Translations under genes and position numbers: made by a program
Part shown: one piece after another, positions 1-64,000 of the stretch
Position numbering within the stretch: the first letter of the stretch is position 1
Layout of the letters: each line of letters opens with the position of its first letter
NCBI RefSeq assembly: GCF_000177215.2
Contig: NZ_CM001368.1
Coordinates: 3,992,125-4,056,124, forward strand
Length of the DNA: 64,000 nt
DNA from: Solidesulfovibrio carbinoliphilus subsp. oakridgensis
GTDB taxonomy: Bacteria; Desulfobacterota; Desulfovibrionia; Desulfovibrionales; Desulfovibrionaceae
Direction: 5' to 3'
The notes under the pieces: generated by a model
Told to the model about the DNA's origin: nothing
Database searches by the model: none
What the model saw: only the letters and a program-made list of their open reading frames with translations

Positions 1-213
1 CAGGTTGTGGGCGAGTGGGCCACCCGCGAACAGGCTCAAATGGTGCTTGATGGCCTCAATATGGCCGCCGGGTACTGGTACGAGTTGTTCATTTTGGCCC
101 CTGGCGAGTCCACCACGTTTGACCCTGGCCTTGAACTCGCGCCTTACGACGACACGGCATGCCACAACAAGCCCGGGGATTTTCTTTTCGATCCTACCGC
201 ACCCCTGGCCTAG
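1..213 (+). CDS. Phage hypothetical protein, 5' end outside window
   Basis: The open frame runs in from the left edge and stops at 213. A GTG at position 7 could be a start, but the frame is open upstream, so this is probably the C-terminal part of a longer protein. The visible 68-70 residues are acidic (ELAPYDD region) with no recognised motif. It is followed after 21 bp by another small phage gene on the same strand. The product is not recognised. Confidence 0.45.
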   Translation, partial: QVVGEWATREQAQMVLDGLNMAAGYWYELFILAPGESTTFDPGLELAPYDDTACHNKPGDFLFDPTAPLA

Positions 214-234
214 CCGACCCCAAAGGAGCTCTCC

Positions 235-666
235 ATGGTCACCAACACGACAGACCTCCCCGACAACCTGGACGACCTCAAGGCCCTGCGCAACTCCACA
301 ATGTCGGCCTACATCACGGCCCGAGAGGCAGAGCAGGAACGGAACGACGAAGAGGACTACACCCCCGGCGACAGTGCCCGGCTGATGGCTACCCTGCGGG
401 TCATTGATGCCAAAATTCACACCATGCCGAAGCCTGCACCAATAGAAGAACCGATTATTGATCCAAACAACGAGATGACATGGCCGTCCATGCAAAGTGG
501 ACTGGTTACTGTAGAAATGGCGTATCTCATGGGGAGACACGCGGCTGTTACTCCTGGCTGCATCCACCCGGATCAAGGCGAAAAACATGGCTTTTTTGGT
601 CCAGTAACCAGCGCATATCGGAGAGGATGGGAAGACGCAACAAAGACAAACGGGCAGGGGGAATGA
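235..666 (+). CDS. Phage hypothetical protein
   Basis: A 143-residue acidic soluble protein with no recognised domain. The start is supported by a purine-rich ribosome-binding site (AAGGAG) 8-10 bp upstream. The first 60 residues are rich in D, E and R and look helical. The C-terminal third (MGRHAAVTPGCIHPD and a terminal YRRGWEDATK) resembles phage accessory proteins only in general character. The stop is one base from the next start, so the two genes are probably co-translated. Confidence 0.6.
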   Translation: MVTNTTDLPDNLDDLKALRNSTMSAYITAREAEQERNDEEDYTPGDSARLMATLRVIDAKIHTMPKPAPIEEPIIDPNNEMTWPSMQSGLVTVEMAYLMGRHAAVTPGCIHPDQGEKHGFFGPVTSAYRRGWEDATKTNGQGE

Positions 667-667
667 A

Positions 668-970
668 ATGTTACACGAGATTGATGGATATGAATTGATT
701 CCGGATAGCTGGGGCCACGCCGACAAAATAAACAACATCCTCATTGCGAACAACATAAAAAATAAGGCTATTCAAGTTTGTGCTAGATATAATTACACCA
801 CAGTTTATTGGATGTGGGTCACGTTTGGCGACCACCATTTTATTCGAGAGGCCATCGACAAGGCAGTTAATGCGCTGCAAGAGAAATTCGGTCCTGGGTT
901 GCCCGTACACAACAATTACGAACTAGCCAAAACCCTTGTCCCCTCCAACGCTCAACCCCCTCAGAGGTAA
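668..970 (+). CDS. Phage hypothetical protein
   Basis: A 100-residue protein whose ATG is directly behind the stop of the upstream gene. It has a mixed alpha/beta look (QVCARYNYTTVYWMWVTFGDHHF in the middle, written here only as a location) and no recognised motif. The DNA of this gene and of the 3' half of the previous one is noticeably more AT-rich than its neighbours, which may point to separate acquisition within the phage. Function unknown. Confidence 0.6.
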   Translation: MLHEIDGYELIPDSWGHADKINNILIANNIKNKAIQVCARYNYTTVYWMWVTFGDHHFIREAIDKAVNALQEKFGPGLPVHNNYELAKTLVPSNAQPPQR

Positions 971-974
971 TATC

Positions 975-1460
975 ATGACCCGCGCACAAGCCTTCGGAAA
1001 AATTTACGCCATCATCGAAAAAATCACCGCCGGCCGCGTCAAAAACGCCGAAGCATTCTTCCCGGCCCCGGCTATATTCCTGGGCACCTACGCCCGGCAG
1101 TACATGGAGGCGGGAGAGCCCGGACTTGACCTCTGGGGCGAGGCCATGGAGGCCCTGGAGGCCAGCGATTTAACCAAGCCCCTCCTCCTGGCCGAGCAAG
1201 GTGATTTTTGGATCGGGTACTATGCCGCCAAGCACGCGTTGCGCCTGCCCGGGAAGAGCCTGAGCACCAAGGAGACGGCAAAAATCCTCGGCATCGACGC
1301 TGCCACGGTCAGGCAGCAACTCGCGGCCGGGCGGTTCCCCGGGGCGACGAAATTCGGGCGGGACTGGCAAATCCCGTCCGGAGCCGTGGCCGAGTACCGG
1401 ACGAAAAGCGCGAGGCAGGGGACGGTGGACGATGTTGACAGGGACGTGCCTGCCGAGTAG
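975..1460 (+). CDS. Phage protein with C-terminal MerR/excisionase-type HTH
   Basis: A 161-residue protein. Residues about 1-90 form a helical domain that is not recognised. Residues about 95-140 (STKETAKILGIDAATVRQ followed by GATKFGRDWQIP) match the helix-turn-helix plus wing of MerR/AlpA/excisionase proteins that read a DNA groove. It is the last gene of a rightward run and is followed at once by an intrinsic terminator. It probably binds DNA; its target is unknown. Confidence 0.65.
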   Translation: MTRAQAFGKIYAIIEKITAGRVKNAEAFFPAPAIFLGTYARQYMEAGEPGLDLWGEAMEALEASDLTKPLLLAEQGDFWIGYYAAKHALRLPGKSLSTKETAKILGIDAATVRQQLAAGRFPGATKFGRDWQIPSGAVAEYRTKSARQGTVDDVDRDVPAE

Positions 1461-1464
1461 CAAC

Positions 1465-1490
1465 GCCCCGCTTCGGCGGGGCTTCTTTTT
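1465..1490 (+). terminator. Intrinsic terminator with UUCG loop
   Basis: GCCCCGC, a TTCG tetraloop and GCGGGGC form a 7-bp stem, followed by TTCTTTTT. It ends the rightward run of genes and lies in the gap before the convergent leftward arm. Confidence 0.9.
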
Positions 1491-1686
1491 ACTGCCTCAC
1501 CCTGCGCCCCTGCTGCTCCACCCGCCGCTGCTTGGCCCACTCCACAAGCTCGTCATACACGGCTCGCCAGACCCCGTCCTCCTTCCAGGCCGGCAACCCC
1601 CCGTGCGCGACCAAGGCCGGGATGGTCTCCCGGCCGTAGCCTATCTCCTCGCTGATTCGCTTGGCACTTTTGACAATTACCGGCAT
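1489..1686 (-). CDS. Small phage DNA-binding-like protein
   Basis: A 65-residue protein read from ATG at 1686. Residues 5-50 (SAKRISEEIGYGRETIPALV then WKEDGVWRAVYDELVEW) fit a MerR-like or terminase-small-subunit-like HTH, with the pattern 'conditions for first helix, recognition helix, then tryptophan-containing wing'. It is the last gene of the leftward replication arm, 16 bp after the DUF1064 nuclease gene. A longer reading from 1839 would overlap the nuclease gene and is rejected. Confidence 0.6.
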   Translation of the reverse strand: MPVIVKSAKRISEEIGYGRETIPALVAHGGLPAWKEDGVWRAVYDELVEWAKQRRVEQQGRRVRQ

Positions 1687-1702
1687 ACACTCCCCCGTCC
1701 GG

Positions 1703-2218
1703 CTACGCCGGCACCTGCTTGATTGTCCACTTTCCGCCCTTCCACTGCGCCCACGTAAACCGCACCTCCGGGAACCGCTGCGCCGCCCACTTGACCTTGA
1801 TGCGGCTGTCTTCCCACACCATTTTGCCCTTGACCTCATGCACCTCGGTCAGCCCGTTGGCGAGGACCACCCACCAGTCCGGCGTGTACCGGCAATCCCG
1901 GGCCAACTCGAACGTCTTCCCCTCGAACTCGCACCCCACAATCTCCCCGGTCAGGATGCGCGGGAGGAGGTAGGTCTCGTGGTAGCGGCGCTCGGTCAGG
2001 TTCGGCGTACCCCTGGCGACCGTCGTTTTGCCCGATTCCTGCCCCGTGGCTGCGTTTTTGGGGGTGGACCCGATACGTTGTCCATTTTCGACTCCACCCC
2101 CACCTAAAACGGGCGATTTGACGGGATGCGCGTTTGCTGCCCTGGTCATCCGTTCGTGCCAGCGGGCAAAGCCGCCGGCCGCGTGGATCTCGGAGACGGA
2201 AACGCGCACCCCGGGCAT
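1703..2218 (-). CDS. DUF1064 family phage nuclease
   Basis: A 171-residue protein. Residues 85-170 match DUF1064, a PD-(D/E)XK nuclease-like family common in phage replication regions: ERRYHETYLLPR, then YTPDWWVV (catalytic Asp), then EVHEVKGK (the ExK signature), then an aromatic-rich end. DUF1064 members are proposed Holliday-junction or branched-DNA resolvases, which is family knowledge and not shown here. The N-terminal 80 residues look disordered. It lies two bases downstream of the HU gene, in the same operon. Confidence 0.85.
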   Translation of the reverse strand: MPGVRVSVSEIHAAGGFARWHERMTRAANAHPVKSPVLGGGGVENGQRIGSTPKNAATGQESGKTTVARGTPNLTERRYHETYLLPRILTGEIVGCEFEGKTFELARDCRYTPDWWVVLANGLTEVHEVKGKMVWEDSRIKVKWAAQRFPEVRFTWAQWKGGKWTIKQVPA

Positions 2219-2220
2219 GG

Positions 2221-2481
2221 CTAGTCCACCTCGAACGCGGCCTTGAACTTGATCCTGACCCCGGCCGGGATCGTGAGCGGCTCCCCGGTTCTGGGGTTGC
2301 GGCCCTGGCGTTCCTTGGTGGCCACCGGCGTGAACGTGCCGAGGCACGGGAATTTGACGGACTCACCGGCCCGCATGGTGGCCTCGACCATCTGCCCGGC
2401 CAGGGCGAGACAGTTTTTCGCGGCGTCCTGGGTCATGCCGGATTCCGTGGCAAAGCGTTTGATAAATTCGGTCTGGGTCAT
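2221..2481 (-). CDS. HU family DNA-bending protein
   Basis: An 86-residue protein of typical HU/IHF length. It has the helical N-terminus (MTQTEFIKRFATESG), the VKFPCLGTFTP turn, and the GRNPRTGEPLTIPA beta-arm that wraps DNA, followed by VRIKFKA. HU-like proteins bend DNA and help phage replication, recombination and packaging. The phage copy sits between the DUF4258 gene and the nuclease gene. The Cys in the GTF turn region is unusual but not diagnostic. Confidence 0.92.
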   Translation of the reverse strand: MTQTEFIKRFATESGMTQDAAKNCLALAGQMVEATMRAGESVKFPCLGTFTPVATKERQGRNPRTGEPLTIPAGVRIKFKAAFEVD

Positions 2482-2499
2482 GGTCTTCCTCCTGCCGGC

Positions 2500-2730
2500 T
2501 CACGCCGGGCTAATGTTGTTTTCGTCGTGCCTGTCCGTCACGTCGTAAGCAGTGACCACCGTCAAAGACTGCGTGTTGACGACAAAGCAGAACCCGTTCC
2601 AGGCGTAACGCACCGTCTTGTGGTCCATGTGCGTTTTCTTGCCACACACCACGGCGATTTCGGCCAAATGCAACGAGATATTACGCTGGTTCATGCGCTT
2701 AATCGCGTGGTCGGTGTAGCGGAGGGACAT
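2500..2730 (-). CDS. DUF4258-like phage protein
   Basis: A 76-residue protein from ATG 2730 that matches the DUF4258 pattern: YTDHAIKRMNQRNIS near the start, a central basic segment, and CFVVNTQSLTVVTAY near the end. The fold is RelE/toxin-like in size, and some DUF4258 proteins occur in toxin-antitoxin-like loci, but no function is assigned. Its start overlaps the preceding stop by one base (TAATG), so translation is coupled. Confidence 0.7.
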   Translation of the reverse strand: MSLRYTDHAIKRMNQRNISLHLAEIAVVCGKKTHMDHKTVRYAWNGFCFVVNTQSLTVVTAYDVTDRHDENNISPA

Positions 2731-3011
2731 TACGCCACCAGTCCGCCGGCTTTTATTGCCTCGCAAACCTCGTCCCTGGCATCCACGACGGCCACGATGA
2801 GGTCGCGCATCGTCTCCACGTTCTCTCGGTCAGCCCGCAGGTTGTCGCCCATCATGCGTTCCAGGACAGCCTTGGCCGCACCTTCCAGCGTGGCGAAATA
2901 GGCGTGATCCGACTCGTATTCTTCGCCGGCCTTCTTCGAGACACGCACACGGGAAATTTGATACCCCGGGTCTGTGTAGTCGATCCTGTGGTTTCCGATC
3001 CTGACTGGCAT
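2730..3011 (-). CDS. Phage hypothetical protein
   Basis: A 93-residue protein with a beta-rich N-terminal half (YQISRVRVSKK) and a helical acidic C-terminal half. No family recognised. Its stop overlaps the start of the DUF4258-like gene by one base. About 100 bp separate it from ssb upstream. Confidence 0.6.
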   Translation of the reverse strand: MPVRIGNHRIDYTDPGYQISRVRVSKKAGEEYESDHAYFATLEGAAKAVLERMMGDNLRADRENVETMRDLIVAVVDARDEVCEAIKAGGLVA

Positions 3012-3112
3012 GGCTCTAATTCCTCTCAGGAGGCTTGTGGCTGGACGTTTGCGGGGTCACCCTATGTCCAGGCCGTTTTTTGTGGAAAAGCGAAGCAGCG
3101 GCCGCTACAGGG

Positions 3113-3577
3113 CTAAAACGGCACGTCCGACATTTCGCCCCCCGGCATCGCGTCCATGCCGCTGGCCTCGCTCGGGAATCCCTGCCGCCCCGCGCCCTGA
3201 TTCCCCCTGGCCGGCTGGCGGTCCTGGGGCTGGTCGTCCTTGTCCGGCCAGTCGATGGGCGTCACGCCCATGCCCGGAGAGTTGACCAGGACCTCCGTCT
3301 GGTAGTGCTTCTGGCCGTCTTTCTCCCAGGTGCGCGTGGCCAGTTTCCCCGCGACGTAGATACGAGTCCCTTTACGCAGCCACTTTTCGCAAAATTCGGC
3401 CTGCTTATCGAAAGCCTTGACCCGCACCCACTCGCATTTTTCGACCTTGTTCCCCTCGCGGTCCTTGTACGATTCGTCCACAGCAACGCTGATCTCCATG
3501 ACCGGCGTGCCGCTTTGCAAGTAGGTCATCTTGAGACTACCAATACGTCCTATACACTCATAACGGTTTAAAGACAC
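3113..3577 (-). CDS. ssb: Single-stranded DNA-binding protein (rebuilt 5' end)
   Basis: A 154-residue SSB: an OB-fold over residues 1-105 with the usual NRYECIGRIG opening, W in the RVKAFDKQAEF region and the GTRIYVAGKL strand, then a low-complexity linker and the acidic tip DVPF that recruits partner proteins. I take the start as GTG 3577: it follows a strong GGAGGG ribosome site, located in the last codons of the HNH gene, at good spacing. The first dozen codons are AT-rich and differ synonymously from an upstream remnant that encodes the same residues. This shows that the present 5' end arrived with the inserted endonuclease gene. Confidence 0.93.
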   Translation of the reverse strand: MSLNRYECIGRIGSLKMTYLQSGTPVMEISVAVDESYKDREGNKVEKCEWVRVKAFDKQAEFCEKWLRKGTRIYVAGKLATRTWEKDGQKHYQTEVLVNSPGMGVTPIDWPDKDDQPQDRQPARGNQGAGRQGFPSEASGMDAMPGGEMSDVPF

Positions 3578-3578
3578 C

Positions 3579-4172
3579 TTAGATTTCCCTCCATATTTCA
3601 TTGTTTATTATTTTATAAATATATCCAATTCCAATATTAAAAATGCTAGATATCTCCACGCAAGACAATCCACTCTCCCTGGACTTCCTTATTGCTCTGG
3701 CTATATCAATGTTTAATCTTAGTGATTTTTTATTCCTAGCATTTACCGTTGGACTTACCCACCTGCAATTAAATGGCGAATAGTTCCCATCGCCGTCTAT
3801 TCTGTCAAGCTGTAATCCCTCGTTATAACCGCTCGACATTGCCCATTTCTTAAAGACATCGAAGTCATGCCATTCCGGGCACACCGTTACTCCTCTCCCT
3901 CCATATCTTGGCCAGCTTTTGTGAGATTTATTGAGACATCGTGCTTTCATTGATCTCCAAACGGCATACACCCTCGTGTCGCTATCGCCATGCTTGGTAT
4001 GGGCAGAAGATATAAATTCACCCCTCTTGCAGCCGCATGATAATTGTCTTTTGCCTGTAGATATATCTGTCTCGACTACATTTTTGCAAAAATCACACTG
4101 GAAAAGGCCATAATAAATCCACCTTTTCCCAGAAGATGTTTTTTTAGAACGCGTACGCTTGATAAGTTTCAT
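3579..4172 (-). CDS. HNH homing endonuclease inserted in ssb
   Basis: A 197-residue protein. Residues 25-50 hold four Cys in CDFCK and SCGCK, a likely zinc site. Residues 65-150 match the phage HNH family: VYAVWRSMKARC, YGGRGVTVCPEWHDF, LQLDRIDGDGNYSPFNCRWV, and N near ARNKK. A C-terminal helix-turn-helix (residues 155-195) would read the target. It lies between a 15-codon ssb remnant and a complete recoded ssb. It starts four bases after the remnant's stop and ends one base before the new ssb start. The DNA is strikingly AT-rich beside its neighbours, a sign of recent transfer. HNH chemistry is family knowledge; ssb as homing target is inferred. Confidence 0.88.
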   Translation of the reverse strand: MKLIKRTRSKKTSSGKRWIYYGLFQCDFCKNVVETDISTGKRQLSCGCKRGEFISSAHTKHGDSDTRVYAVWRSMKARCLNKSHKSWPRYGGRGVTVCPEWHDFDVFKKWAMSSGYNEGLQLDRIDGDGNYSPFNCRWVSPTVNARNKKSLRLNIDIARAIRKSRESGLSCVEISSIFNIGIGYIYKIINNEIWREI

Positions 4173-4175
4173 TTT

Positions 4176-4223
4176 TTATCTTCCCACTCGGCCGATGCAC
4201 TCGTAGCGATTCAGGTCTGCCAT
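4176..4223 (-). pseudogene. Remnant of the original ssb 5' end (15 codons)
   Basis: ATG at 4223 follows a GGGAGGGGAG ribosome site and encodes MADLNRYECIGRVGR then TAA. This equals the N-terminus of SSB in the host's own GC-rich codons. It is cut off where the HNH gene begins. Its last codons (GTGGGAAGA) also form the ribosome site of the HNH gene, so the old ssb initiation signals now drive the endonuclease. Confidence 0.85.
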
Positions 4224-4412
4224 CTATCTCCCCTCCCGCCACCAGCGGCGGCATCGTTCGGTCCATTTGCATTCCGCCACCTGTGCCAGTGGCTTGGCCT
4301 TACCCGCCTTCCCGTCCCAGTAGACCGACCCATGGCACAGGCCACCTGTGGCGCAAGGGATGGTGGGGACTTTGTCGCAAGGCTTGGTCACTGGAGCCTC
4401 TTGCCCCGACAC
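4224..4412 (-). CDS. Small Cys-containing phage protein
   Basis: A 62-residue protein with four spread Cys (PCDK, IPCA, LCHG, ECKW, ERC region) and a basic end (CRRWWREGR). No family recognised; a metal site is possible. Its stop touches the start of the ssb remnant, and it overlaps the upstream gene by 25 bp, as expected in a compact phage operon. Confidence 0.55.
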   Translation of the reverse strand: MSGQEAPVTKPCDKVPTIPCATGGLCHGSVYWDGKAGKAKPLAQVAECKWTERCRRWWREGR

Positions 4413-4759
4413 AGAGCGTCAAGGATGCGCCGAGCCCCAGCGATGTTTCTTTCCGCCTGTTCGTCCTCGGGAGTATCCCACGCAGGCAGCGCGACCATTT
4501 CATGGCAAGGCGTGGCTTCGGCCAAAACCTTATCCGCCGCCATCAAATCGGCCGTAGTCGGCAGAAAGCTGGAAAGCTTGCGATGCTTGCGGCAGGCCAG
4601 GGCAAACCGTTCCGACGTCCACCGCTCCTCCACGAGATCGTCATGCAGAGCAGCGCTAAGCACGGCCAGTTCCTCCCGTGACTTCTGGCAGGAGTTCGCC
4701 AGCCGCAGGTTGAAAAACTGCATCGCCTGCCACACGTCTTGCTTCGTCAACGCTTCCAT
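4388..4759 (-). CDS. Phage protein, possibly replication related
   Basis: A 123-residue helical protein (QDVWQAMQFFNLRLANS, then ERFALACRKHRKLSSFLPTTADLM). The second segment resembles the small replication-associated proteins that follow phage initiator genes, but I do not recognise the family. The start at 4759 has a GGGGGCGGG purine run upstream. It overlaps the 3' end of the replication gene by 104 bp in another frame, which is long; a start at 4723 would shorten the overlap. Confidence 0.6.
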   Translation of the reverse strand: MEALTKQDVWQAMQFFNLRLANSCQKSREELAVLSAALHDDLVEERWTSERFALACRKHRKLSSFLPTTADLMAADKVLAEATPCHEMVALPAWDTPEDEQAERNIAGARRILDALCRGKRLQ

Positions 4760-5672
4760 TCCCGCCCCCTGTCATGCCCATGGCCTGCATAAGCTCGATT
4801 GCCGTTTTCTTGCTCTCCTCGCGCCGATGGTCCTGGTACGTCCGGGGTTGCGCCTGCCCGGGGCTGGCCCGGGCCGCCATGTTCCCGCCCTTGTTCTGGT
4901 CACGATCAAGCCAGCTTGTAATAAAACGCTTGATGCCCTTGGCCGTCTTGAGGCGCTTAGAATCAGCCGAGAGCCAGCCCTTCATGCTGCGCAAGGCCTG
5001 CAACACGTCCACGGCCGGATAGAGGGGGGAAAGCTCGTCCACGTAGTCCTGGCGGACCTCGAAGACCTTCGGTTTGCCGTAGGCGTCTTTGCCTGCAAGG
5101 GGTAAAGTCCCAACCAACTTCGGCAACTCGGCTGGTGGCTGGCCGGAAGGTGGCTCGGCCACCTCCGGGCAAGAACCTGACCGAAGGGAAGGTTCCTCTT
5201 CTGGTCGGTTGGTAGGTAGGTAGGTAGGGGCATTCCTGTCGGCATGCTGGTCGCATGCTGCCGGCATGCTCGGAGCATCTGCTTTGCATCCGGAGGGCTT
5301 TGCCGGATTCTTCCCCCACCTGGCTTCGGCCGCGTTTTTGGCCTGTTGGCTCCTCTTCGGGGCCTCGATGACGAACGGCTGGTGGTCCTCCCAGTCATGG
5401 AGCCGGTAGACGCCATCCTCGCCCTGGTCGAGGAAACCACTCTCCATCATGGCCGAAATGAACTTTTCGGGGTCATCCTCCCACCCGGCTTCCAGGGCTA
5501 CGTCCATGGCGTCCATGCCGGCCAGGACTCCGTCCGGGTGGTTGGTAGCCGTATTGATCCACAGGTCAATCAGGTAGTCCGTGGAGCCGGCCCCGAGGAG
5601 CATCCGCAGCTTTCGGCGCTTGCGATGGCCCTTGAAGCTGACCGCGATGCGAATGTCCGTGTTCGTGTTCAC
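4656..5672 (-). CDS. Phage replication protein-like (winged-helix N-terminus)
   Basis: A 338-residue protein. Residues 1-95 (RIAVSFKGHRKRRKLRMLL, STDYLIDLWINTA, GVYRLHDWEDHQPFV) match the N-terminal domain of DnaD/GP18-type phage initiator or helicase-loader proteins. Residues 110-185 are a low-complexity linker that includes a tetranucleotide repeat. Residues 200-270 (YPAVDVLQALRSMKGWLSAD then KGIKRFITSWLDRDQ) match the helical C-terminal domain seen in such proteins. It probably opens or loads helicase at a phage origin; that role is inferred from layout and position upstream of ssb. Confidence 0.7.
   Translation of the reverse strand: MNTNTDIRIAVSFKGHRKRRKLRMLLGAGSTDYLIDLWINTATNHPDGVLAGMDAMDVALEAGWEDDPEKFISAMMESGFLDQGEDGVYRLHDWEDHQPFVIEAPKRSQQAKNAAEARWGKNPAKPSGCKADAPSMPAACDQHADRNAPTYLPTNRPEEEPSLRSGSCPEVAEPPSGQPPAELPKLVGTLPLAGKDAYGKPKVFEVRQDYVDELSPLYPAVDVLQALRSMKGWLSADSKRLKTAKGIKRFITSWLDRDQNKGGNMAARASPGQAQPRTYQDHRREESKKTAIELMQAMGMTGGGNGSVDEARRVAGDAVFQPAAGELLPEVTGGTGRA
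5211..5228. repeat. Short GGTA tetranucleotide tract in the replication gene
   Basis: Four GGTA units in a row, preceded by degenerate units GGTC and GGTT and followed by GGGG, lie inside the linker-coding part of the replication gene (coding strand CCTA units giving Pro-Thr-Tyr-Leu). The unit is not a multiple of three, so gain or loss of one would shift the frame. Confidence 0.8.
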
Positions 5673-6047
5673 CTACGGCAACCTCCACCCCTGTGACGGG
5701 GCCATGCTCGGCCGATCATCAAACCCGTCCATGCCCCGCAGCCGGTAGGCCAACAGCGTGAGACAGTTCCAGGCGGCGTGGGCAAGGTGGTGGATTCCGT
5801 CGTCCGGGTCATTCTCCTCGCCGCGCCAGAAGGCCCACAGGTGGCGCATAAGGGCCGCGAAGATGCGACCGAAGGAAATGCCCTTGGCCCAATTATTGTC
5901 GCCGTAGCGGGCTGCTCCGACCGAATACACGCGCACCAGCTCTCCCAGGGCGTCAGGGGGCACGAGGTCGTAGCGGAGCTTGCCGGAGTCGTCCTTCCGG
6001 CCCTCGGTCCTGGCCAGAGCGGTGATGTGGGGGGATTCGGTGGTCAT
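5673..6047 (-). CDS. DUF5664 family dATP/dGTP diphosphohydrolase-like protein
   Basis: A 124-residue protein matching DUF5664 along most of its length: RKDDSGKLRYDLVPPDAL, VGAARYGDNNWAKG, RIFAALMRHLWAFWRGE, and HHLAHAAWNCLTLLAYR. The E, D and H residues in the last two helices are the expected metal ligands of a MazG-like all-alpha pyrophosphohydrolase. Such proteins are thought to clear or remodel dNTP pools; the substrate here is not known. It overlaps the upstream gene by four bases and ends one base before the replication gene start. Confidence 0.82.
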   Translation of the reverse strand: MTTESPHITALARTEGRKDDSGKLRYDLVPPDALGELVRVYSVGAARYGDNNWAKGISFGRIFAALMRHLWAFWRGEENDPDDGIHHLAHAAWNCLTLLAYRLRGMDGFDDRPSMAPSQGWRLP

Positions 6048-6655
6048 GACGCGGCCCCTTGTCCATGATCCCGCAAAAACGCCCGCAACTCATCCGTCAC
6101 CAGCAAGCGCCACCCGCCATTTCGCCGCGCCCTCGGCAGTCCGGCCTCCCGGATGAGCCGGGCCAGAGCCGGCACGCCAGATAGATTGACGACGCGCGGG
6201 ACGGCGTTGATGGCGACGACCAATTTGGACAGGGGGATCGACTCCAGGTCCGGGCGCTGGTCCAGCATCCGAGTCACGACGATAGCGAGCCCGGTGGATC
6301 GCGGCAGGGTGCCCGGGGGAGGGACGCGCTTGACCGGCTTGGCGAGGAGCTTGACTACCCGGGCCTCGATCGTGCGGACCTCCTCCAGGACCGCGCGCAA
6401 GTCTGGCCGGCGCATGTCCTCAAGCCGGCCCATGGAGCATCCGCCGTCGCGTGTGCACGTCTTGTCCCCGGCCCGGAACATCGCCACGCACTCGGCAGGA
6501 GAGACCCGTCCCATGCCCCGGCAACAGTCCGCGGCAAGGCCCCTGGCCCGGCGTGAGGCCTGTGCCTCGGCTTTCGCGCCGGCCCGGTTGAGCGTGCGGG
6601 TGGTCTCCATGGGCTTGTAGGGGTCCGAGGTCCCGAACGTGACGCTCATGTCCAT
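6044..6655 (-). CDS. Phage hypothetical protein with Cys-rich centre
   Basis: A 203-residue basic protein. The start at ATG 6655 follows GGAGGG at good spacing. Residues 25-70 hold CCRGMG, ECVAMFR, TCTRDGGCSMG, a possible zinc site or DNA-binding patch. Residues 130-200 are helical with a final W-containing turn (RRNGGWRLLVTDELRAFL). No family recognised. A longer reading to 6913 would run across two other genes. It overlaps both neighbours by one and four bases. Confidence 0.6.
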   Translation of the reverse strand: MDMSVTFGTSDPYKPMETTRTLNRAGAKAEAQASRRARGLAADCCRGMGRVSPAECVAMFRAGDKTCTRDGGCSMGRLEDMRRPDLRAVLEEVRTIEARVVKLLAKPVKRVPPPGTLPRSTGLAIVVTRMLDQRPDLESIPLSKLVVAINAVPRVVNLSGVPALARLIREAGLPRARRNGGWRLLVTDELRAFLRDHGQGAAS

Positions 6656-6831
6656 TACCGCACCCTCCGCGCCATCTGGTCGGCCATCCGGCGCTGCTGC
6701 TCGTTGAGGATTTCCGTCCCACGCCGGCAGGACAGGCAGGGGATGGAGTCGCACAGGATGGCTTCCCGGCAGTGGGCGTGCAGGCCGGGTCCGGCGGGGG
6801 CGTAAGGGCAGGTGGTGGGGTGGGTGGTCAT
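6655..6831 (-). CDS. Small Cys/His-rich phage protein
   Basis: A 58-residue protein, with TCPYAPAGPGLHAHCREAI then CDSIPCLSCRRGTE: about five Cys and two to three His that could bind zinc. The last 20 residues are a basic helix. Its start overlaps the CII-like gene by four bases and its stop overlaps the next start by one. Function unknown. Confidence 0.65.
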   Translation of the reverse strand: MTTHPTTCPYAPAGPGLHAHCREAILCDSIPCLSCRRGTEILNEQQRRMADQMARRVR

Positions 6832-7346
6832 ATATTCTGCTCCGAAACTTCCGTTTCGCACGTGCAGACCGTCTTGCTGACCCACTTCCCGGCTGTAAAA
6901 ATCTGCCCTGCAATGGGCTCCAGGTTCGCCATCAGCTTGTCGCTGGATTCCCGGACGCTTCGAGCCCGCTTCATCATCACGTTGGCCTCGCTGGCGTTGA
7001 TCTTCCCGTCCGCCAGGGCCTCGCCGGTCGCATGGGAAAGCTCCCCAAATGCAGCCGAGAGGGAGCAGAACTGCGAGGGGATGGACCTGTGCCCGCCCGA
7101 GGTGGCCGTTGCCGGCTCCAGCTGCGCCAGCATCCAATCCAGGAGGAAGCGGTTGCCGAGCGCGTTGCAGATAGCCACCACTTCCAGGATGTCGGGCAAG
7201 CGGTCCTGGTGTTCGGCAAAAAGCTTTTTCGCCACGGACTCGTGAATTTCCATCCGCACGGCGATTTGTTTGAGTGTCAGCCCGGAAAGCAATTTCGCTT
7301 GCTGGATTGCGGCCCCGACCGGCATCACTTTCAGGTCAAGTTCCAT
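6828..7346 (-). CDS. Phage CII-like regulatory protein
   Basis: A 172-residue protein. Residues 8-70 (GAAIQQAKLLSGLTLKQIAVRMEIHESVAKKLF) form an HTH, followed by LPDILEVVAICNALGN. Residues 100-160 are helical. The layout matches the phage regulatory CII family of temperate phages of Gram-negative bacteria rather than lambda CII. It is the first gene of the compact leftward replication operon, so it may control early replication or the lysogeny decision. I chose ATG 7346 (GGCGGGG upstream); ATG 7361 is an alternative. Confidence 0.7.
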   Translation of the reverse strand: MELDLKVMPVGAAIQQAKLLSGLTLKQIAVRMEIHESVAKKLFAEHQDRLPDILEVVAICNALGNRFLLDWMLAQLEPATATSGGHRSIPSQFCSLSAAFGELSHATGEALADGKINASEANVMMKRARSVRESSDKLMANLEPIAGQIFTAGKWVSKTVCTCETEVSEQNI

Positions 7347-7408
7347 AATAAACCCCGCCATTCCCTTTAGTTCCTTGAGGTTGCAACGCACTCGGCTATG
7401 GTTTGAGC

Positions 7409-7633
7409 ATGCAAACCCTGAATGTATCCGTCGAAAAGGACGCCGCCGGCCTGCTCGTCACCATTGTGTGCGTTGACCGAGCGGCCGCCCATTTCAGGCG
7501 CTTCCGCCGGCCGACCGGGACCAGCCGGGCGGAGATCGTCCGCGAGGCCGAACGGATGGCCCTGGAGCGATGGCCTGGCGGAATCATGTGGCGGCTGGCT
7601 CTGCCCCTGGGAGACTGCGGCCATGTCGAATGA
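7409..7633 (+). CDS. Small phage protein
   Basis: A 74-residue protein on the opposite strand from the leftward arm. It has a beta-rich start (LNVSVEKDAAGLLVTIVCVD) then a basic helix (EIVREAERMALERW). No family recognised. A TTG two codons upstream is an alternative start. It overlaps the next gene by 11 bp. Confidence 0.5.
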   Translation: MQTLNVSVEKDAAGLLVTIVCVDRAAAHFRRFRRPTGTSRAEIVREAERMALERWPGGIMWRLALPLGDCGHVE

Positions 7634-7799
7634 CCGGTGCGGCCAGTGCGCCGAGTGGGGCAGCGTGTACCAGGGCCGCCGGGACATAGACGGCACATGG
7701 CTCAAGTGCTGCTTGGCCGCCTGCCGGATCGTCCGGGAGGATGAGGAGGCGTGCGACAAGTTCACGCCCGCCCCCGCCCGGAAAGTCCCGCGAGGATGA
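7623..7799 (+). CDS. Small Cys-rich phage protein
   Basis: A 58-residue protein with CGQCAEWG, then LKCCLAACRI and EEACDKF: about seven Cys with the pattern of short zinc-binding or disulfide-rich phage proteins. The CGQCAEWG...W...C frame resembles the duplicated Cys-rich proteins of the right arm. Its 3' end overlaps a convergent membrane-peptide gene. Confidence 0.6.
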   Translation: MSNDRCGQCAEWGSVYQGRRDIDGTWLKCCLAACRIVREDEEACDKFTPAPARKVPRG

Positions 7800-7881
7800 G
7801 GCCGAAAACGACGCCCGCCCAAAAAACACAGAGGCAGAACGCGGCCATGAGCCAGCCGTTCGGAGCGCAGACGGGTTCCAT
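7762..7881 (-). CDS. 39-residue single-TM membrane peptide
   Basis: ATG 7881 overlaps the stop of the Cro-like gene (TGATG), which suggests coupled translation. The product has a short polar N-terminus with one Cys, then an unbroken hydrophobic stretch from about residue 10 to 33 (WLMAAFCLCVFWAGVVFGL and onward), then SGRGRA. It is a candidate small membrane protein of the early arm, for example a superinfection-exclusion or lysis-timing peptide; that role is a guess. It overlaps a convergent gene by 38 bp. Confidence 0.5.
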   Translation of the reverse strand: MEPVCAPNGWLMAAFCLCVFWAGVVFGLILAGLSGRGRA

Positions 7882-8276
7882 CACGCCCCCACTCCCTCTT
7901 CCTCTTCCGTCCGCCGCATCCCCGGGTACGGGTCCGGACACCGGCTGTGGACGTCCACGAAATCGCGGTAGGCGGGGCTGTCCAGGGCCGCGCCGACAAG
8001 AGGAACGCCGCAGGACGTGCAGGTGGTCGTCAGGGTGCGGGCGTCATGGACTAGGTTTCGATGGAGAGCGGGGGCGGGGGAGTCGGGGGCTGGGGCCGGG
8101 CGGCGGTCACCGTAGAGAAAGGGCCAAAGCTTTTTGATTGTCCGATAGCTCGGGCTGGCCGAAGGCTCATTTAGAAGCCGCCAGATGGTGGCCTGAGGGA
8201 TACCAGTCCGACGGGCTATTTCTGAATCAGAAATCCCGGATACCTTGACGGCTCGGAGGTCATTTATGATGTCCAT
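7881..8276 (-). CDS. Cro-like HTH regulator
   Basis: A 131-residue protein. Residues 10-50 (VSGISDSEIARRTGIPQATIWRLL) are a clear XRE/LacI-type HTH, with a second predicted helix pair to residue 55. The C-terminal half holds CTSCG and other Cys and a Pro-rich linker. It diverges from the repressor gene, and an operator lies 10 bp before its start. This is the layout of Cro opposite CI. The C-terminal part could bind a metal; its role is unknown. Confidence 0.8.
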   Translation of the reverse strand: MDIINDLRAVKVSGISDSEIARRTGIPQATIWRLLNEPSASPSYRTIKKLWPFLYGDRRPAPAPDSPAPALHRNLVHDARTLTTTCTSCGVPLVGAALDSPAYRDFVDVHSRCPDPYPGMRRTEEEEGVGA

Positions 8277-8286
8277 GCGGCCCTTC

Positions 8287-8302
8287 TACCCATTAACGGG
8301 TA
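8287..8302. promoter_or_regulatory. Phage operator O1 (TACCC-N6-GGGTA)
   Basis: TACCCATTAACGGGTA is a perfect 5-bp inverted repeat with a 6-bp centre, 10 bp upstream of the Cro-like start. The same arms return at 10292-10307. It is the likely site of the repressor or of the Cro-like protein. Confidence 0.8.
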
Positions 8303-8318
8303 ACATGTCCACATCAAT

Positions 8319-8334
8319 TTGCCAAACTTGGGTA
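8319..8334. promoter_or_regulatory. Phage operator O2 (degenerate)
   Basis: TTGCCAAACTTGGGTA keeps the right arm GGGTA and part of the left arm. Its centre is 32 bp from that of O1, about three helical turns. The 13-bp stretch CCAAACTTGGGTA recurs in inverse orientation at 10325-10337. Confidence 0.65.
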
Positions 8335-8379
8335 CGACAAGAAAAGAGGCTTCCGATAGGTAGGGACAGGAGGCCGTCT

Positions 8380-9105
8380 ATGCCGTTTCTTGACGAAATC
8401 CAGGCCCTTTTGGACAGATATAGAGGGAACCAGTCTGAGCTTGTCAGGCTGACCGGGGTCCCACAATCCACGCTCAACCGACTGTTTAAGGGGACTGGAT
8501 CGCCAAAAGCGGATATCTTGGCGAAAATCTTGGACGCCGTTGGGGCAAAGCTGGTTTTGCCAGGAGAGCGGCCGGAGACCACCCGGGACGTCTGCTGGGT
8601 AGACGCCAAAATCGTCTCGGCCGGCGACGGACAACCCTTGCCCCCTTCGGAAAACTACTTCGCCGTTCCTCTCGTGGGTGAGGCGGGGGCCGGACCGGGC
8701 GTCATGTCGGATGACGTGATCAAGTCGTGGGTCCTGGTCTATCGCCACCAACACGCGGTCAGATTGAAATCGAATTTGCTGGCCGTGGAAATTGGCCAGG
8801 GAAGTACGTCCATGGAACCCCTGCTACACCCTGGCGACATCGTTTTGTGCGACCGGGACGACTTCAAGCCGACCAAGCCAGGCGGGATATTCCTGGTCAG
8901 AGAGCCGGGACAGCACGGCGGGGCCAAGATCAAGCGGGTTTCCATCAAGCCCGTTGACCATGACCTGCTCATCACGTTCTACAGCCAGGACACCGTGAAT
9001 AGTCCGCCGGAGACGTTCAGCTTGAGGGGAGACTACAACGACAACATCACTGAGGCCATCATCGGACGATGCGTTTGGGCTTGGCAAGATATTACGGGGA
9101 AGTGA
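8380..9105 (+). CDS. LexA-like phage repressor (S24 peptidase type)
   Basis: A 241-residue CI-type repressor. Residues 1-60 hold an XRE-type HTH (QSELVRLTGVPQSTLNRLF). Residues 130-235 are a LexA/S24 autoprotease-dimerisation domain: QGSTSMEPLLHPGDIVLCD holds the catalytic Ser, and the GGAKIKRVS strand holds the catalytic Lys. In this family RecA on ssDNA triggers self-cleavage and prophage induction. The start is ATG 8380 with GGAGG 6 bp upstream. Upstream in-frame ATGs would run through the operators. It diverges from the Cro-like gene. Confidence 0.92.
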   Translation: MPFLDEIQALLDRYRGNQSELVRLTGVPQSTLNRLFKGTGSPKADILAKILDAVGAKLVLPGERPETTRDVCWVDAKIVSAGDGQPLPPSENYFAVPLVGEAGAGPGVMSDDVIKSWVLVYRHQHAVRLKSNLLAVEIGQGSTSMEPLLHPGDIVLCDRDDFKPTKPGGIFLVREPGQHGGAKIKRVSIKPVDHDLLITFYSQDTVNSPPETFSLRGDYNDNITEAIIGRCVWAWQDITGK

Positions 9106-9107
9106 AT

Positions 9108-9356
9108 ATGAATCAATTTCAAGAGAAAGTATCAGAGGCGTTGAATAGTAAAAACGCCCTTCTTCCCTGCCCAAGGTGCGGGCACGATCAATTTTCAGTT
9201 CTAGACAGAGAGGCATATATACCACTGACAAAGAAAAAGTCCGAAAAGAAAAGCCCCATACATTTTGCCATTCCAATTATAGCGGTTGTTTGTGAGAATT
9301 GTGGATATTTGGCGATGCACTCTACGTTAGCCCTGGGGGTCCAAGACGATGGGTAA
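9108..9356 (+). CDS. Zinc-ribbon phage protein
   Basis: An 82-residue protein with CPRCGHDQF at residue 19 and CENCGYLAMH near residue 65, a two-knuckle zinc ribbon, with a basic KKKSEKKS segment between. This type is common beside prophage repressors and is annotated only as hypothetical. It starts three bases after the repressor stop and overlaps the next gene by eight, so it is probably expressed in the lysogen. Its DNA is AT-rich beside its neighbours. Confidence 0.75.
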   Translation: MNQFQEKVSEALNSKNALLPCPRCGHDQFSVLDREAYIPLTKKKSEKKSPIHFAIPIIAVVCENCGYLAMHSTLALGVQDDG

Positions 9357-9657
9357 GGTTTTGGGCGATGGGAGCCGTTTTGCTTTGGCCGGCCAAGGAG
9401 GTAGCGGCCTTGACTCCTCGGGCGGAGGTGATAATTCTGGGGGTATGGAAGCCAGAATTACCCGCCTGGAAACTTTGGCCGAAGTCACCGAAAAGGCCCT
9501 TACTGACATAAGGGGTGATCTCCTGGAAATTCGGCAAGATACGAAAGAAATACGAAAAGATCTTGGCAACGCCAAAATCTGGGCCTTGATTCTTTTTGGC
9601 GCAGGGTGGGTTAGCCTCGTGGGCATTGTGGCCAGAGGATTTGGCTGGCTAAAATAG
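9349..9657 (+). CDS. Coiled-coil plus single-TM protein, XhlA/DUF1640-like
   Basis: A 102-residue protein: a Gly/Ser-rich N-terminus (1-33), a coiled coil (RLETLAEVTEKALTDIRGDLLEIRQ, located at residues 38-72), then one membrane segment (IWALILFGAGWVSLVGIVA) and a short tail. The layout matches haemolysin XhlA-type proteins that assist holins, and also small prophage membrane proteins of unknown role. It is co-transcribed with the repressor, so it may act in the lysogen. M33 is an alternative start. Confidence 0.65.
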   Translation: MGKVLGDGSRFALAGQGGSGLDSSGGGDNSGGMEARITRLETLAEVTEKALTDIRGDLLEIRQDTKEIRKDLGNAKIWALILFGAGWVSLVGIVARGFGWLK

Positions 9658-9742
9658 TTCGCACCCGAAAGGGTGTCTAAGTCCTTGGGGTTCGTCCGCA
9701 AGGCCGCCACGCACCGGGTTTGCTGCCCAGCGCGGCGTCAGT

Positions 9743-9771
9743 AAGGCCCGCCCCGCGCGGGCCTTTTCTTT
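9743..9771 (+). terminator. Intrinsic terminator upstream of the deoxyribosyltransferase gene
   Basis: AAGGCCCG and CGGGCCTT form an 8-bp stem around a short GC-rich loop, followed by TTCTTTT. It ends the repressor-zinc ribbon-membrane protein unit and separates it from the next gene. Confidence 0.85.
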
Positions 9772-9798
9772 TCCTGACCAACCAGCTATCAAATTGAC

Positions 9799-10224
9799 AT
9801 GAAGCACCACATCTACCTCGCCGGCCCCCTGTTCACCCATGCGGAGCGAGCCTACCTCTCCGCCCTCCGCGACCGCCTGCGTCAGAATGTCCCCGCCGTC
9901 GTGACGTGGCCGGGCGACCTATTCGATGATGCCCATCTTGCCTCTCTCGGACCAAAGGCCAAGGAACACATTTTTCAGCGGTGCCGCGATGCGATCCATG
10001 AGGCTTCCCACATGATAGCCCTCTTGGACGGCCCTCAAGTGGACGACGGCACGGCCTGGGAGATCGGCTACGCCTATGCCAAGGGTATCCCCATAATAGG
10101 GCTCCGGACCGACTTTCGGCAGGCAGGGGACACGCCCACCTCCCTGGCCAACGCCATGATCGAGTGCAGCTGCGTGCATATCTACCGATCCGCCGACGAT
10201 CTGCTGACCGCCCTGACCGGGTAG
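9799..10224 (+). CDS. Nucleoside 2-deoxyribosyltransferase
   Basis: A 141-residue protein of the PF05014 family. IYLAGPLF is the substrate loop at the start, DDGTAWEIGYAYAKGIPIIG holds the conserved Asp and the catalytic Glu, and GLRTDFR follows. The family moves deoxyribose between bases or hydrolyses deoxynucleoside N-glycosidic bonds; the substrate here is not known. It stands alone between two intrinsic terminators and has no clear ribosome-binding site, so it looks like a moron gene. It could salvage nucleotides, modify the dNTP pool with the DUF5664 enzyme, or serve in defence. Confidence 0.85.
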   Translation: MKHHIYLAGPLFTHAERAYLSALRDRLRQNVPAVVTWPGDLFDDAHLASLGPKAKEHIFQRCRDAIHEASHMIALLDGPQVDDGTAWEIGYAYAKGIPIIGLRTDFRQAGDTPTSLANAMIECSCVHIYRSADDLLTALTG

Positions 10225-10248
10225 CCGATCAGCCGACCACGCCCCTCG

Positions 10249-10283
10249 CCCCGCTTGGCTCTAGCCCGGCGGGGATTTTTTTT
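10249..10283 (+). terminator. Intrinsic terminator after the deoxyribosyltransferase gene
   Basis: CCCCGC and GCGGGG form the outer stem, GGCT and AGCC an inner stem, and a run of eight T follows. Together with the terminator at 9743 it isolates the gene between them. Confidence 0.88.
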
Positions 10284-10291
10284 GGATTTAA

Positions 10292-10340
10292 TACCCATAT
10301 TCGGGTATTAATTTCTTGCATTGCTACCCAAGTTTGGTTA
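10292..10340. promoter_or_regulatory. Second phage operator pair
   Basis: TACCCATATTCGGGTA (10292-10307) has the same arms as O1 and extends to a TAATACCC/GGGTATTA inverted repeat. TACCCAAGTTTGGTTA (10325-10340) is the inverse of the O2 type. The spacing is 33 bp, almost the same as at the repressor-Cro region. It probably places the antirepressor transcript under the prophage repressor. Confidence 0.75.
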
Positions 10341-10748
10341 GATTCCATCTCAACGAACGCCACCCCAACCCCCAACCCGCTGCGGCCCCGGCCCAGCGCC
10401 AGTACGGGGCGGGCGGCGGGACGAGAGAGCCGACCAGCGACCAGAAGCAGCCCTGAAGGATAAGCCCCGCGAGGGGAACCCGGGAACGGGAAAATCCACG
10501 GCACAGCCGGAACAATGCAGGGGTTGGGAAGCGGAAGGCGGACGAGGCGGCCAGGGCGCGGCCCGGCAACTTGTAAGAAAAACTTTAACGTTCACCGATC
10601 TTTGAAAATTGACGCCTTCAGCGGTCAGCCGGAACCACCCCGGGGAGACTAGAGGCGATGTAACAACCAACACCGGGGCGACCGTCAAACGTCGCCCTCG
10701 GGACTGACCTCGCGCATGGTGCGGGGTTTGACCGAGGAGGTGGGTATC
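10341..10748 (+). other. Long untranslated leader before the antirepressor-like gene
   Basis: About 400 bp between the operator pair and the antirepressor-like gene hold no convincing coding frame. The sequence is GC-rich and can fold locally (for example CCCCGCGAGGGG near 10463). An AT-rich stretch at 10577-10612 (AAAAACTTTAACG and TTTGAAAATTGAC) could hold a second promoter. I see no known riboswitch. Confidence 0.4.
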
Positions 10749-11546
10749 ATGACCGATTTCCCAAAGATTGATTTCGACGCGCTGTGCCCCACCAGCAAGG
10801 CTGAATTGGGGAACAGGATGATTCAGACCGTCAACGCCCGCGACCTGCACAGGGCGCTGGAGGTGGGCCGGGATTTCTCGAACTGGATCAAGGATCGGAT
10901 CGAGGAGTACGGGTTTGTTGAGAACCAGGACTACGTGAGGTTTACGCCAAAACTGGCGAAAACCTCCCAGGGCGGCCGGCCGCCCATCGACTACCACGTC
11001 ACCTTCGACATGGCCAAAGAGCTGGGCATGGTCGAGCGGACGCCAGTCGGCCGAGCGATACGCCTCTACTTCATCCGCAAAGAGGAGGAGGCACGCAGCC
11101 GGTTCGTTGACGATCACGTCCAAGCCAAGCTGGCGCTTTACCTCGCTGAGGAAATCCGCCCCTGGCAGAAGGTATTCCCTGACCAGCTTTGGCAGGAGTT
11201 CGCCCGCCTGACCGGCCACGAACTGAAAGGCAGTCAGCGCCCCATGTATTGGGGAAACCTCGTCAACGAATTCATTTACGGTTTCCTTGATGAGGACGTG
11301 AAGAACTGGCTCAAGGAGAACGCCAGATCGAGCCGCTACAAGCGTTTTCACCAGCGCTTCAATGAAGACTTTGGCCTGCACCGCCTTGTTTCCCACATTG
11401 GCGTCGTCGTTGGAACGGCTAGGAACAGTTTTTCCATTTCTGACCTTCGCAACAGACTTGAACTCCAGTTTAGCAATAAGCCGGCGCAACTCTCTTTTTT
11501 CATCCCGCTGCCGGCCGCACAACAGAGCAGCAAGGGCGCAAACTAG
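10749..11546 (+). CDS. AntA-type antirepressor with P63C domain
   Basis: A 265-residue protein. Residues 25-100 match AntA (VNARDLHRALEVGRDFSNWI, then GFVENQDYVRF, then DYHVTFDMAKELGMVER), the N-terminal domain of phage antirepressors. Residues 130-230 match P63C (WQKVFPDQLWQEFARLTG, RPMYWGNLVNEFIYGFL), a C-terminal domain found with it. Antirepressors bind and disable prophage repressors. The start is ATG 10749 behind GAGGAGG. The upstream operator pair suggests that repressor and antirepressor form a double-negative loop. A direct partner is inferred. Confidence 0.85.
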   Translation: MTDFPKIDFDALCPTSKAELGNRMIQTVNARDLHRALEVGRDFSNWIKDRIEEYGFVENQDYVRFTPKLAKTSQGGRPPIDYHVTFDMAKELGMVERTPVGRAIRLYFIRKEEEARSRFVDDHVQAKLALYLAEEIRPWQKVFPDQLWQEFARLTGHELKGSQRPMYWGNLVNEFIYGFLDEDVKNWLKENARSSRYKRFHQRFNEDFGLHRLVSHIGVVVGTARNSFSISDLRNRLELQFSNKPAQLSFFIPLPAAQQSSKGAN

Positions 11547-11606
11547 TTCGCAACCTCCCAGGGGCCGCGCTCGTGGCCCCCACGGAGCTTTCGAGCCCCA
11601 ATTTCC

Positions 11607-11683
11607 CCGTCAGTAGCGCAGCTTGGTAGCGCACTCGCCTTGGGCGCGAGGGGCCAGAGGTTCAAATCCTCTCTGGCGGACCA
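11607..11683 (+). tRNA. tRNA-Pro (UGG)
   Basis: A complete cloverleaf of 77 nt: acceptor CCGTCAG with CTGGCGG, D arm, anticodon stem CTCGC/GCGAG with loop CTTGGGC (anticodon TGG), T arm with TTCAAATC, discriminator A and encoded CCA. It lies inside the prophage between the antirepressor gene and the right arm. Confidence 0.95.
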
Positions 11684-12468
11684 AATCTCCACAAGCTTCC
11701 AAACAAGCCACGCCGCGCCAGGGTTAGCGCGGCCTTGGAGATGGAGCGAAGCAATAAGACCTCCGCCGAGCTGCTTGGCCAACAGTAAGCCGGCATGTCT
11801 CGCTCCATCCCCCCCTGGCTGCGAATTGAAAGGGCGCAGTCAGGTTGTTGGACCATCGCTACCCGGCACGTCACGCCGGGACCGCAGTTATGGGCGGTTG
11901 GCTAGGGCACACGTCACCGTCCACGCACGGACGGGCCTCCCGGGGAGGCTGGCAGAGGCGCACGTCATCCCGCGCCCGGTAAACGCAGAAAGGAGAATCC
12001 TCGCAGCCGGGCGCAGGGATGGGGTCAGAGGTGAGGGAGTGGGTTTTGCCGCCCTCTCACCCCTGGCCGAGAGGTGACGCTCAGACCAGGAATCAGCACC
12101 AAACGTCGCCCGGCGCGTCAGCCCGGGGCCACGTGGCCGTGGTCGGCAGAGGAGGCCCGAACCCTGGCGGTCGTATGCCCGACAAAAGGAAGTCATCCGT
12201 TTTGCGGCTGCCGGGGAGAGGGAGTCGAGGTTGGGAGGGATGGCGATGAACGGCGGGTTTCGCGCACAGCGTGGCCGCCATGCGGGACCGTCAAGAGCGG
12301 CAGGGGATTCCCCGAAGGCCGATTGCGTGGCCGAGATCGTTCCGCCATCCCTTCCAGCCCCGAATTTCCACCAACCGGCCACGTGTCCGCGTCAGGCGGG
12401 CGATGGGGCCGAGGTGGCAACCACAACCGGGCCGTTCGGACCAACGGGCGGCCCAACGAAGGACAGCG
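11684..12468. other. Gene-poor, hairpin-rich stretch
   Basis: No convincing gene of normal size. Inverted repeats are dense from 11690 to 12014: ATCTCCA/TGGAGAT around GCCGCG/CGCGGC just after the tRNA, ATGGAGCGA (11741) with TCGCTCCAT (11798), CCCGGC/GCCGGG at 11862-11880, GCCTCCC/GGGAGGC-type near 11935, and GCGCCCGG (11972) with CCGGGCGC (12007). A 36-codon frame (11795-11905) and frames at 12019-12249 and 12074-12472 exist. The last has a Myb-like WSAEEARTLA fragment but then loses protein character, so a decayed gene is possible. Confidence 0.5.
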
Positions 12469-12690
12469 ATGAGCAAGCAAAGCGAAGCGAAAGAACAACA
12501 GGGGTACGAACCGAAGCCGAGGCCGGCCACGTGCAGGACGTGCGCGCACTACAAGTCGGACATTACCGAGGAGAAGGGCGCGTTCGGCGGCACGTGGGTC
12601 AAAGAGACAAACTGCCGGTGCTCCATCGGTGGCTTTGCGGTCAAGAAGGCCGCCCGTTGCAAACTCCACGAGTACAGAATCGAAGCATAG
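12469..12690 (+). CDS. Small Cys-rich phage protein, family member 1
   Basis: A 73-residue protein with AAGGA upstream of its ATG. QQGYEPK, then CRTCAHY, then NCRCSIGGFAVKKAARCKLHEY give a six-Cys frame. The protein at 20250-20423 has the same order (QGY, CR-x-C, C-x-x-G-x-F-x-V, C, Y/E), so the phage holds two diverged copies. A zinc site is likely; the role is unknown. Confidence 0.72.
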   Translation: MSKQSEAKEQQGYEPKPRPATCRTCAHYKSDITEEKGAFGGTWVKETNCRCSIGGFAVKKAARCKLHEYRIEA

Positions 12691-12715
12691 TAACCAACCC
12701 CCACGGAGGCCCACC

Positions 12716-12802
12716 ATGACCGCCACCCGCCGCCGCGCCAAGACCCGCAGCAACCGCCAGCGCGCCCGCCGTAGGGCAAGGAGGATGACGCGATGCGCAT
12801 GA
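12716..12802 (+). CDS. Arg-rich 28-residue peptide
   Basis: ATG 12716 behind GGAGG (8 bp) encodes a short peptide of which about half is Arg or Lys (MTATRRRAKTRSNRQR and onward). It overlaps the next small gene by 10 bp. It could be a nucleic-acid-binding peptide or a leader for coupled translation. The ribosome site is good, but composition alone could produce such a frame. Confidence 0.4.
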   Translation: MTATRRRAKTRSNRQRARRRARRMTRCA

Positions 12803-12951
12803 CCGACTTTTGGCACGCCCTCCGTGGGCTGGCCGCAATCGCCGCCATCGTGTGCGCCCTGATTGCTGCGGCGGCTTGGGACAAGCCGAGTCTGGAGGCG
12901 CAGTGGGCGCTGCGGGGGGTAAAAATTTTGGCCGGGGGAATAGGGAGGTAG
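12793..12951 (+). CDS. 52-residue single-TM membrane protein
   Basis: The frame starts MRMTDFWHALRG and has one membrane segment at residues 11-29 (LAAIAAIVCALIAAAAW), then an amphipathic tail. GGAGG lies 6-9 bp upstream of the start. It ends two bases before the next start, so it is well placed in the operon. Function unknown; small phage membrane proteins of this shape include exclusion and lysis helpers. Confidence 0.55.
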   Translation: MRMTDFWHALRGLAAIAAIVCALIAAAAWDKPSLEAQWALRGVKILAGGIGR

Positions 12952-12953
12952 CC

Positions 12954-13328
12954 ATGTCCAAGATCGCACACAAGCAGTGCTGGCAGTGTTCCAGGGTGGT
13001 CATGAGGCCCGGCAGCGAAAACGCCCTTTGTCCGGCCCTACTGGAGTCCCTGATTGGCGACGCCAAGACGCACCCCATGATGTTGACCATCGGCATCCCG
13101 GTCAATCCCAATGCGGACGTGACGGACTATCCCTGCGACTTCGACCTGACCATGGCCGCTTTCCGGGAACTACGGGGACAAGACTTCGTGGTGCCCTACG
13201 CGCCCATCGAAATGTACGAGCGCATGGCCCGGGAAGACGGGGAGCCGGACGACGGCGACGAAACCACCGGCAAGCCGCACATGCCGCCGGCACAAAAGGA
13301 TTGGGAGGGGCATTATGGGCTGCGGTAA
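12954..13328 (+). CDS. Phage hypothetical protein, Cys-rich N-terminus
   Basis: A 124-residue protein. Residues 7-30 hold CWQCSRVVMRPGSENALC, a likely zinc knuckle. The remainder is acidic and includes PCDFDLTMAAFREL. No family recognised. ATG 12954 follows GGGAGG. It overlaps the next gene by 14 bp. Confidence 0.62.
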   Translation: MSKIAHKQCWQCSRVVMRPGSENALCPALLESLIGDAKTHPMMLTIGIPVNPNADVTDYPCDFDLTMAAFRELRGQDFVVPYAPIEMYERMAREDGEPDDGDETTGKPHMPPAQKDWEGHYGLR

Positions 13329-13671
13329 GGCGACGAAGGGGCCGTGGAGCGTTGCCAAATTTGACGGGAATACCGTTGTCCAGGCCGAGCCAGTTTTGGC
13401 GCACGGATTCCCCGGAAAGGTCAGTTGGAACATTGCAATCGTGATGGGAACGCCGGGGGGCCGCGACAAACAAGCAAACGCCCGGATGATGGCGGCCGCG
13501 CCTGACCTTCTGGCGGCCCTGGAGGCGGTGGAGTGGCAGGGGTCCATGTTCAAGGATCTGGAAGGCAAGCCCTACACCACATGTCCAGCCTGCCGGCGGG
13601 CCAAAGTCGAAGGCCATGCGCCCGGCTGCCTCATCGGCAACGCGCTGGCGAAGGCCAGGGGGGAGGTATGA
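13315..13671 (+). CDS. Phage protein of the 'AAPDLLAAL' type
   Basis: A 118-residue protein. KGPWSVAKFDGN, a beta-rich middle and NARMMAAAPDLLAALEAVEW form a pattern seen in many prophage proteins of unknown function, in which the last helix is very conserved. A Cys pair CPACRRAK with HAPGC follows, probably a zinc site. It overlaps both neighbours. Confidence 0.7.
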   Translation: MGCGKATKGPWSVAKFDGNTVVQAEPVLAHGFPGKVSWNIAIVMGTPGGRDKQANARMMAAAPDLLAALEAVEWQGSMFKDLEGKPYTTCPACRRAKVEGHAPGCLIGNALAKARGEV

Positions 13672-14234
13672 GCCAACCAATCGAACATTGTTGCGTCTGC
13701 GACAACCCGACCGGGCGCGCCGGCATAGGCGAGGACAGCCTTTACGTGGGCGACGACGGGCCGTTTTGCGAAAGCTGTTTCGCGGAGGCCGAGCACCACA
13801 GGTCAACGGTGCAGCGGTTGAAGGCGGCGGAGGCCGAGCGTGACCAGTGGGAACGCCTCTACAACGATGCCGCCCAATGCAGAGACGCCGTTATCAAGGA
13901 GAGGACGGAGTTTAAGGCCCGCGCCGAAGCGGCGGAGGACCAGCTTGCAATCGTTTTCGGTCTTGCTGCTGACGCTGAAGTCGGGGCCTGCGGCGTTGAT
14001 TGGGCCTTAAAAAACATCCGCAAGGTTTCGTTTGGGGACACCACGGCGCCTCATCCCGGTCGAGACTGGCGCAAGCGCGCCGAAGCGGCAGAGGCCGAGG
14101 TCGGCAGGCTGACGGGGGAGAGGGACGCCGCCGTTGCAGCGAAAGAGGCGGCGGCGGATGGGCTGGTTACGTGTCTCCGCGCCATCCTCGCCGGCCACGC
14201 CCCCGCGCCTGAAACGGAAAAAGACCATGGGTGA
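13668..14234 (+). CDS. Zinc-finger plus coiled-coil phage protein
   Basis: A 188-residue protein. Residues 8-45 hold CCVCDNPTGRAG and FCESCFAEAEHH, a CxxC...CxxC zinc finger. Residues 50-100 and 130-165 are Ala/Glu/Arg-rich helices that score by eye as coiled coils (AAEAERDQWERLY, AEAAEAEVGRLTGERD). It overlaps its neighbours by four and eight bases. No enzyme motif. It may be a scaffold; the role is not known. Confidence 0.65.
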   Translation: MSQPIEHCCVCDNPTGRAGIGEDSLYVGDDGPFCESCFAEAEHHRSTVQRLKAAEAERDQWERLYNDAAQCRDAVIKERTEFKARAEAAEDQLAIVFGLAADAEVGACGVDWALKNIRKVSFGDTTAPHPGRDWRKRAEAAEAEVGRLTGERDAAVAAKEAAADGLVTCLRAILAGHAPAPETEKDHG

Positions 14235-14598
14235 CTCGCCAAATCTTGTACCTTGCCACTGGTGCAAGAGTCCAAAAATCAAATTCACTCCACCAGATGG
14301 ACTTGCTTGGTATTGTACCGGCCTCGTTCAATGCCAGGATTGCGGGAGTGGAGTCGTAGCAAGGGATGCCGTCACGGCATGGAATTCCTTGCACGAGACA
14401 CCTCCCGCGCCTACCGCCCCCACCGACGCCGCGACGGGCGGGAAGAGGGAGCGGCGGCTGGAGGAGGCGTTGAAAGGATTGGTCGCTATCCTTTCCATGC
14501 CAATCCCTGTCAATCCGACGATCTGGTGGTCCACGCTTAACGACCACGTAGTCATCGCCCGCGCCGCCCTGGCCGGCACCACGGAGGGAGCATCATGA
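14227..14598 (+). CDS. Lar-like restriction-alleviation zinc protein
   Basis: A 123-residue protein. PCHWCKSPKIKF, then VQCQDCGSGVVARDAVTAWN gives the Lar-family frame CxxC...CxxCG...A..WN (residues 9-54). Lar proteins of Rac-like prophages reduce type I restriction. The C-terminal half (residues 70-120) is helical and outside the Lar core. The assignment rests on the Cys pattern and final W-N and could equally denote a general zinc-ribbon phage protein. Confidence 0.62.
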   Translation: MGDSPNLVPCHWCKSPKIKFTPPDGLAWYCTGLVQCQDCGSGVVARDAVTAWNSLHETPPAPTAPTDAATGGKRERRLEEALKGLVAILSMPIPVNPTIWWSTLNDHVVIARAALAGTTEGAS

Positions 14599-14801
14599 GC
14601 GACCATGAAGCCGTCGCCGTCAGACTCGAACGGTCGGTGCAGTTTTGGCGTACTCGCGTCCGTGAACTCAAGGACCACCTGCGAAAAATCGAGGACATGG
14701 CCAACGAGTCGCCCAACGCCGGGCACGATCCCTGGCAGATGCTGGCCGACATATCCAACTCCGTCCACGACGCCCTGAACGCCAAGGAGCCCACCCCATG
14801 A
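14595..14801 (+). CDS. Small helical phage protein
   Basis: A 68-residue, mostly helical, charged protein (RLERSVQFWRTRVRELKDHLRKIEDMANE, located at residues 10-38). No family recognised. It overlaps both neighbours by four bases, which supports coupled translation. Confidence 0.6.
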   Translation: MSDHEAVAVRLERSVQFWRTRVRELKDHLRKIEDMANESPNAGHDPWQMLADISNSVHDALNAKEPTP

Positions 14802-15010
14802 CCACCATCATCACCACATCCGGCCACCCCGTCCGCCTGGACCCGGTACACTACATCCTGGCGCGCCCCGAGGACGTGGCCGAGCAACAGGCGTTTGCCG
14901 CTCTGGCCGAGGCTGGACGCGAGGACGAGGTGTTTCGGAGACTGGACGCGGCGCGGACGGCTTGTGTCGGGAGGATTGAGGCGCGGAGGATCGGGGGGAA
15001 GGCGGTATGA
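14798..15010 (+). CDS. Small phage protein
   Basis: A 70-residue protein that begins with a beta-strand Thr/Ile run (TTIITTSGHPVRLDPVHY) and ends with an acidic-basic helix. No family recognised. It is directly upstream of the YqaJ gene with a four-base overlap, so it may be an accessory of the recombination pair. Confidence 0.6.
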   Translation: MTTIITTSGHPVRLDPVHYILARPEDVAEQQAFAALAEAGREDEVFRRLDAARTACVGRIEARRIGGKAV

Positions 15011-15888
15011 CGGCCGGCGTCTGGCAAATCCCCACGCACGGCATGCCTCGCCCCACGTGGCTGGCCCTGCGCCTAGAAGGCTTGGGGGGATCGGACGCCG
15101 CCGCCGCCTGCGGACTCTCGCCGTGGAAAAGCGTCTACGGCCTCTGGCTGGAAAAGACCGAAGCCACAGAGCCGACCGAGGACGAAGATCGTCACCTGCA
15201 ATGGGGCCGGCTCATCGAGGAGCCCATCCTATTGGCGGCCAGGGAAGAGACAGGCCTCGCCATACAGCCCCACCGTTTCATGGTCTTCAATCGGTCCTAC
15301 CCGTGGGCCTACTACGACACTGACGGAGTGCTCGGGGAAGACGGAATTTTTGAGGCCAAAAGCGCCAACGGCAAAAGCGACGAGTGGGGCCAGCCCGGGA
15401 CCGACGAAATCCCTATGCCCTACCTGCTCCAGGTTCAGCACGGCATGGCCGTGATGGGCAAGGCCTTTGCCATCCTCGCCGTGAGCCGGTGGGGCCGCTG
15501 GCCGGATATTTACCGGGTGGAACGCCACGAGAGCCTGATTGCCGGCCTCATGCGCAAGGAGGCGGCTTTCTGGGATCGCGTGGAGCGCAACCAGGAACCG
15601 CCGATGGACTGGGAACACCCACAAGCCACGGCCGAGATCCAGGCCGCCTACCCGGGCACGGATGGGACCACGGTTGACCTGCCGGCCGAGGCTGCCCGCT
15701 GGCACGAAACCGTGGCCGAAGCCAACGCCGAGATAGCCGCCGCCGAAGCGGTCAAGGCCCGATTCCTCGCAAAGATTCGCAAGACCATGGGCAACGCGGC
15801 CGTGGGCATGCTCCCAGACGGCACGGCCTACACCAGAAAGCAGAACGCAAACGGAAAAATCATCCTGCGGCACGTGAAGCGGCCGTAG
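15007..15888 (+). CDS. YqaJ-family phage exonuclease
   Basis: A 293-residue lambda-exonuclease-like recombinase. WLALRLEGLGGSDAAAACGLSPW (residues 19-41) is the opening YqaJ motif, QWGRLIEEPIL holds the first catalytic Glu, DGVLGEDGIFEAKSA holds the Asp and the ExK pair of the PD-(D/E)XK site, and MPYLLQVQHGMAVMG is the conserved helix. The last 90 residues are a helical extension. It chews one strand from dsDNA ends so that RecT, encoded just downstream, can anneal the remaining strand. Confidence 0.93.
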   Translation: MTAGVWQIPTHGMPRPTWLALRLEGLGGSDAAAACGLSPWKSVYGLWLEKTEATEPTEDEDRHLQWGRLIEEPILLAAREETGLAIQPHRFMVFNRSYPWAYYDTDGVLGEDGIFEAKSANGKSDEWGQPGTDEIPMPYLLQVQHGMAVMGKAFAILAVSRWGRWPDIYRVERHESLIAGLMRKEAAFWDRVERNQEPPMDWEHPQATAEIQAAYPGTDGTTVDLPAEAARWHETVAEANAEIAAAEAVKARFLAKIRKTMGNAAVGMLPDGTAYTRKQNANGKIILRHVKRP

Positions 15889-15899
15889 CGGAGGACGAA

Positions 15900-16874
15900 A
15901 TGTCGAACGGAAATCTTCCCCAGGAGAGCGGCGGCGCGTCCGTTGCCGCGTTGATCCAGCAGCAGATCCCGGCCATCGCCATGGCCGTGTCCGGCGGTAC
16001 GAAAGAGGAGCGCCAGAAGCGGGCTGAACGTTTCGCCCGGGTGGCCCTGACCACGATCCGCAACAATGACAAGCTTGCCCAATGCCGTGTCGAAAGCCTT
16101 CTCGGCGCGCTCATGACGTCGGCCAGCCTCAACCTGGAGATCGATCCCAGGGGATTGGCCTATCTCATCCCCTATGGCCGGGAGGCGCAACTCCAGATCG
16201 GCTACAAGGGGATCAAGGAACTGGCCTACCGGGCCGGAGGCATCAAGGCGATCTATGCCGAGGTTGTCTATAAACCCGAGGTAGAGGCCGGCATGTTCAC
16301 CATCGAAATCGGCCTGTCCCGCAGTCTGACCCACAAGCTTGACCCCCTGCGCCCGGAACTGCGCAACGGTGACCTTGTCCTGGCCTATGCCGTGGCCGAA
16401 ATGGAGGATGGCCGCCGGCACTTTGCCTACTGTCTGCGGGACGAGGTCGAAAAGCGCCGCAAGACGAGCAAGATGAATACCGCTTCCCCGGACAGCACCT
16501 GGGGGAAGTGGGCCGAGGAAATGTGGCGCAAGACCGCCGTCAAGAAGCTCTGCAAAGACCTCCCGCAAAGCACCGAAGATGCCATGGCAAAGGCCGTAGC
16601 CCTGGACGATCAGGCCGAAGCCGGTGTCCCGCAGACATTCGACCTCCCCAAGGATTTCATCGACGTGACCCCGGAGCCGAAAACGGCCAGCGACAGGGCG
16701 GCGCAGGTTCTGGGCAAGACGGAAGCCGAAGCAGCGCCGCCGGTCGACGCCCCCACGTCCGTCCCCTGCCCCAACCGGCCCAACGATGAGACCGGCGGCT
16801 TTTGGGACGTAAAGGCAACCGTCTGCGAGGGCTGTATGGACCGGGGCGGGTGTCCGTCGTGGGTGGCCGCCTAA
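15900..16874 (+). CDS. recT: RecT-family ssDNA annealing protein
   Basis: A 324-residue protein. Residues 40-200 match RecT: RFARVALTTIRNN, LLGALMTSASLNLEIDPRG, AYLIPYGREAQLQIGYKGI, then KMNTASPDSTWGKWAEEMWRKTAVKKLCKDLP. Residues 205-320 are an unusual tail: a Pro/Ala-rich linker, then PCPNRP, CEGCMDRGGCPSW, four Cys that may bind zinc. RecT coats and anneals ssDNA with YqaJ. The ATG is 9 bp from the YqaJ stop. The last base of the stop codon is shared with the next start. Confidence 0.93.
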   Translation: MSNGNLPQESGGASVAALIQQQIPAIAMAVSGGTKEERQKRAERFARVALTTIRNNDKLAQCRVESLLGALMTSASLNLEIDPRGLAYLIPYGREAQLQIGYKGIKELAYRAGGIKAIYAEVVYKPEVEAGMFTIEIGLSRSLTHKLDPLRPELRNGDLVLAYAVAEMEDGRRHFAYCLRDEVEKRRKTSKMNTASPDSTWGKWAEEMWRKTAVKKLCKDLPQSTEDAMAKAVALDDQAEAGVPQTFDLPKDFIDVTPEPKTASDRAAQVLGKTEAEAAPPVDAPTSVPCPNRPNDETGGFWDVKATVCEGCMDRGGCPSWVAA

Positions 16875-16993
16875 TGCCCACCACCACCCCCGAAATCGAC
16901 GCCGCCGTGTCCGCCCTGCTGGCCATCGTGGAGCGGGCGCGGCGGGAGAAGGAGGAGAACCCCCATGGCAAGCAAACGTGCAGTCCGGCGTAA
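16874..16993 (+). CDS. 39-residue helical peptide
   Basis: ATG overlaps the recT stop (TAATG) and encodes MPTTTPEIDAAVSALLAIV followed by a basic helix. Its tail overlaps the next gene by 29 bp. The start is well placed for termination-reinitiation. Function unknown. Confidence 0.5.
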   Translation: MPTTTPEIDAAVSALLAIVERARREKEENPHGKQTCSPA

Positions 16994-17156
16994 AGCCTGC
17001 ACCGGAAAGATTCGCCATCCCACCCTGGAGCAGGCGCAGGCCATGGCCCGGAATGGGACTATGCCGTACCGCTGCCCGTTTTGTGGCGGCTATCATTGCG
17101 GCCATCCATGCGGGTTCAAGCGGCAATTCAAAAAGCCGAACGGTCGCCGGTACTGA
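16965..17156 (+). CDS. Small basic zinc-binding phage protein
   Basis: A 63-residue, highly basic protein with YRCPFCGGYHCGHPCGFKRQ near the C-terminus, a dense Cys/His site, and an N-terminal helix (EQAQAMARNG). This form, with 'RCPFC..YHxGH', is common in prophages and is annotated only as hypothetical. It probably binds nucleic acid. Confidence 0.7.
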   Translation: MASKRAVRRKACTGKIRHPTLEQAQAMARNGTMPYRCPFCGGYHCGHPCGFKRQFKKPNGRRY

Positions 17157-17217
17157 ACGGCGACGTTTACCCCGGCCGGGGCGCGGGTCCTGGCCGGGGG
17201 ACGAGGAGGAGAGGACC

Positions 17218-17490
17218 ATGCTCGAATGGACTGAGGAATACGACGACCACGACAACACCATCTATGCGGCCCCAGGAATCTACACGGATGAATGCGGCAG
17301 CCCGCAGTTCTATTATCGCATTAAGCCCATCCTTGAGGAGGACCAAATCAAATTCTCGACGGGGGGAACGGACGAAGAGTTGCTTCCCAAGAACAGGCGG
17401 CCAGTATTTGAAAGCCTGGGAGGCGCAAAGATCTATTGCGAAATAGACCACAAAGAACACTGCCGGCAGTGCGCCGCGCATCAAGAATAA
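17218..17490 (+). CDS. Phage hypothetical protein
   Basis: A 90-residue acidic protein rich in Tyr at the N-terminus (WTEEYDDHDNTIY) and with CRQCAAHQE at the end. ATG 17218 follows GGAGGAGAGG. No family recognised. It stands in front of the RdgC gene with 25 bp between them. Confidence 0.6.
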   Translation: MLEWTEEYDDHDNTIYAAPGIYTDECGSPQFYYRIKPILEEDQIKFSTGGTDEELLPKNRRPVFESLGGAKIYCEIDHKEHCRQCAAHQE

Positions 17491-17515
17491 TCAGATTCCA
17501 CAAGGAGATTCCACC

Positions 17516-18475
17516 ATGAGCTTCAAGCGAGGCACCACGGCCCTCACTGTGTACCAGACGACCCAGGCCGGCCAGATCACCGGCGAACTGCTCCAACGTT
17601 TCGCCCTCCTGTCCATCGACGGCACGGCCGATGAGCGCGGCCAGGGGCTCGTGCCCTTTGACACCCCGCTGGATCACGCGTCCTGGCCCATGGCGCAGAA
17701 CTTCGCCGGACAGTTCGCCCTGTTCTGCCTGCGCGTGGACACCCGCCGCATCCCGGCGGCCGTGATGAAAAAGCATCTGGCCGAGGCCATGTCCAAGGAG
17801 AAGGAGGCCATGGTGGCCGATGGCAAGGCCTTCATTTCCAAGGACCGCAAGCGCGAGATCAAGGATCGGGTCAAGCTGCAACTTCTCGCCCGCACCGAGC
17901 CGGCCCCGGCCATTGTCGAGGTCGCCGTGGACCGCACGTCCGGCCGCGTCTTTTTCGGCTCCACGGCCATCAAGATGAAGGACACGTTTGAGGCTCTGTG
18001 GTTCGCCATGACCGGGGAGCGACTGGTCGAGCAGACGCCGGAAACCATCCTCGAAGATCCCTATGGAGTCGGCCACGGCGTTGCACTGCTGACCGCCGCC
18101 TACAACGGGGGTCTGCACCTGGACAACGGCATGGAAATCGTCGTGGAGAAGAAGGCCACTATCCGCAGCGCGACCACCACCATGGCCGTCACAGCCGTCG
18201 ATTTGGACAACGTGGGCGAGGCGGTCAAGCAGCTTACGGCCGTCGAGATCACCAAGGCCAAAATCGGCATCGAATACGACGGAAACAGCTTCGACCTGAC
18301 CGTGACGCCTGACCTTGGGATGACCGGCATCAAGCTCCCCAAGACGCAGCCCAAGGCCGAAGAGGGCGATGACCCGGACGCCCTGTTGCTTGAGCGGCTG
18401 TACCTGCTCGGCCAGGTTGTGGACGTGCTGCACCGGGCCCTGCGCGAGACGGTGGTGGCCGAGGAGGCGGCATGA
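17516..18475 (+). CDS. rdgC: RdgC-like recombination-associated protein
   Basis: A 319-residue protein matching RdgC in order: FKRGTTALTVYQT at the start, LVPFDTPLDHASW and QNFAGQFALFCLRVDTRRIP in the first third, FISKDRKREIKDRVKLQLL at residues 105-123, then SGRVFFGSTAIKMKDTFEALW. RdgC forms a ring on dsDNA and restrains RecA. In a phage with YqaJ/RecT it may shift recombination away from RecA or affect RecA-driven induction. The start has GGAG 8 bp upstream. It overlaps the next gene by four bases. Confidence 0.88.
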   Translation: MSFKRGTTALTVYQTTQAGQITGELLQRFALLSIDGTADERGQGLVPFDTPLDHASWPMAQNFAGQFALFCLRVDTRRIPAAVMKKHLAEAMSKEKEAMVADGKAFISKDRKREIKDRVKLQLLARTEPAPAIVEVAVDRTSGRVFFGSTAIKMKDTFEALWFAMTGERLVEQTPETILEDPYGVGHGVALLTAAYNGGLHLDNGMEIVVEKKATIRSATTTMAVTAVDLDNVGEAVKQLTAVEITKAKIGIEYDGNSFDLTVTPDLGMTGIKLPKTQPKAEEGDDPDALLLERLYLLGQVVDVLHRALRETVVAEEAA

Positions 18476-18753
18476 GCGCCATCGTGTGGCTTTGCGTCAT
18501 CCTGGCCGGTCTTGGGCACATGGGTGCTTACGTCTTCGGCCTCAACGGCTGGTCTGTAGTTGCCGTCATCCTGGCCCTTGCCCTGTGGACCGCCGGCGTC
18601 ATGGCATCAAGCATGATCGTCTCCGTCAAGCAGCTCGAACACGTCAAGATTCGCAAAATCGTGGACGGCGAGGAGAAGGTCCTTGTGACACTCAGGCTCG
18701 GGCCTTTTGGCTACACCATCGACGTGCCGGAAGAGGTCAAGATCGAAAAGTAG
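18472..18753 (+). CDS. Two-TM phage membrane protein
   Basis: A 93-residue protein with two membrane segments (IVWLCVILAGLGHMGAYVF and SVVAVILALALWTAGVMA), then a polar beta-rich tail of 45 residues with VDGEEKVLVTLRLG. It overlaps the RdgC gene by four bases. Not recognised. It could be a holin-like or exclusion protein, but the long cytosolic tail argues against a plain holin. Confidence 0.65.
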   Translation: MSAIVWLCVILAGLGHMGAYVFGLNGWSVVAVILALALWTAGVMASSMIVSVKQLEHVKIRKIVDGEEKVLVTLRLGPFGYTIDVPEEVKIEK

Positions 18754-18851
18754 CCCCGCCTCCGACCGGCCCTGTCCCGCGAGGGGCCGGTTCCTGCCGA
18801 TCCCGGGGCGATGTCCTGGGATTGGGAGGAGCCGAAAAAGGAGAAGACGCC

Positions 18852-19139
18852 ATGAGCAAGAAGCACGAACTCAAGACCGACCCCGCCGTATTTCAGGACG
18901 TCTATTCCGGCGAAAAAACCTGGGAGATTCGCCGGGACGACCGGAACTTTTGCGTGGACGACTGTCTGCTGTTGCTCGAAACGCAGCACACCGGTCAGGA
19001 AATGCAGGACGGGAAGCCCCTCGTTTACACGGGACGCGCCGTCCTTGCCCATGTCACCTACGTATTCTCCGGCCCGGCCTACGGGCTCGCGGCCGGGTGG
19101 TGCATCATGTCGATAAAGATGGTGGGGAGTAGGTCATGA
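18852..19139 (+). CDS. DUF3850 (ASCH-like) phage protein
   Basis: A 95-residue protein: HELKTDPAVFQDVYSGEKTWEIRRDDRNF, CVDDCLLLLE, TGRAVLAHVTYVF, then a final GWCIMSIKM. This is the DUF3850 form of the ASCH/PUA fold, which is linked to RNA or modified-nucleotide binding. The next gene has a related ASCH-like layout. ATG 18852 follows GGAGAAG. Confidence 0.8.
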   Translation: MSKKHELKTDPAVFQDVYSGEKTWEIRRDDRNFCVDDCLLLLETQHTGQEMQDGKPLVYTGRAVLAHVTYVFSGPAYGLAAGWCIMSIKMVGSRS

Positions 19140-19744
19140 AAACCCGCTTCCTCATCCTCTTCCCCCACGAAGTCCGTGCCGCGCTGGCGGGTACGTTGGG
19201 GTTGGTTGTGCGGCCGGTGAATGGTTTGCCGCACCAGCGGTTTACAAGAGCCAGAACGAACGGAATTTATTTGGGCCTGACAATACCCCCGGGCAAATGG
19301 CTTTTTGACTACAACGAGTCGGAAGAGATCAGGATCAAAAAGTGCCCCTTCGGCGTCCCCGGCGACCGGCTGTGCTGCAAGGAGACGTGGGGGCACACCG
19401 GACAAGTCTGGAAAGCAAAAGACGCTGCCAGCGCAACGGACGGTCAGGTTGTCTACCAAGTTTCGCATGACGTAGACGGCCCCGACTTCCGGTGGTGGAG
19501 CCCCGCCACCATGCCGGCCTGGGCGTCCAGGATCACGCTGGATGTGGTGGGGGTGCGCGTGATGCGGGCGCAGGAGTTGACGGAAGAGGATGCAAAGGCG
19601 GCGGGGATTGTAAACGTCGATGAGCGCAAGTGGGTCACCAATGTTCTGCACTTCAAGCGCCTTTGGGACTCCCACTATGCCAAGCGCGGCCTCGGTTGGG
19701 ACGCCAATCCATGGGCGTGGGCTGTGGCGGTCAGGAGACCCTAG
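19136..19744 (+). CDS. ASCH-like phage protein
   Basis: A 202-residue protein. FPHEVRAALAGTLGLVVRPV at the start, CPFGVPGDRLCCKETWG in the middle, then MPAWASRITLDVVGVRVMRAQELTEEDAKAAG and a terminal LWDSHYAKRGLGWDANPWAWAV. This frame is widespread in phages and belongs to the ASCH-like group, with a predicted nucleotide- or RNA-binding role. It overlaps the DUF3850 gene by four bases, so two related folds lie in tandem. Confidence 0.75.
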   Translation: MKTRFLILFPHEVRAALAGTLGLVVRPVNGLPHQRFTRARTNGIYLGLTIPPGKWLFDYNESEEIRIKKCPFGVPGDRLCCKETWGHTGQVWKAKDAASATDGQVVYQVSHDVDGPDFRWWSPATMPAWASRITLDVVGVRVMRAQELTEEDAKAAGIVNVDERKWVTNVLHFKRLWDSHYAKRGLGWDANPWAWAVAVRRP

Positions 19745-19746
19745 CC

Positions 19747-20253
19747 ATGGGCCAAGCATCCCGACGCGGCAAAATCGACACGGTGGCCGTCCACCACCTC
19801 GGCACGCTCCAAATCAAAATGTCCCTCGCCGCCGTGTGGGTATCCCGCATGGCCCACGAGTTCGAGGCCGACCCTGAGATAACCCAGCTGGTCGGGTGGA
19901 TGGAACCGCCTTTCCTGGCCTGCCTGCGCGAGTGCGGGGCCGACAGCGACCAGCACATCCGCCCCACCGTCTGCCGCCGGGCCGAGCGCGAGATACGCGA
20001 CTTCGAGCGCATCAGGATGCGCCACCTCGGCCACCCCATGGACGCGGATGGTTGGGCCGCGTGGCTGGTGACGCTCGACGCGATTGTCCACGACGCCATT
20101 GCCGAGTGGGCAGGCGGGGAGTGTTGGGACGAACTGGCGAAGCGGTTTCGCAGTGTAACGCGCATCTTTTTGTCCAAGGCCAAAAATCCGAAGCAGGCCG
20201 AGTGGAAAGGCGCGTTGGTCTACCAGCAAGGAGCCAAGGAGTTGAACTGGTGA
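19747..20253 (+). CDS. Phage hypothetical protein
   Basis: A 168-residue helical protein from ATG 19747, two bases after the previous stop. Contains MPPFLACLRECGADSD-like and FERIRMRHLGHPMDADGW segments and a C-terminal WKGALVYQQGAKELNW. No family recognised. Its stop overlaps the GTG of the next gene by three bases. Confidence 0.6.
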   Translation: MGQASRRGKIDTVAVHHLGTLQIKMSLAAVWVSRMAHEFEADPEITQLVGWMEPPFLACLRECGADSDQHIRPTVCRRAEREIRDFERIRMRHLGHPMDADGWAAWLVTLDAIVHDAIAEWAGGECWDELAKRFRSVTRIFLSKAKNPKQAEWKGALVYQQGAKELNW

Positions 20254-20423
20254 AACAGCAAGCCGCCGCCAAAAAGTATCAGGGCTACGTCAAGCGGACG
20301 ACCAAGTGCTGCCGGCACTGCAAGTTCCGCGAACCAGGGACAGGGGCCGACACGTGTCGGATGGGGGCGTTCCCTGTGGCGCAGTTGGGGTTTTGCGACT
20401 TTTACGAGGAGAAAGGGAAGTGA
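20250..20423 (+). CDS. Small Cys-rich phage protein, family member 2
   Basis: A 57-residue protein with a GTG start that overlaps the previous stop (GTGA). YQGYVK, CCRHCKFREPG, TCRMGAFPVAQLGFCDFYEE form the same Cys order as the protein at 12469-12690. A zinc site is likely. The two copies stand at opposite ends of the rightward arm. Confidence 0.72.
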   Translation: MKQQAAAKKYQGYVKRTTKCCRHCKFREPGTGADTCRMGAFPVAQLGFCDFYEEKGK

Positions 20424-20731
20424 TGGCCAAGATTGAAGAGATACGGGCGCGGCTGGCGGCGGCGCACGATACAGGCCAGGGGTTTAAAAACCTTTGCATG
20501 TCCAAAGATAGCGTAGGGTATCACGCGGAAGAAGATCTCGCCTACCTTCTGGCCCGCGTGGAGAAGCTGGAGCGGGTGGCGGAGGCAGGCCGGAGACTGA
20601 TTACGCAGGATGCTTTGCGGTCCCGGGCCGGTGGGGCGGTCCTTGTGGGGTCTGGAGATTTCAATGGTCTTGACGGTGCCCTCGCCGCGCTCGACGCCGA
20701 CGAGAAGGGGGAGGCCGCCCATGCCCGATAA
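20423..20731 (+). CDS. Phage hypothetical protein
   Basis: A 102-residue protein. IEEIRARLAAAHDTG, AEEDLAYLLARVEKLERVAEAGRRL (residues 38-60) and a Gly/Asp-rich end with LDGALAALDA. This N-terminal form is frequent in prophages of unknown role. It overlaps its neighbours by one and eleven bases. Confidence 0.62.
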   Translation: MAKIEEIRARLAAAHDTGQGFKNLCMSKDSVGYHAEEDLAYLLARVEKLERVAEAGRRLITQDALRSRAGGAVLVGSGDFNGLDGALAALDADEKGEAAHAR

Positions 20732-20975
20732 ATCACCCCTTGCCCAGGCCGCAGAGAATGCCGTCACGAAAGCCCTGTACGCCGCATGGGCAGTCTCTTG
20801 GGCCGCTCACGTCGACGCAGAAGGTTTTAGGGAAGCCTTCGAGGAAACGGCCGAAGAAGCCGCCGATCGTGCAGCCAGGGCGGTTGAAGCTGCCGAGGAT
20901 GCCCTGAGGGCTGCGGGGGTCGATCCCGGAGTCCATCAGGGGCGCGGCGAGATCCAGGAGGTGCGCCATGCCTGA
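20721..20975 (+). CDS. Small Ala-rich helical phage protein
   Basis: An 84-residue protein, mostly Ala/Glu-rich helix (NAVTKALYAAWAVSWAAHVD, EETAEEAADRAARAVEAAE). No family recognised. It overlaps both neighbours, which supports it as a real gene, although its composition is simple. Confidence 0.5.
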   Translation: MPDKSPLAQAAENAVTKALYAAWAVSWAAHVDAEGFREAFEETAEEAADRAARAVEAAEDALRAAGVDPGVHQGRGEIQEVRHA

Positions 20976-21267
20976 TGCCGGCAATGGAATCACGCGATGC
21001 GAATACTGCGGCAGTTCGTGCGGGTGCGGCGCGGATTGCCCGGCCCCGCACAACATCCTTATGGACGACTCGCAGAAACTGGCGGCCATGTATCGCCGGT
21101 TCGAGGCGGACCAGGATCGGATCGAGGAATTGCGGGCACAGGTCTGCCGGCTGCAACGGGCGCTGGCCCCCATCCTGGCCCACGCCGACGATCACCCCGA
21201 CTCGGCCCCGCTACGGTACAGCGCGATAAGGTGCCAGGGGATCAAGGAGGAGGTGGAGAATGCCTAG
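20968..21267 (+). CDS. Cys-rich plus coiled-coil phage protein
   Basis: A 99-residue protein with CEYCGSSCGCGADCPAPH at residues 11-28, a very dense Cys site, then a helical segment (KLAAMYRRFEADQDRIEELRAQ) and a tail with one Cys. It fits a zinc finger joined to a coiled coil, as in the gene at 13668. It overlaps its neighbours by eight bases on each side. Confidence 0.6.
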   Translation: MPDAGNGITRCEYCGSSCGCGADCPAPHNILMDDSQKLAAMYRRFEADQDRIEELRAQVCRLQRALAPILAHADDHPDSAPLRYSAIRCQGIKEEVENA

Positions 21268-21448
21268 CACCGACATAACAAAATGCCCCGGCTCAGACGC
21301 CCAGCTTTGCGCGTCCTGTTGGCGCAACCTCTGCCCAGCCCAGGACCGCCAGTCGTGGGCAAGCTGGACGGTGCAGACCAGGGGGCGGGCATGGTGCGAG
21401 GGGTATTTGATGGTGTCCGTGCCGGCCGGGAATTTGAGGGAGGAGTAG
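21260..21448 (+). CDS. Small Cys/Trp-rich phage protein
   Basis: A 62-residue protein: KCPGSDAQLCASCWRNLCP and a middle with three Trp (QSWASWTVQTRGRAWCEGY). A five-Cys zinc or disulfide site is likely. It ends three bases before the excisionase-like gene. Function unknown. Confidence 0.6.
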   Translation: MPSTDITKCPGSDAQLCASCWRNLCPAQDRQSWASWTVQTRGRAWCEGYLMVSVPAGNLREE

Positions 21449-21451
21449 GGG

Positions 21452-21799
21452 ATGCAGGTAGGCAACCTTGGACGAAAGCTCACGGAGCAGGAAGTGGCGG
21501 ACCTTTTCGAGGTTGCCACCACGACCGCCGAACGTTACCCCGAGCGGTACGGCGGGGTGAAAATCGGCCGACGTGTCCTGTTCTTTGAAAACTTAGTTGC
21601 AGAGATGGTGAGGAAGTACCATGCCTTACAAACTGAAAAGACGGGGCAAGACGGTTTGGCGTGGGCAGGCCAGGATCGGGGAGAAAACGATCCAACGCCA
21701 GTTCTCGACCAAAAAAGAGGCACAGGATTGGGAGTTGAACCACGACCAGCCCCAGCCGACCGTGACCCGTTCTGTCTCACTCCTCGGATGGGCAACTGA
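21452..21799 (+). CDS. Excisionase-like protein
   Basis: A 115-residue frame. Residues 8-55 (RKLTEQEVADLFEVATTTAERYP, GGVKIGRRVLFFENLVAEMV) are the HTH and wing of AlpA/excisionase proteins, which bend the attachment site and direct the integrase to excise. Residues 60-115 overlap the integrase gene in another frame for 179 bp and have no domain character, so the useful protein may be about 60 residues. It sits directly before the integrase gene. Confidence 0.75.
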   Translation: MQVGNLGRKLTEQEVADLFEVATTTAERYPERYGGVKIGRRVLFFENLVAEMVRKYHALQTEKTGQDGLAWAGQDRGENDPTPVLDQKRGTGLGVEPRPAPADRDPFCLTPRMGN

Positions 21800-22688
21800 A
21801 TACCTGGCTTATTGCGTCAGGTACGCATCCAAGACCACCAACGACAAGGCCAACGTCTTCCGCCGGCTGTTTGCTTCTGTGAGCCACGAGACGCAGGCGG
21901 GGGCCTTTGACCGGAAGCAGGCGCTTACCTTCCTCCAGGCGCAATTCCAAGGCCGAAGCGGCTATGCGGCCAACAAGGATCGCAAAAACCTTGCGGCGGC
22001 CTGGGCCTGGGGCGCCGACTACCTGGAAGGGTTCCCGGCCATCAACCCGTTCAAGCTGGTGCGCAAGTTCCCGGAGGCCCGGGAGCCGCGATACGTCCCA
22101 ACGGAAGCCGACTTCTGGACGGTGGCCGATGCCGCGACCGGCCAGGACAGGGTGCTGCTCCTTTCCATGCTGTATCTGGCGGCCCGCAAGGGCGAGGTCT
22201 ACCGGCTCACCTGGGCCGACGTGGACTTCTCCCGAAGCCAAGTCCGGTTGACCACCAGAAAGCGCCAGGACGGGAGCATGGAGGAAGAATGGGTGCCCAT
22301 GGTGGGCGAACTCTATGACGTGCTGCTGGCCCACCGGCAGGTCGCCAGGAATGAATGGGTGTTCACGCAGACGGTGGGACGCCACGACGGGAAGCCCTAT
22401 ACCGAGAACCGGGGGTTCCCGCAGGAGCTTTGCCGAGAGGTGAAGGTCAAGCCGTTCGGATGCCATGCCATCCGCCACCTGACGGCCTCGATCCTGGCCC
22501 GGGCCGACGTACCCATGGTCGTCATCCAGGGCATCTTGCGTCACAAAAAACTGTCCACAACCGAGCGGTATGTGCGCCGAATGGAGACGGTGAGGCCCTA
22601 CCTCGAATGCCTCTCTGGAGGGCAAAAGCGTACCAAAAGCGTACCAAAAATGAACCCCCCGAAGGCGGTGACCTCCGGGGGGTTGTAA
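21621..22688 (+). CDS. int: Tyrosine integrase
   Basis: A 355-residue site-specific recombinase. Residues 1-50 form an arm-type AP2-like DNA-binding start (KRRGKTVWRGQARIGEKTIQR). Residues 55-150 are the core-binding domain. Residues 160-330 are the catalytic domain with Arg in AARKGEVYRLTW, HAIRHLTASIL (H-x-x-R), HKKLSTTERYVRR (His and the Tyr nucleophile). It ends 24 bp before the tRNA-Asp CCA end, which is the probable attachment site. It starts inside the excisionase-like frame. Confidence 0.95.
   Translation: MPYKLKRRGKTVWRGQARIGEKTIQRQFSTKKEAQDWELNHDQPQPTVTRSVSLLGWATEYLAYCVRYASKTTNDKANVFRRLFASVSHETQAGAFDRKQALTFLQAQFQGRSGYAANKDRKNLAAAWAWGADYLEGFPAINPFKLVRKFPEAREPRYVPTEADFWTVADAATGQDRVLLLSMLYLAARKGEVYRLTWADVDFSRSQVRLTTRKRQDGSMEEEWVPMVGELYDVLLAHRQVARNEWVFTQTVGRHDGKPYTENRGFPQELCREVKVKPFGCHAIRHLTASILARADVPMVVIQGILRHKKLSTTERYVRRMETVRPYLECLSGGQKRTKSVPKMNPPKAVTSGGL
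22653..22684. terminator. Hairpin at the 3' end of int
   Basis: AACCCCCCG-A-AGG and CCT-C-CGGGGGGTT pair over 12 bp with one mismatch and a six-base loop. It covers the last int codons. No T run follows, so it may stop transcripts only weakly or protect the 3' end; it could act on both strands between the phage and the tRNAs. Confidence 0.6.
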
Positions 22689-22711
22689 GGATTAGGAATC
22701 CTTTTGGAATC

Positions 22712-22788
22712 TGGCGGGGCCGAAGGGACTCGAACCCTCGCCCTCCGACGTGACAGGCCGGCGTTATAACCAGCTTAACTACGACCCC
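22712..22788 (-). tRNA. tRNA-Asp (GUC)
   Basis: Acceptor GGGGTCG with CGGCCCC, discriminator G as in other tRNA-Asp, anticodon loop CTGTCAC (GTC), T loop TTCGAGT, encoded CCA. 77 nt. The 3' end faces the integrase gene and is the inferred phage attachment site. Confidence 0.95.
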
Positions 22789-22798
22789 GCATTTTCTC

Positions 22799-22874
22799 TG
22801 GTAGGCGGAACAGGGCTCGAACCTGTGACCCTCGGCTTGTAAGGCCGATGCTCTCCCAGCTGAGCTACCCGCCC
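22799..22874 (-). tRNA. tRNA-Val (UAC)
   Basis: Acceptor GGGCGGG with TCCGCCT, anticodon loop CTTACAA (TAC), T loop TTCGAGC, discriminator A, encoded CCA. 76 nt. It is upstream of tRNA-Asp on the same strand, 10 bp away, so both come from one transcript. Confidence 0.95.
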
Positions 22875-22890
22875 GCCCGGCGAGACACGG

Positions 22891-22919
22891 TATCTACGCA
22901 TCTCCCCCCCAACCGTCAA
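22891..22919 (-). promoter_or_regulatory. Sigma-70 promoter of the tRNA-Val/tRNA-Asp pair
   Basis: On the minus strand TTGACG, a 17-bp spacer and TAGATA, with the -10 box ending 17 bp before the tRNA-Val 5' end. Good match to the housekeeping consensus. Confidence 0.75.
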
Positions 22920-23012
22920 CAGGTTTTTTCGAAAAGTTTGCAATTATCGACTTTTTTTCATGATTCCGGCAGTATGGAAGGAGCATGAACCCGGTGCCGA
23001 GGGGAGGGAGCC

Positions 23013-23888
23013 ATGGCGGTCCTGACGGCGATTGCGTTCCTGGTGGTTCTGGAGGCCCTTATGGTGGCCGGGCTGACCTACGGCTTCTTTGTCCGGTCCC
23101 TGGGGCGCCGACGGCCGCCGGAGTTCCTGCGGGCCTGCCGGGACCGGCCGGCCGTCTGCCTGGCCCTCGGCGTGGCCACCGGCCTGGCCAGCCAGGCGAC
23201 CCTGGTCCTGACCTATCCCCTGGGGCGCCTGGTCGGCCGGCACGGGCCGCCGGCCGGACCGGGCCGGCCGACGGTCGTGTGTCTCCACGGCCTCTACCAC
23301 AACGCCGCCGCCTTCCTGGCCCTGCGCCCGGCCCTGGGCCGGGCCGGCCTGCCCCATGTCCTGTGCCTGGCCTATTCCTCGTTTGGCGCGGAGTTCGAAA
23401 CCGTGGCCCAGGACCTTCTGGCCCGGCTGCGCCGCGACCTGCCGCCGGACGGGCCGCTCCTCTTCCTGGGCCACAGCCTGGGCGGCCTTTTTGCCCGGCG
23501 TCTGGCGGCCGAGCCGGACATCGGGCCACGAACCCTGGCCCTGGTCACCCTGGGCGCGCCGCACCGGGGCAGCGAACTGGCGGCCCTGGCCGTGGGGCGG
23601 CTCGGCCGGGGGCTCGTGCCCGGCGCGCCGCTCTTCGCCGCCCTGGCCGCCTTGCCCGATCCGCCCGGGGCGGCGCTGTTGTCCCTGGCCTCGCCCGTGG
23701 ACAACATGGTCATTCCGCTGGAGGGACTCGCCCTCGGCCGGCCGGGCTGGCGCGAGGAAGCGACGCCCCCGGTCTCCCACGTGGCCATGCTCTACCACCC
23801 GGCCGTGACCGGCCGGGCGGCGGCATTTCTGGGGGAGGCGGCCCGGCGGGCGGCCGGACCAGGACCCGGACAAGGAAAAGCCGGCTAA
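23013..23888 (+). CDS. Membrane-anchored alpha/beta-hydrolase (lipase-like)
   Basis: A 291-residue protein. Residues 3-30 are a membrane anchor (LTAIAFLVVLEALMVAGLTYG), and residues 55-75 may be a second. TVVCLHGLYHNAAAF is the oxyanion strand, FLGHSLGGLFARRLA holds the Ser nucleophile (GHSLGG), and a His near VSHVAMLYHP completes the triad, as in class 3/PGAP1-like lipases. It probably cleaves esters at the inner membrane face; the substrate is unknown. GGAGGGAG precedes the ATG. It converges with the PilT-like gene with a 4-bp overlap. Confidence 0.82.
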   Translation: MAVLTAIAFLVVLEALMVAGLTYGFFVRSLGRRRPPEFLRACRDRPAVCLALGVATGLASQATLVLTYPLGRLVGRHGPPAGPGRPTVVCLHGLYHNAAAFLALRPALGRAGLPHVLCLAYSSFGAEFETVAQDLLARLRRDLPPDGPLLFLGHSLGGLFARRLAAEPDIGPRTLALVTLGAPHRGSELAALAVGRLGRGLVPGAPLFAALAALPDPPGAALLSLASPVDNMVIPLEGLALGRPGWREEATPPVSHVAMLYHPAVTGRAAAFLGEAARRAAGPGPGQGKAG

Positions 23889-25126
23889 ACCATGGTCTTT
23901 CGCATCTGGGCCACGAGCTCCTCGAGGGGCGTCTCGTCGTCGATACGGTAGGGGCCTGCCCCGTCCCGCTCCTGGAACCGGGGAGCGGCCGTCTGGCCCA
24001 CAGGCGGGGTGACCGGGATACTGGCCGATGGCGGCAGCTTGGGATCGCAAGGCGGCGGGGGTTGCGGCGCTTCCACGGGCCGGACCGGCGCCGCGGCCGC
24101 GGCGTTCGGCCGGAAGGCCACGGTCGGCGGCACGAGGTTGGTCTTCTGGTCCAGGAAATCCTCGCGGTAGCGTTCGAAGGTAAACATGCCCTCGCCGCGT
24201 CCGGCCTGCTGGATGCTTTCGAGCTGGTTGAAGCGGTTTTCCCGGATGATGTTTTTGACCGACACGGTCGACCGGACGATGGACAGGACCGGGGCGCGAA
24301 AGCCCACCCGCGCCAGGATCTCCATGTGCTGCACCACCACGGCCCCGAGGCTCGAGGCGATCTGCGCCCGGGCGAAATCCTGGGAGCCCTCGCCAAAGGC
24401 GTTGCAAAGGCGCAAAAGCGCCTCCTCGGGCGTGCCGGCGTGCAGGGTGGCGATGACCAGATGCCCGGCCTCGGCCGCGTTGATCGTCAGGCGCATGGTC
24501 TCGGGGTCGCGCAGCTCGCCGACCATGATGACGTCCGCGTCCTCGCGCAACACGTCCTGCAGGCCCTGCTCGAAGCTCGGAAAATGGGCCCCGAGCTCCC
24601 GCTGGTCCATGAGCGCCTTTTCCGAAGTGAAGCGGTATTCAATGGGATCTTCCAGAGTGATGACGTGGGCCGAGCGGGTCTGGTTGATCTCCCGGATCAT
24701 GGCCGCGATGGTGGTGGACTTGCCGTTGCCGGTCGGGCCGCAGATGAGGATCAAGCCGTGGTGGAGCGAACAGAGTTCGCGCAGGGACGGATGGAGGTTT
24801 AAGGCCTCGAAGTCCGGCACCACCGAGGGCAGAAACCGGACGGCCAGGCCCAGGCCGTCGGCGGTGTAGAAGGCGTTCAGGCGCATTTGGGCGTCGCTCG
24901 AGCAGGTCGAGAAGTCGACCGACCACCGCTCGGCCAGGAGCCGGCGCTGGCGTTCGGTGGTCACGTACTTGAGCAGGGCGTCCATTTCGGCGGTGTCGAA
25001 CACGATCTCCCGCTGGAAGTGCAGGTGTCCGGTCTTGCGCACGGCCACGGGCTGGCCCGTGCGGATGTGCAGGTCGGTGATGCCGTTTCGCACGCAGGTG
25101 CTGACGAGCTTGGTGAATTTTTCCAT
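23885..25126 (-). CDS. PilT-like retraction ATPase
   Basis: A 413-residue ATPase of the PilT/PilU class. LICGPTGNGKSTTIAAMI (residues about 125-142) is the Walker A, LEDPIEYRF is the Asp box, MVGELRDPETMRLTINAAEAGHLVIATLHA holds Walker B and the His box, and RVGFRAPVLSIVR follows. The N-terminus (MEKFTKLVSTCVRNGITDLHI) is the usual PilT opening. Residues 330-400 are a Pro-rich low-complexity tail, longer than in classic PilT. It powers pilus retraction in twitching motility or uptake. Start ATG 25126 is 8 bp from the macroglobulin stop, so it is probably co-transcribed with it. Confidence 0.88.
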   Translation of the reverse strand: MEKFTKLVSTCVRNGITDLHIRTGQPVAVRKTGHLHFQREIVFDTAEMDALLKYVTTERQRRLLAERWSVDFSTCSSDAQMRLNAFYTADGLGLAVRFLPSVVPDFEALNLHPSLRELCSLHHGLILICGPTGNGKSTTIAAMIREINQTRSAHVITLEDPIEYRFTSEKALMDQRELGAHFPSFEQGLQDVLREDADVIMVGELRDPETMRLTINAAEAGHLVIATLHAGTPEEALLRLCNAFGEGSQDFARAQIASSLGAVVVQHMEILARVGFRAPVLSIVRSTVSVKNIIRENRFNQLESIQQAGRGEGMFTFERYREDFLDQKTNLVPPTVAFRPNAAAAAPVRPVEAPQPPPPCDPKLPPSASIPVTPPVGQTAAPRFQERDGAGPYRIDDETPLEELVAQMRKTMV

Positions 25127-25134
25127 AACCCTTT

Positions 25135-28100
25135 TTATTGGCTGTTGTTGGTCACGGTCAGCCGGGACATGTCGCCCGAGGCCCGCAGTTCCGGGGCGTA
25201 CATGGCTTCGGCCTGGGCCGGGGGCAGGGTGAAGACCCCCGGGGTCACGGCCCGCACCAGGGCGTAAAACGTGTGCCACTTGGCGTCGGGCAGGTCGGTG
25301 AAGAGCAGCACCCGGTCGTCGCGCAGGTCAAGCGCGGCCGGCTCGGCTTTCGGCCCGTCCCCGGCCTCCGCTTCCGGCTCCATCCAGGGCAGGCGCTCGG
25401 TGGTGGCCAGGCGCGGGTTCTCGATCTCGAGCCCGGCGGGCAGCAGGTTTTCGAGCACCACGTTGGCCACCGGGCCGGCGGCGGCCCGGACCGAGAACTT
25501 GACCACGGCCAGGGCCCCCTGGGGCACGGCATTGAGGTCCAGGGGCTGGCCGTCGCGGGTCAGGTAGGTCCGGGCGATTTCGATCCCGGCCGCCTGGGGG
25601 GTGTAGGCCGCGGGCGTGGGTATGCCCCGGGTGCGCACGGAATAGAAGCAGGCCCCGGGCTCGAAACCCTGGTCCAGGCTGATTTTGAGGTCCCCCTCCT
25701 GGTCGATGCCGCGAAGGGTCAGGACCTTCCCGCTCGTGAAGTCCGACAGGACGCCCGAGCCGGCGGAAACGAGGCCCGAGAAGGGCTTTTTGGCCTGCTG
25801 CCGGGCGTAGAACTTGCCAAGGGCCAGGAGCGCGAAGGCGTTTTCCTGGGTGGACGGGTAGGCCTCGCCTTCCAGGAGCCGACCGACCTCGGCGGCCAGG
25901 CTGCCGAGCCTCGGGTCGGCCGGGGCGGCGTCGAGCAGGGCCGAAAGGAACAGGGCCTTGTTGCGCAGGGTGGAATCGAGGTTGCCGCCGGTTTCCTTGC
26001 GCGGTTCGGCCGGCGGCACCGGGCCGGAAACGAGGATGTCCGCCGCCCGGGTGTTGCCCACGGCCGCGTAGGCCGCGCCGAGCAGCCCCCGCGCCTCGGG
26101 CGGGAGCTTTTTGGCCTGGCTGTCGCGCAGGTTGTCCATGGCTCCGATGTCGGCCCGGCCGGCCCGGGCCTGGACGAAGAGGGCGTAGGCGGCCAGGTTC
26201 AGGCCCTCGGGTTTGGCCAGGTCCGCCCCCCGGCCGGTCTCGCCGGCAAAGGCCAGGGCCTGGGACAAGAGCGAGGGGTCCACCGGGAAGCCGGCCTGTT
26301 TGGCCTCGATCAGGAAGTGGGTGGCGTAGAGGCTCATCCAGGCCTGCGGCTCCTCGCCGCCGGGCCACATGGAAAAGCCGCCGTTATAGAGCTGCATGCC
26401 GGTGACGCGCCGGATGGCCGACTGGACCATGGCCTGGGGCGAGAGGGCCTCGAAGGCGGCCGGGTCCAGGGCCCGGGCCAGATCCGCGAAGTAGAGGAGC
26501 GGGAAGGCCTTGGACACGGTCTGCTCGATGCAGCCGTAGGGATAGCCGAGGAGCGACCGGAGGTTGCCGGTGAAGCGGATGAGCGGAAAACGGCCGACGG
26601 TCACGTCGCGCCGGGCCGTGCCGGGCAGAAATTCGCCCGAGGCCAGGTCCGGCACGGTGAGACTCGCGGCTTCGAGGGCCCCGGACCGGACCGAGGTCCG
26701 GGCCGGCAGCGGCGAGCGCACCGGCAGCCGGGCCCCATCGGACGAGGATTCCCCGCCGCCGGATACGGCCACCGCGAATACGGCCACGCCCTCGGCGTTT
26801 CCCGCCACGACCGGAAATTCCACCGTCGCGGCCGCGCCCTTGGCAAGGGCCACCGTGCGGGTCGGGTCCTCCACCTTGACCGGGCCGGTGGCCGTCAGGC
26901 TGACGGCAAAGGTGCCGTCCTTGCCGGTGTCGTTTCGCACGGTGACCGGAATTTTGGCCGCGTCGCCAAAGGACAGGAACCGGGGGAAGGAGGGAAGCAG
27001 GACCAGCGGGCTCTTGACCAGGGTCCGGGCCTCGGCCGCGGCGAACCGCCGGCCCGAGACGGCGGCGGCCATGAGGCGCACCTGCCCCTGGAATTCCGGG
27101 ATGTCGAAGGAGACCCGGGCCTTGCCGTCCGGGCCGACGGTCACCGGTCCGGACCAGTAGGCCACGGTTTTTATGGCCGGGCTCTGGGAGCGCACGAAGT
27201 TGGACAGGTCTTCCAGGGAGTCGCCGCCGCCGGCCAGCGCCTTGCCCATGACGGGCGGGACCTCGGGCAGAAGGAGCGAGAAGGTGTCGAAGGTCTCCAC
27301 CTGGAGCTGGCGCTTGGCGTAGAAAAAGGCGAACGGGTCCGGGGTCTTCTGGGCGATGAGCTGGAGGATGCCCTCGTCCACGGCCGCGACCGTGACGATT
27401 GCGCCGGCCGGGGCGGACACCTCGGCCGTGAGCTTGCCGCCAGGCCGCATCTCGGCCGGGGCGGAGAGGGAAAGCGGCAGCCGGCCCGAGGCCTGGTCCA
27501 CCGGGATGGGCACGGCCCCGTAGGCCCGGGACGGGGCGTCGGCCACCACGTCGGCCGCCTTTCGCACCAGGGTCGCGGTCACGTAGACGCCGGGCATGTA
27601 TTCGGGCTTGACCGGCACCGAGATCTGGCCGGTGTTGCCGGGGAGATTCACGACCTGGACGTCGTGGACGCCGGAGCCCTCCACGGTCACGAGCAGCTTG
27701 CCGGCAAAGGGGGCCCGGACCTGGAAGGTCGCGGTCTCGCCGGAAACGTAGTCGGCCTTGTCGGGCTTGAGTTCCAGCCGGCCGGGATTCTCCACGGCCC
27801 AGGGCGAATAGCCGAAGCCGCCGGCGTAGAATTCGAGCTGGCTGGCCGCCCCGGATGCGTCGGACAGGACCAGCCGGTAGCTGCCGAAGGACGGCGGGGT
27901 GAAGGTGACCGAGCCCCTGCCGCCCTTGGCGGCCACGGGCCGGGTGTCCACGGTCTTGGGGTCGCGCACGGACTCGTACTTGTACGACCCGTCCGGGCCC
28001 TTTCGCAGGACCGTCTGCCAGGTGTCCCGGTAGAGGGTCGCTGTCAGTTCTGCGTCGCCCTCGGCCAGCGTCCCGTCCGGGGCAACGACCACGAAATCGA

Positions 28101-30615
28101 AGCGCAGGGGCTTGCCCGGGGTCGCGGCCTCGCTTTTTAAGCGCTTTAACCCCGGGTAGGCGGCGTAGACGTGGACCGGCGTCCGGGCCAGGCCCGTCAC
28201 CCCCCGGCCGCCGCCCTCGCGGACCCGGGCCGTGAACACGGCTTCAAGCGCCGCCGGCGGAGCCAGGTCGCCCGGCAGGGCGGCCTCGAAGGCGGCCTTG
28301 CCGTCGGCGTCCAGGGCCCCGGTCTCCTCAAGGATCTCGGTGTCCTCGAAACTTTTTTCCGGGTCCCCGAAGGTGTAGTCCTCGAAGCCCTTGGGCGCGA
28401 ACGGGGCTTTTATGAGCCGGGCCCGGACCTCGACCGGCAGGCCCGAACCCGGGGCCCCGAAGAGGTAGCGGCCGGACACGGCAAAGGGCAGGGCCTCGCC
28501 CGGCCCGGCCGCAGCCGTCTCGGAGGATACGGACACGCTCACGCGGTCCGGCACGAACTCCTCCACCTGAAACCGGTACTGGCCGATGACGGTTTCGCCG
28601 GCCACGATTTCGATGACATAGGCCCCGGTCAGGGACTGGGTAGGGAGCGTCTGGCGCAGGCTGACCATGCCTTCGGCCCCGGTCACCACGGCCTGCTCGC
28701 CGAGCTTCCTGCCCCGGGGATCGGACAGCCGGATGGTCACGGGCATGGACGGCGGCAGGCCGAGCCGGGCGTCGCGGACCACGGCCAGCCCCTCCAACGT
28801 CTCGCCGGGCCGGTAGATGTCGCGCTCGCCGTAGACGAAGGCGGTGTAGCCCGTGGCCGGCATGACCGCGCCGGCCACGTCGAGGCCGGTCGTATCCACG
28901 CGGAACCGGTCGTAGAGGAGAAAGCTCGTGTCCGCACCCTTTTGGACCACGATGAGGTAGGGCCGCTTGTCGGACATGATGGCCGGGCTGATTTTGGCCC
29001 GGAAGAGTCCCTGGGCGTCGGTGCTGCCTGCGGCCAACTCCTGGTTCTGGTAGGACAGGATGCGCACGCTTGCCCCGGCCAGGGGCGCGAGGCTCGAGTA
29101 GGAGGCGGTCCAGACCAGGAAGTCGTCCACCCCGTGCTTGGCCACGATGCCGATGTCGGTCACGAGCACGAACCGCTGGAAGCCCTCGAACTTGCCGGGC
29201 ACGGTCAGGGCCACCCGGTAGAGGCCCGGTTCCTGGCCCTCAATGTATTTTTCCAGGTTGACCGGCGTCACCACCGCGCTGTTGCTCTTGTAGCGCAGGG
29301 GAATCCGGTCGTGGTAGATGCGGTCGCCGAGACTCGAATTGACGCCCGAGCCGCTGGCCTCGTCGTCAAAGGCCGAGTAGTCCATGGAAAAGAGCGGGAA
29401 GAGGTTGTTGTAGTAGACCCGGTCGATGCTGAGCTCGGCGGCGTTGGTGTTGATGCTTTTGACGGCCAGGTTCTTGTAGCCGTTTTTGGACAGGAACATG
29501 CCCTGGTCCTTGAAGTCCACGCTCGGCTCCAGGTCCGGGATGCGCACGGTGCGGCTGACGGTCTCGCCGAGGACCGCGCCGTCGGCCGCGGCCAGCCCCT
29601 TTTCCAGGGTGACGGCGTACTCGCGGCCGGGCTCGAACGGGCCGCTGACCACCAGGTCGCCGCCGTCGGCGGACAGGTTGCCCTCCACCTCGGGCTCGAT
29701 TTTCAGATGGTCGGCCGTGGCGTCGTTGGCCTCCACGGGCGTGGACAGGGTGAGGCGGACGGTGGACGCGCCTTCTTCGGAAGCGGCTTTCACTTCGCGC
29801 AGGCGCAGGTGCGGGTCGAGGACCACCGGAATGACGGCCACAGCCTCGCGCGCAAGGGTGATGTCGCCCTTTTCCGGCTTGACGCCCGGGGTGATCACGA
29901 CCTTGACGTCGCGTTGCTGGGGCGTCTTCTCCACCGGATCGGACACGAAACCTATCTTTTTCGTGGCATAGGAGGTGGTCAGGGAGACGGCCACGGTCTT
30001 GCCGGGATCGCGGGGATCGACCAGGGCGATGTGGTCGGCCAGGGCCTTGGGGTCCACGTTCCGGTTGAACGCCGCCTCGCCCCGGACCACGACCATGGCC
30101 CCGCCTTCCGGGGCCGGTTCCAGGTGGGCGGTCAGGCGGGCCACCTCGAAGGAGCCGTAGGAGGCCTGCCAGACGTCCTGGCCGGCCAGGGTCTGGGACG
30201 GGGGCAGAAAGCCCTGGGGCAAAAGCCTGACGGAATAGGTGGTGGCCTGGGCAAAGCCGTCCTTGGGCTCGAAACGCAGCATGTAGGGCGACACCCAGGT
30301 CCAGCGGCCCGGGGTCGGCGGTTCGATGGCGGCCGGGTCTCCGGCCGGGGAGGCGCCGTCCCTGGCCCCGGCCACGGGCCGGTCAAAGGCGAGGAGGAGA
30401 TAGCGGCCGCGCTCCGGGTCCATGGCCATGCCGGCCACGCGCACGGCGTCGGCGGCCGGGGCGGCCGCTTCCCGGCCATCTGGGGCCGGCGGGGCGGGCG
30501 GTGCCGCCGGGCGGCGGATGAGCAGGACCAGTTCCAGCAGCGCGATCAGGGCCAGCGCCGCGATGAGCCAGTTTTTGCCGGTTTCGCGGCGGGTGCCGGG
30601 GTGCGTTTCGTTCAT
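25135..30615 (-). CDS. Bacterial alpha-2-macroglobulin with thioester
   Basis: A 1826-residue periplasmic protein, the usual length for YfhM-type macroglobulins. Residues 17-35 are an N-terminal membrane anchor (NWLIAALALIALLELVLLI). A long row of Ig-like MG domains follows; CIEQT with the thioester Cys near residue 1362 is the hallmark of proteinase trapping. The last 100 residues form the receptor-like domain. It captures proteases that enter the periplasm. GGAGGG lies before ATG 30615. In many bacteria it sits beside pbpC, but here the next gene is pilT-like. Confidence 0.93.
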   Translation of the reverse strand: MNETHPGTRRETGKNWLIAALALIALLELVLLIRRPAAPPAPPAPDGREAAAPAADAVRVAGMAMDPERGRYLLLAFDRPVAGARDGASPAGDPAAIEPPTPGRWTWVSPYMLRFEPKDGFAQATTYSVRLLPQGFLPPSQTLAGQDVWQASYGSFEVARLTAHLEPAPEGGAMVVVRGEAAFNRNVDPKALADHIALVDPRDPGKTVAVSLTTSYATKKIGFVSDPVEKTPQQRDVKVVITPGVKPEKGDITLAREAVAVIPVVLDPHLRLREVKAASEEGASTVRLTLSTPVEANDATADHLKIEPEVEGNLSADGGDLVVSGPFEPGREYAVTLEKGLAAADGAVLGETVSRTVRIPDLEPSVDFKDQGMFLSKNGYKNLAVKSINTNAAELSIDRVYYNNLFPLFSMDYSAFDDEASGSGVNSSLGDRIYHDRIPLRYKSNSAVVTPVNLEKYIEGQEPGLYRVALTVPGKFEGFQRFVLVTDIGIVAKHGVDDFLVWTASYSSLAPLAGASVRILSYQNQELAAGSTDAQGLFRAKISPAIMSDKRPYLIVVQKGADTSFLLYDRFRVDTTGLDVAGAVMPATGYTAFVYGERDIYRPGETLEGLAVVRDARLGLPPSMPVTIRLSDPRGRKLGEQAVVTGAEGMVSLRQTLPTQSLTGAYVIEIVAGETVIGQYRFQVEEFVPDRVSVSVSSETAAAGPGEALPFAVSGRYLFGAPGSGLPVEVRARLIKAPFAPKGFEDYTFGDPEKSFEDTEILEETGALDADGKAAFEAALPGDLAPPAALEAVFTARVREGGGRGVTGLARTPVHVYAAYPGLKRLKSEAATPGKPLRFDFVVVAPDGTLAEGDAELTATLYRDTWQTVLRKGPDGSYKYESVRDPKTVDTRPVAAKGGRGSVTFTPPSFGSYRLVLSDASGAASQLEFYAGGFGYSPWAVENPGRLELKPDKADYVSGETATFQVRAPFAGKLLVTVEGSGVHDVQVVNLPGNTGQISVPVKPEYMPGVYVTATLVRKAADVVADAPSRAYGAVPIPVDQASGRLPLSLSAPAEMRPGGKLTAEVSAPAGAIVTVAAVDEGILQLIAQKTPDPFAFFYAKRQLQVETFDTFSLLLPEVPPVMGKALAGGGDSLEDLSNFVRSQSPAIKTVAYWSGPVTVGPDGKARVSFDIPEFQGQVRLMAAAVSGRRFAAAEARTLVKSPLVLLPSFPRFLSFGDAAKIPVTVRNDTGKDGTFAVSLTATGPVKVEDPTRTVALAKGAAATVEFPVVAGNAEGVAVFAVAVSGGGESSSDGARLPVRSPLPARTSVRSGALEAASLTVPDLASGEFLPGTARRDVTVGRFPLIRFTGNLRSLLGYPYGCIEQTVSKAFPLLYFADLARALDPAAFEALSPQAMVQSAIRRVTGMQLYNGGFSMWPGGEEPQAWMSLYATHFLIEAKQAGFPVDPSLLSQALAFAGETGRGADLAKPEGLNLAAYALFVQARAGRADIGAMDNLRDSQAKKLPPEARGLLGAAYAAVGNTRAADILVSGPVPPAEPRKETGGNLDSTLRNKALFLSALLDAAPADPRLGSLAAEVGRLLEGEAYPSTQENAFALLALGKFYARQQAKKPFSGLVSAGSGVLSDFTSGKVLTLRGIDQEGDLKISLDQGFEPGACFYSVRTRGIPTPAAYTPQAAGIEIARTYLTRDGQPLDLNAVPQGALAVVKFSVRAAAGPVANVVLENLLPAGLEIENPRLATTERLPWMEPEAEAGDGPKAEPAALDLRDDRVLLFTDLPDAKWHTFYALVRAVTPGVFTLPPAQAEAMYAPELRASGDMSRLTVTNNSQ

Positions 30616-30740
30616 GCCGCCCTCCCTTGCCGCCAGTAATACCCGTGCCCGGTTTTTTTTCAACAACGACCGGCCCAGGGAGGGCGTTTGCAAAAAGAAA
30701 AGGGTCTGTTACCCCAAGGCATCCCCGCCAAGGAGGCTCC

Positions 30741-31598
30741 ATGCACCGCTTGCTCTTCCCGATTCTGGCGCTTTGCGTTCTTGCCTGCGCCGCGACAGGC
30801 GATCCGGCCCTGGCCGCGTCCGAGCAGGACCCCAGGAAGGTGACGCTGTACGGCATGTTCCACCAGACCCCGGAAGGGGGCATTGTGTTCAACAACGCCG
30901 AGGAACCGGACGCGGTCTATCTTCCCTTCGATCCCGGCTCCATCATGGGCGAGGTCGTAAACATCCAGGTCCAGGTCCAGGGCGAGATCCGGGATTCCTT
31001 CACCCGCCAGGGCAAGAACTACCGCATCCTGGCCGTCTCGGACATCAGACCCATGACGGCCGAATACGGTTCGACCACCATCGAGCAAGGCCAGCGTTTC
31101 GGCCTGCCCGGAGCCGACGCGGGGCAAATCCACGCCTACCACGACAAGACCTGCTACCTCTACGACCGGTATGCGGTGCTCGAAACCCTGGCCTCCTATT
31201 CCGACGGCCACACCCTGCGCGTTTTGGCCCACGCCCCGGGCGATTCCAAGGACGCTGTGTGCGAAAACCTGGAAGGCCGGCCGCTTTTCGAAATCCTCAA
31301 CGGCGGCGATTTTTCCTTCGCAGGCCTCTCCGGCGATACGCTCTTTGTCCGGAACGGCCCGGCCGATGCCATCCACGGGCTCATGGCCGTCAACCTAGCC
31401 ACGCAAAAGCAAACGCTTGACGCCACGGTCGTGCCCGGCTCTTCCCTGGACAAGGGGACACTCCGTTACAGCGAACTCCTGGGCCCGCACGCCGCCCAGA
31501 AATTCTGCCCCGCCGGCCAGACCGCCATCATGCCCATGGCCCTGGACCTCAAGACCGGCACGCCCCGCGACGCCGGCAAGCCCGTCTGCCGGCCCTGA
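30741..31598 (+). CDS. Exported hypothetical protein
   Basis: A 285-residue protein with a signal peptide (MHRLLFPILALCVLACAA; a lipobox Cys at VLAC is possible, otherwise cleavage near ALAAS). The mature part is beta-rich with paired Cys (KTCYLYDRY, AVCENLEG, KFCPAGQ, PVCRP) that may form disulfides. No family recognised. AAGGAGG lies before the ATG. It diverges from the macroglobulin gene and is followed by a strong hairpin. Confidence 0.72.
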   Translation: MHRLLFPILALCVLACAATGDPALAASEQDPRKVTLYGMFHQTPEGGIVFNNAEEPDAVYLPFDPGSIMGEVVNIQVQVQGEIRDSFTRQGKNYRILAVSDIRPMTAEYGSTTIEQGQRFGLPGADAGQIHAYHDKTCYLYDRYAVLETLASYSDGHTLRVLAHAPGDSKDAVCENLEGRPLFEILNGGDFSFAGLSGDTLFVRNGPADAIHGLMAVNLATQKQTLDATVVPGSSLDKGTLRYSELLGPHAAQKFCPAGQTAIMPMALDLKTGTPRDAGKPVCRP

Positions 31599-31604
31599 TG
31601 TGAA

Positions 31605-31652
31605 CCGGGGGAGGGAACCCCCTTTTTGTAAAAAGGGGGTTCCCTCCCCCGG
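31605..31652. terminator. Perfect 23-bp hairpin with two-base loop (repeat family 2)
   Basis: CCGGGGGAGGGAACCCCC-TTTTT, loop GT, and the exact complement AAAAA-GGGGG and onward to CCCCCGG. The T and A runs at the tip and the pure GC stem make a two-way terminator. The flank CCCCCTCCTTCCCCTAAAAACTC (31653-31676) together with the hairpin recurs inverted at 54367-54435. Confidence 0.8.
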
Positions 31653-31732
31653 ACCCCCTCCTTCCCCTAAAAACTCCTCAAGGGGTGGACGGGATTTTTC
31701 TTCCCCTTGCGGCGCTTCGCCGCTGGCGCACC

Positions 31733-31803
31733 CTGTTGGCGGAATTGGGCCGGCGTGCTGGCTGGCTTTGCAGCCAGTGTCGCCGGCCCAATTCCGCCAA
31801 CAG
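31733..31803. repeat. 71-nt hairpin with 23-bp perfect stem
   Basis: CTGTTGGCGGAATTGGGCCG plus GCG at 31733-31755 is exactly complementary to 31781-31803. The 25 bases between contain a further stem, CTGGCTG (31758-31764) with CAGCCAG (31771-31777). It lies between convergent genes, in the gap before comEC, and no coding frame explains it. Confidence 0.85.
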
Positions 31804-31855
31804 ACGTCGATGCACCGCCGCCCGACGTTGCTTCCCCACCTCCCGCACGCCCCGT

Positions 31856-34324
31856 TCAGGGGGTCCGGGGGGGATGATCCCCCCCGGCCGCCGGAGACAT
31901 GCCTTTGTCTTCCTCCGTCATCACTTCCACCACCGGCCCCGCTTCCGGGCCGGCGAAGCGCACAGTCACCGCACCGTTCCCATTCGTCGCGTAGGTGGCG
32001 CAGCCGAGGCGGGCCAGGCTCGCGACGACCTTGGGCGAGGGGTAGCGGCCGCCGTCGCCGCAGCTGGCGATGGCGATTTTGGGCGCAACAGCGGTGTGGA
32101 AGCGCTTGGCCAGGCCGGTTGCGGACCCGTGGTGGGGCAGAACCAGGACGTCGGCGGCGAGGTCGGGGTCGGCGACGGCCAGCCGGCGAAGGACGGGCCG
32201 TTCGGCGTCGCCGGGGATGACGGCCAGCCCCCGGCCGTTCCAGGTCAGGCGCAGGATGAGGGAGCCGTTGTTGCCGGACAGGTCGTCGTGCGGTCCGGGG
32301 TGAAGCACAGCCAGGGCCAGGCCGTGGCCGAGGTCCAGACGGTCGCCGGCGGCCAGGCTCCCGTGGGGGATGCCGCGGCCGGCCAGGACGGCGGCCATGG
32401 GCGCGGCGAGCGCTCCTTCGGGCGCGCCGCCGTTGTCGAGGAAGCGGCCGACGGCGAAGCGGTCGAGGAGGGAGAGAAAGCCTTTGACGTGGTCGGCGTG
32501 CGGATGGCTGGCCAGGGCCAGGGAAAGGCGCGGCGGCCGGCCGTCGGTCAGAAACGCGCCGACCACGGCCCGGCCCACGTCGAAATTGCCGAAAAGCCCG
32601 CCGGCGTCGACCAGGAGCCGTCGGCCGCCGGGAAGGGTCACGGCCACGGCCTGGCCCTGGCCGACGTCGAGGACGGTGAGCACGACCTGCTCCCGGGCGT
32701 CCTCCACGGCGCGCCAGACGGTCGGGCCGGTGAGGAGGGCGAGGCTCGCCAGGAGCGCGGCCAGGGGACGCCGGCGGCCGGACAGGGTGACGGCCAGGCC
32801 GGCGAGGAGGCCAAAGCAGCCGAGCATCTCCGGCCAGGACGGCCGCAGAACGGCCCGGGTCAGGAGCAGGTGGTTGGCCTCCAGAAAGGCGAGGCAGCGC
32901 ATGAGCCCTTCGCAGCACCAGGCGGCGGCGAGGAGCAGGGCGGTGCCGCAGCCGGCCAGAAAGGGGACCGGCAGCAGGGCCAGCCCGACCAGGGCCAGGG
33001 GCGTGACCAGCAGGCCGAGGAGCGGCAGCCAGGGGGCGTTCAGCCAGGGATTGAAGTTCAGGTCGCCGAACAGGCGGCAGATGACCGGCATGACGGCCGC
33101 CTCGGCGCAAAGGCTCGTCCAGAGGATGCCGAGCCCGCCGAGAACGACCCAACGCCACGGTCTTTTGAGGGTGGACCGGGCGCAGAAGGCGGCAAAGGGC
33201 GGCCAGAAAAGGCCGATGCCGGCCACGGCCAGGGCCGAAAGCTGGAGCCGGGCGTCGAAGGCGGCCAGCGGCATGGCCGCGAGCATGGCGGCCAGGGCCA
33301 GAAACAGGCCGTCGAAAAGGGTGGTGTGGCGGCCGAGAAGGAGCAGCAGGCCGCCGCCGGCGAACATGAAGGCCGCCCGGTAGAGGGAGGGAGAATAGCC
33401 GCCGAGCCAGCAGTAGCCGACGACCAGGGGTGCTGTCAGGACCAGGGCCAGATAGGGCCGGGGCAGGCGCAGGAAAAGGGTGGGCCGCAGCCGGCCGGCC
33501 AGCCAGGCCAGGGCCAGGCCCATGGCGGCCACGTAGGAGATGTTCATGCCGGAGAGGGCCAGGGTGTGGGAGAGCGAGGCCCGGCGGATGCGGTCCAGGT
33601 CGGCCGGGGAAAAATCCGACAGGTCGCCGAAGGCCAGGGCCACCACCATGGCCCGGCCGGCCCGGGTGGCGGCGTCGGCCTCCGGAGGCGGGGCCAGGGC
33701 CGAGGCCATCCTCTGGCGCAGGGCCTCGCGCCGGCGGGCCAAGGCGTCGCCGCTGGCCGTGGCCAGGGCCACCTGTCCTCGGTCGCCCCGGGCGAAGGCC
33801 CGGTAAAAGACCCCGTCCAGGCGGCGGGAAAAGGCGAAGTCGGCGGTGCCGGGATTCAAAAAGCCGCTGGTCGGCCGCACCCGGGTGGTGACGGAGAGGA
33901 CGTCGCCGGGAATGGGCCGGAAGGCCGGCCGGTCGATGGTCAGGGCCAGGTCGCCGGGAAGAGGGACTGTGTCGCGGCCCTCGGCGGCCACGGCGACCCG
34001 GGTCAGGGTCACGGACAGGCGGCCCTCGGGCCGGGGGTCGACCGAGGCCACGGTTGCGGAGAGGGCGACCGGGCCGCCGGCCGCGATCCAGGCCGGCACG
34101 TCCCGGGGCACGGCCGGCAGGGCGAGAGCGCCCGCGCCGCAGCCGAGACCGAAGGCGAGCACGAGGCAGGCGAGGGAAGGCCGGCCCGGGGCCGGGCGCG
34201 GGAAGAGGAGGAGCAGGAGCAAGGCGCAGGCGGCCGGCACGGCGTAGGCCACGGCCAGGATGCCGGCGGCGTAGGCCAGCAGGCACGGCTGCCAGGGCAA
34301 AAGCGGCGGGATGCCCCGCTTCAT
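31856..34324 (-). CDS. comEC: ComEC/Rec2 DNA-uptake channel protein
   Basis: An 822-residue protein. Residues 10-60 are membrane segments, then an OB-fold-like exposed region (about 70-210), then the Competence domain with some eight to ten membrane helices (ASLSHTLALSGMNISYV is its signature, near 255-272), and from about residue 545 a metallo-beta-lactamase-like domain: LDVGQGQAVAV, LVDAGG, SHPHADHVKGF. It imports one DNA strand in competence. The last 14 residues are encoded by a copy of the intergenic palindromic repeat. Start ATG 34324 was chosen by the usual short N-terminus. Confidence 0.92.
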   Translation of the reverse strand: MKRGIPPLLPWQPCLLAYAAGILAVAYAVPAACALLLLLLFPRPAPGRPSLACLVLAFGLGCGAGALALPAVPRDVPAWIAAGGPVALSATVASVDPRPEGRLSVTLTRVAVAAEGRDTVPLPGDLALTIDRPAFRPIPGDVLSVTTRVRPTSGFLNPGTADFAFSRRLDGVFYRAFARGDRGQVALATASGDALARRREALRQRMASALAPPPEADAATRAGRAMVVALAFGDLSDFSPADLDRIRRASLSHTLALSGMNISYVAAMGLALAWLAGRLRPTLFLRLPRPYLALVLTAPLVVGYCWLGGYSPSLYRAAFMFAGGGLLLLLGRHTTLFDGLFLALAAMLAAMPLAAFDARLQLSALAVAGIGLFWPPFAAFCARSTLKRPWRWVVLGGLGILWTSLCAEAAVMPVICRLFGDLNFNPWLNAPWLPLLGLLVTPLALVGLALLPVPFLAGCGTALLLAAAWCCEGLMRCLAFLEANHLLLTRAVLRPSWPEMLGCFGLLAGLAVTLSGRRRPLAALLASLALLTGPTVWRAVEDAREQVVLTVLDVGQGQAVAVTLPGGRRLLVDAGGLFGNFDVGRAVVGAFLTDGRPPRLSLALASHPHADHVKGFLSLLDRFAVGRFLDNGGAPEGALAAPMAAVLAGRGIPHGSLAAGDRLDLGHGLALAVLHPGPHDDLSGNNGSLILRLTWNGRGLAVIPGDAERPVLRRLAVADPDLAADVLVLPHHGSATGLAKRFHTAVAPKIAIASCGDGGRYPSPKVVASLARLGCATYATNGNGAVTVRFAGPEAGPVVEVMTEEDKGMSPAAGGDHPPRTP
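31858..31903 (-). repeat. Palindromic repeat family 1, copy A
   Basis: Core CCGGGGGGG, ATGATC, CCCCCCCGG with flanks GGTCC and GGCCGCCGGAG. Read on the minus strand it forms the last codons of comEC (ending Ala-Ala-Gly-Gly-Asp-His-Pro-Pro-Arg-Thr-Pro) and its stop lies at the end of the repeat. Confidence 0.85.
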
Positions 34325-34501
34325 GGCGCGATCTCGGCGTGGTGGCCCATGCGGTTGTTGCCCCGTCGGTCTCCTTGGCTGGGGCGGGATGGTAGAGCCG
34401 CCGGCCGGGATGCGCAAGGCCGCTTGTCAGGGCCGGCGCTTGGGGGTACGAGAATCGGGAACCCCTAGAAAATCCCGTCCTTATCGCGGGGAGGAGACCA
34501 C

Positions 34502-34843
34502 GTGCCACGATACATTCCGCTCGCCCTGCTCGTCTGCTGCCTCGCCGCCGTCGGTTGCGCCAAGGTCCAGCCCATCATCACGCCCCAGGAATTCGAGGCT
34601 TCCTGCCGGCAGGCCGCCGCCGGGGCCGATCCGGCCTGCGCGGCCAGGGTCTGCGACGTCTACCAGGCCGTGGTCACGGACTACTATGAAGACATGAACG
34701 GTTGCTATGCCGCCTGCAAGGACCGGGAAGAGTCGCTTCTGGCCTCGGTGTCCAGCCCGTGCGGCGCCAAGGTCAAGGCGGCCCACGCCGCCTGCCGGGA
34801 GTTTTGCAACCGCAAGTTCTACCGCTGCAACTGCGCCAAGTAG
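34502..34843 (+). CDS. Small Cys-rich lipoprotein
   Basis: A 113-residue protein with GTG start (GGGGAGGAG upstream). Residues 1-19 are a signal peptide with lipobox AAVGC at residue 19. The mature part holds about eleven Cys in CxxxC-type pairs ([47 protein letters not shown]). It is probably disulfide-bonded or metal-binding and anchored in a membrane. Not a recognised family. Confidence 0.78.
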
Positions 34844-34938
34844 CTAGGCAGGCGGCCGGTCCGGTTGTCCCGGACGCCGCGTTTTGGCCGCCGCCAGGGG
34901 GCGGCGGCCAGTCCGTACAGTCAGCCAAGGAGGAACGT

Positions 34939-35526
34939 ATGGCGGTCAAGAAGATCCTGATGCTGGTCGGCGATTACGTCGAGGACTATGAGGTCATGGT
35001 CCCGTTCCAGATGCTGCTCATGGTCGGCCACGAGGTCCATGCCGTGTGCCCGGACAAGAAGGCCGGGGACCATGTCCGCACGGCGGTCCACGATTTCGAG
35101 GGCGACCAGACCTACAGCGAAAAGCCGGGCCACAATTTTACGCTCAATGCCGACTTCGCGGCCGTGGACCCGGCCGCTTACGACGCCCTGGTCATCCCGG
35201 GCGGCCGGGCCCCGGAATACATCCGGCTCAACCCCCGGGTCATCGAGATCGTCAAGCACTTCGCCGGGGCTAAAAAGCCCATCGCCGCCGTGTGCCACGG
35301 CCAGCAGGTGCTGGTCGCGGCCGACGTGGTGGCCGGCTGCCAGTGCATGGCCTACCCGGCCGTGCAGCCGGACATCGAGCGGGCCGGGGGCACCTACGTC
35401 GGCCCCAACGCCACCTTCACCAACGCGGTGGTCAGCGGCAATCTGGTGACCGGACCGGCCTGGCCGGCCCATCCGGAATGGATCCGCAAGTTTCTGGGGC
35501 TGCTTGGCACGAAAATCGAGCCCTAA
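34939..35526 (+). CDS. DJ-1/PfpI family protein
   Basis: A 195-residue protein with the DJ-1/PfpI fold: [17 protein letters not shown] at the start (Glu of the catalytic site), [12 protein letters not shown], then [20 protein letters not shown] with the nucleophilic Cys in the 'nucleophile elbow' near residue 121 and His next to it. Members act as glyoxalases, deglycases or stress proteins; the activity here is not known. AAGGAGG precedes ATG 34939. It stands alone and is followed by a terminator. Confidence 0.9.
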
Positions 35527-35574
35527 GGTCGAAAAATCAGGCCGGATTCCCGGCATGGTGCGCATCCGGCGCCA

Positions 35575-35622
35575 GGGAACGGCCCAGGCCTTCGGGGCCG
35601 TCCCTGATTCTTCTCTTTTTTC
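35575..35622 (+). terminator. Intrinsic terminator after the PfpI-like gene
   Basis: CGGCCC and GGGCCG with GGGA/TCCC extension form the stem, and TTCTTCTCTTTTTT follows. Confidence 0.75.
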
Positions 35623-35700
35623 CCCAGGCCAACAGTGGTATAGCCCTTGGCGATGAGCGGGCCGGCGACGCACAGAGAACCGCCGACGCAACGAGGCGCT

Positions 35701-36120
35701 ATGAGTGATTTGACCAAGATTTCGCGACTGCGGCAGGCCATCGGCGATTTCGCCGTCAACAAGGGAAAGGTGCTCCTGGTCCTTTCCTTTCTGCTTTTTA
35801 TCGTAGCCGCCTATTACGTGATGGATTTCGTCACCGAAGACAGCCTGGCGGTCAAGTACAAGAAAACCACCGCCCTGGTCGAAGAAGTGCAGGAGACGAA
35901 AAATGTCCTGACCATCGTCACCAGCCAGGGGTTTTTCGTGGTGGACCCGGGCCTGCGCTCGGACAAGTTCAAAAACATCGCCGACTTCTTTCGCAAAGTG
36001 AAGGAGGACGGTTCGCCCGTGCGCATCGATTACAAGGATGTCGGCAACGACAAGGTGATCGAGAACGTCTTTTACCGGGCCGAATCCAGCAAGTTCGGCA
36101 AGATCGGCTCGCTGAAATAG
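35701..36120 (+). CDS. Single-TM hypothetical protein
   Basis: A 139-residue protein with a cytosolic 20-residue start, one membrane segment (GKVLLVLSFLLFIVAAYYVM, residues 22-41), and a soluble beta-rich domain of about 95 residues. It lacks Cys and enzyme motifs. Not a recognised family. It converges with the UPF0280 gene, with a strong hairpin between. Confidence 0.65.
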   Translation: MSDLTKISRLRQAIGDFAVNKGKVLLVLSFLLFIVAAYYVMDFVTEDSLAVKYKKTTALVEEVQETKNVLTIVTSQGFFVVDPGLRSDKFKNIADFFRKVKEDGSPVRIDYKDVGNDKVIENVFYRAESSKFGKIGSLK

Positions 36121-36121
36121 T

Positions 36122-36166
36122 CCAGCCCCGGCCGGGGGCGGGGGCGTCGCCCCCGGCCGGGGCTGG
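36122..36166. terminator. Bidirectional hairpin (19-bp perfect stem)
   Basis: CCAGCCCCGGCCGGGGGCG at 36122-36140 pairs exactly with 36148-36166 around a seven-base loop. It lies in the gap between convergent genes. A second hairpin (GGCCTGTCC, GTCC, GGACAGGCC) follows at 36217-36238. Neither has a T run. Confidence 0.7.
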
Positions 36167-36251
36167 GCCAAGGGCCGCGCCCGCCGTCCGTGCCGCCGGG
36201 GTCCCCGCGGCAATCCGGCCTGTCCGTCCGGACAGGCCCAAGGCCTCCCGC

Positions 36252-37013
36252 TCAGGCTTCGTCCTCCCCTTCGATCGCCACCAGTTCCAGGTCGCCGACC
36301 AGGCCGACCATCTCGCCGATTTGGACGAACGCGCCGCGCACGCCGTCCCGGGCCATGCCCCGGGCGGCGGCCAGCACGCCTTCGAGGTCCGCCCGGGACA
36401 CGAGCAGGTTGCCAAGGGCCGTGGCCGCGGCGTCGGCCACGGCTCCCCGGTCCGCGACCACGGTCACCATGTCGGCCTGCCCGAGGCTGAGCGAGTGCCC
36501 GACCTTGGCCGAGGAGGCGCACACGGCGGCAGGCAGCCTGTCCGGCCCAAAGTGCAGGGCCAGGCGGGCGCCTTCCACGGGTTTGGCGAGCAGGGCCACG
36601 GTCCGCCCGACGGTGGAGCGCAGGAAAACGTCGCCGCCGTTTTCGACCAGCAGGTTGGGGGAAAGCGGGGCGAACCGGTCGGACACGGCCTGGGACACGG
36701 CCCCGGCCACGGCGGCCATGGGCCCCACGCCGAAGCGGGTGGCCGCCTCGGCCATGTCCCGGGCGATGGCGGGCGCGTCGTCCGGCACGGCCACGGGCAC
36801 GAGGCTCGCGCGAAATTCCGGATTGAGCAGGATGTAGGTCATGAGCCCGGCGCGCAGGCCTGAAACGAAGTCCGCGATTTCCCGGGCCAGGCGGCGGTCG
36901 GCCACGATCCAAAGGTCGGTCTGGGCCACCACCACCTGGAAGGCGGTCTCGCCCGGCCGGGGGACCAGCGGCCGGCGGTAGGCGCGCACGGGATCGTCAT
37001 GGATGGGCGGCAT
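36252..37013 (-). CDS. UPF0280 family protein (ApbE-like fold)
   Basis: A 253-residue protein from ATG 37013. The frame AYRRPLVPRPGETAFQVVVAQTDLWI, then GPMAAVAGAVSQAVSD and LLVENGGDVFLRS is that of UPF0280, related to the FAD:protein FMN transferase ApbE. ENGGD is the conserved nucleotide-side motif. Function of the family is unproven; it is frequent in methanogens and sulfate reducers. The long in-frame extension to 37166 is low-complexity and was rejected. Confidence 0.85.
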   Translation of the reverse strand: MPPIHDDPVRAYRRPLVPRPGETAFQVVVAQTDLWIVADRRLAREIADFVSGLRAGLMTYILLNPEFRASLVPVAVPDDAPAIARDMAEAATRFGVGPMAAVAGAVSQAVSDRFAPLSPNLLVENGGDVFLRSTVGRTVALLAKPVEGARLALHFGPDRLPAAVCASSAKVGHSLSLGQADMVTVVADRGAVADAAATALGNLLVSRADLEGVLAAARGMARDGVRGAFVQIGEMVGLVGDLELVAIEGEDEA

Positions 37014-37126
37014 GGGAAGGCTCCGGCGGATAGAGGATCGGGACGGCGGCAGTATGCCCGGATCGGGGAGGGGAGGAAAGGGGGATGGCCTTGGCAGGCC
37101 GGGGCCGGGCCTGTAGAGTCCAAACG

Positions 37127-38035
37127 ATGCAGCGAGAGGCGGCGCGGCCCGTGGGCGGCGCATCACCGAAAGGGGACGGGAGAGGACGCGGGGAACCGGG
37201 GCGCGACGTCCTGGTGTCCGTGGTCGTTCCCACCCGCGACCGGGCGGCGCTGGTGGTCCGGGCCGTGGCTTCGGTCCTGGCCCAGACCCACGCGGCCCTG
37301 GAGGTGCTGGTGGTCGACGACGGGTCGGTGGACGACACGGTGGCGCGCCTCTCGGCCCTGGGCGACCCGAGGCTTCGGGTCCTGTCCCACGCGGCCGGGC
37401 GCGGCGTGTCGGCGGCCCGCAACACCGGCCTTGGGGCGGCCCGGGGGGCGTATGTGGCCCTGCTCGATTCCGACGACGAGTGGCTGCCGGCCAAGATCGA
37501 GCGGCAACTGGCCTTCATGCGGGAGCGGAAGCTCTCTGTCAGCCAGACCCAGGAAATCTGGATGCGCAACGGCCGGCGGGTCAATCCCACGGCCGCAAAC
37601 CGCAAGCCGGACGGCTTTTTTTTCGAGCAGGCGCTGGTGCGGTGCGTGGTCAGCCCGTCCACGAGCATGGGCGTGCGGGCCTATTGGGAGGAGATGGGCG
37701 GTTTCGACGAGACCCTGCCGGCCTGCGAGGATTACGACCTGTGGCTGCGGACCTTGCTGTGCCACCCGATCGGCCTTTTGGACGAATATCTGGCCGTGCG
37801 CCACGGCGGCCGGCCGGACCAGCTTTCGGCCATCCACCTGGGCCAGGACCTCTACCGCATCCGGTCCATGGCCCGGTTGCTCACGCGGCCCGACCTGTCC
37901 CCATGGCATAGGGATTGCATTCGAAAAGAGCTGGGCCGCAAGGCCCGGATCTACGCCACGGGGTGCTTGAAGCGCGACAGGCCGGAAGAGGCCGGTCGCG
38001 TGCTGGCCCTGGCCGAGGCGGCGGCCGCCTTATGA
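37127..38035 (+). CDS. Family 2 glycosyltransferase
   Basis: A 302-residue GT-A enzyme. LVSVVVPTRDRAALVVRAVASVL and VLVVDDGSVDDT (residues 29-70) bind the nucleotide sugar, GVSAARNTGLGAARG follows, and LLDSDDEWLP is the DxD-like metal site. SPSTSMGVRAYWEEMGGFDE and EDYDLWLRTL are the usual acceptor-side motifs with the catalytic ED. It transfers a sugar to a lipid or protein glycan; the acceptor is unknown. The start at 37127 is tentative; 37085 is in frame. Confidence 0.88.
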   Translation: MQREAARPVGGASPKGDGRGRGEPGRDVLVSVVVPTRDRAALVVRAVASVLAQTHAALEVLVVDDGSVDDTVARLSALGDPRLRVLSHAAGRGVSAARNTGLGAARGAYVALLDSDDEWLPAKIERQLAFMRERKLSVSQTQEIWMRNGRRVNPTAANRKPDGFFFEQALVRCVVSPSTSMGVRAYWEEMGGFDETLPACEDYDLWLRTLLCHPIGLLDEYLAVRHGGRPDQLSAIHLGQDLYRIRSMARLLTRPDLSPWHRDCIRKELGRKARIYATGCLKRDRPEEAGRVLALAEAAAAL

Positions 38036-38058
38036 GGCCGGAAAGCCGAAGGAGCCGC

Positions 38059-38418
38059 CTAGGGCGCGACTTCTTTCTTGGTGATGGCTTCGGCCTTGAT
38101 GCGGGTCAGCGTGTGGGTGAGCCCGGCCAGGACGTTTTCCCGGATGTCGCCGGCGGCCACGATGAAAAGCAGGTCGTCGCCCGGGGCGAACGTCCCGGCC
38201 CTGGCCTCGACCAGCACCCGGAACATGCCGGGCATGGCCTCGCCCTCACGGCGGATGGCCTCGACCAGGTCCTGGTTCACCCGGACCTCCAGGGAGGCCA
38301 CGGGGCTGCCTTGGCGCGACGTGGCCCGGGCCACGCCGTTGTGCACGAGCACCATGCCGACCTTTTCGAGAAAGCCCGGCTCGGCCTTGAGCGCTGCAAT
38401 GGTTTTTGAGATGTCCAT
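38059..38418 (-). CDS. MoaE-like protein
   Basis: A 119-residue protein with the opening MDISKTIAALKAEPGF, VGMVLVHNGVARATSRQG and RIKAEAITKKEVAP. The central VLVHNGVAR with later VEARAGTF resembles the large subunit MoaE of molybdopterin synthase, and such proteins are annotated MoaE-like in Desulfovibrio. However the classic MoaE core with the active-site Lys-rich segment is only partly present. It diverges from the TPR-zinc knuckle gene with about 28 bp between. Confidence 0.55.
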   Translation of the reverse strand: MDISKTIAALKAEPGFLEKVGMVLVHNGVARATSRQGSPVASLEVRVNQDLVEAIRREGEAMPGMFRVLVEARAGTFAPGDDLLFIVAAGDIRENVLAGLTHTLTRIKAEAITKKEVAP

Positions 38419-38446
38419 GGCCGCCAAGTAAGGGAGAATCGCCCCG

Positions 38447-41146
38447 TTGTCCACGCTTTACATCACCAATCTCCTGGACCGCCTGCCGACGGTCGGCTCC
38501 ACCCGCATGGTCCATGCCGGCATCGGCGTCTGGGTGGCCTGGGACGGCCAGCTCGACACCGCCTTCGAGGCCATGCTGCGCGATTACGGCGGATTCCGCA
38601 TGGCCGAGGCCACGGGCCAGGCCTTGTGGTTTTTCTTCGGCGACGAGGGCTTGCGGGCCCTGGGGCGCATCCATGTCTGGGGCCGGGTCAATGCCATGCC
38701 GGTCTTCATCGAGGTCTTCCCGGCCACGATGCTCATAAGCCCGAAGTTCGAGCTGTCCCTGTCCATGTCCGTGGAGCTCTCCCGCCAGCACGTGAACCCG
38801 TCCGATTCCCTGGACATCCTCATCCACCCCAACCTCAAAAACCAGATCGCGCTCATTCCCGGGCTCTCCTGCACCCCGGCCAAGCCGGCCTCCGGCCTGG
38901 CCCGGGTGGCCTTCGAGCATTTCGAGGCCGACCACGGCCTGTCCTACGAGTCCGGGCTCGGCTGGCTGTGCGTGCTGCGGCCGCTTGGCGATCCGCTGGC
39001 CCGGGACACGGCCGAGGGGTGGCGCAACATCGCGGTGGAGCTTTTGGACATCGTGGACCGGCTCGGCCTCAAGTTTTTGCGCCACGAGGGGTTTCTCATC
39101 TTCGAGGTGCCCGGGCTGCGCCTTTTCCGATCCTGGTGCCGGGACACCGTGGCCCGCATCGTGCGCCTCAAGGAGGAAGGGGACGCCGGCCACTACTGGC
39201 CAAGCGTCATGGCCGCGGTCCCGTCCAAGGGCCGGACCTGCGGCAAGGACCTGCCCCGGCGGATCGGGCTCGACTGGGACAAGCTGACCCCGGACTTCCC
39301 CCACATGAACTACCGCTCGGCCTTCCTCCTTGGCGACGAATTCGTCATCCACGAGGCCCGGACCCTGTCCCGGGGGCTGACCGTCGAGGACTGGTGCAAC
39401 GTGAGCCTGGTCGACGCGGCCGAGGAGGCCGAGCCCCAGGGCGTTCTGGCCGTGCCCTTGCCGTCCAACCTGTCCGGCGGGGACGCCCGGCTCTGCTTCT
39501 ACTGCGGCCTCAACAACCACCCGGCCCGCCAGTGTCCGTCCAAGGTCCTGGCCGGGCCCCGGCCCGAGGTCTGGGAGCGGTTCGGCCGGCTGGACATCGG
39601 CCGCCTGGAGGGCCTGTCCCAGAGCCTGGATGCCGCCCTGGCCGCCGATCCGGTGGCCGAGATGACGCGCCGGCTCGGCGGCAAGGAGGAGATGGATCTG
39701 CTCCTGCAGGCCATCTTCGAGATCGACCTGCCGTTTCAGACCCGCACCCTGGAGATGGTCTGGCGCAGCCGGGGCAAGGACCTGCCGGCCGGGTTCGAGC
39801 AGCTGGGGCCCCGGGAGGGCGACTATTTCTGGGAGGCGCTCGCCGCCCTTCGCGAGCGCAACGACCAGAACTACGAGGCCCAGCTCGCCCAGGCCCTGGC
39901 CAAATACCCCCGGGCCTACCAGCCGAAGTCCGTCCAGGGGTTCGCGTCCATGGAGGCCGACGACTGGACCAAGGCGGTCTATTATTGGCAGGAGTCGGGG
40001 CGGCTTTGCTACACGGCCCTGCAGCGCGGCTATTTCCTGTTCCTCCAGGCCCGGGCCCTGGAGGTGCAGGGGGAGTTCCACAAGGCCATCGCCCTGTTCC
40101 GGGAGGCCCTGCGGGAGTGTCCCAAATGGACCGAGCCGGTCTACCGCCAGGGCGTTTGCCTGGTGAAGATGGGATTCACGGACCAGGGGCTCCAGCTTTT
40201 CGGCCAGCTTCTGGCCGGGGACCCGACCATGTTCAACCGGGTGATGGTGGACCCGGAGCTGGAGCGGGGGAGGCTGCACATCCTGTCCTCCCTGTGGCGG
40301 ATCTGGAAGCAGTCGCGGGAGGAGGCCAACGCGAGACTTACCGCCCTCGGCGCCTTGTCCGAGTCCCTGCGCGCCCGTTTTCTGGAGGGCGAGCCGTATC
40401 TGGTCGAATCCGAGGACCGGGTCAAGGCGCTGGTCACGCTCGGCCAGGTCGGCAACTTCGTGGCCTTCAAGCGCCTGGAGGCCGGGGTCGGGGACATCGA
40501 GGAGGCGGTCCGCAAGAAGATCGATTCCGAGATCAAGGTCATGCAGCAGGAGCAGGCCCGGCAGTTCGAGGATCTCAAAAGCGTGCAGCGGGAGGCGGCC
40601 TGGTTTCCCTTTCCCACGCTCCTTCGGGAATTCAACAAGGATTTCAACTACTGCGCCACCAAGCTCAACTGGATGCGGACCTCGTCCATGGCCGAGGCGG
40701 AAAATTTCCACAAGAGCCGGGTGTTTTTGCCCGAGGTGGACGAGCGGATCCGGACGTTGCGCACCCGGCTCATCACCCTTCGCATCGTGCGGGACTCGAC
40801 CTTTTTCTGCATGCTCCTTGGCCGCAACTTCCTGTGGATGGAAGTGGTCGGCCTTGGCCTGTCGCTCGTCCTGGTGCCGGTCTTCGTCTACGTGTTCCAG
40901 CGTTCGGGCCAGGGCTGGGTGGCGGACATGATGGAGCAGCAGAAGTGGCAGCTGCAAAAGGGGCTGGTCATTATCCTGACGATCTCGGCCATGGCCCTGG
41001 CCGCCATCAAGACGGCCATGACCTTTGATTCGAAAAAGCGCAAGCTCTTCAAGCTGGCCGAGGAAGGCAAGCTGCCGGTCAAAAAGCCCAAGCCGAAAAA
41101 AAAGCCCAAGCCGAAGCCCAAGCCAAAGTCCAAGCCCGCCAAGTGA
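38447..41146 (+). CDS. TPR membrane protein with CCHC zinc knuckle
   Basis: An 899-residue protein with a TTG start (AAGGGAG upstream). Residues 1-340 are a soluble domain of unknown fold. Residues 350-363 are C-FY-C-GLNN-H-PARQ-C, an exact CX2CX4HX4C knuckle. Residues 480-600 hold TPR-like repeats (YFLFLQARALEVQGEFHKA, CPKWTEPVYRQGVCLVKMG). Residues 795-815 and 837-860 are membrane segments. The tail is a Lys-Pro run. No enzyme motif. The order suggests a membrane scaffold whose knuckle binds RNA, ssDNA or a partner. The N-terminal domain is not recognised. Confidence 0.7.
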   Translation: MSTLYITNLLDRLPTVGSTRMVHAGIGVWVAWDGQLDTAFEAMLRDYGGFRMAEATGQALWFFFGDEGLRALGRIHVWGRVNAMPVFIEVFPATMLISPKFELSLSMSVELSRQHVNPSDSLDILIHPNLKNQIALIPGLSCTPAKPASGLARVAFEHFEADHGLSYESGLGWLCVLRPLGDPLARDTAEGWRNIAVELLDIVDRLGLKFLRHEGFLIFEVPGLRLFRSWCRDTVARIVRLKEEGDAGHYWPSVMAAVPSKGRTCGKDLPRRIGLDWDKLTPDFPHMNYRSAFLLGDEFVIHEARTLSRGLTVEDWCNVSLVDAAEEAEPQGVLAVPLPSNLSGGDARLCFYCGLNNHPARQCPSKVLAGPRPEVWERFGRLDIGRLEGLSQSLDAALAADPVAEMTRRLGGKEEMDLLLQAIFEIDLPFQTRTLEMVWRSRGKDLPAGFEQLGPREGDYFWEALAALRERNDQNYEAQLAQALAKYPRAYQPKSVQGFASMEADDWTKAVYYWQESGRLCYTALQRGYFLFLQARALEVQGEFHKAIALFREALRECPKWTEPVYRQGVCLVKMGFTDQGLQLFGQLLAGDPTMFNRVMVDPELERGRLHILSSLWRIWKQSREEANARLTALGALSESLRARFLEGEPYLVESEDRVKALVTLGQVGNFVAFKRLEAGVGDIEEAVRKKIDSEIKVMQQEQARQFEDLKSVQREAAWFPFPTLLREFNKDFNYCATKLNWMRTSSMAEAENFHKSRVFLPEVDERIRTLRTRLITLRIVRDSTFFCMLLGRNFLWMEVVGLGLSLVLVPVFVYVFQRSGQGWVADMMEQQKWQLQKGLVIILTISAMALAAIKTAMTFDSKKRKLFKLAEEGKLPVKKPKPKKKPKPKPKPKSKPAK

Positions 41147-41334
41147 CGGGACGGCGGTGCGGCGGCGTCCGCCCGCCGCGCCCGTGCCCCGGCAGCCGGC
41201 GTCCCTTCCGTCCGGCCGCCACCCGGACGGCCGGGTGGAGCGCTTCTGTCTTTGCCGCACCGGGCCATTCGCCGCCCGGGCGGCGCGGTCCCGGCCGTCC
41301 CGCCCGGCGGCCGGCATCCGGGGCCGGGGCCATG

Positions 41335-41368
41335 AAAAAAGGCGGAGAGTCGCCTCTCCGCCTTTTTT
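41335..41368. terminator. Bidirectional terminator between the TPR gene and dsrC
   Basis: AAAAAAGGCGGAGA and TCTCCGCCTTTTTT form a 14-bp stem around GTCGCC. The A and T runs serve both strands. Confidence 0.92.
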
Positions 41369-41387
41369 CCTCGAGGAATCGTAAAGC

Positions 41388-41705
41388 CTAGACGCAGCCC
41401 GTGGGCTTGGGCAGGCCGGCCATTTTGCAGGCTCCTTTGCCCGGTCCGGACGGGAACAGCTCGTAGATGTGCTTCAGCTTGAATCCGGTCACCTTGGACA
41501 GGATGCGGACCATGGGCGCAATGCCGTTCTTTTTGTAGTAGTCCTGAAGAAACTCGATGACCTTGTTGTGCTCGGGGGTGAGTTCCTTGATGCCCTCGGA
41601 GTCCTTCACGTAATCAACCCACTCGAGCGTCCAGTCCTCGAATTTCTGCAAGAAGCCGTCTTCATCGACCTCGAACGATTTGCCTTTGTACTCGACAGTA
41701 GCCAT
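41388..41705 (-). CDS. dsrC: DsrC sulfur-carrier protein
   Basis: A 105-residue DsrC/DsvC, the usual length. VEYKGKSFEVDEDGFLQKFEDW and WVDYVKDSEGIKELTPEH are the N-terminal motifs. KNGIAPMVRILSKVTGFKLKHIYELFPSGPGKGACKMAGLPKPTGCV (located at the C-terminus) carries the two conserved Cys at residues 93 and 104. These form the trisulfide with sulfite reductase DsrAB and pass sulfur to the membrane complex DsrMKJOP. It is essential to dissimilatory sulfite reduction. A promoter lies upstream. The YcaO-TPR gene is next on the same strand. Confidence 0.97.
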   Translation of the reverse strand: MATVEYKGKSFEVDEDGFLQKFEDWTLEWVDYVKDSEGIKELTPEHNKVIEFLQDYYKKNGIAPMVRILSKVTGFKLKHIYELFPSGPGKGACKMAGLPKPTGCV

Positions 41706-41888
41706 GCGCATCCTCCTTACAGGTTGATGAGAAAAGCGCCCGGAACGTTGCTTCAAAAAACCGGGCGGTTCGCAAGCGCCGCCCTGCGGGGCAGGGGGCC
41801 TCACCCATGAATCAGAGCACCCTTGATGCCCGATGGGTCGTGTGTGTCAGGGCGCCGTGTGACAAACAGGCTCCCGCGTTACTTTTTT

Positions 41889-41918
41889 AACGTACGCCGG
41901 AAAAAAGGTTCTTGTCAA
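41889..41918 (-). promoter_or_regulatory. Probable dsrC promoter
   Basis: On the minus strand TTGACA, 18 bp, TACGTT, about 185 bp before the dsrC start. It is a strong -35 and a moderate -10. Confidence 0.6.
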
Positions 41919-41936
41919 CGTCTTTCCCTGCCACGG

Positions 41937-41973
41937 TGACAAGGTAATGACAATTTTGTCCATTATGACAAGG
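41937..41973. repeat. TGACAA repeats upstream of the dsrC promoter
   Basis: TGACAAGG (41937), TGACAATTTTGTC (41948-41960, arms GACAA and TTGTC) and TGACAAGG (41966) lie in 37 bp. The two direct copies flank the inverted pair, as in a regulator-binding array. The YcaO-TPR stop lies 21 bp further on. Confidence 0.6.
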
Positions 41974-41993
41974 TGTTGAATCAGGATCGCCGC

Positions 41994-43751
41994 CTAATCG
42001 CTTTTTGTGGCCAAACCGGCCAGGGCTTCCCGGGCGAAGGTGATAGCCGGATCAAGGGCCAGGGCCGCGTTCAGGTGGTGGGCCGCCAGTTCCGTGCGCC
42101 CGAGCCGGGCCTGGCACAGGCCCAGGTTGGCCAGGTCCATGGCCGAACCGGCGTCGAGCTCGAGGGCCGCCTCGAAGTCGTGGGCCGCGGCCTGATAGTC
42201 CCCGGCCTTGAACCGGGCCACGCCGCGCAGGTTGAAATACTCCTTGACCTCCGGGCAAAGGGCGATGGCCCGGTCAAGGAGCGGCACCACCTCCCCGTAC
42301 CGGTCGAGCCGGGCCAGGGCGTGAGCCTGGTAAAAGGCGGCCAGGGCCTGGTCTTCCGGCAGCGGCTGCAAGGCCTCGGACACGGCGAAACGGTGGAGCG
42401 CCAGGCAGGGGTCGCCGGTGCGAAGGGCAAGCAGTCCCTCGAAAAAGGGCACGAACGGCGCGTCCGGGTAGATGTCGGCCAGGGCGGCCAGGCCGGCTGC
42501 GGCCGTGTCCGGATCGGCCTGTTCGGCCAGGAGCCGGCCCGTGAAAAGCCCGAGGCTCGCGGTCGGGGTCCGCTCCCGGAAGGCGAAGCCGGGCACGATG
42601 TTGTAGTTGGCGGACAGCCCGAGCTCCGGATGGGTGGTGTCGATGGTCAGGAGCGGATGGCCCATGGCGGCCAGGCGCCCGGCCAGTTCGGCCAGTTCCT
42701 CGGCGATGTCCTCCCGCTCGATGCCCGGCAGGCTGCAAAGGCCGACGGTCGGCCCGGCAAAGACCCAGGCGGCTTCGTCCAGGGTCCTGAATTTCGGCAG
42801 GCCCGAGGCCTCGTAGTTGCTCGACGTCTCGAAATCGCCGGCCAGCTGGGCCACCTCGGTCAGGGCCCGGATGGCGGCCTTGGCCGGCGAGGCGGCCGTG
42901 CCGGCGGTGAAGACGATTTCCGAGGACTCGGGGAAGGTGGCCGGATCGTAGGCGATGGCCCCGACGGTCGGCACGGGCATGCCCAGGCTGAAGTCCTTGA
43001 GCCAGACCCGCACCCCTTCCCGGGCAAAGGCGGCCAGGAGGCCGGAGAGAACCGGATCGTCGCAGGTGGCCGGGTCGATGGTCGGCAGTTCCGGCCGGTC
43101 GCGATCGATCACGGCGCAGACGTGCCGCTCGACCAGTTCGCAGGCCCCCTGGAGCACGGACTCCTCGAAACAGTTGCCGGCCGAGGAGCCGTTGAACTCG
43201 TTTAAGAGCTTGAACCAGTCCAAGGGCACGGCCACGTCCTCGCCCGCGGCCACGTCGCGCACCAGGGCGAACCGCCAGGGGAGCAGGTCCAGGATGCGCC
43301 TTGCCGCCGCGTCGTCGAGGCCCGTCTCGCCGACCGAATGGCGGATGAGCGACAGCGGCACGAGGCGGTCGCCGAACGAAGCCTCGGCCTCGGACCAGGT
43401 GGCGGAAACCAGCCGGCCCCCGTCCTCCCAGAAGGAGAAGAAGCTGAACCGCTCGGCCAGTTCCATAAGCGCCGACGCCTCGGCCTGCTCGGGGGAGGCC
43501 CCTTTGCCCATCTGCTTGCGGGTTGGCATGACGGCCCGGGCCGCTTCGCCGCAGAGGCTCAGAAAGACGGGAATGCCGAGCCGGCCGGTGTCGATGCGCC
43601 GGGTCTCGGCCAGGACGCCGGCCCCAAGCCGGGCGAAGGCGGCCTTGGCCCGGGCCACGGTCTCGGCCGGGGGGCAGATCTTGTCCTGGTCCAGGGCATA
43701 GCCCTTGGGGCGGGACGCCAGTCCCTTGGGAACGAAACGGCTGGTATCCAT
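41994..43751 (-). CDS. YcaO-domain protein with C-terminal TPR
   Basis: A 585-residue protein. Residues 20-420 match YcaO: KQMGKGASPEQAEASALMELAERFSFF carries the ATP/Mg motif (E..AL.ELAER), SAGNCFEESVLQGACELVERHVCAVI is the second Glu-rich helix, and AIRALTEVAQL the third motif. Residues 440-580 are TPR repeats (YFNLRGVARFKAGDYQAAAHDFEAALELD). YcaO enzymes activate backbone amides with ATP for thioamide or azoline formation. The Pro-rich tip of peptide-natural-product YcaOs is absent. The TPR may hold the target. Position behind dsrC suggests a sulfur role; the substrate is unknown. Confidence 0.85.
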   Translation of the reverse strand: MDTSRFVPKGLASRPKGYALDQDKICPPAETVARAKAAFARLGAGVLAETRRIDTGRLGIPVFLSLCGEAARAVMPTRKQMGKGASPEQAEASALMELAERFSFFSFWEDGGRLVSATWSEAEASFGDRLVPLSLIRHSVGETGLDDAAARRILDLLPWRFALVRDVAAGEDVAVPLDWFKLLNEFNGSSAGNCFEESVLQGACELVERHVCAVIDRDRPELPTIDPATCDDPVLSGLLAAFAREGVRVWLKDFSLGMPVPTVGAIAYDPATFPESSEIVFTAGTAASPAKAAIRALTEVAQLAGDFETSSNYEASGLPKFRTLDEAAWVFAGPTVGLCSLPGIEREDIAEELAELAGRLAAMGHPLLTIDTTHPELGLSANYNIVPGFAFRERTPTASLGLFTGRLLAEQADPDTAAAGLAALADIYPDAPFVPFFEGLLALRTGDPCLALHRFAVSEALQPLPEDQALAAFYQAHALARLDRYGEVVPLLDRAIALCPEVKEYFNLRGVARFKAGDYQAAAHDFEAALELDAGSAMDLANLGLCQARLGRTELAAHHLNAALALDPAITFAREALAGLATKSD

Positions 43752-43810
43752 GGGTGCTCGCTTGCTTGGGGAGTGCGGGAGCCGTGGGCCGGGCCCGGCC
43801 CACGGGCGGC

Positions 43811-44548
43811 TCAGGCGTGCTTGCGCGGGCGCAGGCGGTAGATCTGGCACAGCTTGCGTTCGGGCTCGCCGCTTTCGGGGTTGGTTTCCTTGTACCCGAC
43901 CACGCGCTCGGCCTGGTGGAATTCCTTTTCGGCCATGCCGAGAAACCGGGTGGCCTTGCGGGTGTAGTCCTTGGCCAGGACGACTTCCGCACCCGGGGCG
44001 AGGGCGATGTGGGCCAGGAGAAATTTCAGGAGCCCCCGGTAGAGGTCTTCCAGGTAGAGGACTTCCGAGCCGAGGATGACGTCGAAGCGCCGGCCGAGCC
44101 GGTCGGCCGCGAAATCGGCGTGGGCCACCGAGGCCCGGTCGGCCAGGCCGTTTTGCAGGATGTTGATCTGCGAAAAGAGCAGGGCGTCGGGGTGGATGTC
44201 GGTCAAAAGGGTCGTGAAGCCCTGTTTCGCCGCAAACAGCCCGCAAATGCCGACGCCGGCGCCGAGTTCGAGCAGGGTGCGGCCGTCGCCCGGGCCGAGG
44301 TGGGCCAGGAAATGGCCGAGGAGCATGGAGGCGGGCCAGATCTTGGCCCAGTAGGGCAGGGTGATGGGCCCTTGGCCGGCGGTCAGGACGAGGCGGTCGA
44401 TCAGGGCCTCGAGGTCGGCGATCTGGAGGATCTCCAAGGTTTCGCCGGCGATGGACACGGGTTCGAACCGGACGTCGTAGCGGCTTTTGGCCGCGTCCAG
44501 GAGTTCGTCGAGCGGGGCGGAAAGGGGGATGGTTGGATGCACAATCAC
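43811..44548 (-). CDS. SAM-dependent methyltransferase (METTL-like)
   Basis: A 245-residue class I methyltransferase. LPYWAKIWPASMLLGHFLAHL then LLELGAGVGICGLFAAKQG is the SAM-binding motif I, and LTDIHPDALLFSQINILQNG and DVILGSEVLYLEDLY follow, with SEVLY in place of the DPPY of nucleic-acid enzymes. This frame is that of the METTL20/21 group, which methylates Lys in proteins. The protein target is unknown. It is 59 bp upstream of the YcaO gene, so they may form a protein-modification unit with dsrC. Confidence 0.82.
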   Translation of the reverse strand: MIVHPTIPLSAPLDELLDAAKSRYDVRFEPVSIAGETLEILQIADLEALIDRLVLTAGQGPITLPYWAKIWPASMLLGHFLAHLGPGDGRTLLELGAGVGICGLFAAKQGFTTLLTDIHPDALLFSQINILQNGLADRASVAHADFAADRLGRRFDVILGSEVLYLEDLYRGLLKFLLAHIALAPGAEVVLAKDYTRKATRFLGMAEKEFHQAERVVGYKETNPESGEPERKLCQIYRLRPRKHA

Positions 44549-44640
44549 TCCCGTTCTGGTATGAAAACGCCTCTAGCCCAAAAGCGGCCGGGAGGCAAAG
44601 AAAAAGGGCCGGCTTTGGGGCCGGCCCTGGGTTTGCGGAG

Positions 44641-44715
<75 letters not shown>

Positions 44716-44728
44716 TCATGTTCGGCTG

Positions 44729-44803
<75 letters not shown>

Positions 44804-44822
44804 TCAATCTCAAAGACCAATC

Positions 44823-44851
44823 TCTTTATTCGCCCCCGGCCCGGTTGTCAA
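44823..44851 (-). promoter_or_regulatory. Sigma-70 promoter of tRNA-Cys/tRNA-Gly
   Basis: On the minus strand TTGACA, a 17-bp spacer and TAAAGA, with the -10 box 19 bp before the tRNA-Cys 5' end. Confidence 0.8.
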
Positions 44852-45124
44852 TCGTTTTTTCAAACTTTCTTTCTGTCCGGTCCGGAGCGGCGGGGCGGCC
44901 GCCGTTGCCGAGGCGCATAACTGTCAAAATTGCGGGCCTTCGTCAACAAGGAATTTGCGCCCGATCGAATTTTTTCTGTAACATGCTGCAATTTAAATTA
45001 AAACTATGGATGATTTTCGGGCCGCTTCCCGGCCGGCCACGGCCCGCCAACGGCCCGGGAGCCGGCCCCTTGGCCCGGGTACCGGATTTTCCCGGCCCGA
45101 AACGTCCCGGCCGGCCGGGCGCGC
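44852..45124. other. Intergenic stretch without a recognised feature
   Basis: Beyond the tRNA promoter this holds an AT-rich patch (around 44965-45006, with GCAATTTAAATTAAAAC) then GC-rich DNA up to the stop of the glycosyltransferase gene. No gene or hairpin of note was seen. Confidence 0.5.
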
Positions 45125-46741
45125 CTACCGGTTCAGGCCCAGGGAATCGAGGGCCGACAGCTCCTCTTTGCGCTCATACCACTTGTAGTGGAACTTGAGG
45201 TCGTTGCCCATGATGCTGCCCTGGCTGGCCAGGGACAACCTGCTTTTGGCCGAGGTGCCGGAGTCCTGCCTGTGCACGCAGGTGACCGTGCCGCAGAAAA
45301 AGACCTTCCAGCCGGCCAGGCACAGTTGCAGGTCGTGGTCCGTGTCGTCGATCTGGGAGGGCGAGTAGCGGATGTCGAAGCTCGGGGCGTCGGCCAGGGA
45401 GGCCACGCGCAGGAGGTGCTGGCAGCCCATGACCACCCGGGCCTCGCGCACCACGTCGTAAAGGCCGATGTCGTACTGCTGGTAGCCGGTCGGCAGGCTG
45501 ACCCGGATGGCGTCGTCGTGGGTCAGGGAGACGTGGCGGTAGAGGTACTGGAGCATCTTGAACCGGCCCGGGAAGACGACCTTGCAGCCGACGTTGCCGA
45601 TTTTCGGGTCGCTTTCGGCCACGGTCAGGAAATGGGCCAGCCAGTCGGGCTGGAGATAGACGTCGTCGTCCAAGAAGGCCACGTAGTCGCTTTCCCGGGT
45701 GGCCGGCTGGGCCAAGAGCCAGTTGCGGGCGGCCGGGGCCCCGACGTTGACCGGAAGCGCGATGATCTCCACCTCGTTTTGCGGGAAAAGCTCCCGGGCC
45801 CGGCCGGCCACGGCCAGGCTGTCGTCCGTGCAGCCGTTTAAAAGAATCTTGATCCTGGCCGGGCCGATGGCGCACCGGGCCAGGCTCGCCAGCGTCTCCC
45901 CGAGCACCTGCCCTTTGTTGTAACTGTAGAGATAGATGGCGACGCGCCTCTCGTCCACGAGCCCGGGGTTCGGGACGAACGGCGCGCGCAGGGCCTCCAG
46001 GCGCAGGGCATAGGGCCGTTGCAGGGGATCGAGTTCGAAAGCCCGGCCGTAGAGGGCCAGGGCCTGCTCCGTATCCCCGGCCCGGTGGTGCATCTCCGCC
46101 GCCCGGCTGAGCGTGAAGGGGTCGTCCACCCGGCCGGCGATGGCCGGCCAGTGGGGCCAGGCCCCGGCATCGTCGCCGAGGGCGGCGTGGTGGTTGAAAA
46201 GCCGCTTGGTCCAAAGGGGCAAGAGGACCTTCGGGCACTTGAAGGCGGCCAGGCTCTCGCTCGGCGGCTGGCCCTGGTAGAAATCCAGGCTGAGGAGCAG
46301 GTCGGCGTAGCGCACGGCCATGGGGTGGCGGGCCAGGATGCGCTCGCAGATCGTGCGGATGTCCCCACCCTGGTACTTCATGGAAGCCTTTCGCAGCTCG
46401 GTGAAGGTCTGGGGCTCCACATGGGTGCCGGCCAGGACCTTGACCACCGTGGCCGCGCCCGGGGAGATGCCGGAATCCACCCCGATGCTCAGGACGTCCG
46501 GATCGAAATTGGCCAACTGCACGGCGGACTTGATGGCCTGTTCGAGCAGCGACTTGGCATAGGGGGGCAACTCGGCGATGTCTTCGGCCAAAAGGCGGTT
46601 GATAAAGGAGACCGACAGCGGCAAATCTATTTGGAACGTATTGAGATAGTTGTGGTAATATTTGCAGGCCGCGTCCATGTTCAAGGCGGCGAGTTCGCCG
46701 CCGAGGCCTGCGAGCTTTTCCGAATCTCCTGCCTGGGCCAT
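45125..46741 (-). CDS. TPR-containing family 2 glycosyltransferase
   Basis: A 538-residue protein. Residues 1-230 are helical, with a TPR pair at 205-240 (AAEMHHRAGDTEQALALYGRAFELD). Residues 265-500 are a GT-A domain: VAIYLYSYNKGQVLGETLASL, IKILLNGCTDDS, LPVNVGAPAARNWLL, and YVAFLDDDVYLQPDW with the metal-binding Asp run. DDTDHDLQLCLAGWKVFF is the acceptor-side motif. It probably glycosylates a protein or surface polymer. It is a single gene with no partner visible. Confidence 0.83.
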   Translation of the reverse strand: MAQAGDSEKLAGLGGELAALNMDAACKYYHNYLNTFQIDLPLSVSFINRLLAEDIAELPPYAKSLLEQAIKSAVQLANFDPDVLSIGVDSGISPGAATVVKVLAGTHVEPQTFTELRKASMKYQGGDIRTICERILARHPMAVRYADLLLSLDFYQGQPPSESLAAFKCPKVLLPLWTKRLFNHHAALGDDAGAWPHWPAIAGRVDDPFTLSRAAEMHHRAGDTEQALALYGRAFELDPLQRPYALRLEALRAPFVPNPGLVDERRVAIYLYSYNKGQVLGETLASLARCAIGPARIKILLNGCTDDSLAVAGRARELFPQNEVEIIALPVNVGAPAARNWLLAQPATRESDYVAFLDDDVYLQPDWLAHFLTVAESDPKIGNVGCKVVFPGRFKMLQYLYRHVSLTHDDAIRVSLPTGYQQYDIGLYDVVREARVVMGCQHLLRVASLADAPSFDIRYSPSQIDDTDHDLQLCLAGWKVFFCGTVTCVHRQDSGTSAKSRLSLASQGSIMGNDLKFHYKWYERKEELSALDSLGLNR

Positions 46742-47025
46742 ACTGTTCCTCCGTTCCGGGGCCGACGGGCGGGCCGGACCGGGACCAACGTCCCGGCCGT
46801 GGCCCGGTTGGCGTCGCGCCTTGCCGGGTGTGCTGCGTCGCGGTCTTTAAGCAAAAGTGGTGCCAGGAAAAATTTGGCCGGCCGAGGCGGAGGCTGCCGC
46901 TCGGCCATGGTCATGGCCGGGGCACGGCATCTCTCAGCGGGGTTGCGGCCCGGCCAAGGCCTGCCGTTGCCCGGAAGCCGGCAGCGGGCTTCTGCCCCCG
47001 GCCCACGGTGGGAAAAAACGCCGGC

Positions 47026-48141
47026 CTAGGGCAGGTCTTTCCCGGTCGCCAGCTCCAGCAGTCGCCAGCCCTCCTTGGTGAAGTCCCCTTCCGTGTCGCA
47101 CAAAAGAACGATGCCGGCGTTGTCTTCCGGGGACAGGAGGACCAGAGCGAAATAGCCGCCCGACCGGCCGGCGTGGAGCAGGTATTCCTTGCCGCCGAAG
47201 TTCATGATGTTCCAGAAAAAGCCCAGGAAGAGCGTCGGAATGGAGGAGACGTGTTTCCGGGGCAGCTGGGCCAGCTTCATGGCCGGCAACAGGGGGGTGG
47301 GCAGAAGGCCCATGTTGGCGGCCGCGTAGGTCAGGAGGTCGTCGGCCGTGGACCGCAGGGCCCCGGCCCCCTCGAGTCCGGTCACGTCCCAGTTGGGCAC
47401 GATCCTGCCCTTGGCGTCATGGCCGTGGGTCATGCGGCCGGCCTGTTCGGCCGACAGGGTGATGGTGGTGTCGGCCATGGCCAGGGGCTCGCAGACCTTG
47501 TGTTTGACGAGCGTCTCGTAGTCCGTCCCGGCCAGCCGGGCCATGAGATAGCCGCACAACCCGGCCCCGACGTTGCTGTAGAAAAAATCCCGGCCGACAG
47601 GGGCGATGGGCCGGGCCCGGGCGAGATAGTCGAGGAGCAGGCCCGTGGAATAGCCGGCCAGCGGGTTCTGGGGGTCCCTGGACGGCAGGTTGTCCGGGCC
47701 TTCGGGCAGGCCCGAGGCGTGGGTGGCCAGGTCGAGGTAGCTGACCGGGGCCAGCGGCGACTCCTTGCCCAGGGTGCCGGCCGGCAGATCGAGGCGGATG
47801 GGGTCCGTGGCCCGGACCCGGCCTGCCATGACGGCCTGGGCCAGCAGGAGCCCGGTGAAGGTCTTGGTGATGGACCCGATCTCAAAGAGCGTGCGCCCGT
47901 CCGGGGCCCCGGAACGCCGCCCCTCGCCGGCCCGGCCGAAGCCGTGGACCACCCGGCCGGCCGGGCTGACGTAGCCGACGACCAAGCCGTGGACCCGGCC
48001 GGATTCGGTCAGCCGGGCCACGACCTGGGCCGTGGCCTGCCGACCGGGCAGGCCGGCGGCCCGGGCCGGGGGCCCGGCTCCGAGGAGCAGGGCGAGCAGG
48101 ACCACGAGGGCGGCCGGCAGGGAAAAAGAAGGTCGCGGCAT
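47026..48141 (-). CDS. Beta-lactamase-family serine hydrolase
   Basis: A 371-residue exported protein: signal peptide at 1-28 (ALVVLLALLLGAGPPARA). FEIGSITKTFTGLLLAQ holds Ser-x-x-Lys (S near residue 90), FFYSNVGAGLCGYLMARLAG holds Tyr-x-Asn, and LLHAGRSGGYFALVLL gives the third His-x-Gly motif. This is the class C beta-lactamase/DD-peptidase fold. Real beta-lactamase activity is not implied; peptidoglycan or ester hydrolysis is possible. Confidence 0.87.
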   Translation of the reverse strand: MPRPSFSLPAALVVLLALLLGAGPPARAAGLPGRQATAQVVARLTESGRVHGLVVGYVSPAGRVVHGFGRAGEGRRSGAPDGRTLFEIGSITKTFTGLLLAQAVMAGRVRATDPIRLDLPAGTLGKESPLAPVSYLDLATHASGLPEGPDNLPSRDPQNPLAGYSTGLLLDYLARARPIAPVGRDFFYSNVGAGLCGYLMARLAGTDYETLVKHKVCEPLAMADTTITLSAEQAGRMTHGHDAKGRIVPNWDVTGLEGAGALRSTADDLLTYAAANMGLLPTPLLPAMKLAQLPRKHVSSIPTLFLGFFWNIMNFGGKEYLLHAGRSGGYFALVLLSPEDNAGIVLLCDTEGDFTKEGWRLLELATGKDLP

Positions 48142-48171
48142 GGGGACGTCTCCAGGGCAGGGGCGGGCGGG

Positions 48172-49131
48172 TCAGGCGTGGTTGCGCAGTTTGAGTTCGA
48201 CGGGATGGGGGGTCAGGTAGTGCTGGCCGCGCAGATAGGCCACGTCGTACTTGCGGGTGTAGTGGGCGAGAAGCGTCACCGGCACGATGAGCGGCACCAG
48301 GCCCAGGCGGTAGGTGTCGATGACCTCGCCCAGTTCATTTTTTTCGTCGCCGGTCAGGGACTTTTTGAAATAGCCCATTATATGTTGGAGGACGTTGGCG
48401 TGTTTGGCCGGGGTGGCCGGCAGGGCGAGGGTCCGCATGAGCAGGGTCTCGTAGGACTGGATCAGGGCGTCGGCGGGCCAGTTTTTGGCCTCGGCCGCAA
48501 GGCGGCCGATCTGCCGGGCCAGCTGCGGGCTGTGGGACAGGAGGAGCAGCTTGTGGCTGGCCGTGAACCCGATCAGCCGGGCGGTGAGGCCCGTCTGGCC
48601 GTCGCCGGCGAGCGTCTGGCGCCAGCGGGCGAGGGTGAAGATCCGCTCGATGAAGTTTTCCCGCAGCCGGTCGTCGTGGAGCCGCCCCTCGTCCTCGACC
48701 GGCACGAGGGGCAGGCGGTCCATGAAGGCCCGGGCGAAAAGCCCCACCCCGCGTTCGGCCGGCGAGCCCTTGTCGTTGTAGACCTTGACCCGGGTGAATC
48801 CGCTGGACGGGGACTTGGCCTTGAAGATGAAGCCGCAGAGGTTCTCCCCGGCCAACGCGTCGGCCCGACGGGTGGCAAAGGCCCGCATCCGGTCGGTCAG
48901 GTCCGTGCCGGTCTTGAGGGTGACCAGGCGCGGGGCTTCGGGATCGCCGACAAGGCGCATGGCCTCGCGCGGCACGCCGAATCCGGCTTCGACCTCGGGG
49001 CAGACCGGCACGAAGGTGAAATACTTTCCCAGGGTGTCGGTGACGTAGCGGTCGTGCTTGTGGCCGCCGTCGTAGCGCACGGGCTGGCCAAGCAGACAGG
49101 CGCTGACGCCGACGCGGATTTCTTCGGGCAT
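48172..49131 (-). CDS. DUF523 (TudS-like) and DUF1722 fusion protein
   Basis: A 319-residue protein. Residues 7-145 are DUF523: GVSACLLGQPVRYDGGH, VPVCPEVEAGFGVPRE, and ENLCGFIFKAKSPSSG give Cys 12, 44 and 99, the three ligands of a [4Fe-4S] cluster in the thiouracil desulfurase TudS. Residues 190-310 are DUF1722 (YbgA-like): LIGFTASHKLLLLSHSP, HANVLQHIMGYFKKSL, VPVTLLAHYTRKY. The fusion is well known; the substrate of the fused form is not. Confidence 0.88.
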   Translation of the reverse strand: MPEEIRVGVSACLLGQPVRYDGGHKHDRYVTDTLGKYFTFVPVCPEVEAGFGVPREAMRLVGDPEAPRLVTLKTGTDLTDRMRAFATRRADALAGENLCGFIFKAKSPSSGFTRVKVYNDKGSPAERGVGLFARAFMDRLPLVPVEDEGRLHDDRLRENFIERIFTLARWRQTLAGDGQTGLTARLIGFTASHKLLLLSHSPQLARQIGRLAAEAKNWPADALIQSYETLLMRTLALPATPAKHANVLQHIMGYFKKSLTGDEKNELGEVIDTYRLGLVPLIVPVTLLAHYTRKYDVAYLRGQHYLTPHPVELKLRNHA

Positions 49132-49260
49132 CTGTTCCTCGGTGTGTTTTCCCGGCTTGCCCGGCGCGGGGTTAGCGGCTAAGGCCTTGCAGGCGTTTTT
49201 TGGTTTCTACGGCTTTTACGACGCCAAGGAAAGGCGGCGGGCAAAGGTGGATGACGTGTC

Positions 49261-49905
49261 ATGCAGGCAATAGGCGAGAGCGGGTGCCGAATCGGCACCG
49301 TCTTTTTCGATTTCGGCGGCGTGCTGGCCGAGGAGGGCTTCCGCGAGGGCCTCATTGCCATCGCGGAGGAGGCCGGCCGCGACCCGGCGGCCATCGTGCC
49401 CGTGGCCTACGAGATGGCCTGGAGCACCGGGTTCGTGGTCGGCGGCTGCGACGAGGCCGGTTTCTGGGAGGCCTTTCGCCGGGCCACGGGCATCGCCCGC
49501 AGCGACGCGGACCTGACCGAGGCCGTGCTGTCGCGCTTCACGCCCCGGCCGTTTCTTTTCAACGTGGCCGACGCCGCCCGGGAAATGGGCCTTGGCACCG
49601 CCATTTTGAGCGACCAGACCGAGTGGCTGGCCCGGCTTGATGCGCGGCTTGGCGTCTTTTCCCATTTCGACGCGGTATTTAACAGCTGCGAGCACGGCGT
49701 TTCCAAGCGCGACCGGGCCTTTTTCGACCTGGCCCTGGCCGCCATGGACGCCCGGGCCGGGACATCGCTTTTCATCGACGACGCCCCGAGAAACACGGCC
49801 CTTGCCGCGTCGCTTGGCTTTCACACCATCCTTTACCGGGACGAGGCCTCCTTTTTCACCGAACTGGCCGCCGTCTGTCCGCCCCTTGGAGCGACCCATG
49901 TATAA
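49261..49905 (+). CDS. HAD-family hydrolase
   Basis: A 214-residue protein of HAD subfamily IA, of the DFGGV type (FFDFGGVLAEEG at residues 15-26, first Asp is the nucleophile). LGTAILSDQTEWL holds the Ser motif, VFNSCEHGVSKRDRAFF the Lys motif, and SLFIDDAPRN the acidic pair. It removes phosphate from a small substrate, not known. Its stop overlaps the psd start by eight bases, so it could act in phospholipid synthesis. Confidence 0.85.
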   Translation: MQAIGESGCRIGTVFFDFGGVLAEEGFREGLIAIAEEAGRDPAAIVPVAYEMAWSTGFVVGGCDEAGFWEAFRRATGIARSDADLTEAVLSRFTPRPFLFNVADAAREMGLGTAILSDQTEWLARLDARLGVFSHFDAVFNSCEHGVSKRDRAFFDLALAAMDARAGTSLFIDDAPRNTALAASLGFHTILYRDEASFFTELAAVCPPLGATHV

Positions 49906-50542
49906 TCCGCTTTTCGGCCTGGCCCGCGACGGCCTGCCCATCATCGGCCTTTTCGCCCTGGCCACCCTGGTGGCCGCCCTCCTGCGCTGGCCCGCGCCGG
50001 CCGTGGTGCTGCTGCTTCTGACCGCCTTTAGCCTCAACTTCTTCCGCGATCCGGACCGGGCCGCCCCGACCGGAGAGGGGCTGGCCGTGGCCCCGGCCGA
50101 CGGCGTGGTCTGCAAGATGGGCGAGGCCGTCGATCCGCTCACCGGCGAGATGCGGCAGGTGGTCTGCATCTTCATGAACATCTTTAACGTCCACGTGAAC
50201 CGTTCGCCGGTGGACGGCACGGTGACGGAAGTGCGCTATCTCCCGGGCAAGTTTTTCAATGCCTCCCTGGACAAGGCTTCGGTGGACAACGAGCGCAACG
50301 TGCTCGGCATCCGCGACGCCGCAGGCGGCCAGTGGTCGGTGGTCCAGATCGCGGGCCTGATCGCCCGGCGCATCGTCTGCAAGGCCGTGCCCGGGGACAG
50401 GCTTTCGCGCGGCGAGCGCTATGGCATGATCAAGTTCGGGTCCCGGCTTGACGTCTATTTGCCACATGGTTATCTTCCTGCCGTGACAATGGGGCAGAAG
50501 ACCACGGCCGGACTGACCGTCCTGGCCCGGAAAGCGGACTAG
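49898..50542 (+). CDS. psd: Phosphatidylserine decarboxylase
   Basis: A 214-residue PSD of the short, archaeal-type class. Residues 12-50 include two membrane segments. VAPADGVVCKMGE and CIFMNIFNVHVNRSPVDG are the usual motifs. YGMIKFGSRLDVYLP holds the Gly-Ser site (about residue 186) where the proenzyme cuts itself to form the pyruvoyl cofactor. It makes phosphatidylethanolamine from the product of PssA, whose gene starts at the next base. Confidence 0.94.
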   Translation: MYNPLFGLARDGLPIIGLFALATLVAALLRWPAPAVVLLLLTAFSLNFFRDPDRAAPTGEGLAVAPADGVVCKMGEAVDPLTGEMRQVVCIFMNIFNVHVNRSPVDGTVTEVRYLPGKFFNASLDKASVDNERNVLGIRDAAGGQWSVVQIAGLIARRIVCKAVPGDRLSRGERYGMIKFGSRLDVYLPHGYLPAVTMGQKTTAGLTVLARKAD

Positions 50543-51319
50543 ATGGAAGAAGAAAAACCCACCCAGAGCCGGGCGCGCAGGAGCGTTTACATCCTGCCGA
50601 ACCTGTTTACCACGGCGAGCCTTTTCGCCGGGTTCCTCGGCATGCTGTGGGCCATCGAGGGCCGCTTCGACATGACCGCCCTGGCCATCCTGGTCTCCTG
50701 CCTGTTCGACGGGCTCGACGGCAAGGTGGCCAGGCTGACGGGCACCAGCAGCGATTTCGGCGTCCAGTTCGACTCCCTGGCCGATCTGGTCGCCTTCGGC
50801 GTCACCCCGGCCATCATGGTCTACCAGTGGCAGCTGTCCCGGTTCGGCCGGCTCGGCATTCTGGCCGCCTTCATGCTCGTGGCCTGCGGGGCCCTGCGTC
50901 TGGCCCGCTTCAACGTCATGTCCGGCAAGACCATCACCTCCAAGAAGTTCTTCATCGGTCTGCCCATCCCGGCCGCCGGGTGCATGATCTCGCTTTTTTT
51001 CATGTTCGAGCGCTATCTCCCGGACGCCTTCGCCGCGGCGGTGGTTCCCCGGGCCTGCCTCATCCTCGTCTATGCCCTGTCCTTCCTCATGGTCAGCCGG
51101 GTGCGCTATGCCTCCTTCAAGGAGTTCGGGCTGGTCAAGGCCCACCCCTTCAGCGCCATGGTGACCGCCATGCTCCTCTTCGTGGTCGTGGCCTCCGAGC
51201 CCTGGCTCATCGGCTTTCTGCTTTTCACGGCCTACCTCATCTCCGGACCCATCTACACCTTTTTCGTTCTGCCGCGCCGCGCCTCCAAGCTACGGGAGCC
51301 CCTCCAGGAGCTCTCATAA
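50543..51319 (+). CDS. pssA: CDP-diacylglycerol-serine O-phosphatidyltransferase
   Basis: A 258-residue membrane enzyme of the CDP-alcohol phosphatidyltransferase family. The signature runs DGLDGKVARLTG then DFGVQFDSLAD, with the Asp-x2-Asp-Gly-x2-Ala-Arg and later Asp pair that bind the CDP end. About six to seven membrane helices. It makes phosphatidylserine. It abuts psd, so the two form a phosphatidylethanolamine unit ahead of the leu genes. Confidence 0.95.
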   Translation: MEEEKPTQSRARRSVYILPNLFTTASLFAGFLGMLWAIEGRFDMTALAILVSCLFDGLDGKVARLTGTSSDFGVQFDSLADLVAFGVTPAIMVYQWQLSRFGRLGILAAFMLVACGALRLARFNVMSGKTITSKKFFIGLPIPAAGCMISLFFMFERYLPDAFAAAVVPRACLILVYALSFLMVSRVRYASFKEFGLVKAHPFSAMVTAMLLFVVVASEPWLIGFLLFTAYLISGPIYTFFVLPRRASKLREPLQELS

Positions 51320-51338
51320 TACCATTTATCCCTTTTTG

Positions 51339-51353
51339 ACATCGCTTGTCATT
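51339..51353. promoter_or_regulatory. Inverted repeat before leuA
   Basis: TGACA-TCGCT-TGTCA, 19 bp after pssA, joined with TTGACA as a possible -35. It may be the operator-promoter area of the leu genes. No good -10 was seen and no leader peptide with Leu codons was found. Confidence 0.4.
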
Positions 51354-51446
51354 GTCCCGGCCCTCGGCTAACAGCCTCTTGCCGTGGCTGCCGCGCATGC
51401 GTCAGCCGTACCGCGCCACGCGCGGGGATACCAAAGGGAGATACCC

Positions 51447-52985
51447 ATGTCCGACGACAGCAGGGTTTACATTTTTGACACCACGCTCCGGGACGGCGAA
51501 CAGTCGCCCGGGGCCACCATGACCCGTGAGGAAAAGATCCGCATGGCCCGCCAGCTCGAAACGCTCGGCGTGGACATCATCGAGGCCGGCTTTCCCGCCG
51601 CCAGCGAAGGCGACTTCCAGTCCGTGGCCGCCATCGCCGAAACCGTCACCAAACCTGTCGTGGCCGCCCTGTGCCGGGCCCTGGTGTCCGACATCGACCG
51701 GGGTTTCGAGGCCATCAAAAACGCCAAACGCCGCCGCATCCACACCTTCCTCGCCACCTCGGCCCTGCACATGGAGCACAAGCTCGGCAAGACGCCCGAG
51801 CAGGTGCTCGAAATGGCCGAGGCGGCCGTGCGCCACGCGGTAGGCAAGGGCGTCGAGGTCCAGTTCTCGGCCGAGGACGCCTCCCGGTCCGATCCCGCCT
51901 TTCTCGTGGCCGTGTGCGACCGGGTCATCGCCGCCGGCGCCACCATCATCAATATCCCGGACACCGTGGGCTACGCCCAGCCGGCCGAATTCGCCGAGCT
52001 GATCCGCCACCTCCTCGGCACGGTCAAGGGGGCGGACAAGGTGACTTTCGCCGTCCACTGCCACAACGACCTCGGGCTGGCCGTGGCCAACACCCTGGCC
52101 GCGGTCCACGCCGGCGCCCGCCAGGCCGAGGTGACCCTCTCCGGCATCGGCGAGCGGGCCGGAAACGCGTCGCTTGAGCAGGTGGTGATGGGCCTCAATA
52201 CCCGGCCCAACTACTACAACCTCACCACCGGCATCGTGACCGAGGAGATCTTCCCCTCCTGCCGCCGCCTCGCCGGCATCATCGGCCAGCCCATCCCGCC
52301 CTATGCCCCGATCATCGGCCGCAACGCCTTTGCCCACGAGTCCGGCATCCACCAGCACGGCATCATGAAGGACCGGCGCACCTACGAGATCATGACCGCC
52401 GAGCACATCGGCCGCAAGGGCGCGGTGGTGGTCCTTGGCAAGCACTCGGGCCGCCATGCCCTGGACGCCAAGGTCAAGGAGCTCAACTACACGCTGACCG
52501 ACGACGAGCTCAAGATCGTCTTTGACGCGGTCAAGGAGCTGGCCGACCGCAAGCAGCGCATCCTCGACGAGGACATCGAGGCCCTTATCCTCGAAAAGGT
52601 CCTGCGCCGGCCCGACCACTACGCCCTCAAGCACCTGTCCGTGCACTGCGGCAACGTGGAACTCGCCCCCTCGGCCGTCCTGGAGATGGAAGTGGAAGGC
52701 CAGAGCGTGCGGGAGTACTCGTCGGGTTCCGGCCCGGTGGACGCGGCCTTCAACGCCGTGTGCAAGCTCGTCGGCAGAAAGCCAGAGCTGGAAGAGTTCC
52801 ACATCAACGCCATCACCGGCGGCACCGACGCCCAGGGCGAGGTGACCGTGCGCGTGCGCGAAGGCAACGCCACGTCCGTCGGACGCGGCGTCCACGATGA
52901 CGTCATCATGGCGAGCACCCTCGCCTTTATCAACGCCCTCAATCGGTTGGCCAAGAAGGAGGACCGGATATGCCCGCAACTTTAG
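51447..52985 (+). CDS. leuA: 2-isopropylmalate synthase
   Basis: A 512-residue enzyme. IFDTTLRDGEQSPGATM (residues 8-24) is the catalytic and metal signature, FAVHCHNDLGLAVAN gives His-x-His, and SGIGERAGNASLEQV follows. Residues 390-510 are the regulatory LeuA dimer domain that binds leucine. It starts the leucine pathway from acetyl-CoA and 2-ketoisovalerate. GGGAG lies before ATG 51447. It overlaps leuC by 16 bp. Confidence 0.96.
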   Translation: MSDDSRVYIFDTTLRDGEQSPGATMTREEKIRMARQLETLGVDIIEAGFPAASEGDFQSVAAIAETVTKPVVAALCRALVSDIDRGFEAIKNAKRRRIHTFLATSALHMEHKLGKTPEQVLEMAEAAVRHAVGKGVEVQFSAEDASRSDPAFLVAVCDRVIAAGATIINIPDTVGYAQPAEFAELIRHLLGTVKGADKVTFAVHCHNDLGLAVANTLAAVHAGARQAEVTLSGIGERAGNASLEQVVMGLNTRPNYYNLTTGIVTEEIFPSCRRLAGIIGQPIPPYAPIIGRNAFAHESGIHQHGIMKDRRTYEIMTAEHIGRKGAVVVLGKHSGRHALDAKVKELNYTLTDDELKIVFDAVKELADRKQRILDEDIEALILEKVLRRPDHYALKHLSVHCGNVELAPSAVLEMEVEGQSVREYSSGSGPVDAAFNAVCKLVGRKPELEEFHINAITGGTDAQGEVTVRVREGNATSVGRGVHDDVIMASTLAFINALNRLAKKEDRICPQL

Positions 52986-54229
52986 CCGAAAAAATTCTGC
53001 AGGCCCACAGCGACGAACAGGTGACCGGACCGGGCCAGATCGTCCGCTGCCGCCTGTCCCTGGTCCTGGCCAACGACATCACAGCACCCCTGGCCATCAA
53101 GTCCTTCAAGAAGATGGGCGCCGCCGGCGTCTTCGACAAGGACAAGGTGGTCATCGTGGCCGACCACTTCACGCCCAACAAGGACATCGCCTCGGCCGAG
53201 CAGGTCAAGGTCTGCCGCGAGTTCGCCAAAGCCATGGGGCTCACCCACTACTTCGAGGGCGGCAACGTCGGCGTCGAGCACGCGCTCCTGCCCGAACTCG
53301 GCCTCGTCGGCCCGGGCGACGTGGTCATCGGCGCGGACTCCCACACCTGCACCTACGGCGGCCTGGGCGCCTTTGCCACGGGCATGGGTTCCACCGACGT
53401 GGCCGGCGGCATGGCCCTTGGCGAGACCTGGTTCAAGGTTCCCCCGACCATCCAGGTCGTCCTGACCGGCGAACTTGGAACCTATGTCGGCGGCAAGGAC
53501 CTGATGCTGGCCTTGATCGGCGCCATCGGCGTGTCCGGGGCCCTGTACAAGGCCCTGGAATTCACCGGCCCCCTGGCCGCCGCCCTGTCCATCGAAGGCC
53601 GCCTGACCATGTCCAACATGGCCATCGAGGCCGGCGGCAAGGCCGGCCTCTTCCCGGCCGACGCCAAGACCCTGGAGTACACCGCCAAGGCCGGCCGCAC
53701 CGGCGACAAACTCCTGGCCGCCGATCCGGGCGCGGCCTATGAGCGGACCGTCACCATCAACGCCACCGGCATGGAACCGCAGATCGCCTGCCCGCACCTG
53801 CCGGACAACGTCAAGCCCGTGTCCGAAGTGGCCGGCCTGCCCATCGACCAGGCCGTCATCGGCTCCTGCACCAACGGCCGCATCGAGGACCTGAGGCAAG
53901 CCGCCGCCATCCTCAAGGGCAAAAAGGTTTCCCGAAACGTCCGCTGCATCGTCCTGCCGGCCACGCCGTCGATCTGGCGCCAGGCCCTGGCCGAAGGCCT
54001 GATCGAGACCTTCATGGACGCCGGCTGCGTCGTCGGTCCCGCCACCTGCGGGCCGTGCCTCGGCGGCCACATGGGCATCCTGGCCGGCGGCGAGCGGGCC
54101 ATCGCCACCACCAACCGCAACTTCAAAGGCCGCATGGGCAGCCTCGAAAGCGAAGTCTACCTCTCCGGCCCCGCCGCCGCCGCCGCCGCCGCCATCGCCG
54201 GCGAGATTGTCGATCCGGCCAAGGTGTAG
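52970..54229 (+). CDS. leuC: 3-isopropylmalate dehydratase large subunit
   Basis: A 419-residue aconitase-type subunit of the prokaryotic-archaeal (homoaconitase-like) class. VIGADSHTCTYGGLGAF, VIGSCTNGRIEDL and GPATCGPCLGGHMG carry the three Cys ligands of the [4Fe-4S] cluster. It works with LeuD. It ends in a repeat copy; leuD starts 233 bp later, after a strong hairpin. Confidence 0.96.
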   Translation: MPATLAEKILQAHSDEQVTGPGQIVRCRLSLVLANDITAPLAIKSFKKMGAAGVFDKDKVVIVADHFTPNKDIASAEQVKVCREFAKAMGLTHYFEGGNVGVEHALLPELGLVGPGDVVIGADSHTCTYGGLGAFATGMGSTDVAGGMALGETWFKVPPTIQVVLTGELGTYVGGKDLMLALIGAIGVSGALYKALEFTGPLAAALSIEGRLTMSNMAIEAGGKAGLFPADAKTLEYTAKAGRTGDKLLAADPGAAYERTVTINATGMEPQIACPHLPDNVKPVSEVAGLPIDQAVIGSCTNGRIEDLRQAAAILKGKKVSRNVRCIVLPATPSIWRQALAEGLIETFMDAGCVVGPATCGPCLGGHMGILAGGERAIATTNRNFKGRMGSLESEVYLSGPAAAAAAAIAGEIVDPAKV

Positions 54230-54248
54230 CGGGAGGAGGAAGAGGAAG

Positions 54249-54291
54249 ATGCCTCCGGCGGCCGGGGGGGATGATCCCCCCCGGACCCCCC
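54249..54291 (+). repeat. Palindromic repeat family 1, copy B
   Basis: GATGCCTCCGGCGGCC, then the core GGGGGGG-ATGATC-CCCCCCC and GGACCCCC. 20 bp after the leuC stop, forward orientation. Confidence 0.9.
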
Positions 54292-54391
54292 TCGACGGGA
54301 AAAATGGAGGCATAGGTGGTGGTAGGGGAAAGGGAATAGAGCGTGAATAATGGGGGACGCCCCCGTTAAGAGTTTTTGGGGAAGGAGGGGC

Positions 54392-54435
54392 GTGGGGAGG
54401 AAACCCCTTTTTGCAAAAAGGGGTTTCCTCCCCAC
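54392..54435. terminator. 21-bp hairpin ahead of leuD (repeat family 2)
   Basis: GTGGGGAGGAAACCCCTTTTT, loop GC, then its exact complement. The tip has T5/A5. The sequence to the left (54367-54391) matches the flank of the hairpin at 31605 in inverse orientation. It lies 27 bp before the leuD start, inside the leu gene run. Confidence 0.8.
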
Positions 54436-54462
54436 ACTCTCCACTCCGAAGGAGTTACAGCC

Positions 54463-54960
54463 ATGTACCACGGCAAGGCGCATAAGGTCGGCGCGCATAT
54501 CGATACGGACGCGATCATTCCGGCCAAGTTCCTGGTGACCACCGACACGGCCGAACTCGGGGCCAACTGCATGGAGGGCCTGGAACCCGGCTGGATCAAG
54601 CGGGTGGAGAAGGGCGACATCATGGTCGCGGGCGAGAACTTCGGCTGCGGCTCCTCCCGCGAGCACGCGCCGCTGGCCCTGCTCGGGGCCGGCATCCCGG
54701 TCGTCATCGCCCACAGCTTCGCCCGCATCTTCTACCGCAACAGCTTCAACATGGGGCTGGTGCTCCTGGAGATCGGCGACGACGTGGCCAAGATCAAGGA
54801 CGGCGACGAACTGACGGTCGACGCCGACACCGGCGTCATCGAGAACGTGACCACAGGCGCGAAAATCCAGTGCAAGCCCGTGCCGCCGTTCATGCAGAGC
54901 ATCCTCGACGCCGGCGGACTGGTTCCCTACGTCAAGGAACGTCTGGCTGCCCGAGGATAA
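54463..54960 (+). CDS. leuD: 3-isopropylmalate dehydratase small subunit
   Basis: A 165-residue swivel-domain subunit. [17 protein letters not shown] and [21 protein letters not shown] are the usual motifs. [19 protein letters not shown] follows. Length fits the short class that pairs with this LeuC type. GAAGGAG lies before the ATG. Confidence 0.95.
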
Positions 54961-55009
54961 GCTCGGGAGGGGCGCCGCCCTTCTCGATGCCACCCCGCCG
55001 GAAGAGGAA

Positions 55010-55053
55010 GATGCCTCCGGCGGCCGGGGGGGATCATCCCCCCCGGACCCCCC
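55010..55053 (+). repeat. Palindromic repeat family 1, copy C
   Basis: Same form as copy B (ATGCCTCCGGCGGCC, GGGGGG-ATCATC-CCCCCC, GGACCCCCC), 50 bp after leuD, forward. It faces copy D across about 95 bp. Confidence 0.9.
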
Positions 55054-55147
55054 GACAGCGCGGGGACTGGTGGCAGGAGAGCAGGAGCCGCGACAGACAG
55101 CGGTGCTGATGTGAAATAAACATGCACGCGATACCCTTACCCCTTCC

Positions 55148-55222
55148 GGGGGGTCCGGGGGGAATGATTCCCCCCGGCGGAGAGGTCCAGGAGAGGCAGC
55201 GCCTCTCCTGGCCGCCGGAGGC
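55148..55222 (-). repeat. Palindromic repeat family 1, long form, copy D
   Basis: GGGGGGTCCGGGGGG-AATGATT-CCCCCCGG as in the other copies, then an inserted hairpin CCAGGAGAGGC/GCCTCTCCTGG, then GCCGCCGGAGGC. Reverse orientation, 23 bp before leuB. Confidence 0.9.
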
Positions 55223-55245
55223 ATACATACATCCAAGGACACACC

Positions 55246-56322
55246 ATGCGTTACAACATCTGCGTGATGCCGGGGGACGGGATCGGTCCCGAGATCGTGG
55301 CCGAGGCCCGCAAGGTCATGGAGGCCGTGGGCAAGAAGTTCGGGCTGGAGTTCGCCTTTACCGAAGCCCTCATTGGCGGCGCGGCCATCGACGCCAAGGG
55401 GACGCCTCTGCCCGAGGCGACGGTTGCCGCCTGCAAGGCGGCCGACGCCGTGCTTCTGGGCGCGGTCGGCGGCCCCAAATGGGACGCCATCGACCCGGCC
55501 ATCCGTCCGGAAAAGGGCCTGCTCGGCATCCGCAAGGCCTTGGGGCTTTTCGCCAACCTGCGCCCGGCCAAGCTCTTTCCGGAATTGGCCTCGGCCTGCT
55601 GCCTGCGGCCGGACATCGTCGGCAAGGGGCTTGACGTCATGGTCGTGCGCGAGCTGACCGGCGGGGCCTATTTCGGCGAGCCGCGCGGCATCGAGGAGCG
55701 GGGCGGGGAGAAGGTCGGGTTCAACACCATGGTCTATGCCGAGCACGAGGTGCGCCGCATCGCCCGGGTCGGGTTCGAGACGGCCCGCAAGCGCGGCAAA
55801 AAGCTTTGCTCCGTGGACAAGGCCAACGTCCTCGACGTGTCGCGCCTGTGGCGGGCCGTGGTCCTGGAAGTGGCCAAGGACTACCCGGACGTGGAACTCT
55901 CGCACATGTACGTGGACAACGCGGCCATGCAGCTCGTGCGCGACCCGTCGCAGTTCGACGTCATCGTGACCGAGAACCTTTTCGGCGACATCCTGTCCGA
56001 CGAGGCGGCGGTCATCACCGGCTCCATCGGCATGCTGCCCTCGGCCTCCCTCGGGGAGGGCAATCCGGGCCTGTACGAGCCCATCCACGGCTCGGCGCCG
56101 GACATCGCCGGCCAGGACAAGGCCAATCCGCTGGCCACCATCCTGTCGGTGGCCATGCTGCTCAAGCACTCCTTCGGCCAGACGGACGCCGCCGACGCCA
56201 TAGACGCGGCCTGCGCCAGGGTGCTGGCCGACGGCTACCGCACGGGCGACATCATGGAGCCCGGCAAGGTGCTGGTCGGCTGCCGGCAGATGGGCGACCT
56301 GGTGGTGGCCCGCCTCGGCTGA
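55246..56322 (+). CDS. leuB: 3-isopropylmalate dehydrogenase
   Basis: A 358-residue NAD-dependent enzyme. [43 protein letters not shown], then [15 protein letters not shown] and [21 protein letters not shown] give the substrate and metal sites. [18 protein letters not shown] is the NAD site. It completes the leucine pathway before transamination, which the class IV aminotransferase at 61212 could provide. It ends with a 28-bp palindrome. Confidence 0.97.
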
Positions 56323-56336
56323 GAACCCGCGACCGC

Positions 56337-56364
56337 GGCCGGCCGGACGCGCGTCCGGCCGGCC
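56337..56364. terminator. 28-bp perfect palindrome after leuB
   Basis: GGCCGGCCGGACGC and GCGTCCGGCCGGCC are fully complementary with no loop. A T run (GGGCCGTTTTTTCG) follows only 70 bp later. It probably ends or trims the leu transcript. Confidence 0.65.
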
Positions 56365-56520
56365 TGGCAAAACGGCCCCAGGGGCCGGCCGGACCGCCGT
56401 TTCCACTGCGAGGGCGGGGGGCTGGTTCTTCGGGCCGTTTTTTCGTATGAAGCGGCCCGCCGGCGTGCATGCCGGCCGTCGCCGCTTTCGGCCGTCACAT
56501 CCAGCGCAGCAAAAGAAGTC

Positions 56521-58497
56521 ATGGCAAAAGTCAGTCTGCAACAGCTTTCCAAGTCCTACGGCGGCCGCGACCTGTTCAAGGATTTCTCGCTCGAGATTCC
56601 GGCCGGCACGCGGCTGGCCGTGGTCGGCCAGAACGGCGCGGGCAAGTCCACGCTTTTGAAACTCATTGCCGGCGTGTCCGAGCCCGACGGCGGCCGGGTG
56701 GTCCTCTCGACCGGAGCGCGCCTTGGCTACGTGGCCCAGGAGATGGAGGCCGGCGACCTCGGCATGACGCTTCTCGCCTGGGTCATGGCCGCTTTGCCGT
56801 CCTGGAAGGAGTTCTGGGTCCGCTACGACGCGGCCGTGGCTGCCGGCGACCAGGCGACGCTGGCGGTCCTTGCCGCCGAGCAGACGAGCCTCGAGCACGC
56901 CCTTGGCTACAACCCCGAGTACCGGGCCAAGACCATCCTGACGGGCCTGGGGTTTTCCGACGAAAGCCAGCATGCCCCCATTTCCGACCTGTCCGGCGGC
57001 TGGCGCGAGCGGGCCAAGCTGGCCCGGGTGCTGACGGCCGGAGCCGACGTCCTGCTCCTCGACGAGCCGACCAACCACCTGGACCTCGAAGCCGTCGCCT
57101 GGCTCGAATCCTTTTTGTGCGCCTTTGCCGGCGTGCTGGTCTTCGTGGCCCACGACCGGATCTTTCTCGACCGCGTGGCCACGCACACCCTTTTCACGGG
57201 CGAAGGGAAGCCCGTCTGGCGGCCGGGCTCCTTCACCCAGTTTTTGGCCTGGCGCGAGGAGATGGACAAGCAGTGGGAGCGGCAGGCCGCGGCCATCGAC
57301 AGCAAGATCAAGCAGGTCAACGCCTTTGCCGACCGGTTCCGCTACAAGGCCACCAAGGCAAGGCAGGCCCAGAGCAAGCTCAAGAGCAAGGACAAGCTCG
57401 AAAAGGAACTGTCCTCGCTGAAAAGCGAACGGCCGGACGTGAAGGGGAGGACCCTCAACTTCACCCTGCCCGAGCCCGAGAAATCGGACAAGACCGTGGC
57501 CGCGGCCGCCGACCTGTCCTATGCCTACCCGGACCGGGCCCCCATCTGGCCGCCGCTGACCTTCCAGCTCTTTCGCGGCCAGAAGGTGGCGCTCGTCGGG
57601 CACAACGGCGCGGGCAAGACCACGCTTTTAAAGCTCGTGGTCGGGGCCTTGAAGCCCGCCTCCGGCCGGGTGCTCCTCGGCACCGGGGTGAAGCTCGGCT
57701 ACTTCAGCCAGCACCAGACCGAGATCCTCAATACCGACGCCCTGGTCATGGCCGAGATGCGGCGCATGGCCGGCCCCAAGGCCACGCACCTGGAAGTCTG
57801 TTCCATCCTGGGGCTTTTCCTTCTCGGCGAGGACTACTGGGAGCGGCGGGTGTCGGAACTGTCCGGCGGCGAGAAGTCGCGGCTGGTCCTGGCCGGGCTC
57901 TTCTCGGCCCGGGCCAACTTTCTGGTCCTCGACGAACCGACCAACCACCTGGACCTGGAAAGCCGCGAGGCCCTGGTGCGGGCCCTGTCCGAATACGCGG
58001 GCACCATCCTCATGGTGGCCCACGACCGCTATCTGCTCGGTGAAGTGGCCGGGGAGGTCTGGTCCGTGGGCGAGGACGGCATTACGGTCCACGACGAGGG
58101 CTTTGCCGCCTACGAGGCCGCCCAGGCCGAGGCCAACGCCTGCCGGCTGGACGCGCCCGAGGCCCCGGCGGCCAAGGTCTCGCGCCAGGACGACAAGGAG
58201 CGCAAACGCCGGGTGGCCGAGCAGCGAAACGCGCTCTACCGCGACATCAAGCCCAAGCGCGAGGCCATGGAGGCCATGGAGGCCGAGCTTGAGGCGCTTC
58301 TCGCCAAGCAGGGCGAGGTCGAAGCCACCATGGCCGATCCGGAAACCTATGCCCAGAAAGAGCTTTTCTCCACACTCAGCAAGGAGTACGGCGCGCTTTC
58401 CCATGCCGCCGAGGACCTGCTGGCCCGCATGGCCGTGCTGGAAGAGGAGATCGGCGATCTGGAGGCCCGTCGGGCCGCTTTGGGAGAAGGCGCATGA
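56521..58497 (+). CDS. ABC-F family ATPase (Uup-like)
   Basis: A 658-residue protein with two ABC domains and no membrane part. Domain 1: VVGQNGAGKSTLLKLIAG, signature LSGGWRERAKLARVL, LLLDEPTNHLDLEAV. Domain 2 (from about residue 325): LVGHNGAGKTTLLKLV, LSGGEKSRLVLAGL, LVLDEPTNHLDLES. The linker is basic and helical. The last 110 residues are a coiled coil, as in Uup. ABC-F proteins bind the ribosome or nucleic acids. It overlaps the Nudix gene by four bases. Confidence 0.93.
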   Translation: MAKVSLQQLSKSYGGRDLFKDFSLEIPAGTRLAVVGQNGAGKSTLLKLIAGVSEPDGGRVVLSTGARLGYVAQEMEAGDLGMTLLAWVMAALPSWKEFWVRYDAAVAAGDQATLAVLAAEQTSLEHALGYNPEYRAKTILTGLGFSDESQHAPISDLSGGWRERAKLARVLTAGADVLLLDEPTNHLDLEAVAWLESFLCAFAGVLVFVAHDRIFLDRVATHTLFTGEGKPVWRPGSFTQFLAWREEMDKQWERQAAAIDSKIKQVNAFADRFRYKATKARQAQSKLKSKDKLEKELSSLKSERPDVKGRTLNFTLPEPEKSDKTVAAAADLSYAYPDRAPIWPPLTFQLFRGQKVALVGHNGAGKTTLLKLVVGALKPASGRVLLGTGVKLGYFSQHQTEILNTDALVMAEMRRMAGPKATHLEVCSILGLFLLGEDYWERRVSELSGGEKSRLVLAGLFSARANFLVLDEPTNHLDLESREALVRALSEYAGTILMVAHDRYLLGEVAGEVWSVGEDGITVHDEGFAAYEAAQAEANACRLDAPEAPAAKVSRQDDKERKRRVAEQRNALYRDIKPKREAMEAMEAELEALLAKQGEVEATMADPETYAQKELFSTLSKEYGALSHAAEDLLARMAVLEEEIGDLEARRAALGEGA

Positions 58498-58931
58498 ACT
58501 GCGGACCGAAGATCGTGCATGTGGTGGCCGCCGTCATCTGGCGGGAAGGGCGCTACCTCGGCGTGCGCCGGCCCGAGGGCAAGCCCCTGGCCGGAGCCTA
58601 CGAGTTTCCCGGCGGCAAGATCGAGCCCGACGAATCGCCCCGGGCGGCGCTGGTGCGGGAACTGGCCGAGGAACTGGGCATCACGCCGACCGCAATTGCC
58701 TTTTTCAGGGAAAAAGCGCATGCTTACGAACATATTTCCGTCCATCTTCATTTTTTTCACGTCCGCGCCTTCCTTGGAGAACCGGCGGCCCTGGAAGGCC
58801 AGGAGATGGAATGGCTGACGCCGCAGGACGGTCTGGCCCGTCCGTTTCTGGAAGCGGACCGGGATGTTGTCGCGGAACTGGCCGAAGTCGCCGCTTTCGG
58901 GCAGAAGGATGTTCGGCCTGACGTCGGCTAG
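58494..58931 (+). CDS. Nudix hydrolase, MutT-like
   Basis: A 145-residue protein with VVAAVIWREGRYLGVRRP and the Nudix box GGKIEPDESPRAALVRELAEELGI (residues 36-59: G-x5-E-x7-R-E-U-x-E-E-x-G-U). It is closest to 8-oxo-dGTP diphosphatases of the MutT type by the YEFPGGK opening. Other substrates are possible. Coupled to the ABC-F gene. Confidence 0.92.
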   Translation: MNCGPKIVHVVAAVIWREGRYLGVRRPEGKPLAGAYEFPGGKIEPDESPRAALVRELAEELGITPTAIAFFREKAHAYEHISVHLHFFHVRAFLGEPAALEGQEMEWLTPQDGLARPFLEADRDVVAELAEVAAFGQKDVRPDVG

Positions 58932-58982
58932 CCCGGAAGCCGTGAAGCGCCCGCCAGCCCTCACCATGACCAAGGAGACCGC

Positions 58983-59855
58983 GTGCGAATCGGGGAGTTG
59001 ATCGAAGCGAAGCGGCCGTTCGTGTCGCTGGAGTTTTTCCCGCCCAAGGAGCGCGAGGCCTGGGCCGGTTTTTTCGACGTCGTGGAGCGGCTTTTGCCCG
59101 TGCGGCCGCTGTTCGTGTCCGTGACCTACGGAGCCGGCGGCAGCACCCACGCCCACACCCTGGAAATCGTCTCCCGCCTCAAAACCGCCTACGGCCTCGA
59201 GCCCATGGCCCATCTCACCTGCGTCGGGGCGAGCAGGGAGAAGATCCGGGGCTTTCTGGACGGCCTGGCGGCGGCCGGCGTGGACAACGTCCTGGCCCTG
59301 CGCGGCGATCCGCCCAAGGGACAGGAGCAGTTCGTCCCGGACTCCGAAGACTTCCAGCACGCCTCCGATCTGGTGGCCTTCATCCGCCGCGAATATCCGG
59401 CCCTGGCCATCGGCGTGGCCGGCTATCCCGAGTGCCATCCCGAGGCCCCGTCGGCCCGGGCGGACCTGGATTTCCTGCGCCAAAAGATTGCCCTTGGCGG
59501 CGATTTCACCGTGACCCAGCTTTTTTTCGATAACGACTGTTATTTCGCTTTCGTGGACAAGGTGCGCGGCATGGGCATCACCGTGCCCATCGTGCCGGGC
59601 GTGCTGCCGGTCATGAGCCTGGCCAGCGTCAAGCGGCTGTCCAGCCTTTGCGGCGCGAGCCTGCCGCCGGCCTATCTGGCCGCGCTGGAAGCCGCCGACG
59701 CGGCCGGGGGCCCGGCGGCCGTGGCCGAGGTCGGCATTGCCCACGCCCGCAAACAGGCCCAGGATCTCATCGACCGGGGGGCGCCGGGCGTGCACCTCTA
59801 CACGCTCAACAAGGCCGAGGCCGTGCTCTCCATCGTCTCGGGCCTGACCATGTAA
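58983..59855 (+). CDS. metF: Methylenetetrahydrofolate reductase
   Basis: A 290-residue TIM-barrel flavoenzyme with GTG start (AAGGAGACC upstream). FVSLEFFPPKEREAW holds the Glu that acts in catalysis, FVSVTYGAGGSTHAHTLEIVSRL the folate site, MAHLTCVGASREKIRGFL and VLALRGDPPKGQ the FAD site, and FTVTQLFFDNDCYFAFVDK a later motif. It makes 5-methyl-THF for methionine; in sulfate reducers it can also serve the C1 branch of carbon metabolism. Confidence 0.95.
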   Translation: MRIGELIEAKRPFVSLEFFPPKEREAWAGFFDVVERLLPVRPLFVSVTYGAGGSTHAHTLEIVSRLKTAYGLEPMAHLTCVGASREKIRGFLDGLAAAGVDNVLALRGDPPKGQEQFVPDSEDFQHASDLVAFIRREYPALAIGVAGYPECHPEAPSARADLDFLRQKIALGGDFTVTQLFFDNDCYFAFVDKVRGMGITVPIVPGVLPVMSLASVKRLSSLCGASLPPAYLAALEAADAAGGPAAVAEVGIAHARKQAQDLIDRGAPGVHLYTLNKAEAVLSIVSGLTM

Positions 59856-59934
59856 CACCCTTCCGGCGCACTCTTGCGCGGTCCCTGGCTGTACCCAGGG
59901 CCGCGCCCCACGCCGGAATGCGACCAATATTTTC

Positions 59935-60011
59935 AGGGGGTCCGGGGGGGATGATCCCCCCCGGCGGAGAGGTCCAGGAGAGGCAGAGCCTCTCCTGGCC
60001 GCCGGAGGCAT
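59935..60011 (-). repeat. Palindromic repeat family 1, long form, copy E
   Basis: Same long form as copy D: core CCGGGGGGG-ATGATC-CCCCCCCGG, insert CCAGGAGAGGC/GCCTCTCCTGG, then GCCGCCGGAGGC. 27 bp before asd, reverse orientation. Confidence 0.9.
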
Positions 60012-60037
60012 TCTTTCTTCAACAGATGGAGGACGGT

Positions 60038-61069
60038 ATGGGCAGGGGCGAATGGGTTGTGGCCGTGGCCGGGGCCACGGGAGCCGTGGGACGGGAGATG
60101 CTGAAAACCCTCGAACAGCGGCAGTTTCCGGCCAAGACCATCAAGGCCTTGGCCTCCTCGCGTTCGGCCGGCACCACGGTGCCGTACGCCGACACCGAGC
60201 TGACCGTCGAGGAGATGACGGAAGATTCCTTTGAAGGCGTCGATATCGCGCTCTTTTCGGCCGGCGGCTCCACCTCGAAGAAATTCGCGCCCTTTGCCGT
60301 CAAGGCCGGCTGCGTGGTCATCGACAATTCGAGCGCCTGGCGCATGGACCCGGAAGTGCCGCTGGTCGTGCCCGAGGTCAACCCGCAGGACGTGGACTGG
60401 CACAACGGCATCATCGCCAACCCCAACTGCTCGACCATCCAGATGGTGGTGGCCTTGAAGCCCCTGCACGACGTCGCGAAAATCAAACGCGTCATCGTCT
60501 CCACCTACCAGGCCGTGTCCGGCACCGGCCAGAAGGCCATCGCCGAACTCGAAACCCAGGTCCGCCAGCTTTTCCACATGCAGGACCCGGACGTGAAGGT
60601 CTATCCGCACCAGATCGCGTTCAACTGCCTGCCCCAGATCGATGTCTTCACCGACGGCGACTACACCTTCGAAGAAGTGAAGATGATCAAAGAGACCAAC
60701 AAGATCATGGGCGACGACTCGATCAAGGTGACGGCCACCACCGTGCGCGTGCCGGTCTTTTACGGGCACAGCGAATCCGTCAACATCGAGACCGAGAAGA
60801 AACTGACCGCCAAGGAAGCCCGGGCCATCCTGGCCCAGGCCCCGGGCGTGCGCGTCTACGACAACCCGTCGGAAAAGATCTACCCCATGCCGCTTGTCGC
60901 CGCGGGCGAGGACGAAGTGTTCGTCGGCCGCATCCGCGAGGACCAGACCATCGACAACGGCCTGCACCTCTGGATCGTGGCCGACAACATCCGCAAGGGC
61001 GCGGCCTTAAACGCCGTGCAGATCGCGGAGCTCCTCATCGAACGCGACAAGGTGCGGGTCGAGAAGTAG
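60038..61069 (+). CDS. asd: Aspartate-semialdehyde dehydrogenase
   Basis: A 343-residue enzyme. VAVAGATGAVGREMLKTLEQR is the NADP site, FSAGGSTSKKFAPFA, VIDNSSAWRM, and IIANPNCSTIQMVVAL with the catalytic Cys near residue 130 follow. It makes aspartate semialdehyde for Lys, Met and Thr. I chose ATG 60038, since GGAGG precedes it; ATG 60026 is in frame. It lies between repeat copies E and F. Confidence 0.96.
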   Translation: MGRGEWVVAVAGATGAVGREMLKTLEQRQFPAKTIKALASSRSAGTTVPYADTELTVEEMTEDSFEGVDIALFSAGGSTSKKFAPFAVKAGCVVIDNSSAWRMDPEVPLVVPEVNPQDVDWHNGIIANPNCSTIQMVVALKPLHDVAKIKRVIVSTYQAVSGTGQKAIAELETQVRQLFHMQDPDVKVYPHQIAFNCLPQIDVFTDGDYTFEEVKMIKETNKIMGDDSIKVTATTVRVPVFYGHSESVNIETEKKLTAKEARAILAQAPGVRVYDNPSEKIYPMPLVAAGEDEVFVGRIREDQTIDNGLHLWIVADNIRKGAALNAVQIAELLIERDKVRVEK

Positions 61070-61089
61070 GGGCGCGGAAGCCGGGAGAA

Positions 61090-61137
61090 GATGCCTCCGG
61101 CGGCCGGGAGGGGGTCACCCCCTCCCGGACCCTCCCG
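61090..61137 (+). repeat. Palindromic repeat family 1, copy F
   Basis: ATGCCTCCGGCGGCC then GGGAGGGGG-TCA-CCCCCTCCC and GGACCCTCCC. The GGGAGG core differs from the others but is changed on both arms, so pairing is kept. 21 bp after asd. Confidence 0.88.
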
Positions 61138-61211
61138 AAAGGGGTGGACGAACGTATCGAACAGGGGAAAACATGGCCTGCATGTTTTCCCCTTTTGCTT
61201 GGGAGGAAGTT

Positions 61212-62153
61212 ATGCCCGACATTGTGGATACCGACGTGTACCTGAAACGGCTCCTGGCCGCGCCGCGCCCCGGCAGCGAGGCGGTCCTGGCCTTTTACGA
61301 CCACCGGCTCGGCGTCATCGGCACCGATCCGCGCCTCATGCTCATTCCCCTGGACGACCACCTCGTCCACCGGGGCGACGGCGTCTTCGAGACGCTCAAA
61401 TACCTCGGCCGCCGGCTCTATCAGATCGCCCCCCACTTCGAACGCATGGAGCGGTCGGCTGCGGCCATCTTTCTCGCGCCGCCCTGTTCCTGGGCCGAAG
61501 TGGCCGATCTTACGCTTTCCGTATGCCAGGCCGCCGGCGCCGACGACGGCATGGTCCGGGTGCTGGTCGGCCGCGGCCCCGGCGGCTTTGGCATCGATCC
61601 GGCCGAATGTCCGACCCCGAGCCTGACCATCGTGGCCTACAGGTTCCACGCCCGGCCGGCCGAGTCCTTCGCCAAGGGCGTCACCGCCTTTCGCACCTCC
61701 ATCCCGGCCAAACAGAACTATCTGGCCCGCATCAAATCCATCGACTACCTGCCGAACGTGCTCATGAAGCGTGAAGCCACCGAACGCGGCGAAGACTATC
61801 CCGTCTGCTACGACGACAAGGGGCTCCTCGCCGAAGGGGCCACGGAAAACATCTGCATCGTGGACGCCGGCGGCCGCCTCGTCGTGCCGGAGCTCAACAA
61901 CGCCCTGACCGGCACGACCCTCCTTCGCGCCGTGGAACTCCTCCATGGCGAAGTGGAAACGGTCTTCGCCGGCATCCGCGAGGAAGACATTGCCACCGCC
62001 CGCGAGATGTTCATCCTCGGCACCACCAACGACTGTCTGAGCATCGTCCGCTACAACGGCGCGCCCGTCGGCGACGGGAAACCCGGCCCCGTCTCCCGGC
62101 GCATCAAGGAACGGATCGTCGCCGATATCCAGGCGAACGGCACACCCTTTTAA
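61212..62153 (+). CDS. Class IV aminotransferase (IlvE/DAAT-like)
   Basis: A 313-residue PLP enzyme of fold type IV. DHLVHRGDGVFETLKYLGRRLY, then FERMERSAAAIFL, LVGRGPGGFGID, YLARIKSIDYLPNVLMKREA with the catalytic Lys, then GLLAEGATENICIV and GTTNDCLSIV. The group covers branched-chain, D-amino-acid and aminodeoxychorismate enzymes. The setting near leu genes favours branched-chain transamination, but the sequence does not decide. GGGAGGAAG precedes ATG 61212. Confidence 0.85.
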   Translation: MPDIVDTDVYLKRLLAAPRPGSEAVLAFYDHRLGVIGTDPRLMLIPLDDHLVHRGDGVFETLKYLGRRLYQIAPHFERMERSAAAIFLAPPCSWAEVADLTLSVCQAAGADDGMVRVLVGRGPGGFGIDPAECPTPSLTIVAYRFHARPAESFAKGVTAFRTSIPAKQNYLARIKSIDYLPNVLMKREATERGEDYPVCYDDKGLLAEGATENICIVDAGGRLVVPELNNALTGTTLLRAVELLHGEVETVFAGIREEDIATAREMFILGTTNDCLSIVRYNGAPVGDGKPGPVSRRIKERIVADIQANGTPF

Positions 62154-62159
62154 AGAGAA

Positions 62160-62203
62160 GATGCCTCCGGCGGCCGGGGGGGATCATCCCCCCCGGACCC
62201 CCT
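62160..62203 (+). repeat. Palindromic repeat family 1, copy G
   Basis: GATGCCTCCGGCGGCC, GGGGGG-ATCATC-CCCCCC, GGACCCCC, six bases after the aminotransferase stop. It faces copy H across about 105 bp. Confidence 0.9.
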
Positions 62204-62308
62204 GGAAGGGGAAATGGGAGTGGGGGAAACGGGTGGCGTGATGGGCGTTGGCGGATGTGCGTCGGTGTGGCCGTCCGACTACGCCACGCCATCCTTCGCA
62301 CTCCATTG

Positions 62309-62353
62309 GGGAGGGTCCGGGAGGGGATCATCCCCTCCCGGCCGCCGGAGGCA
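62309..62353 (-). repeat. Palindromic repeat family 1, copy H
   Basis: GGGAGGGTCC-GGGAGGGG-ATCATC-CCCTCCC-GGCCGCCGGAGGC. Reverse orientation, 21 bp beyond the stop of the Tim44-like gene of the minus strand. Like copy F it has the GGGAGGGG variant on both arms. Confidence 0.9.
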
Positions 62354-62374
62354 TTCTTTTTCTCCCTTCCTCGC

Positions 62375-63199
62375 TTACTCCCTGCCGCGCTCCATGCCGT
62401 CGAGCAGCCAGTGTGCTCCGGGGGCGGCGGTGTCGCGGACGAAGCGCCAGCGCTCCTTGCGGTCGGTGTTGTGGGGCGCGTCGGGCTCGTGGACGAGAAC
62501 CTCGTAGTCCACGTCCATGACGGTGCGGCCGGATTCCTGGCGTTCGCCGGCCAGGACGGCTTCGACGAGCAGGATCTCGGGCGCGGGCGGCGGCGAGGCG
62601 GGCAGGCTGTTTTTGAGCTGGGCCAGAAAGAGCGGCGTGGTGAAGTTGGCCAGATCGTCGAAGTCGCGTTTGGCCATGGCGGCCAGAATGCGGCCGTAGG
62701 CCAGTTTGGCGCCGGCCAGGAATTCCTGTTCCGGCGTCGCACCCGACGGCAGGGGACCGGTGGCACCGGAGGGGGCGGCGGTCGTGGGAGTGCCCTTGGG
62801 GGGAGGCGACTTGAGGGCGGCCCAGGTGGCCTGGGCGTTGGTGTACATGTTGGGCTTGCCGGGCGGGCTGTCGAGGGGCGGCGGGGCCTCGTCGTCGTAG
62901 GCGGCCGGCGGCGGTGGTGGCGGGGGCTGCTGGTTTGCGCCGGTTTTTCCGGTCCGGCCGAGCAGGAGGCGAAGGACCAGAAACAGGGCCAGCCCGAGGA
63001 CGGCCAGATCGACCAGGCGCGGTCCGGTGAAGTCGTCGCCGCGAAAGACGCTGCCGAGCAGGCCGCCGGTCAGCAGGTCCTCGGCCCGGGCCGGGGAGGG
63101 CAGGGCCAGGGCCAGCCCGACGGCGGCGGCCAGGGTGCGGCTGGGGATGCGGGAGAGGAGGGCGGCCAGGGCCTTGGGGGAGCCGGGGTGCGTGTCCAT
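62375..63199 (-). CDS. Tim44-like domain membrane protein
   Basis: A 274-residue protein. Residues 20-45 are a signal peptide (AAAVGLALALPSPARA). Residues 65-90 are a membrane segment (LVDLAVLGLALFLVLRLLLG). A Pro-rich linker follows. Residues 150-270 are a Tim44/MBA1-like domain: FLAGAKLAYGRILAAMAKRDFDDLANFTTPLFLAQLKN and a terminal WRFVRDTAAPGAHWLLDGME. The bacterial group is of unknown function and is thought to bind membrane or nascent proteins. Confidence 0.83.
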   Translation of the reverse strand: MDTHPGSPKALAALLSRIPSRTLAAAVGLALALPSPARAEDLLTGGLLGSVFRGDDFTGPRLVDLAVLGLALFLVLRLLLGRTGKTGANQQPPPPPPPAAYDDEAPPPLDSPPGKPNMYTNAQATWAALKSPPPKGTPTTAAPSGATGPLPSGATPEQEFLAGAKLAYGRILAAMAKRDFDDLANFTTPLFLAQLKNSLPASPPPAPEILLVEAVLAGERQESGRTVMDVDYEVLVHEPDAPHNTDRKERWRFVRDTAAPGAHWLLDGMERGRE

Positions 63200-63331
63200 G
63201 CTGCCTGTGTGGCAAAGGGGGGCGGGCAAGTCAATGCGCCGGCTTTGACAAGGTGGAAAAAATGCTGACACCCCGGCCGGCCCGGCCGGACGGACAGGCC
63301 CGGGAACCGGGCCTTCGGGCCGGAGCCGGGT

Positions 63332-63346
63332 TGGCATGTCCTTTGC
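63332..63346 (+). promoter_or_regulatory. Sigma-54 promoter of the chemoreceptor gene
   Basis: TGGCATG-TCCT-TTGC keeps GG and GC at the required 24/12 spacing. The start codon is about 126 bp downstream. One mismatch (TGGCATG for TGGCACG). Confidence 0.78.
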
Positions 63347-63472
63347 GTGAAGCGTATTCCCGGCCAGAACGATGGGGATGGGCCTCATGACATTCGTTGC
63401 GGTATGGCGTATCGCCTATCGGCTAGGCGATGCATGGCGAAGGCGGGTCGCGGGGAACCAAGGGGGGATGTG

Positions 63473-64000
63473 ATGGGCGTGCGACGCAAACTGTATCTGT
63501 TGCTCGGTGTGTGCGTGCTGGGATTTTGCTGCGCGTTTGCGGCGGATCGGATAGGAAGTTACTATGCCGCGAAATTCCAGGAGCTTGAAGGCCTGGCCGC
63601 CAATGCCTATCTGGAAATCCTGCAGGCCCGGCGCGAGGAGAAGAATTTCCTCATGCGCATGGACCCGGCCTATATCGAGCCGGCCTTGCGCCATGCCGAC
63701 AAGGTGCGGGACGACATCGGCCGCCTCTCCGGACTGGACGGGGCCCTGGCCGGCGAGGCCCGGGAGGCCCTGGCCGAGCTCGCCGCCTACCGCAAGGGTT
63801 TCGAGGAGCTGGTCGGGATTGCGCGGATCAAGGGATTTAACGAGAACGAAGGCCTGATGCGCGATTTCGTCTACGCCGCCCGGGATCTGGACGAAAAGTT
63901 CAAGCCCGTGACGGACAAGGATTTCCAGATCCTGCTGTTGACCATCCGCCGGCATGAGAAGAACTGGCAACTGCGCGACGAGGCCGGCTACGTGGAAAAG
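63473..64000 (+). CDS. Methyl-accepting chemotaxis protein, N-terminal part
   Basis: The frame opens at ATG 63473 (GGGGGG upstream) and is still open at the window edge after 176 residues. Residues 7-24 are a membrane segment (LYLLLGVCVLGFCCAFAA). A long helical sensor follows: EILQARREEKNFLMRMD, VRDDIGRLSGL, and KDFQILLLTIRRHEKNW. The EKNFL and RRHEKNW pair marks helical-bundle sensors of the HBM type. The HAMP and signalling domains lie outside. Ligand unknown. Probably sigma-54 dependent. Confidence 0.82.
   Translation, partial: MGVRRKLYLLLGVCVLGFCCAFAADRIGSYYAAKFQELEGLAANAYLEILQARREEKNFLMRMDPAYIEPALRHADKVRDDIGRLSGLDGALAGEAREALAELAAYRKGFEELVGIARIKGFNENEGLMRDFVYAARDLDEKFKPVTDKDFQILLLTIRRHEKNWQLRDEAGYVEK

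Follow-up and report, generated by a model that had tools for sequence, protein, structure and literature searches.

A phage ssb gene in the window (the whole 64,000-nucleotide stretch analysed here) is a chimera, with a foreign first 13 codons joined to a native body and with the breakpoint at the position where an HNH endonuclease gene has been inserted. The native start of the gene persists as a stump ahead of the HNH gene and a complete ssb follows behind it, and every part of this arrangement, which the initial annotation had described, was found on the minus strand (Table 1). The window sits in a 4.2-Mb genome, and the same stretch is a 60.8-kb viral contig in IMG/VR. We estimate a probability of roughly 0.7 that a free-standing HNH homing gene, probably located immediately ahead of ssb in its donor, entered the resident ssb at or near its cleavage site at codons 13-14. 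As judged from sequence, the arrangement is real and well defined, and on the present sample it appears to be recurrent in phages at low frequency.

Table 1. Features of the interrupted ssb locus in the window; L033 is an uninterrupted relative.
Feature	Positions	Strand	Basis
Native ssb ribosome-binding site GGGAGGGG	4230..4237	-	Sequence; putative role
Remnant of native ssb 5' end, 15 codons plus stop, GC-rich	4176..4223	-	Translation; 82% nucleotide identity to L033 start
HNH endonuclease gene, 197 aa, I-HmuI-like nuclease core	3579..4172	-	phrog_374, E=4.3e-50
New ssb ribosome-binding site GGAGGG, within HNH 3' end	3587..3592	-	Sequence; putative role
Replacement ssb 5' end, GTG plus 12 codons, AT-rich	3539..3577	-	GC3 0.18 (11 compared codons); 67% nucleotide identity to L033
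Native ssb body, GC-rich	3113..3538	-	Codons 14-100 at 83% nucleotide identity to L033

The stump is an open reading frame that runs from an ATG at 4223 to a stop at 4176 and encodes MADLNRYECIGRVGR. This stop lies 3 nt ahead of the HNH start, placing the HNH gene within 4 nt of the stump, and it is therefore plausible that HNH translation is coupled to the remnant frame. The native ssb ribosome site would now front the 15-codon frame and, by coupling, the HNH gene, so that the suggested use of the old ssb start region to translate the HNH gene stands as plausible. The ssb behind it is intact and encodes an ordinary SSB product (Pfam SSB 3.8e-26). Its start is likely the GTG at 3577, behind the GGAGGG at 3592-3587, from which it reads VSLNRYECIGRIG and onward to 3113; an alternative in-frame ATG further upstream at 3601 has no evident ribosome site. 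GC content at third positions is 0.73 in the remnant, 0.18 in the new start, 0.82 in the next 11 codons and 0.40 in the HNH gene, in agreement with the earlier description of a GC-rich remnant and an AT-rich insert. A second ssb, at 50% identity, lies elsewhere in the genome, beyond the window (G000:C1:3679558-3680031).

The chimeric nature of ssb is seen by comparison with L033, an IMG/VR contig that carries an uninterrupted ssb 81% identical to that of the window and is the only close relative with an empty site. Such a relative had been predicted by the initial annotation, and L033 reads LNRYECIGRIG-SLK across the junction. At shared residues, its codons are identical to those of the stump in 6 of 10 cases and to those of the ssb body (codons 14-100) in 49 of 79, compared with 2 of 11 for the replacement start (Fisher P=0.008, start versus body). 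Stump and body are thus nearer to L033 than the new start is, and ssb is accordingly a chimera that switches from foreign to native sequence where the HNH gene went in. Identity to L033 in 36-nt windows climbs from 0.69 to at least 0.81 around codon 14-15, and GC3 jumps from 0.18 to 0.82 at the junction, the lowest 11-codon stretch of the native body being not below 0.45; the replacement start therefore ends where the stump ends. The comparison also supports the proposal that a foreign 5' end came with the HNH gene and completed ssb. Were the stump instead a decayed second ssb of a tandem pair that happens to precede the HNH gene, a reading whose sole support is that both pieces are ssb starts, it would not be expected to stop at the foreign-to-native switch of the downstream gene without the rest of ssb; with the chimera test also opposed to it, we regard this history as barely credible.

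The HNH protein matches phrog_374, an HNH nuclease of a phage homing family. Its residues 112-165 match the nuclease core of PDB 1u3e (E=0.00092 for the protein alone, 0.00035 as a profile of 30 relatives), which we take to be I-HmuI, the HNH homing endonuclease of a Bacillus phage intron. A similarity to HTH_23 at residues 158-190 is weak and below the cut-off (E=0.088). I-HmuI, the nearest nuclease, is a nicking enzyme, so by analogy the break here may start as a nick. The likeness lies in the nuclease core and not in the genetic setting: I-HmuI is intron-encoded, whereas an Rfam search of window positions 2900-4500 gave no match up to E=5, hence no known group I intron, and the downstream ssb is complete by itself. 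The gene is not an intein either, as the HNH frame has its own start and stop. It appears to be a free-standing phage homing-type gene in an unusual insertion state, with cleavage as a predicted activity. Relatives at E<=0.001 are found in 10 of 348 genomes of the order.

We propose that the HNH enzyme would cut the native ssb near codons 13-14, that the right end of the break would copy the donor's ssb start and HNH gene by homology, and that the left end would be joined at the break, with the native 5' end staying as the stump. About a third of the bases of the foreign start differ, by which it would escape cutting. The new start probably removes the cut site and works as an immunity device, its predicted resistance following from a 36% nucleotide difference from the stump. 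The divergence between stump and new start would also discourage recombination between them, and with it loss of the HNH gene. Because the insert would be bordered by the stump on one side and the native body on the other, both perfectly homologous to an empty ssb, the HNH gene and replacement start would home as a unit in later crosses. The breakpoint at the insertion point, the retained stump and the intact HNH gene all favour this account. Against it, no second phage with the HNH-ssb unit was found: among 191 ssb loci, none has an HNH gene of this family at ssb apart from the phage's own two records, and in L079 and L080, the only others to carry one, it is over 1 kb downstream. The unit was seen in one phage only, its mobility is a prediction, and L033 is the one close relative with an empty site.

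The stump and the new start are identical at 10 of 11 residues, and 9 of these 10 are encoded by different codons. The initial annotation had counted ten differing codons among eleven; the count holds, with nine at identical residues and the tenth at a V/I position. With both copies drawn from the phage's own codon usage, a mean of 5.8 codons differed (P=0.025), and independent draws from local phage and HNH-gene codon usage gave a mean of 7.0 (P(>=9)=0.13). The observed difference is unremarkable, being about as expected from a diverged AT-rich homologue. Since the mixed phage and HNH-gene model fits an insert from an AT-rich genome, selection for maximal difference is unnecessary. The earlier proposal of a synonymous start is thus borne out where it concerns restoration of the SSB protein, as seen against L033, but finds no backing at P=0.13 where it has the codon changes selected to remove the cut site. 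Recoding of the element's copy of the target start in place, base by base, to escape cleavage would suit the 9 of 10 different codons, the P of 0.025 under phage usage and the strong differences at three loci described below, L321 (10 of 11), L327 (8 of 12) and L534 (6 of 9, with all 9 residues identical). We consider it highly improbable, given the P of 0.13 against simple AT-rich usage, the weak differences in L454 and L360 and the fact that the proteins differ too, the new start having S where the remnant has AD and I where it has V.

The new start is most simply explained as the start of a diverged donor's ssb, because another locus, L485, has a natural ssb start MSLNRYECIG and no HNH gene was found near it in an 11 kb stretch. 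L485 was one of 11 stretches recovered by a search with the start pattern, the others being the phage's own record (2), the L033 contig (1) and short or unrelated frames (7). An HNH-free relative with the AT-rich start had been named beforehand as evidence that would speak against cut-site removal. L485 provides the HNH-free relative but not the AT-rich codons, and for that reason it refutes the idea only weakly. Immunity may be a by-product of the donor's divergence.

We surveyed 163 non-redundant HNH loci, 139 of them testable, by matching peptides that begin ahead of the HNH gene against the start of the next gene downstream. A null of mismatched flanks (4000 draws) had a 99.9th percentile of 35 and a maximum of 42. 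The window, scored as L112, reached 60, and chance similarity of its flanks was rejected on this basis; in a looser, non-anchored test the highest null score over 3000 draws was 59. Five of the 139 loci reached 35, namely L206 (105), L327 (68), the window, L321 (49) and L360 (35). Of 400 control genes, taken from a pool of 803 in ssb loci, 3 reached the same score (Fisher P=0.03), and at 45 or above there were 4 HNH loci versus 1 control (P=0.017; top control 53). The excess of HNH loci over controls is significant but modest. Since 3 of the 400 controls also reach 35, L360, the weakest case, rests on gene identity and geometry rather than on its score. L305 (34) and L316 (30) were not counted as cases, nor was L258, a possible start swap (1306-1340 and 1821) in which an eight-codon stump, MNNKTFRG, precedes the HNH gene and a longer gene beginning MNGSLFRGYV lies behind, the match of the stump to MNGSLFRG being below the limit. 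Other scoring loci were rejected on inspection: the L338 score (41) comes from a short frame in which a terminator-like hairpin is repeated, and in L598 (36) and L519 (33) the match is inside the HNH gene itself. The match in L313 (54) lies far from the HNH ends in apparent GC-rich antisense frames and was not among the best 20 in a tight-geometry test. In a survey of HNH_3 loci (30 listed, 29 scored, L458 being too short), L463 (65) has repeated HNH domains in one ORF and L455 (60) has the look of non-coding, GC-rich frames; neither was counted.

The four other loci show the same geometry at different targets. L206, from another genus of the same family, has a 39-codon stump (MTNEEIFEAML...GNIGEEG), an HNH gene and then a complete gene with a 57%-identical start, whose product is nucleotide pyrophosphohydrolase-like, below Pfam cut-offs. 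Uninterrupted homologues of this target occur in other genomes of the order (frames such as L435 and L436), 18 of 347 genomes having a match, its own genome G142 among them. A DNA search for the empty site in 79 genomes of one genus matched 3, with only G142 giving a long match and no related prophage, and the target protein had no match in the phage collection. In L327, the stump MIQLRYYQQEALDALYRF is followed by a DEAD-type helicase that starts MELRYYQKEALDALYNY, with 8 of 12 shared residues recoded. L321, whose target is a short transmembrane protein, has two hydrophobic starts of similar pattern with 10 of 11 shared residues recoded.

In L360, the stump VIYGSVCSGIEAAS continues in frame into the HNH gene, and the cytosine (C5) methyltransferase behind starts MRFLSLFSGIEAAS; 3 of 8 codons at shared residues differ. 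HNH relatives of L360 occur in L544/L545 (78%) and L546/L547 (75%); in these the HNH gene overlaps the beginning of an intact methyltransferase gene, and about 100 bases upstream show no stump. A free-standing homing gene ordinarily lies beside its target in this way, and the arrangement likely represents the donor state. In L360 and L543, a stump from another type of methyltransferase precedes the HNH-methyltransferase unit, and methyltransferase genes were all that a DNA search with the L543 unit recovered. Over at least 210 residues, the L360 methyltransferase is similar to its L544 counterpart (0.73-0.90 per 30 residues), so that the donor tract there runs at least that far into the target, whereas in the window it stops at the junction.

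Both the shared geometry at four other targets and the stump-free relatives of the methyltransferase case argue for entry by homing. The donor tract that passes the junction in L360 and the small codon differences in L454, L360 and L273 count against it. Ordinary phage mosaicism, in which illegitimate recombination joined an AT-rich segment carrying the HNH gene and an ssb start within ssb and no nuclease cut took place, would also fit the codon divergence, which needs no selection (P=0.13), and in the available part of one account, phage nuclease genes are reported to lie at the borders of genetic exchange (PMC10448857). We think this unlikely, since the order of stump, HNH gene and foreign end recurs in different targets and at either target end, and the foreign tract of the window ends where the stump ends.

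A candidate mirror form of the swap, at the 3' ends of genes, was also seen. An end-anchored test was possible for 153 of 181 loci (null 99.9th percentile 31, maximum 34), and the top scores were L273 (54), L454 (48), L257 (34), L319 (34) and L284 (33), of which L257 and L319 were not counted as cases. L273 has an endolysin-like protein with the ending SGYICLNYCVKSK, and its downstream HNH ORF terminates in SGWICLNYCKKI; 3 of 9 shared-residue codons differ. The upstream gene of L454 ends LDGQNWTQFPE and its HNH ORF ends GKHKAGRVPDGQEWNEFPEV, which resembles the tail seen in long homologues (L497, for example), with 1 of 7 shared-residue codons different, and L284 has the stump FSNILKI with 3 of 7 codons different. 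L534 (64), among 29 further loci, has an upstream protein and an HNH ORF that both end LTHYGYKEI, all 9 residues being identical and 6 of 9 codons different. On the assumption that the upstream copy is the newcomer, for which L454 alone has comparative support, the displaced native end would be the tail of the HNH frame in L273, L454 and L534. Together with the start swaps, this gives four further start-swap and four end-swap candidates beside related HNH genes. The statement of the initial annotation that no such case was known in phage ssb therefore needs qualifying for phages, with eight more candidate replacements of a 5' or 3' end.

To our knowledge, a homing gene inside an essential gene is generally assumed to depend on a self-splicing intron or an intein, and homing genes otherwise to stay intergenic. 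T4 mobA and gene 60 have reportedly been the subject of bypass work, in PNAS in 2011. In the window, an HNH gene lies within a phage DNA-replication gene, which would survive the insertion because a foreign start came along. As described in the available portion of the source, the WHO elements found in Torulaspora and Lachancea yeasts exchange the 3' end of FBA1 at each integration and leave the old end as a fragment, and the FBA1 allele of a WHO-bearing strain resists cleavage (PMC7282813). The window likewise has a free-standing endonuclease gene in its target, a diverged linked end and the native end left as a fragment. These are found at the 5' end of ssb with the fragment upstream, whereas WHO elements have the 3' end of FBA1 with the fragment downstream, and the enzyme is an HNH nuclease in phage rather than an HO-like LAGLIDADG protein in the yeast nucleus. 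Fungal mitochondrial mORFs (Glomus atp6, atp9, cox2 and nad3; Allomyces atp6) similarly pair an endonuclease ORF with a diverged partial copy of the target, the hybrid gene being used and the native piece left over, according to the accessible part of their description (PMC3630166). The foreign ends of Glomus mORFs are largely synonymous with their native counterparts in the same source; unlike in our case, they are carboxy-terminal, the enzymes are of LAGLIDADG or GIY-YIG type and the setting is mitochondrial.

Free-standing T4 endonucleases (seg, mob) lie beside or inside their targets and spread by co-conversion (PMC2988022). In the portions available, they resemble the window in being near the target, in a recipient that is resistant as donor sequence replaces the cut site, and in an overlap with the upstream ORF that suggests coupled translation; they differ in lying between genes or in splitting the target into two used polypeptides, as mobE does in nrdA of Aeh1 and mobA in T4 topoisomerase (PMC2988022, PMC12724721). 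A leftover native end with a replacement end is not described in those portions of the two accounts, and the accessible parts of the open-access literature searched yielded no phage gene in which the 5' end is replaced and the old one kept as a stump. By analogy, the window element would work like WHO elements and mORFs in mirrored form, but it belongs to neither family, since its enzyme type, the target end that is exchanged and its host are all different.

Tentatively, and with somewhat more doubt than conviction, we suggest that phages carry recurrent end-replacing homing elements of two mirror forms, in which an HNH gene is linked to a diverged 5' end upstream of its target or to a diverged 3' end downstream of it. 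Each would move as one unit, repairing the gene that it interrupts and making that target immune, while the displaced native end provides the second homology arm for the next round. Such elements would be a bacterial-virus counterpart of WHO elements with a separate origin. The likeness to WHO elements and mORFs would then be convergence. If general, this would be a simple route for nuclease genes into coding sequence, one that leaves stumps and rewrites the ends of core phage genes. The stumps would record where the enzymes cut, so that genome sequences could reveal the target sites of many HNH enzymes not yet characterised.

Several other arrangements of HNH genes were observed. In L079 and L080 (4254-4916), an HNH gene lies more than 1 kb downstream of a phage ssb. 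Three DNA polymerase A genes have an HNH ORF in another frame within the long open frame: L114 (433-3333, HNH 2387-3043), L115 (1-2544, HNH 1628-2296) and L117 (1-3333, HNH 1092-1850 and 2399-3022). By eye, these polymerase frames look like inteins (no intein Pfam match at 0.01), and if so they would be inteins with the endonuclease overprinted in a second frame. The HNH-rich frame L463 (G339 contig C45) is 355 residues long with four tandem HNH_3 matches, and one contig (G128 contig C112, L453) has five HNH_3 matches in separate frames, a possible homing-gene cluster.
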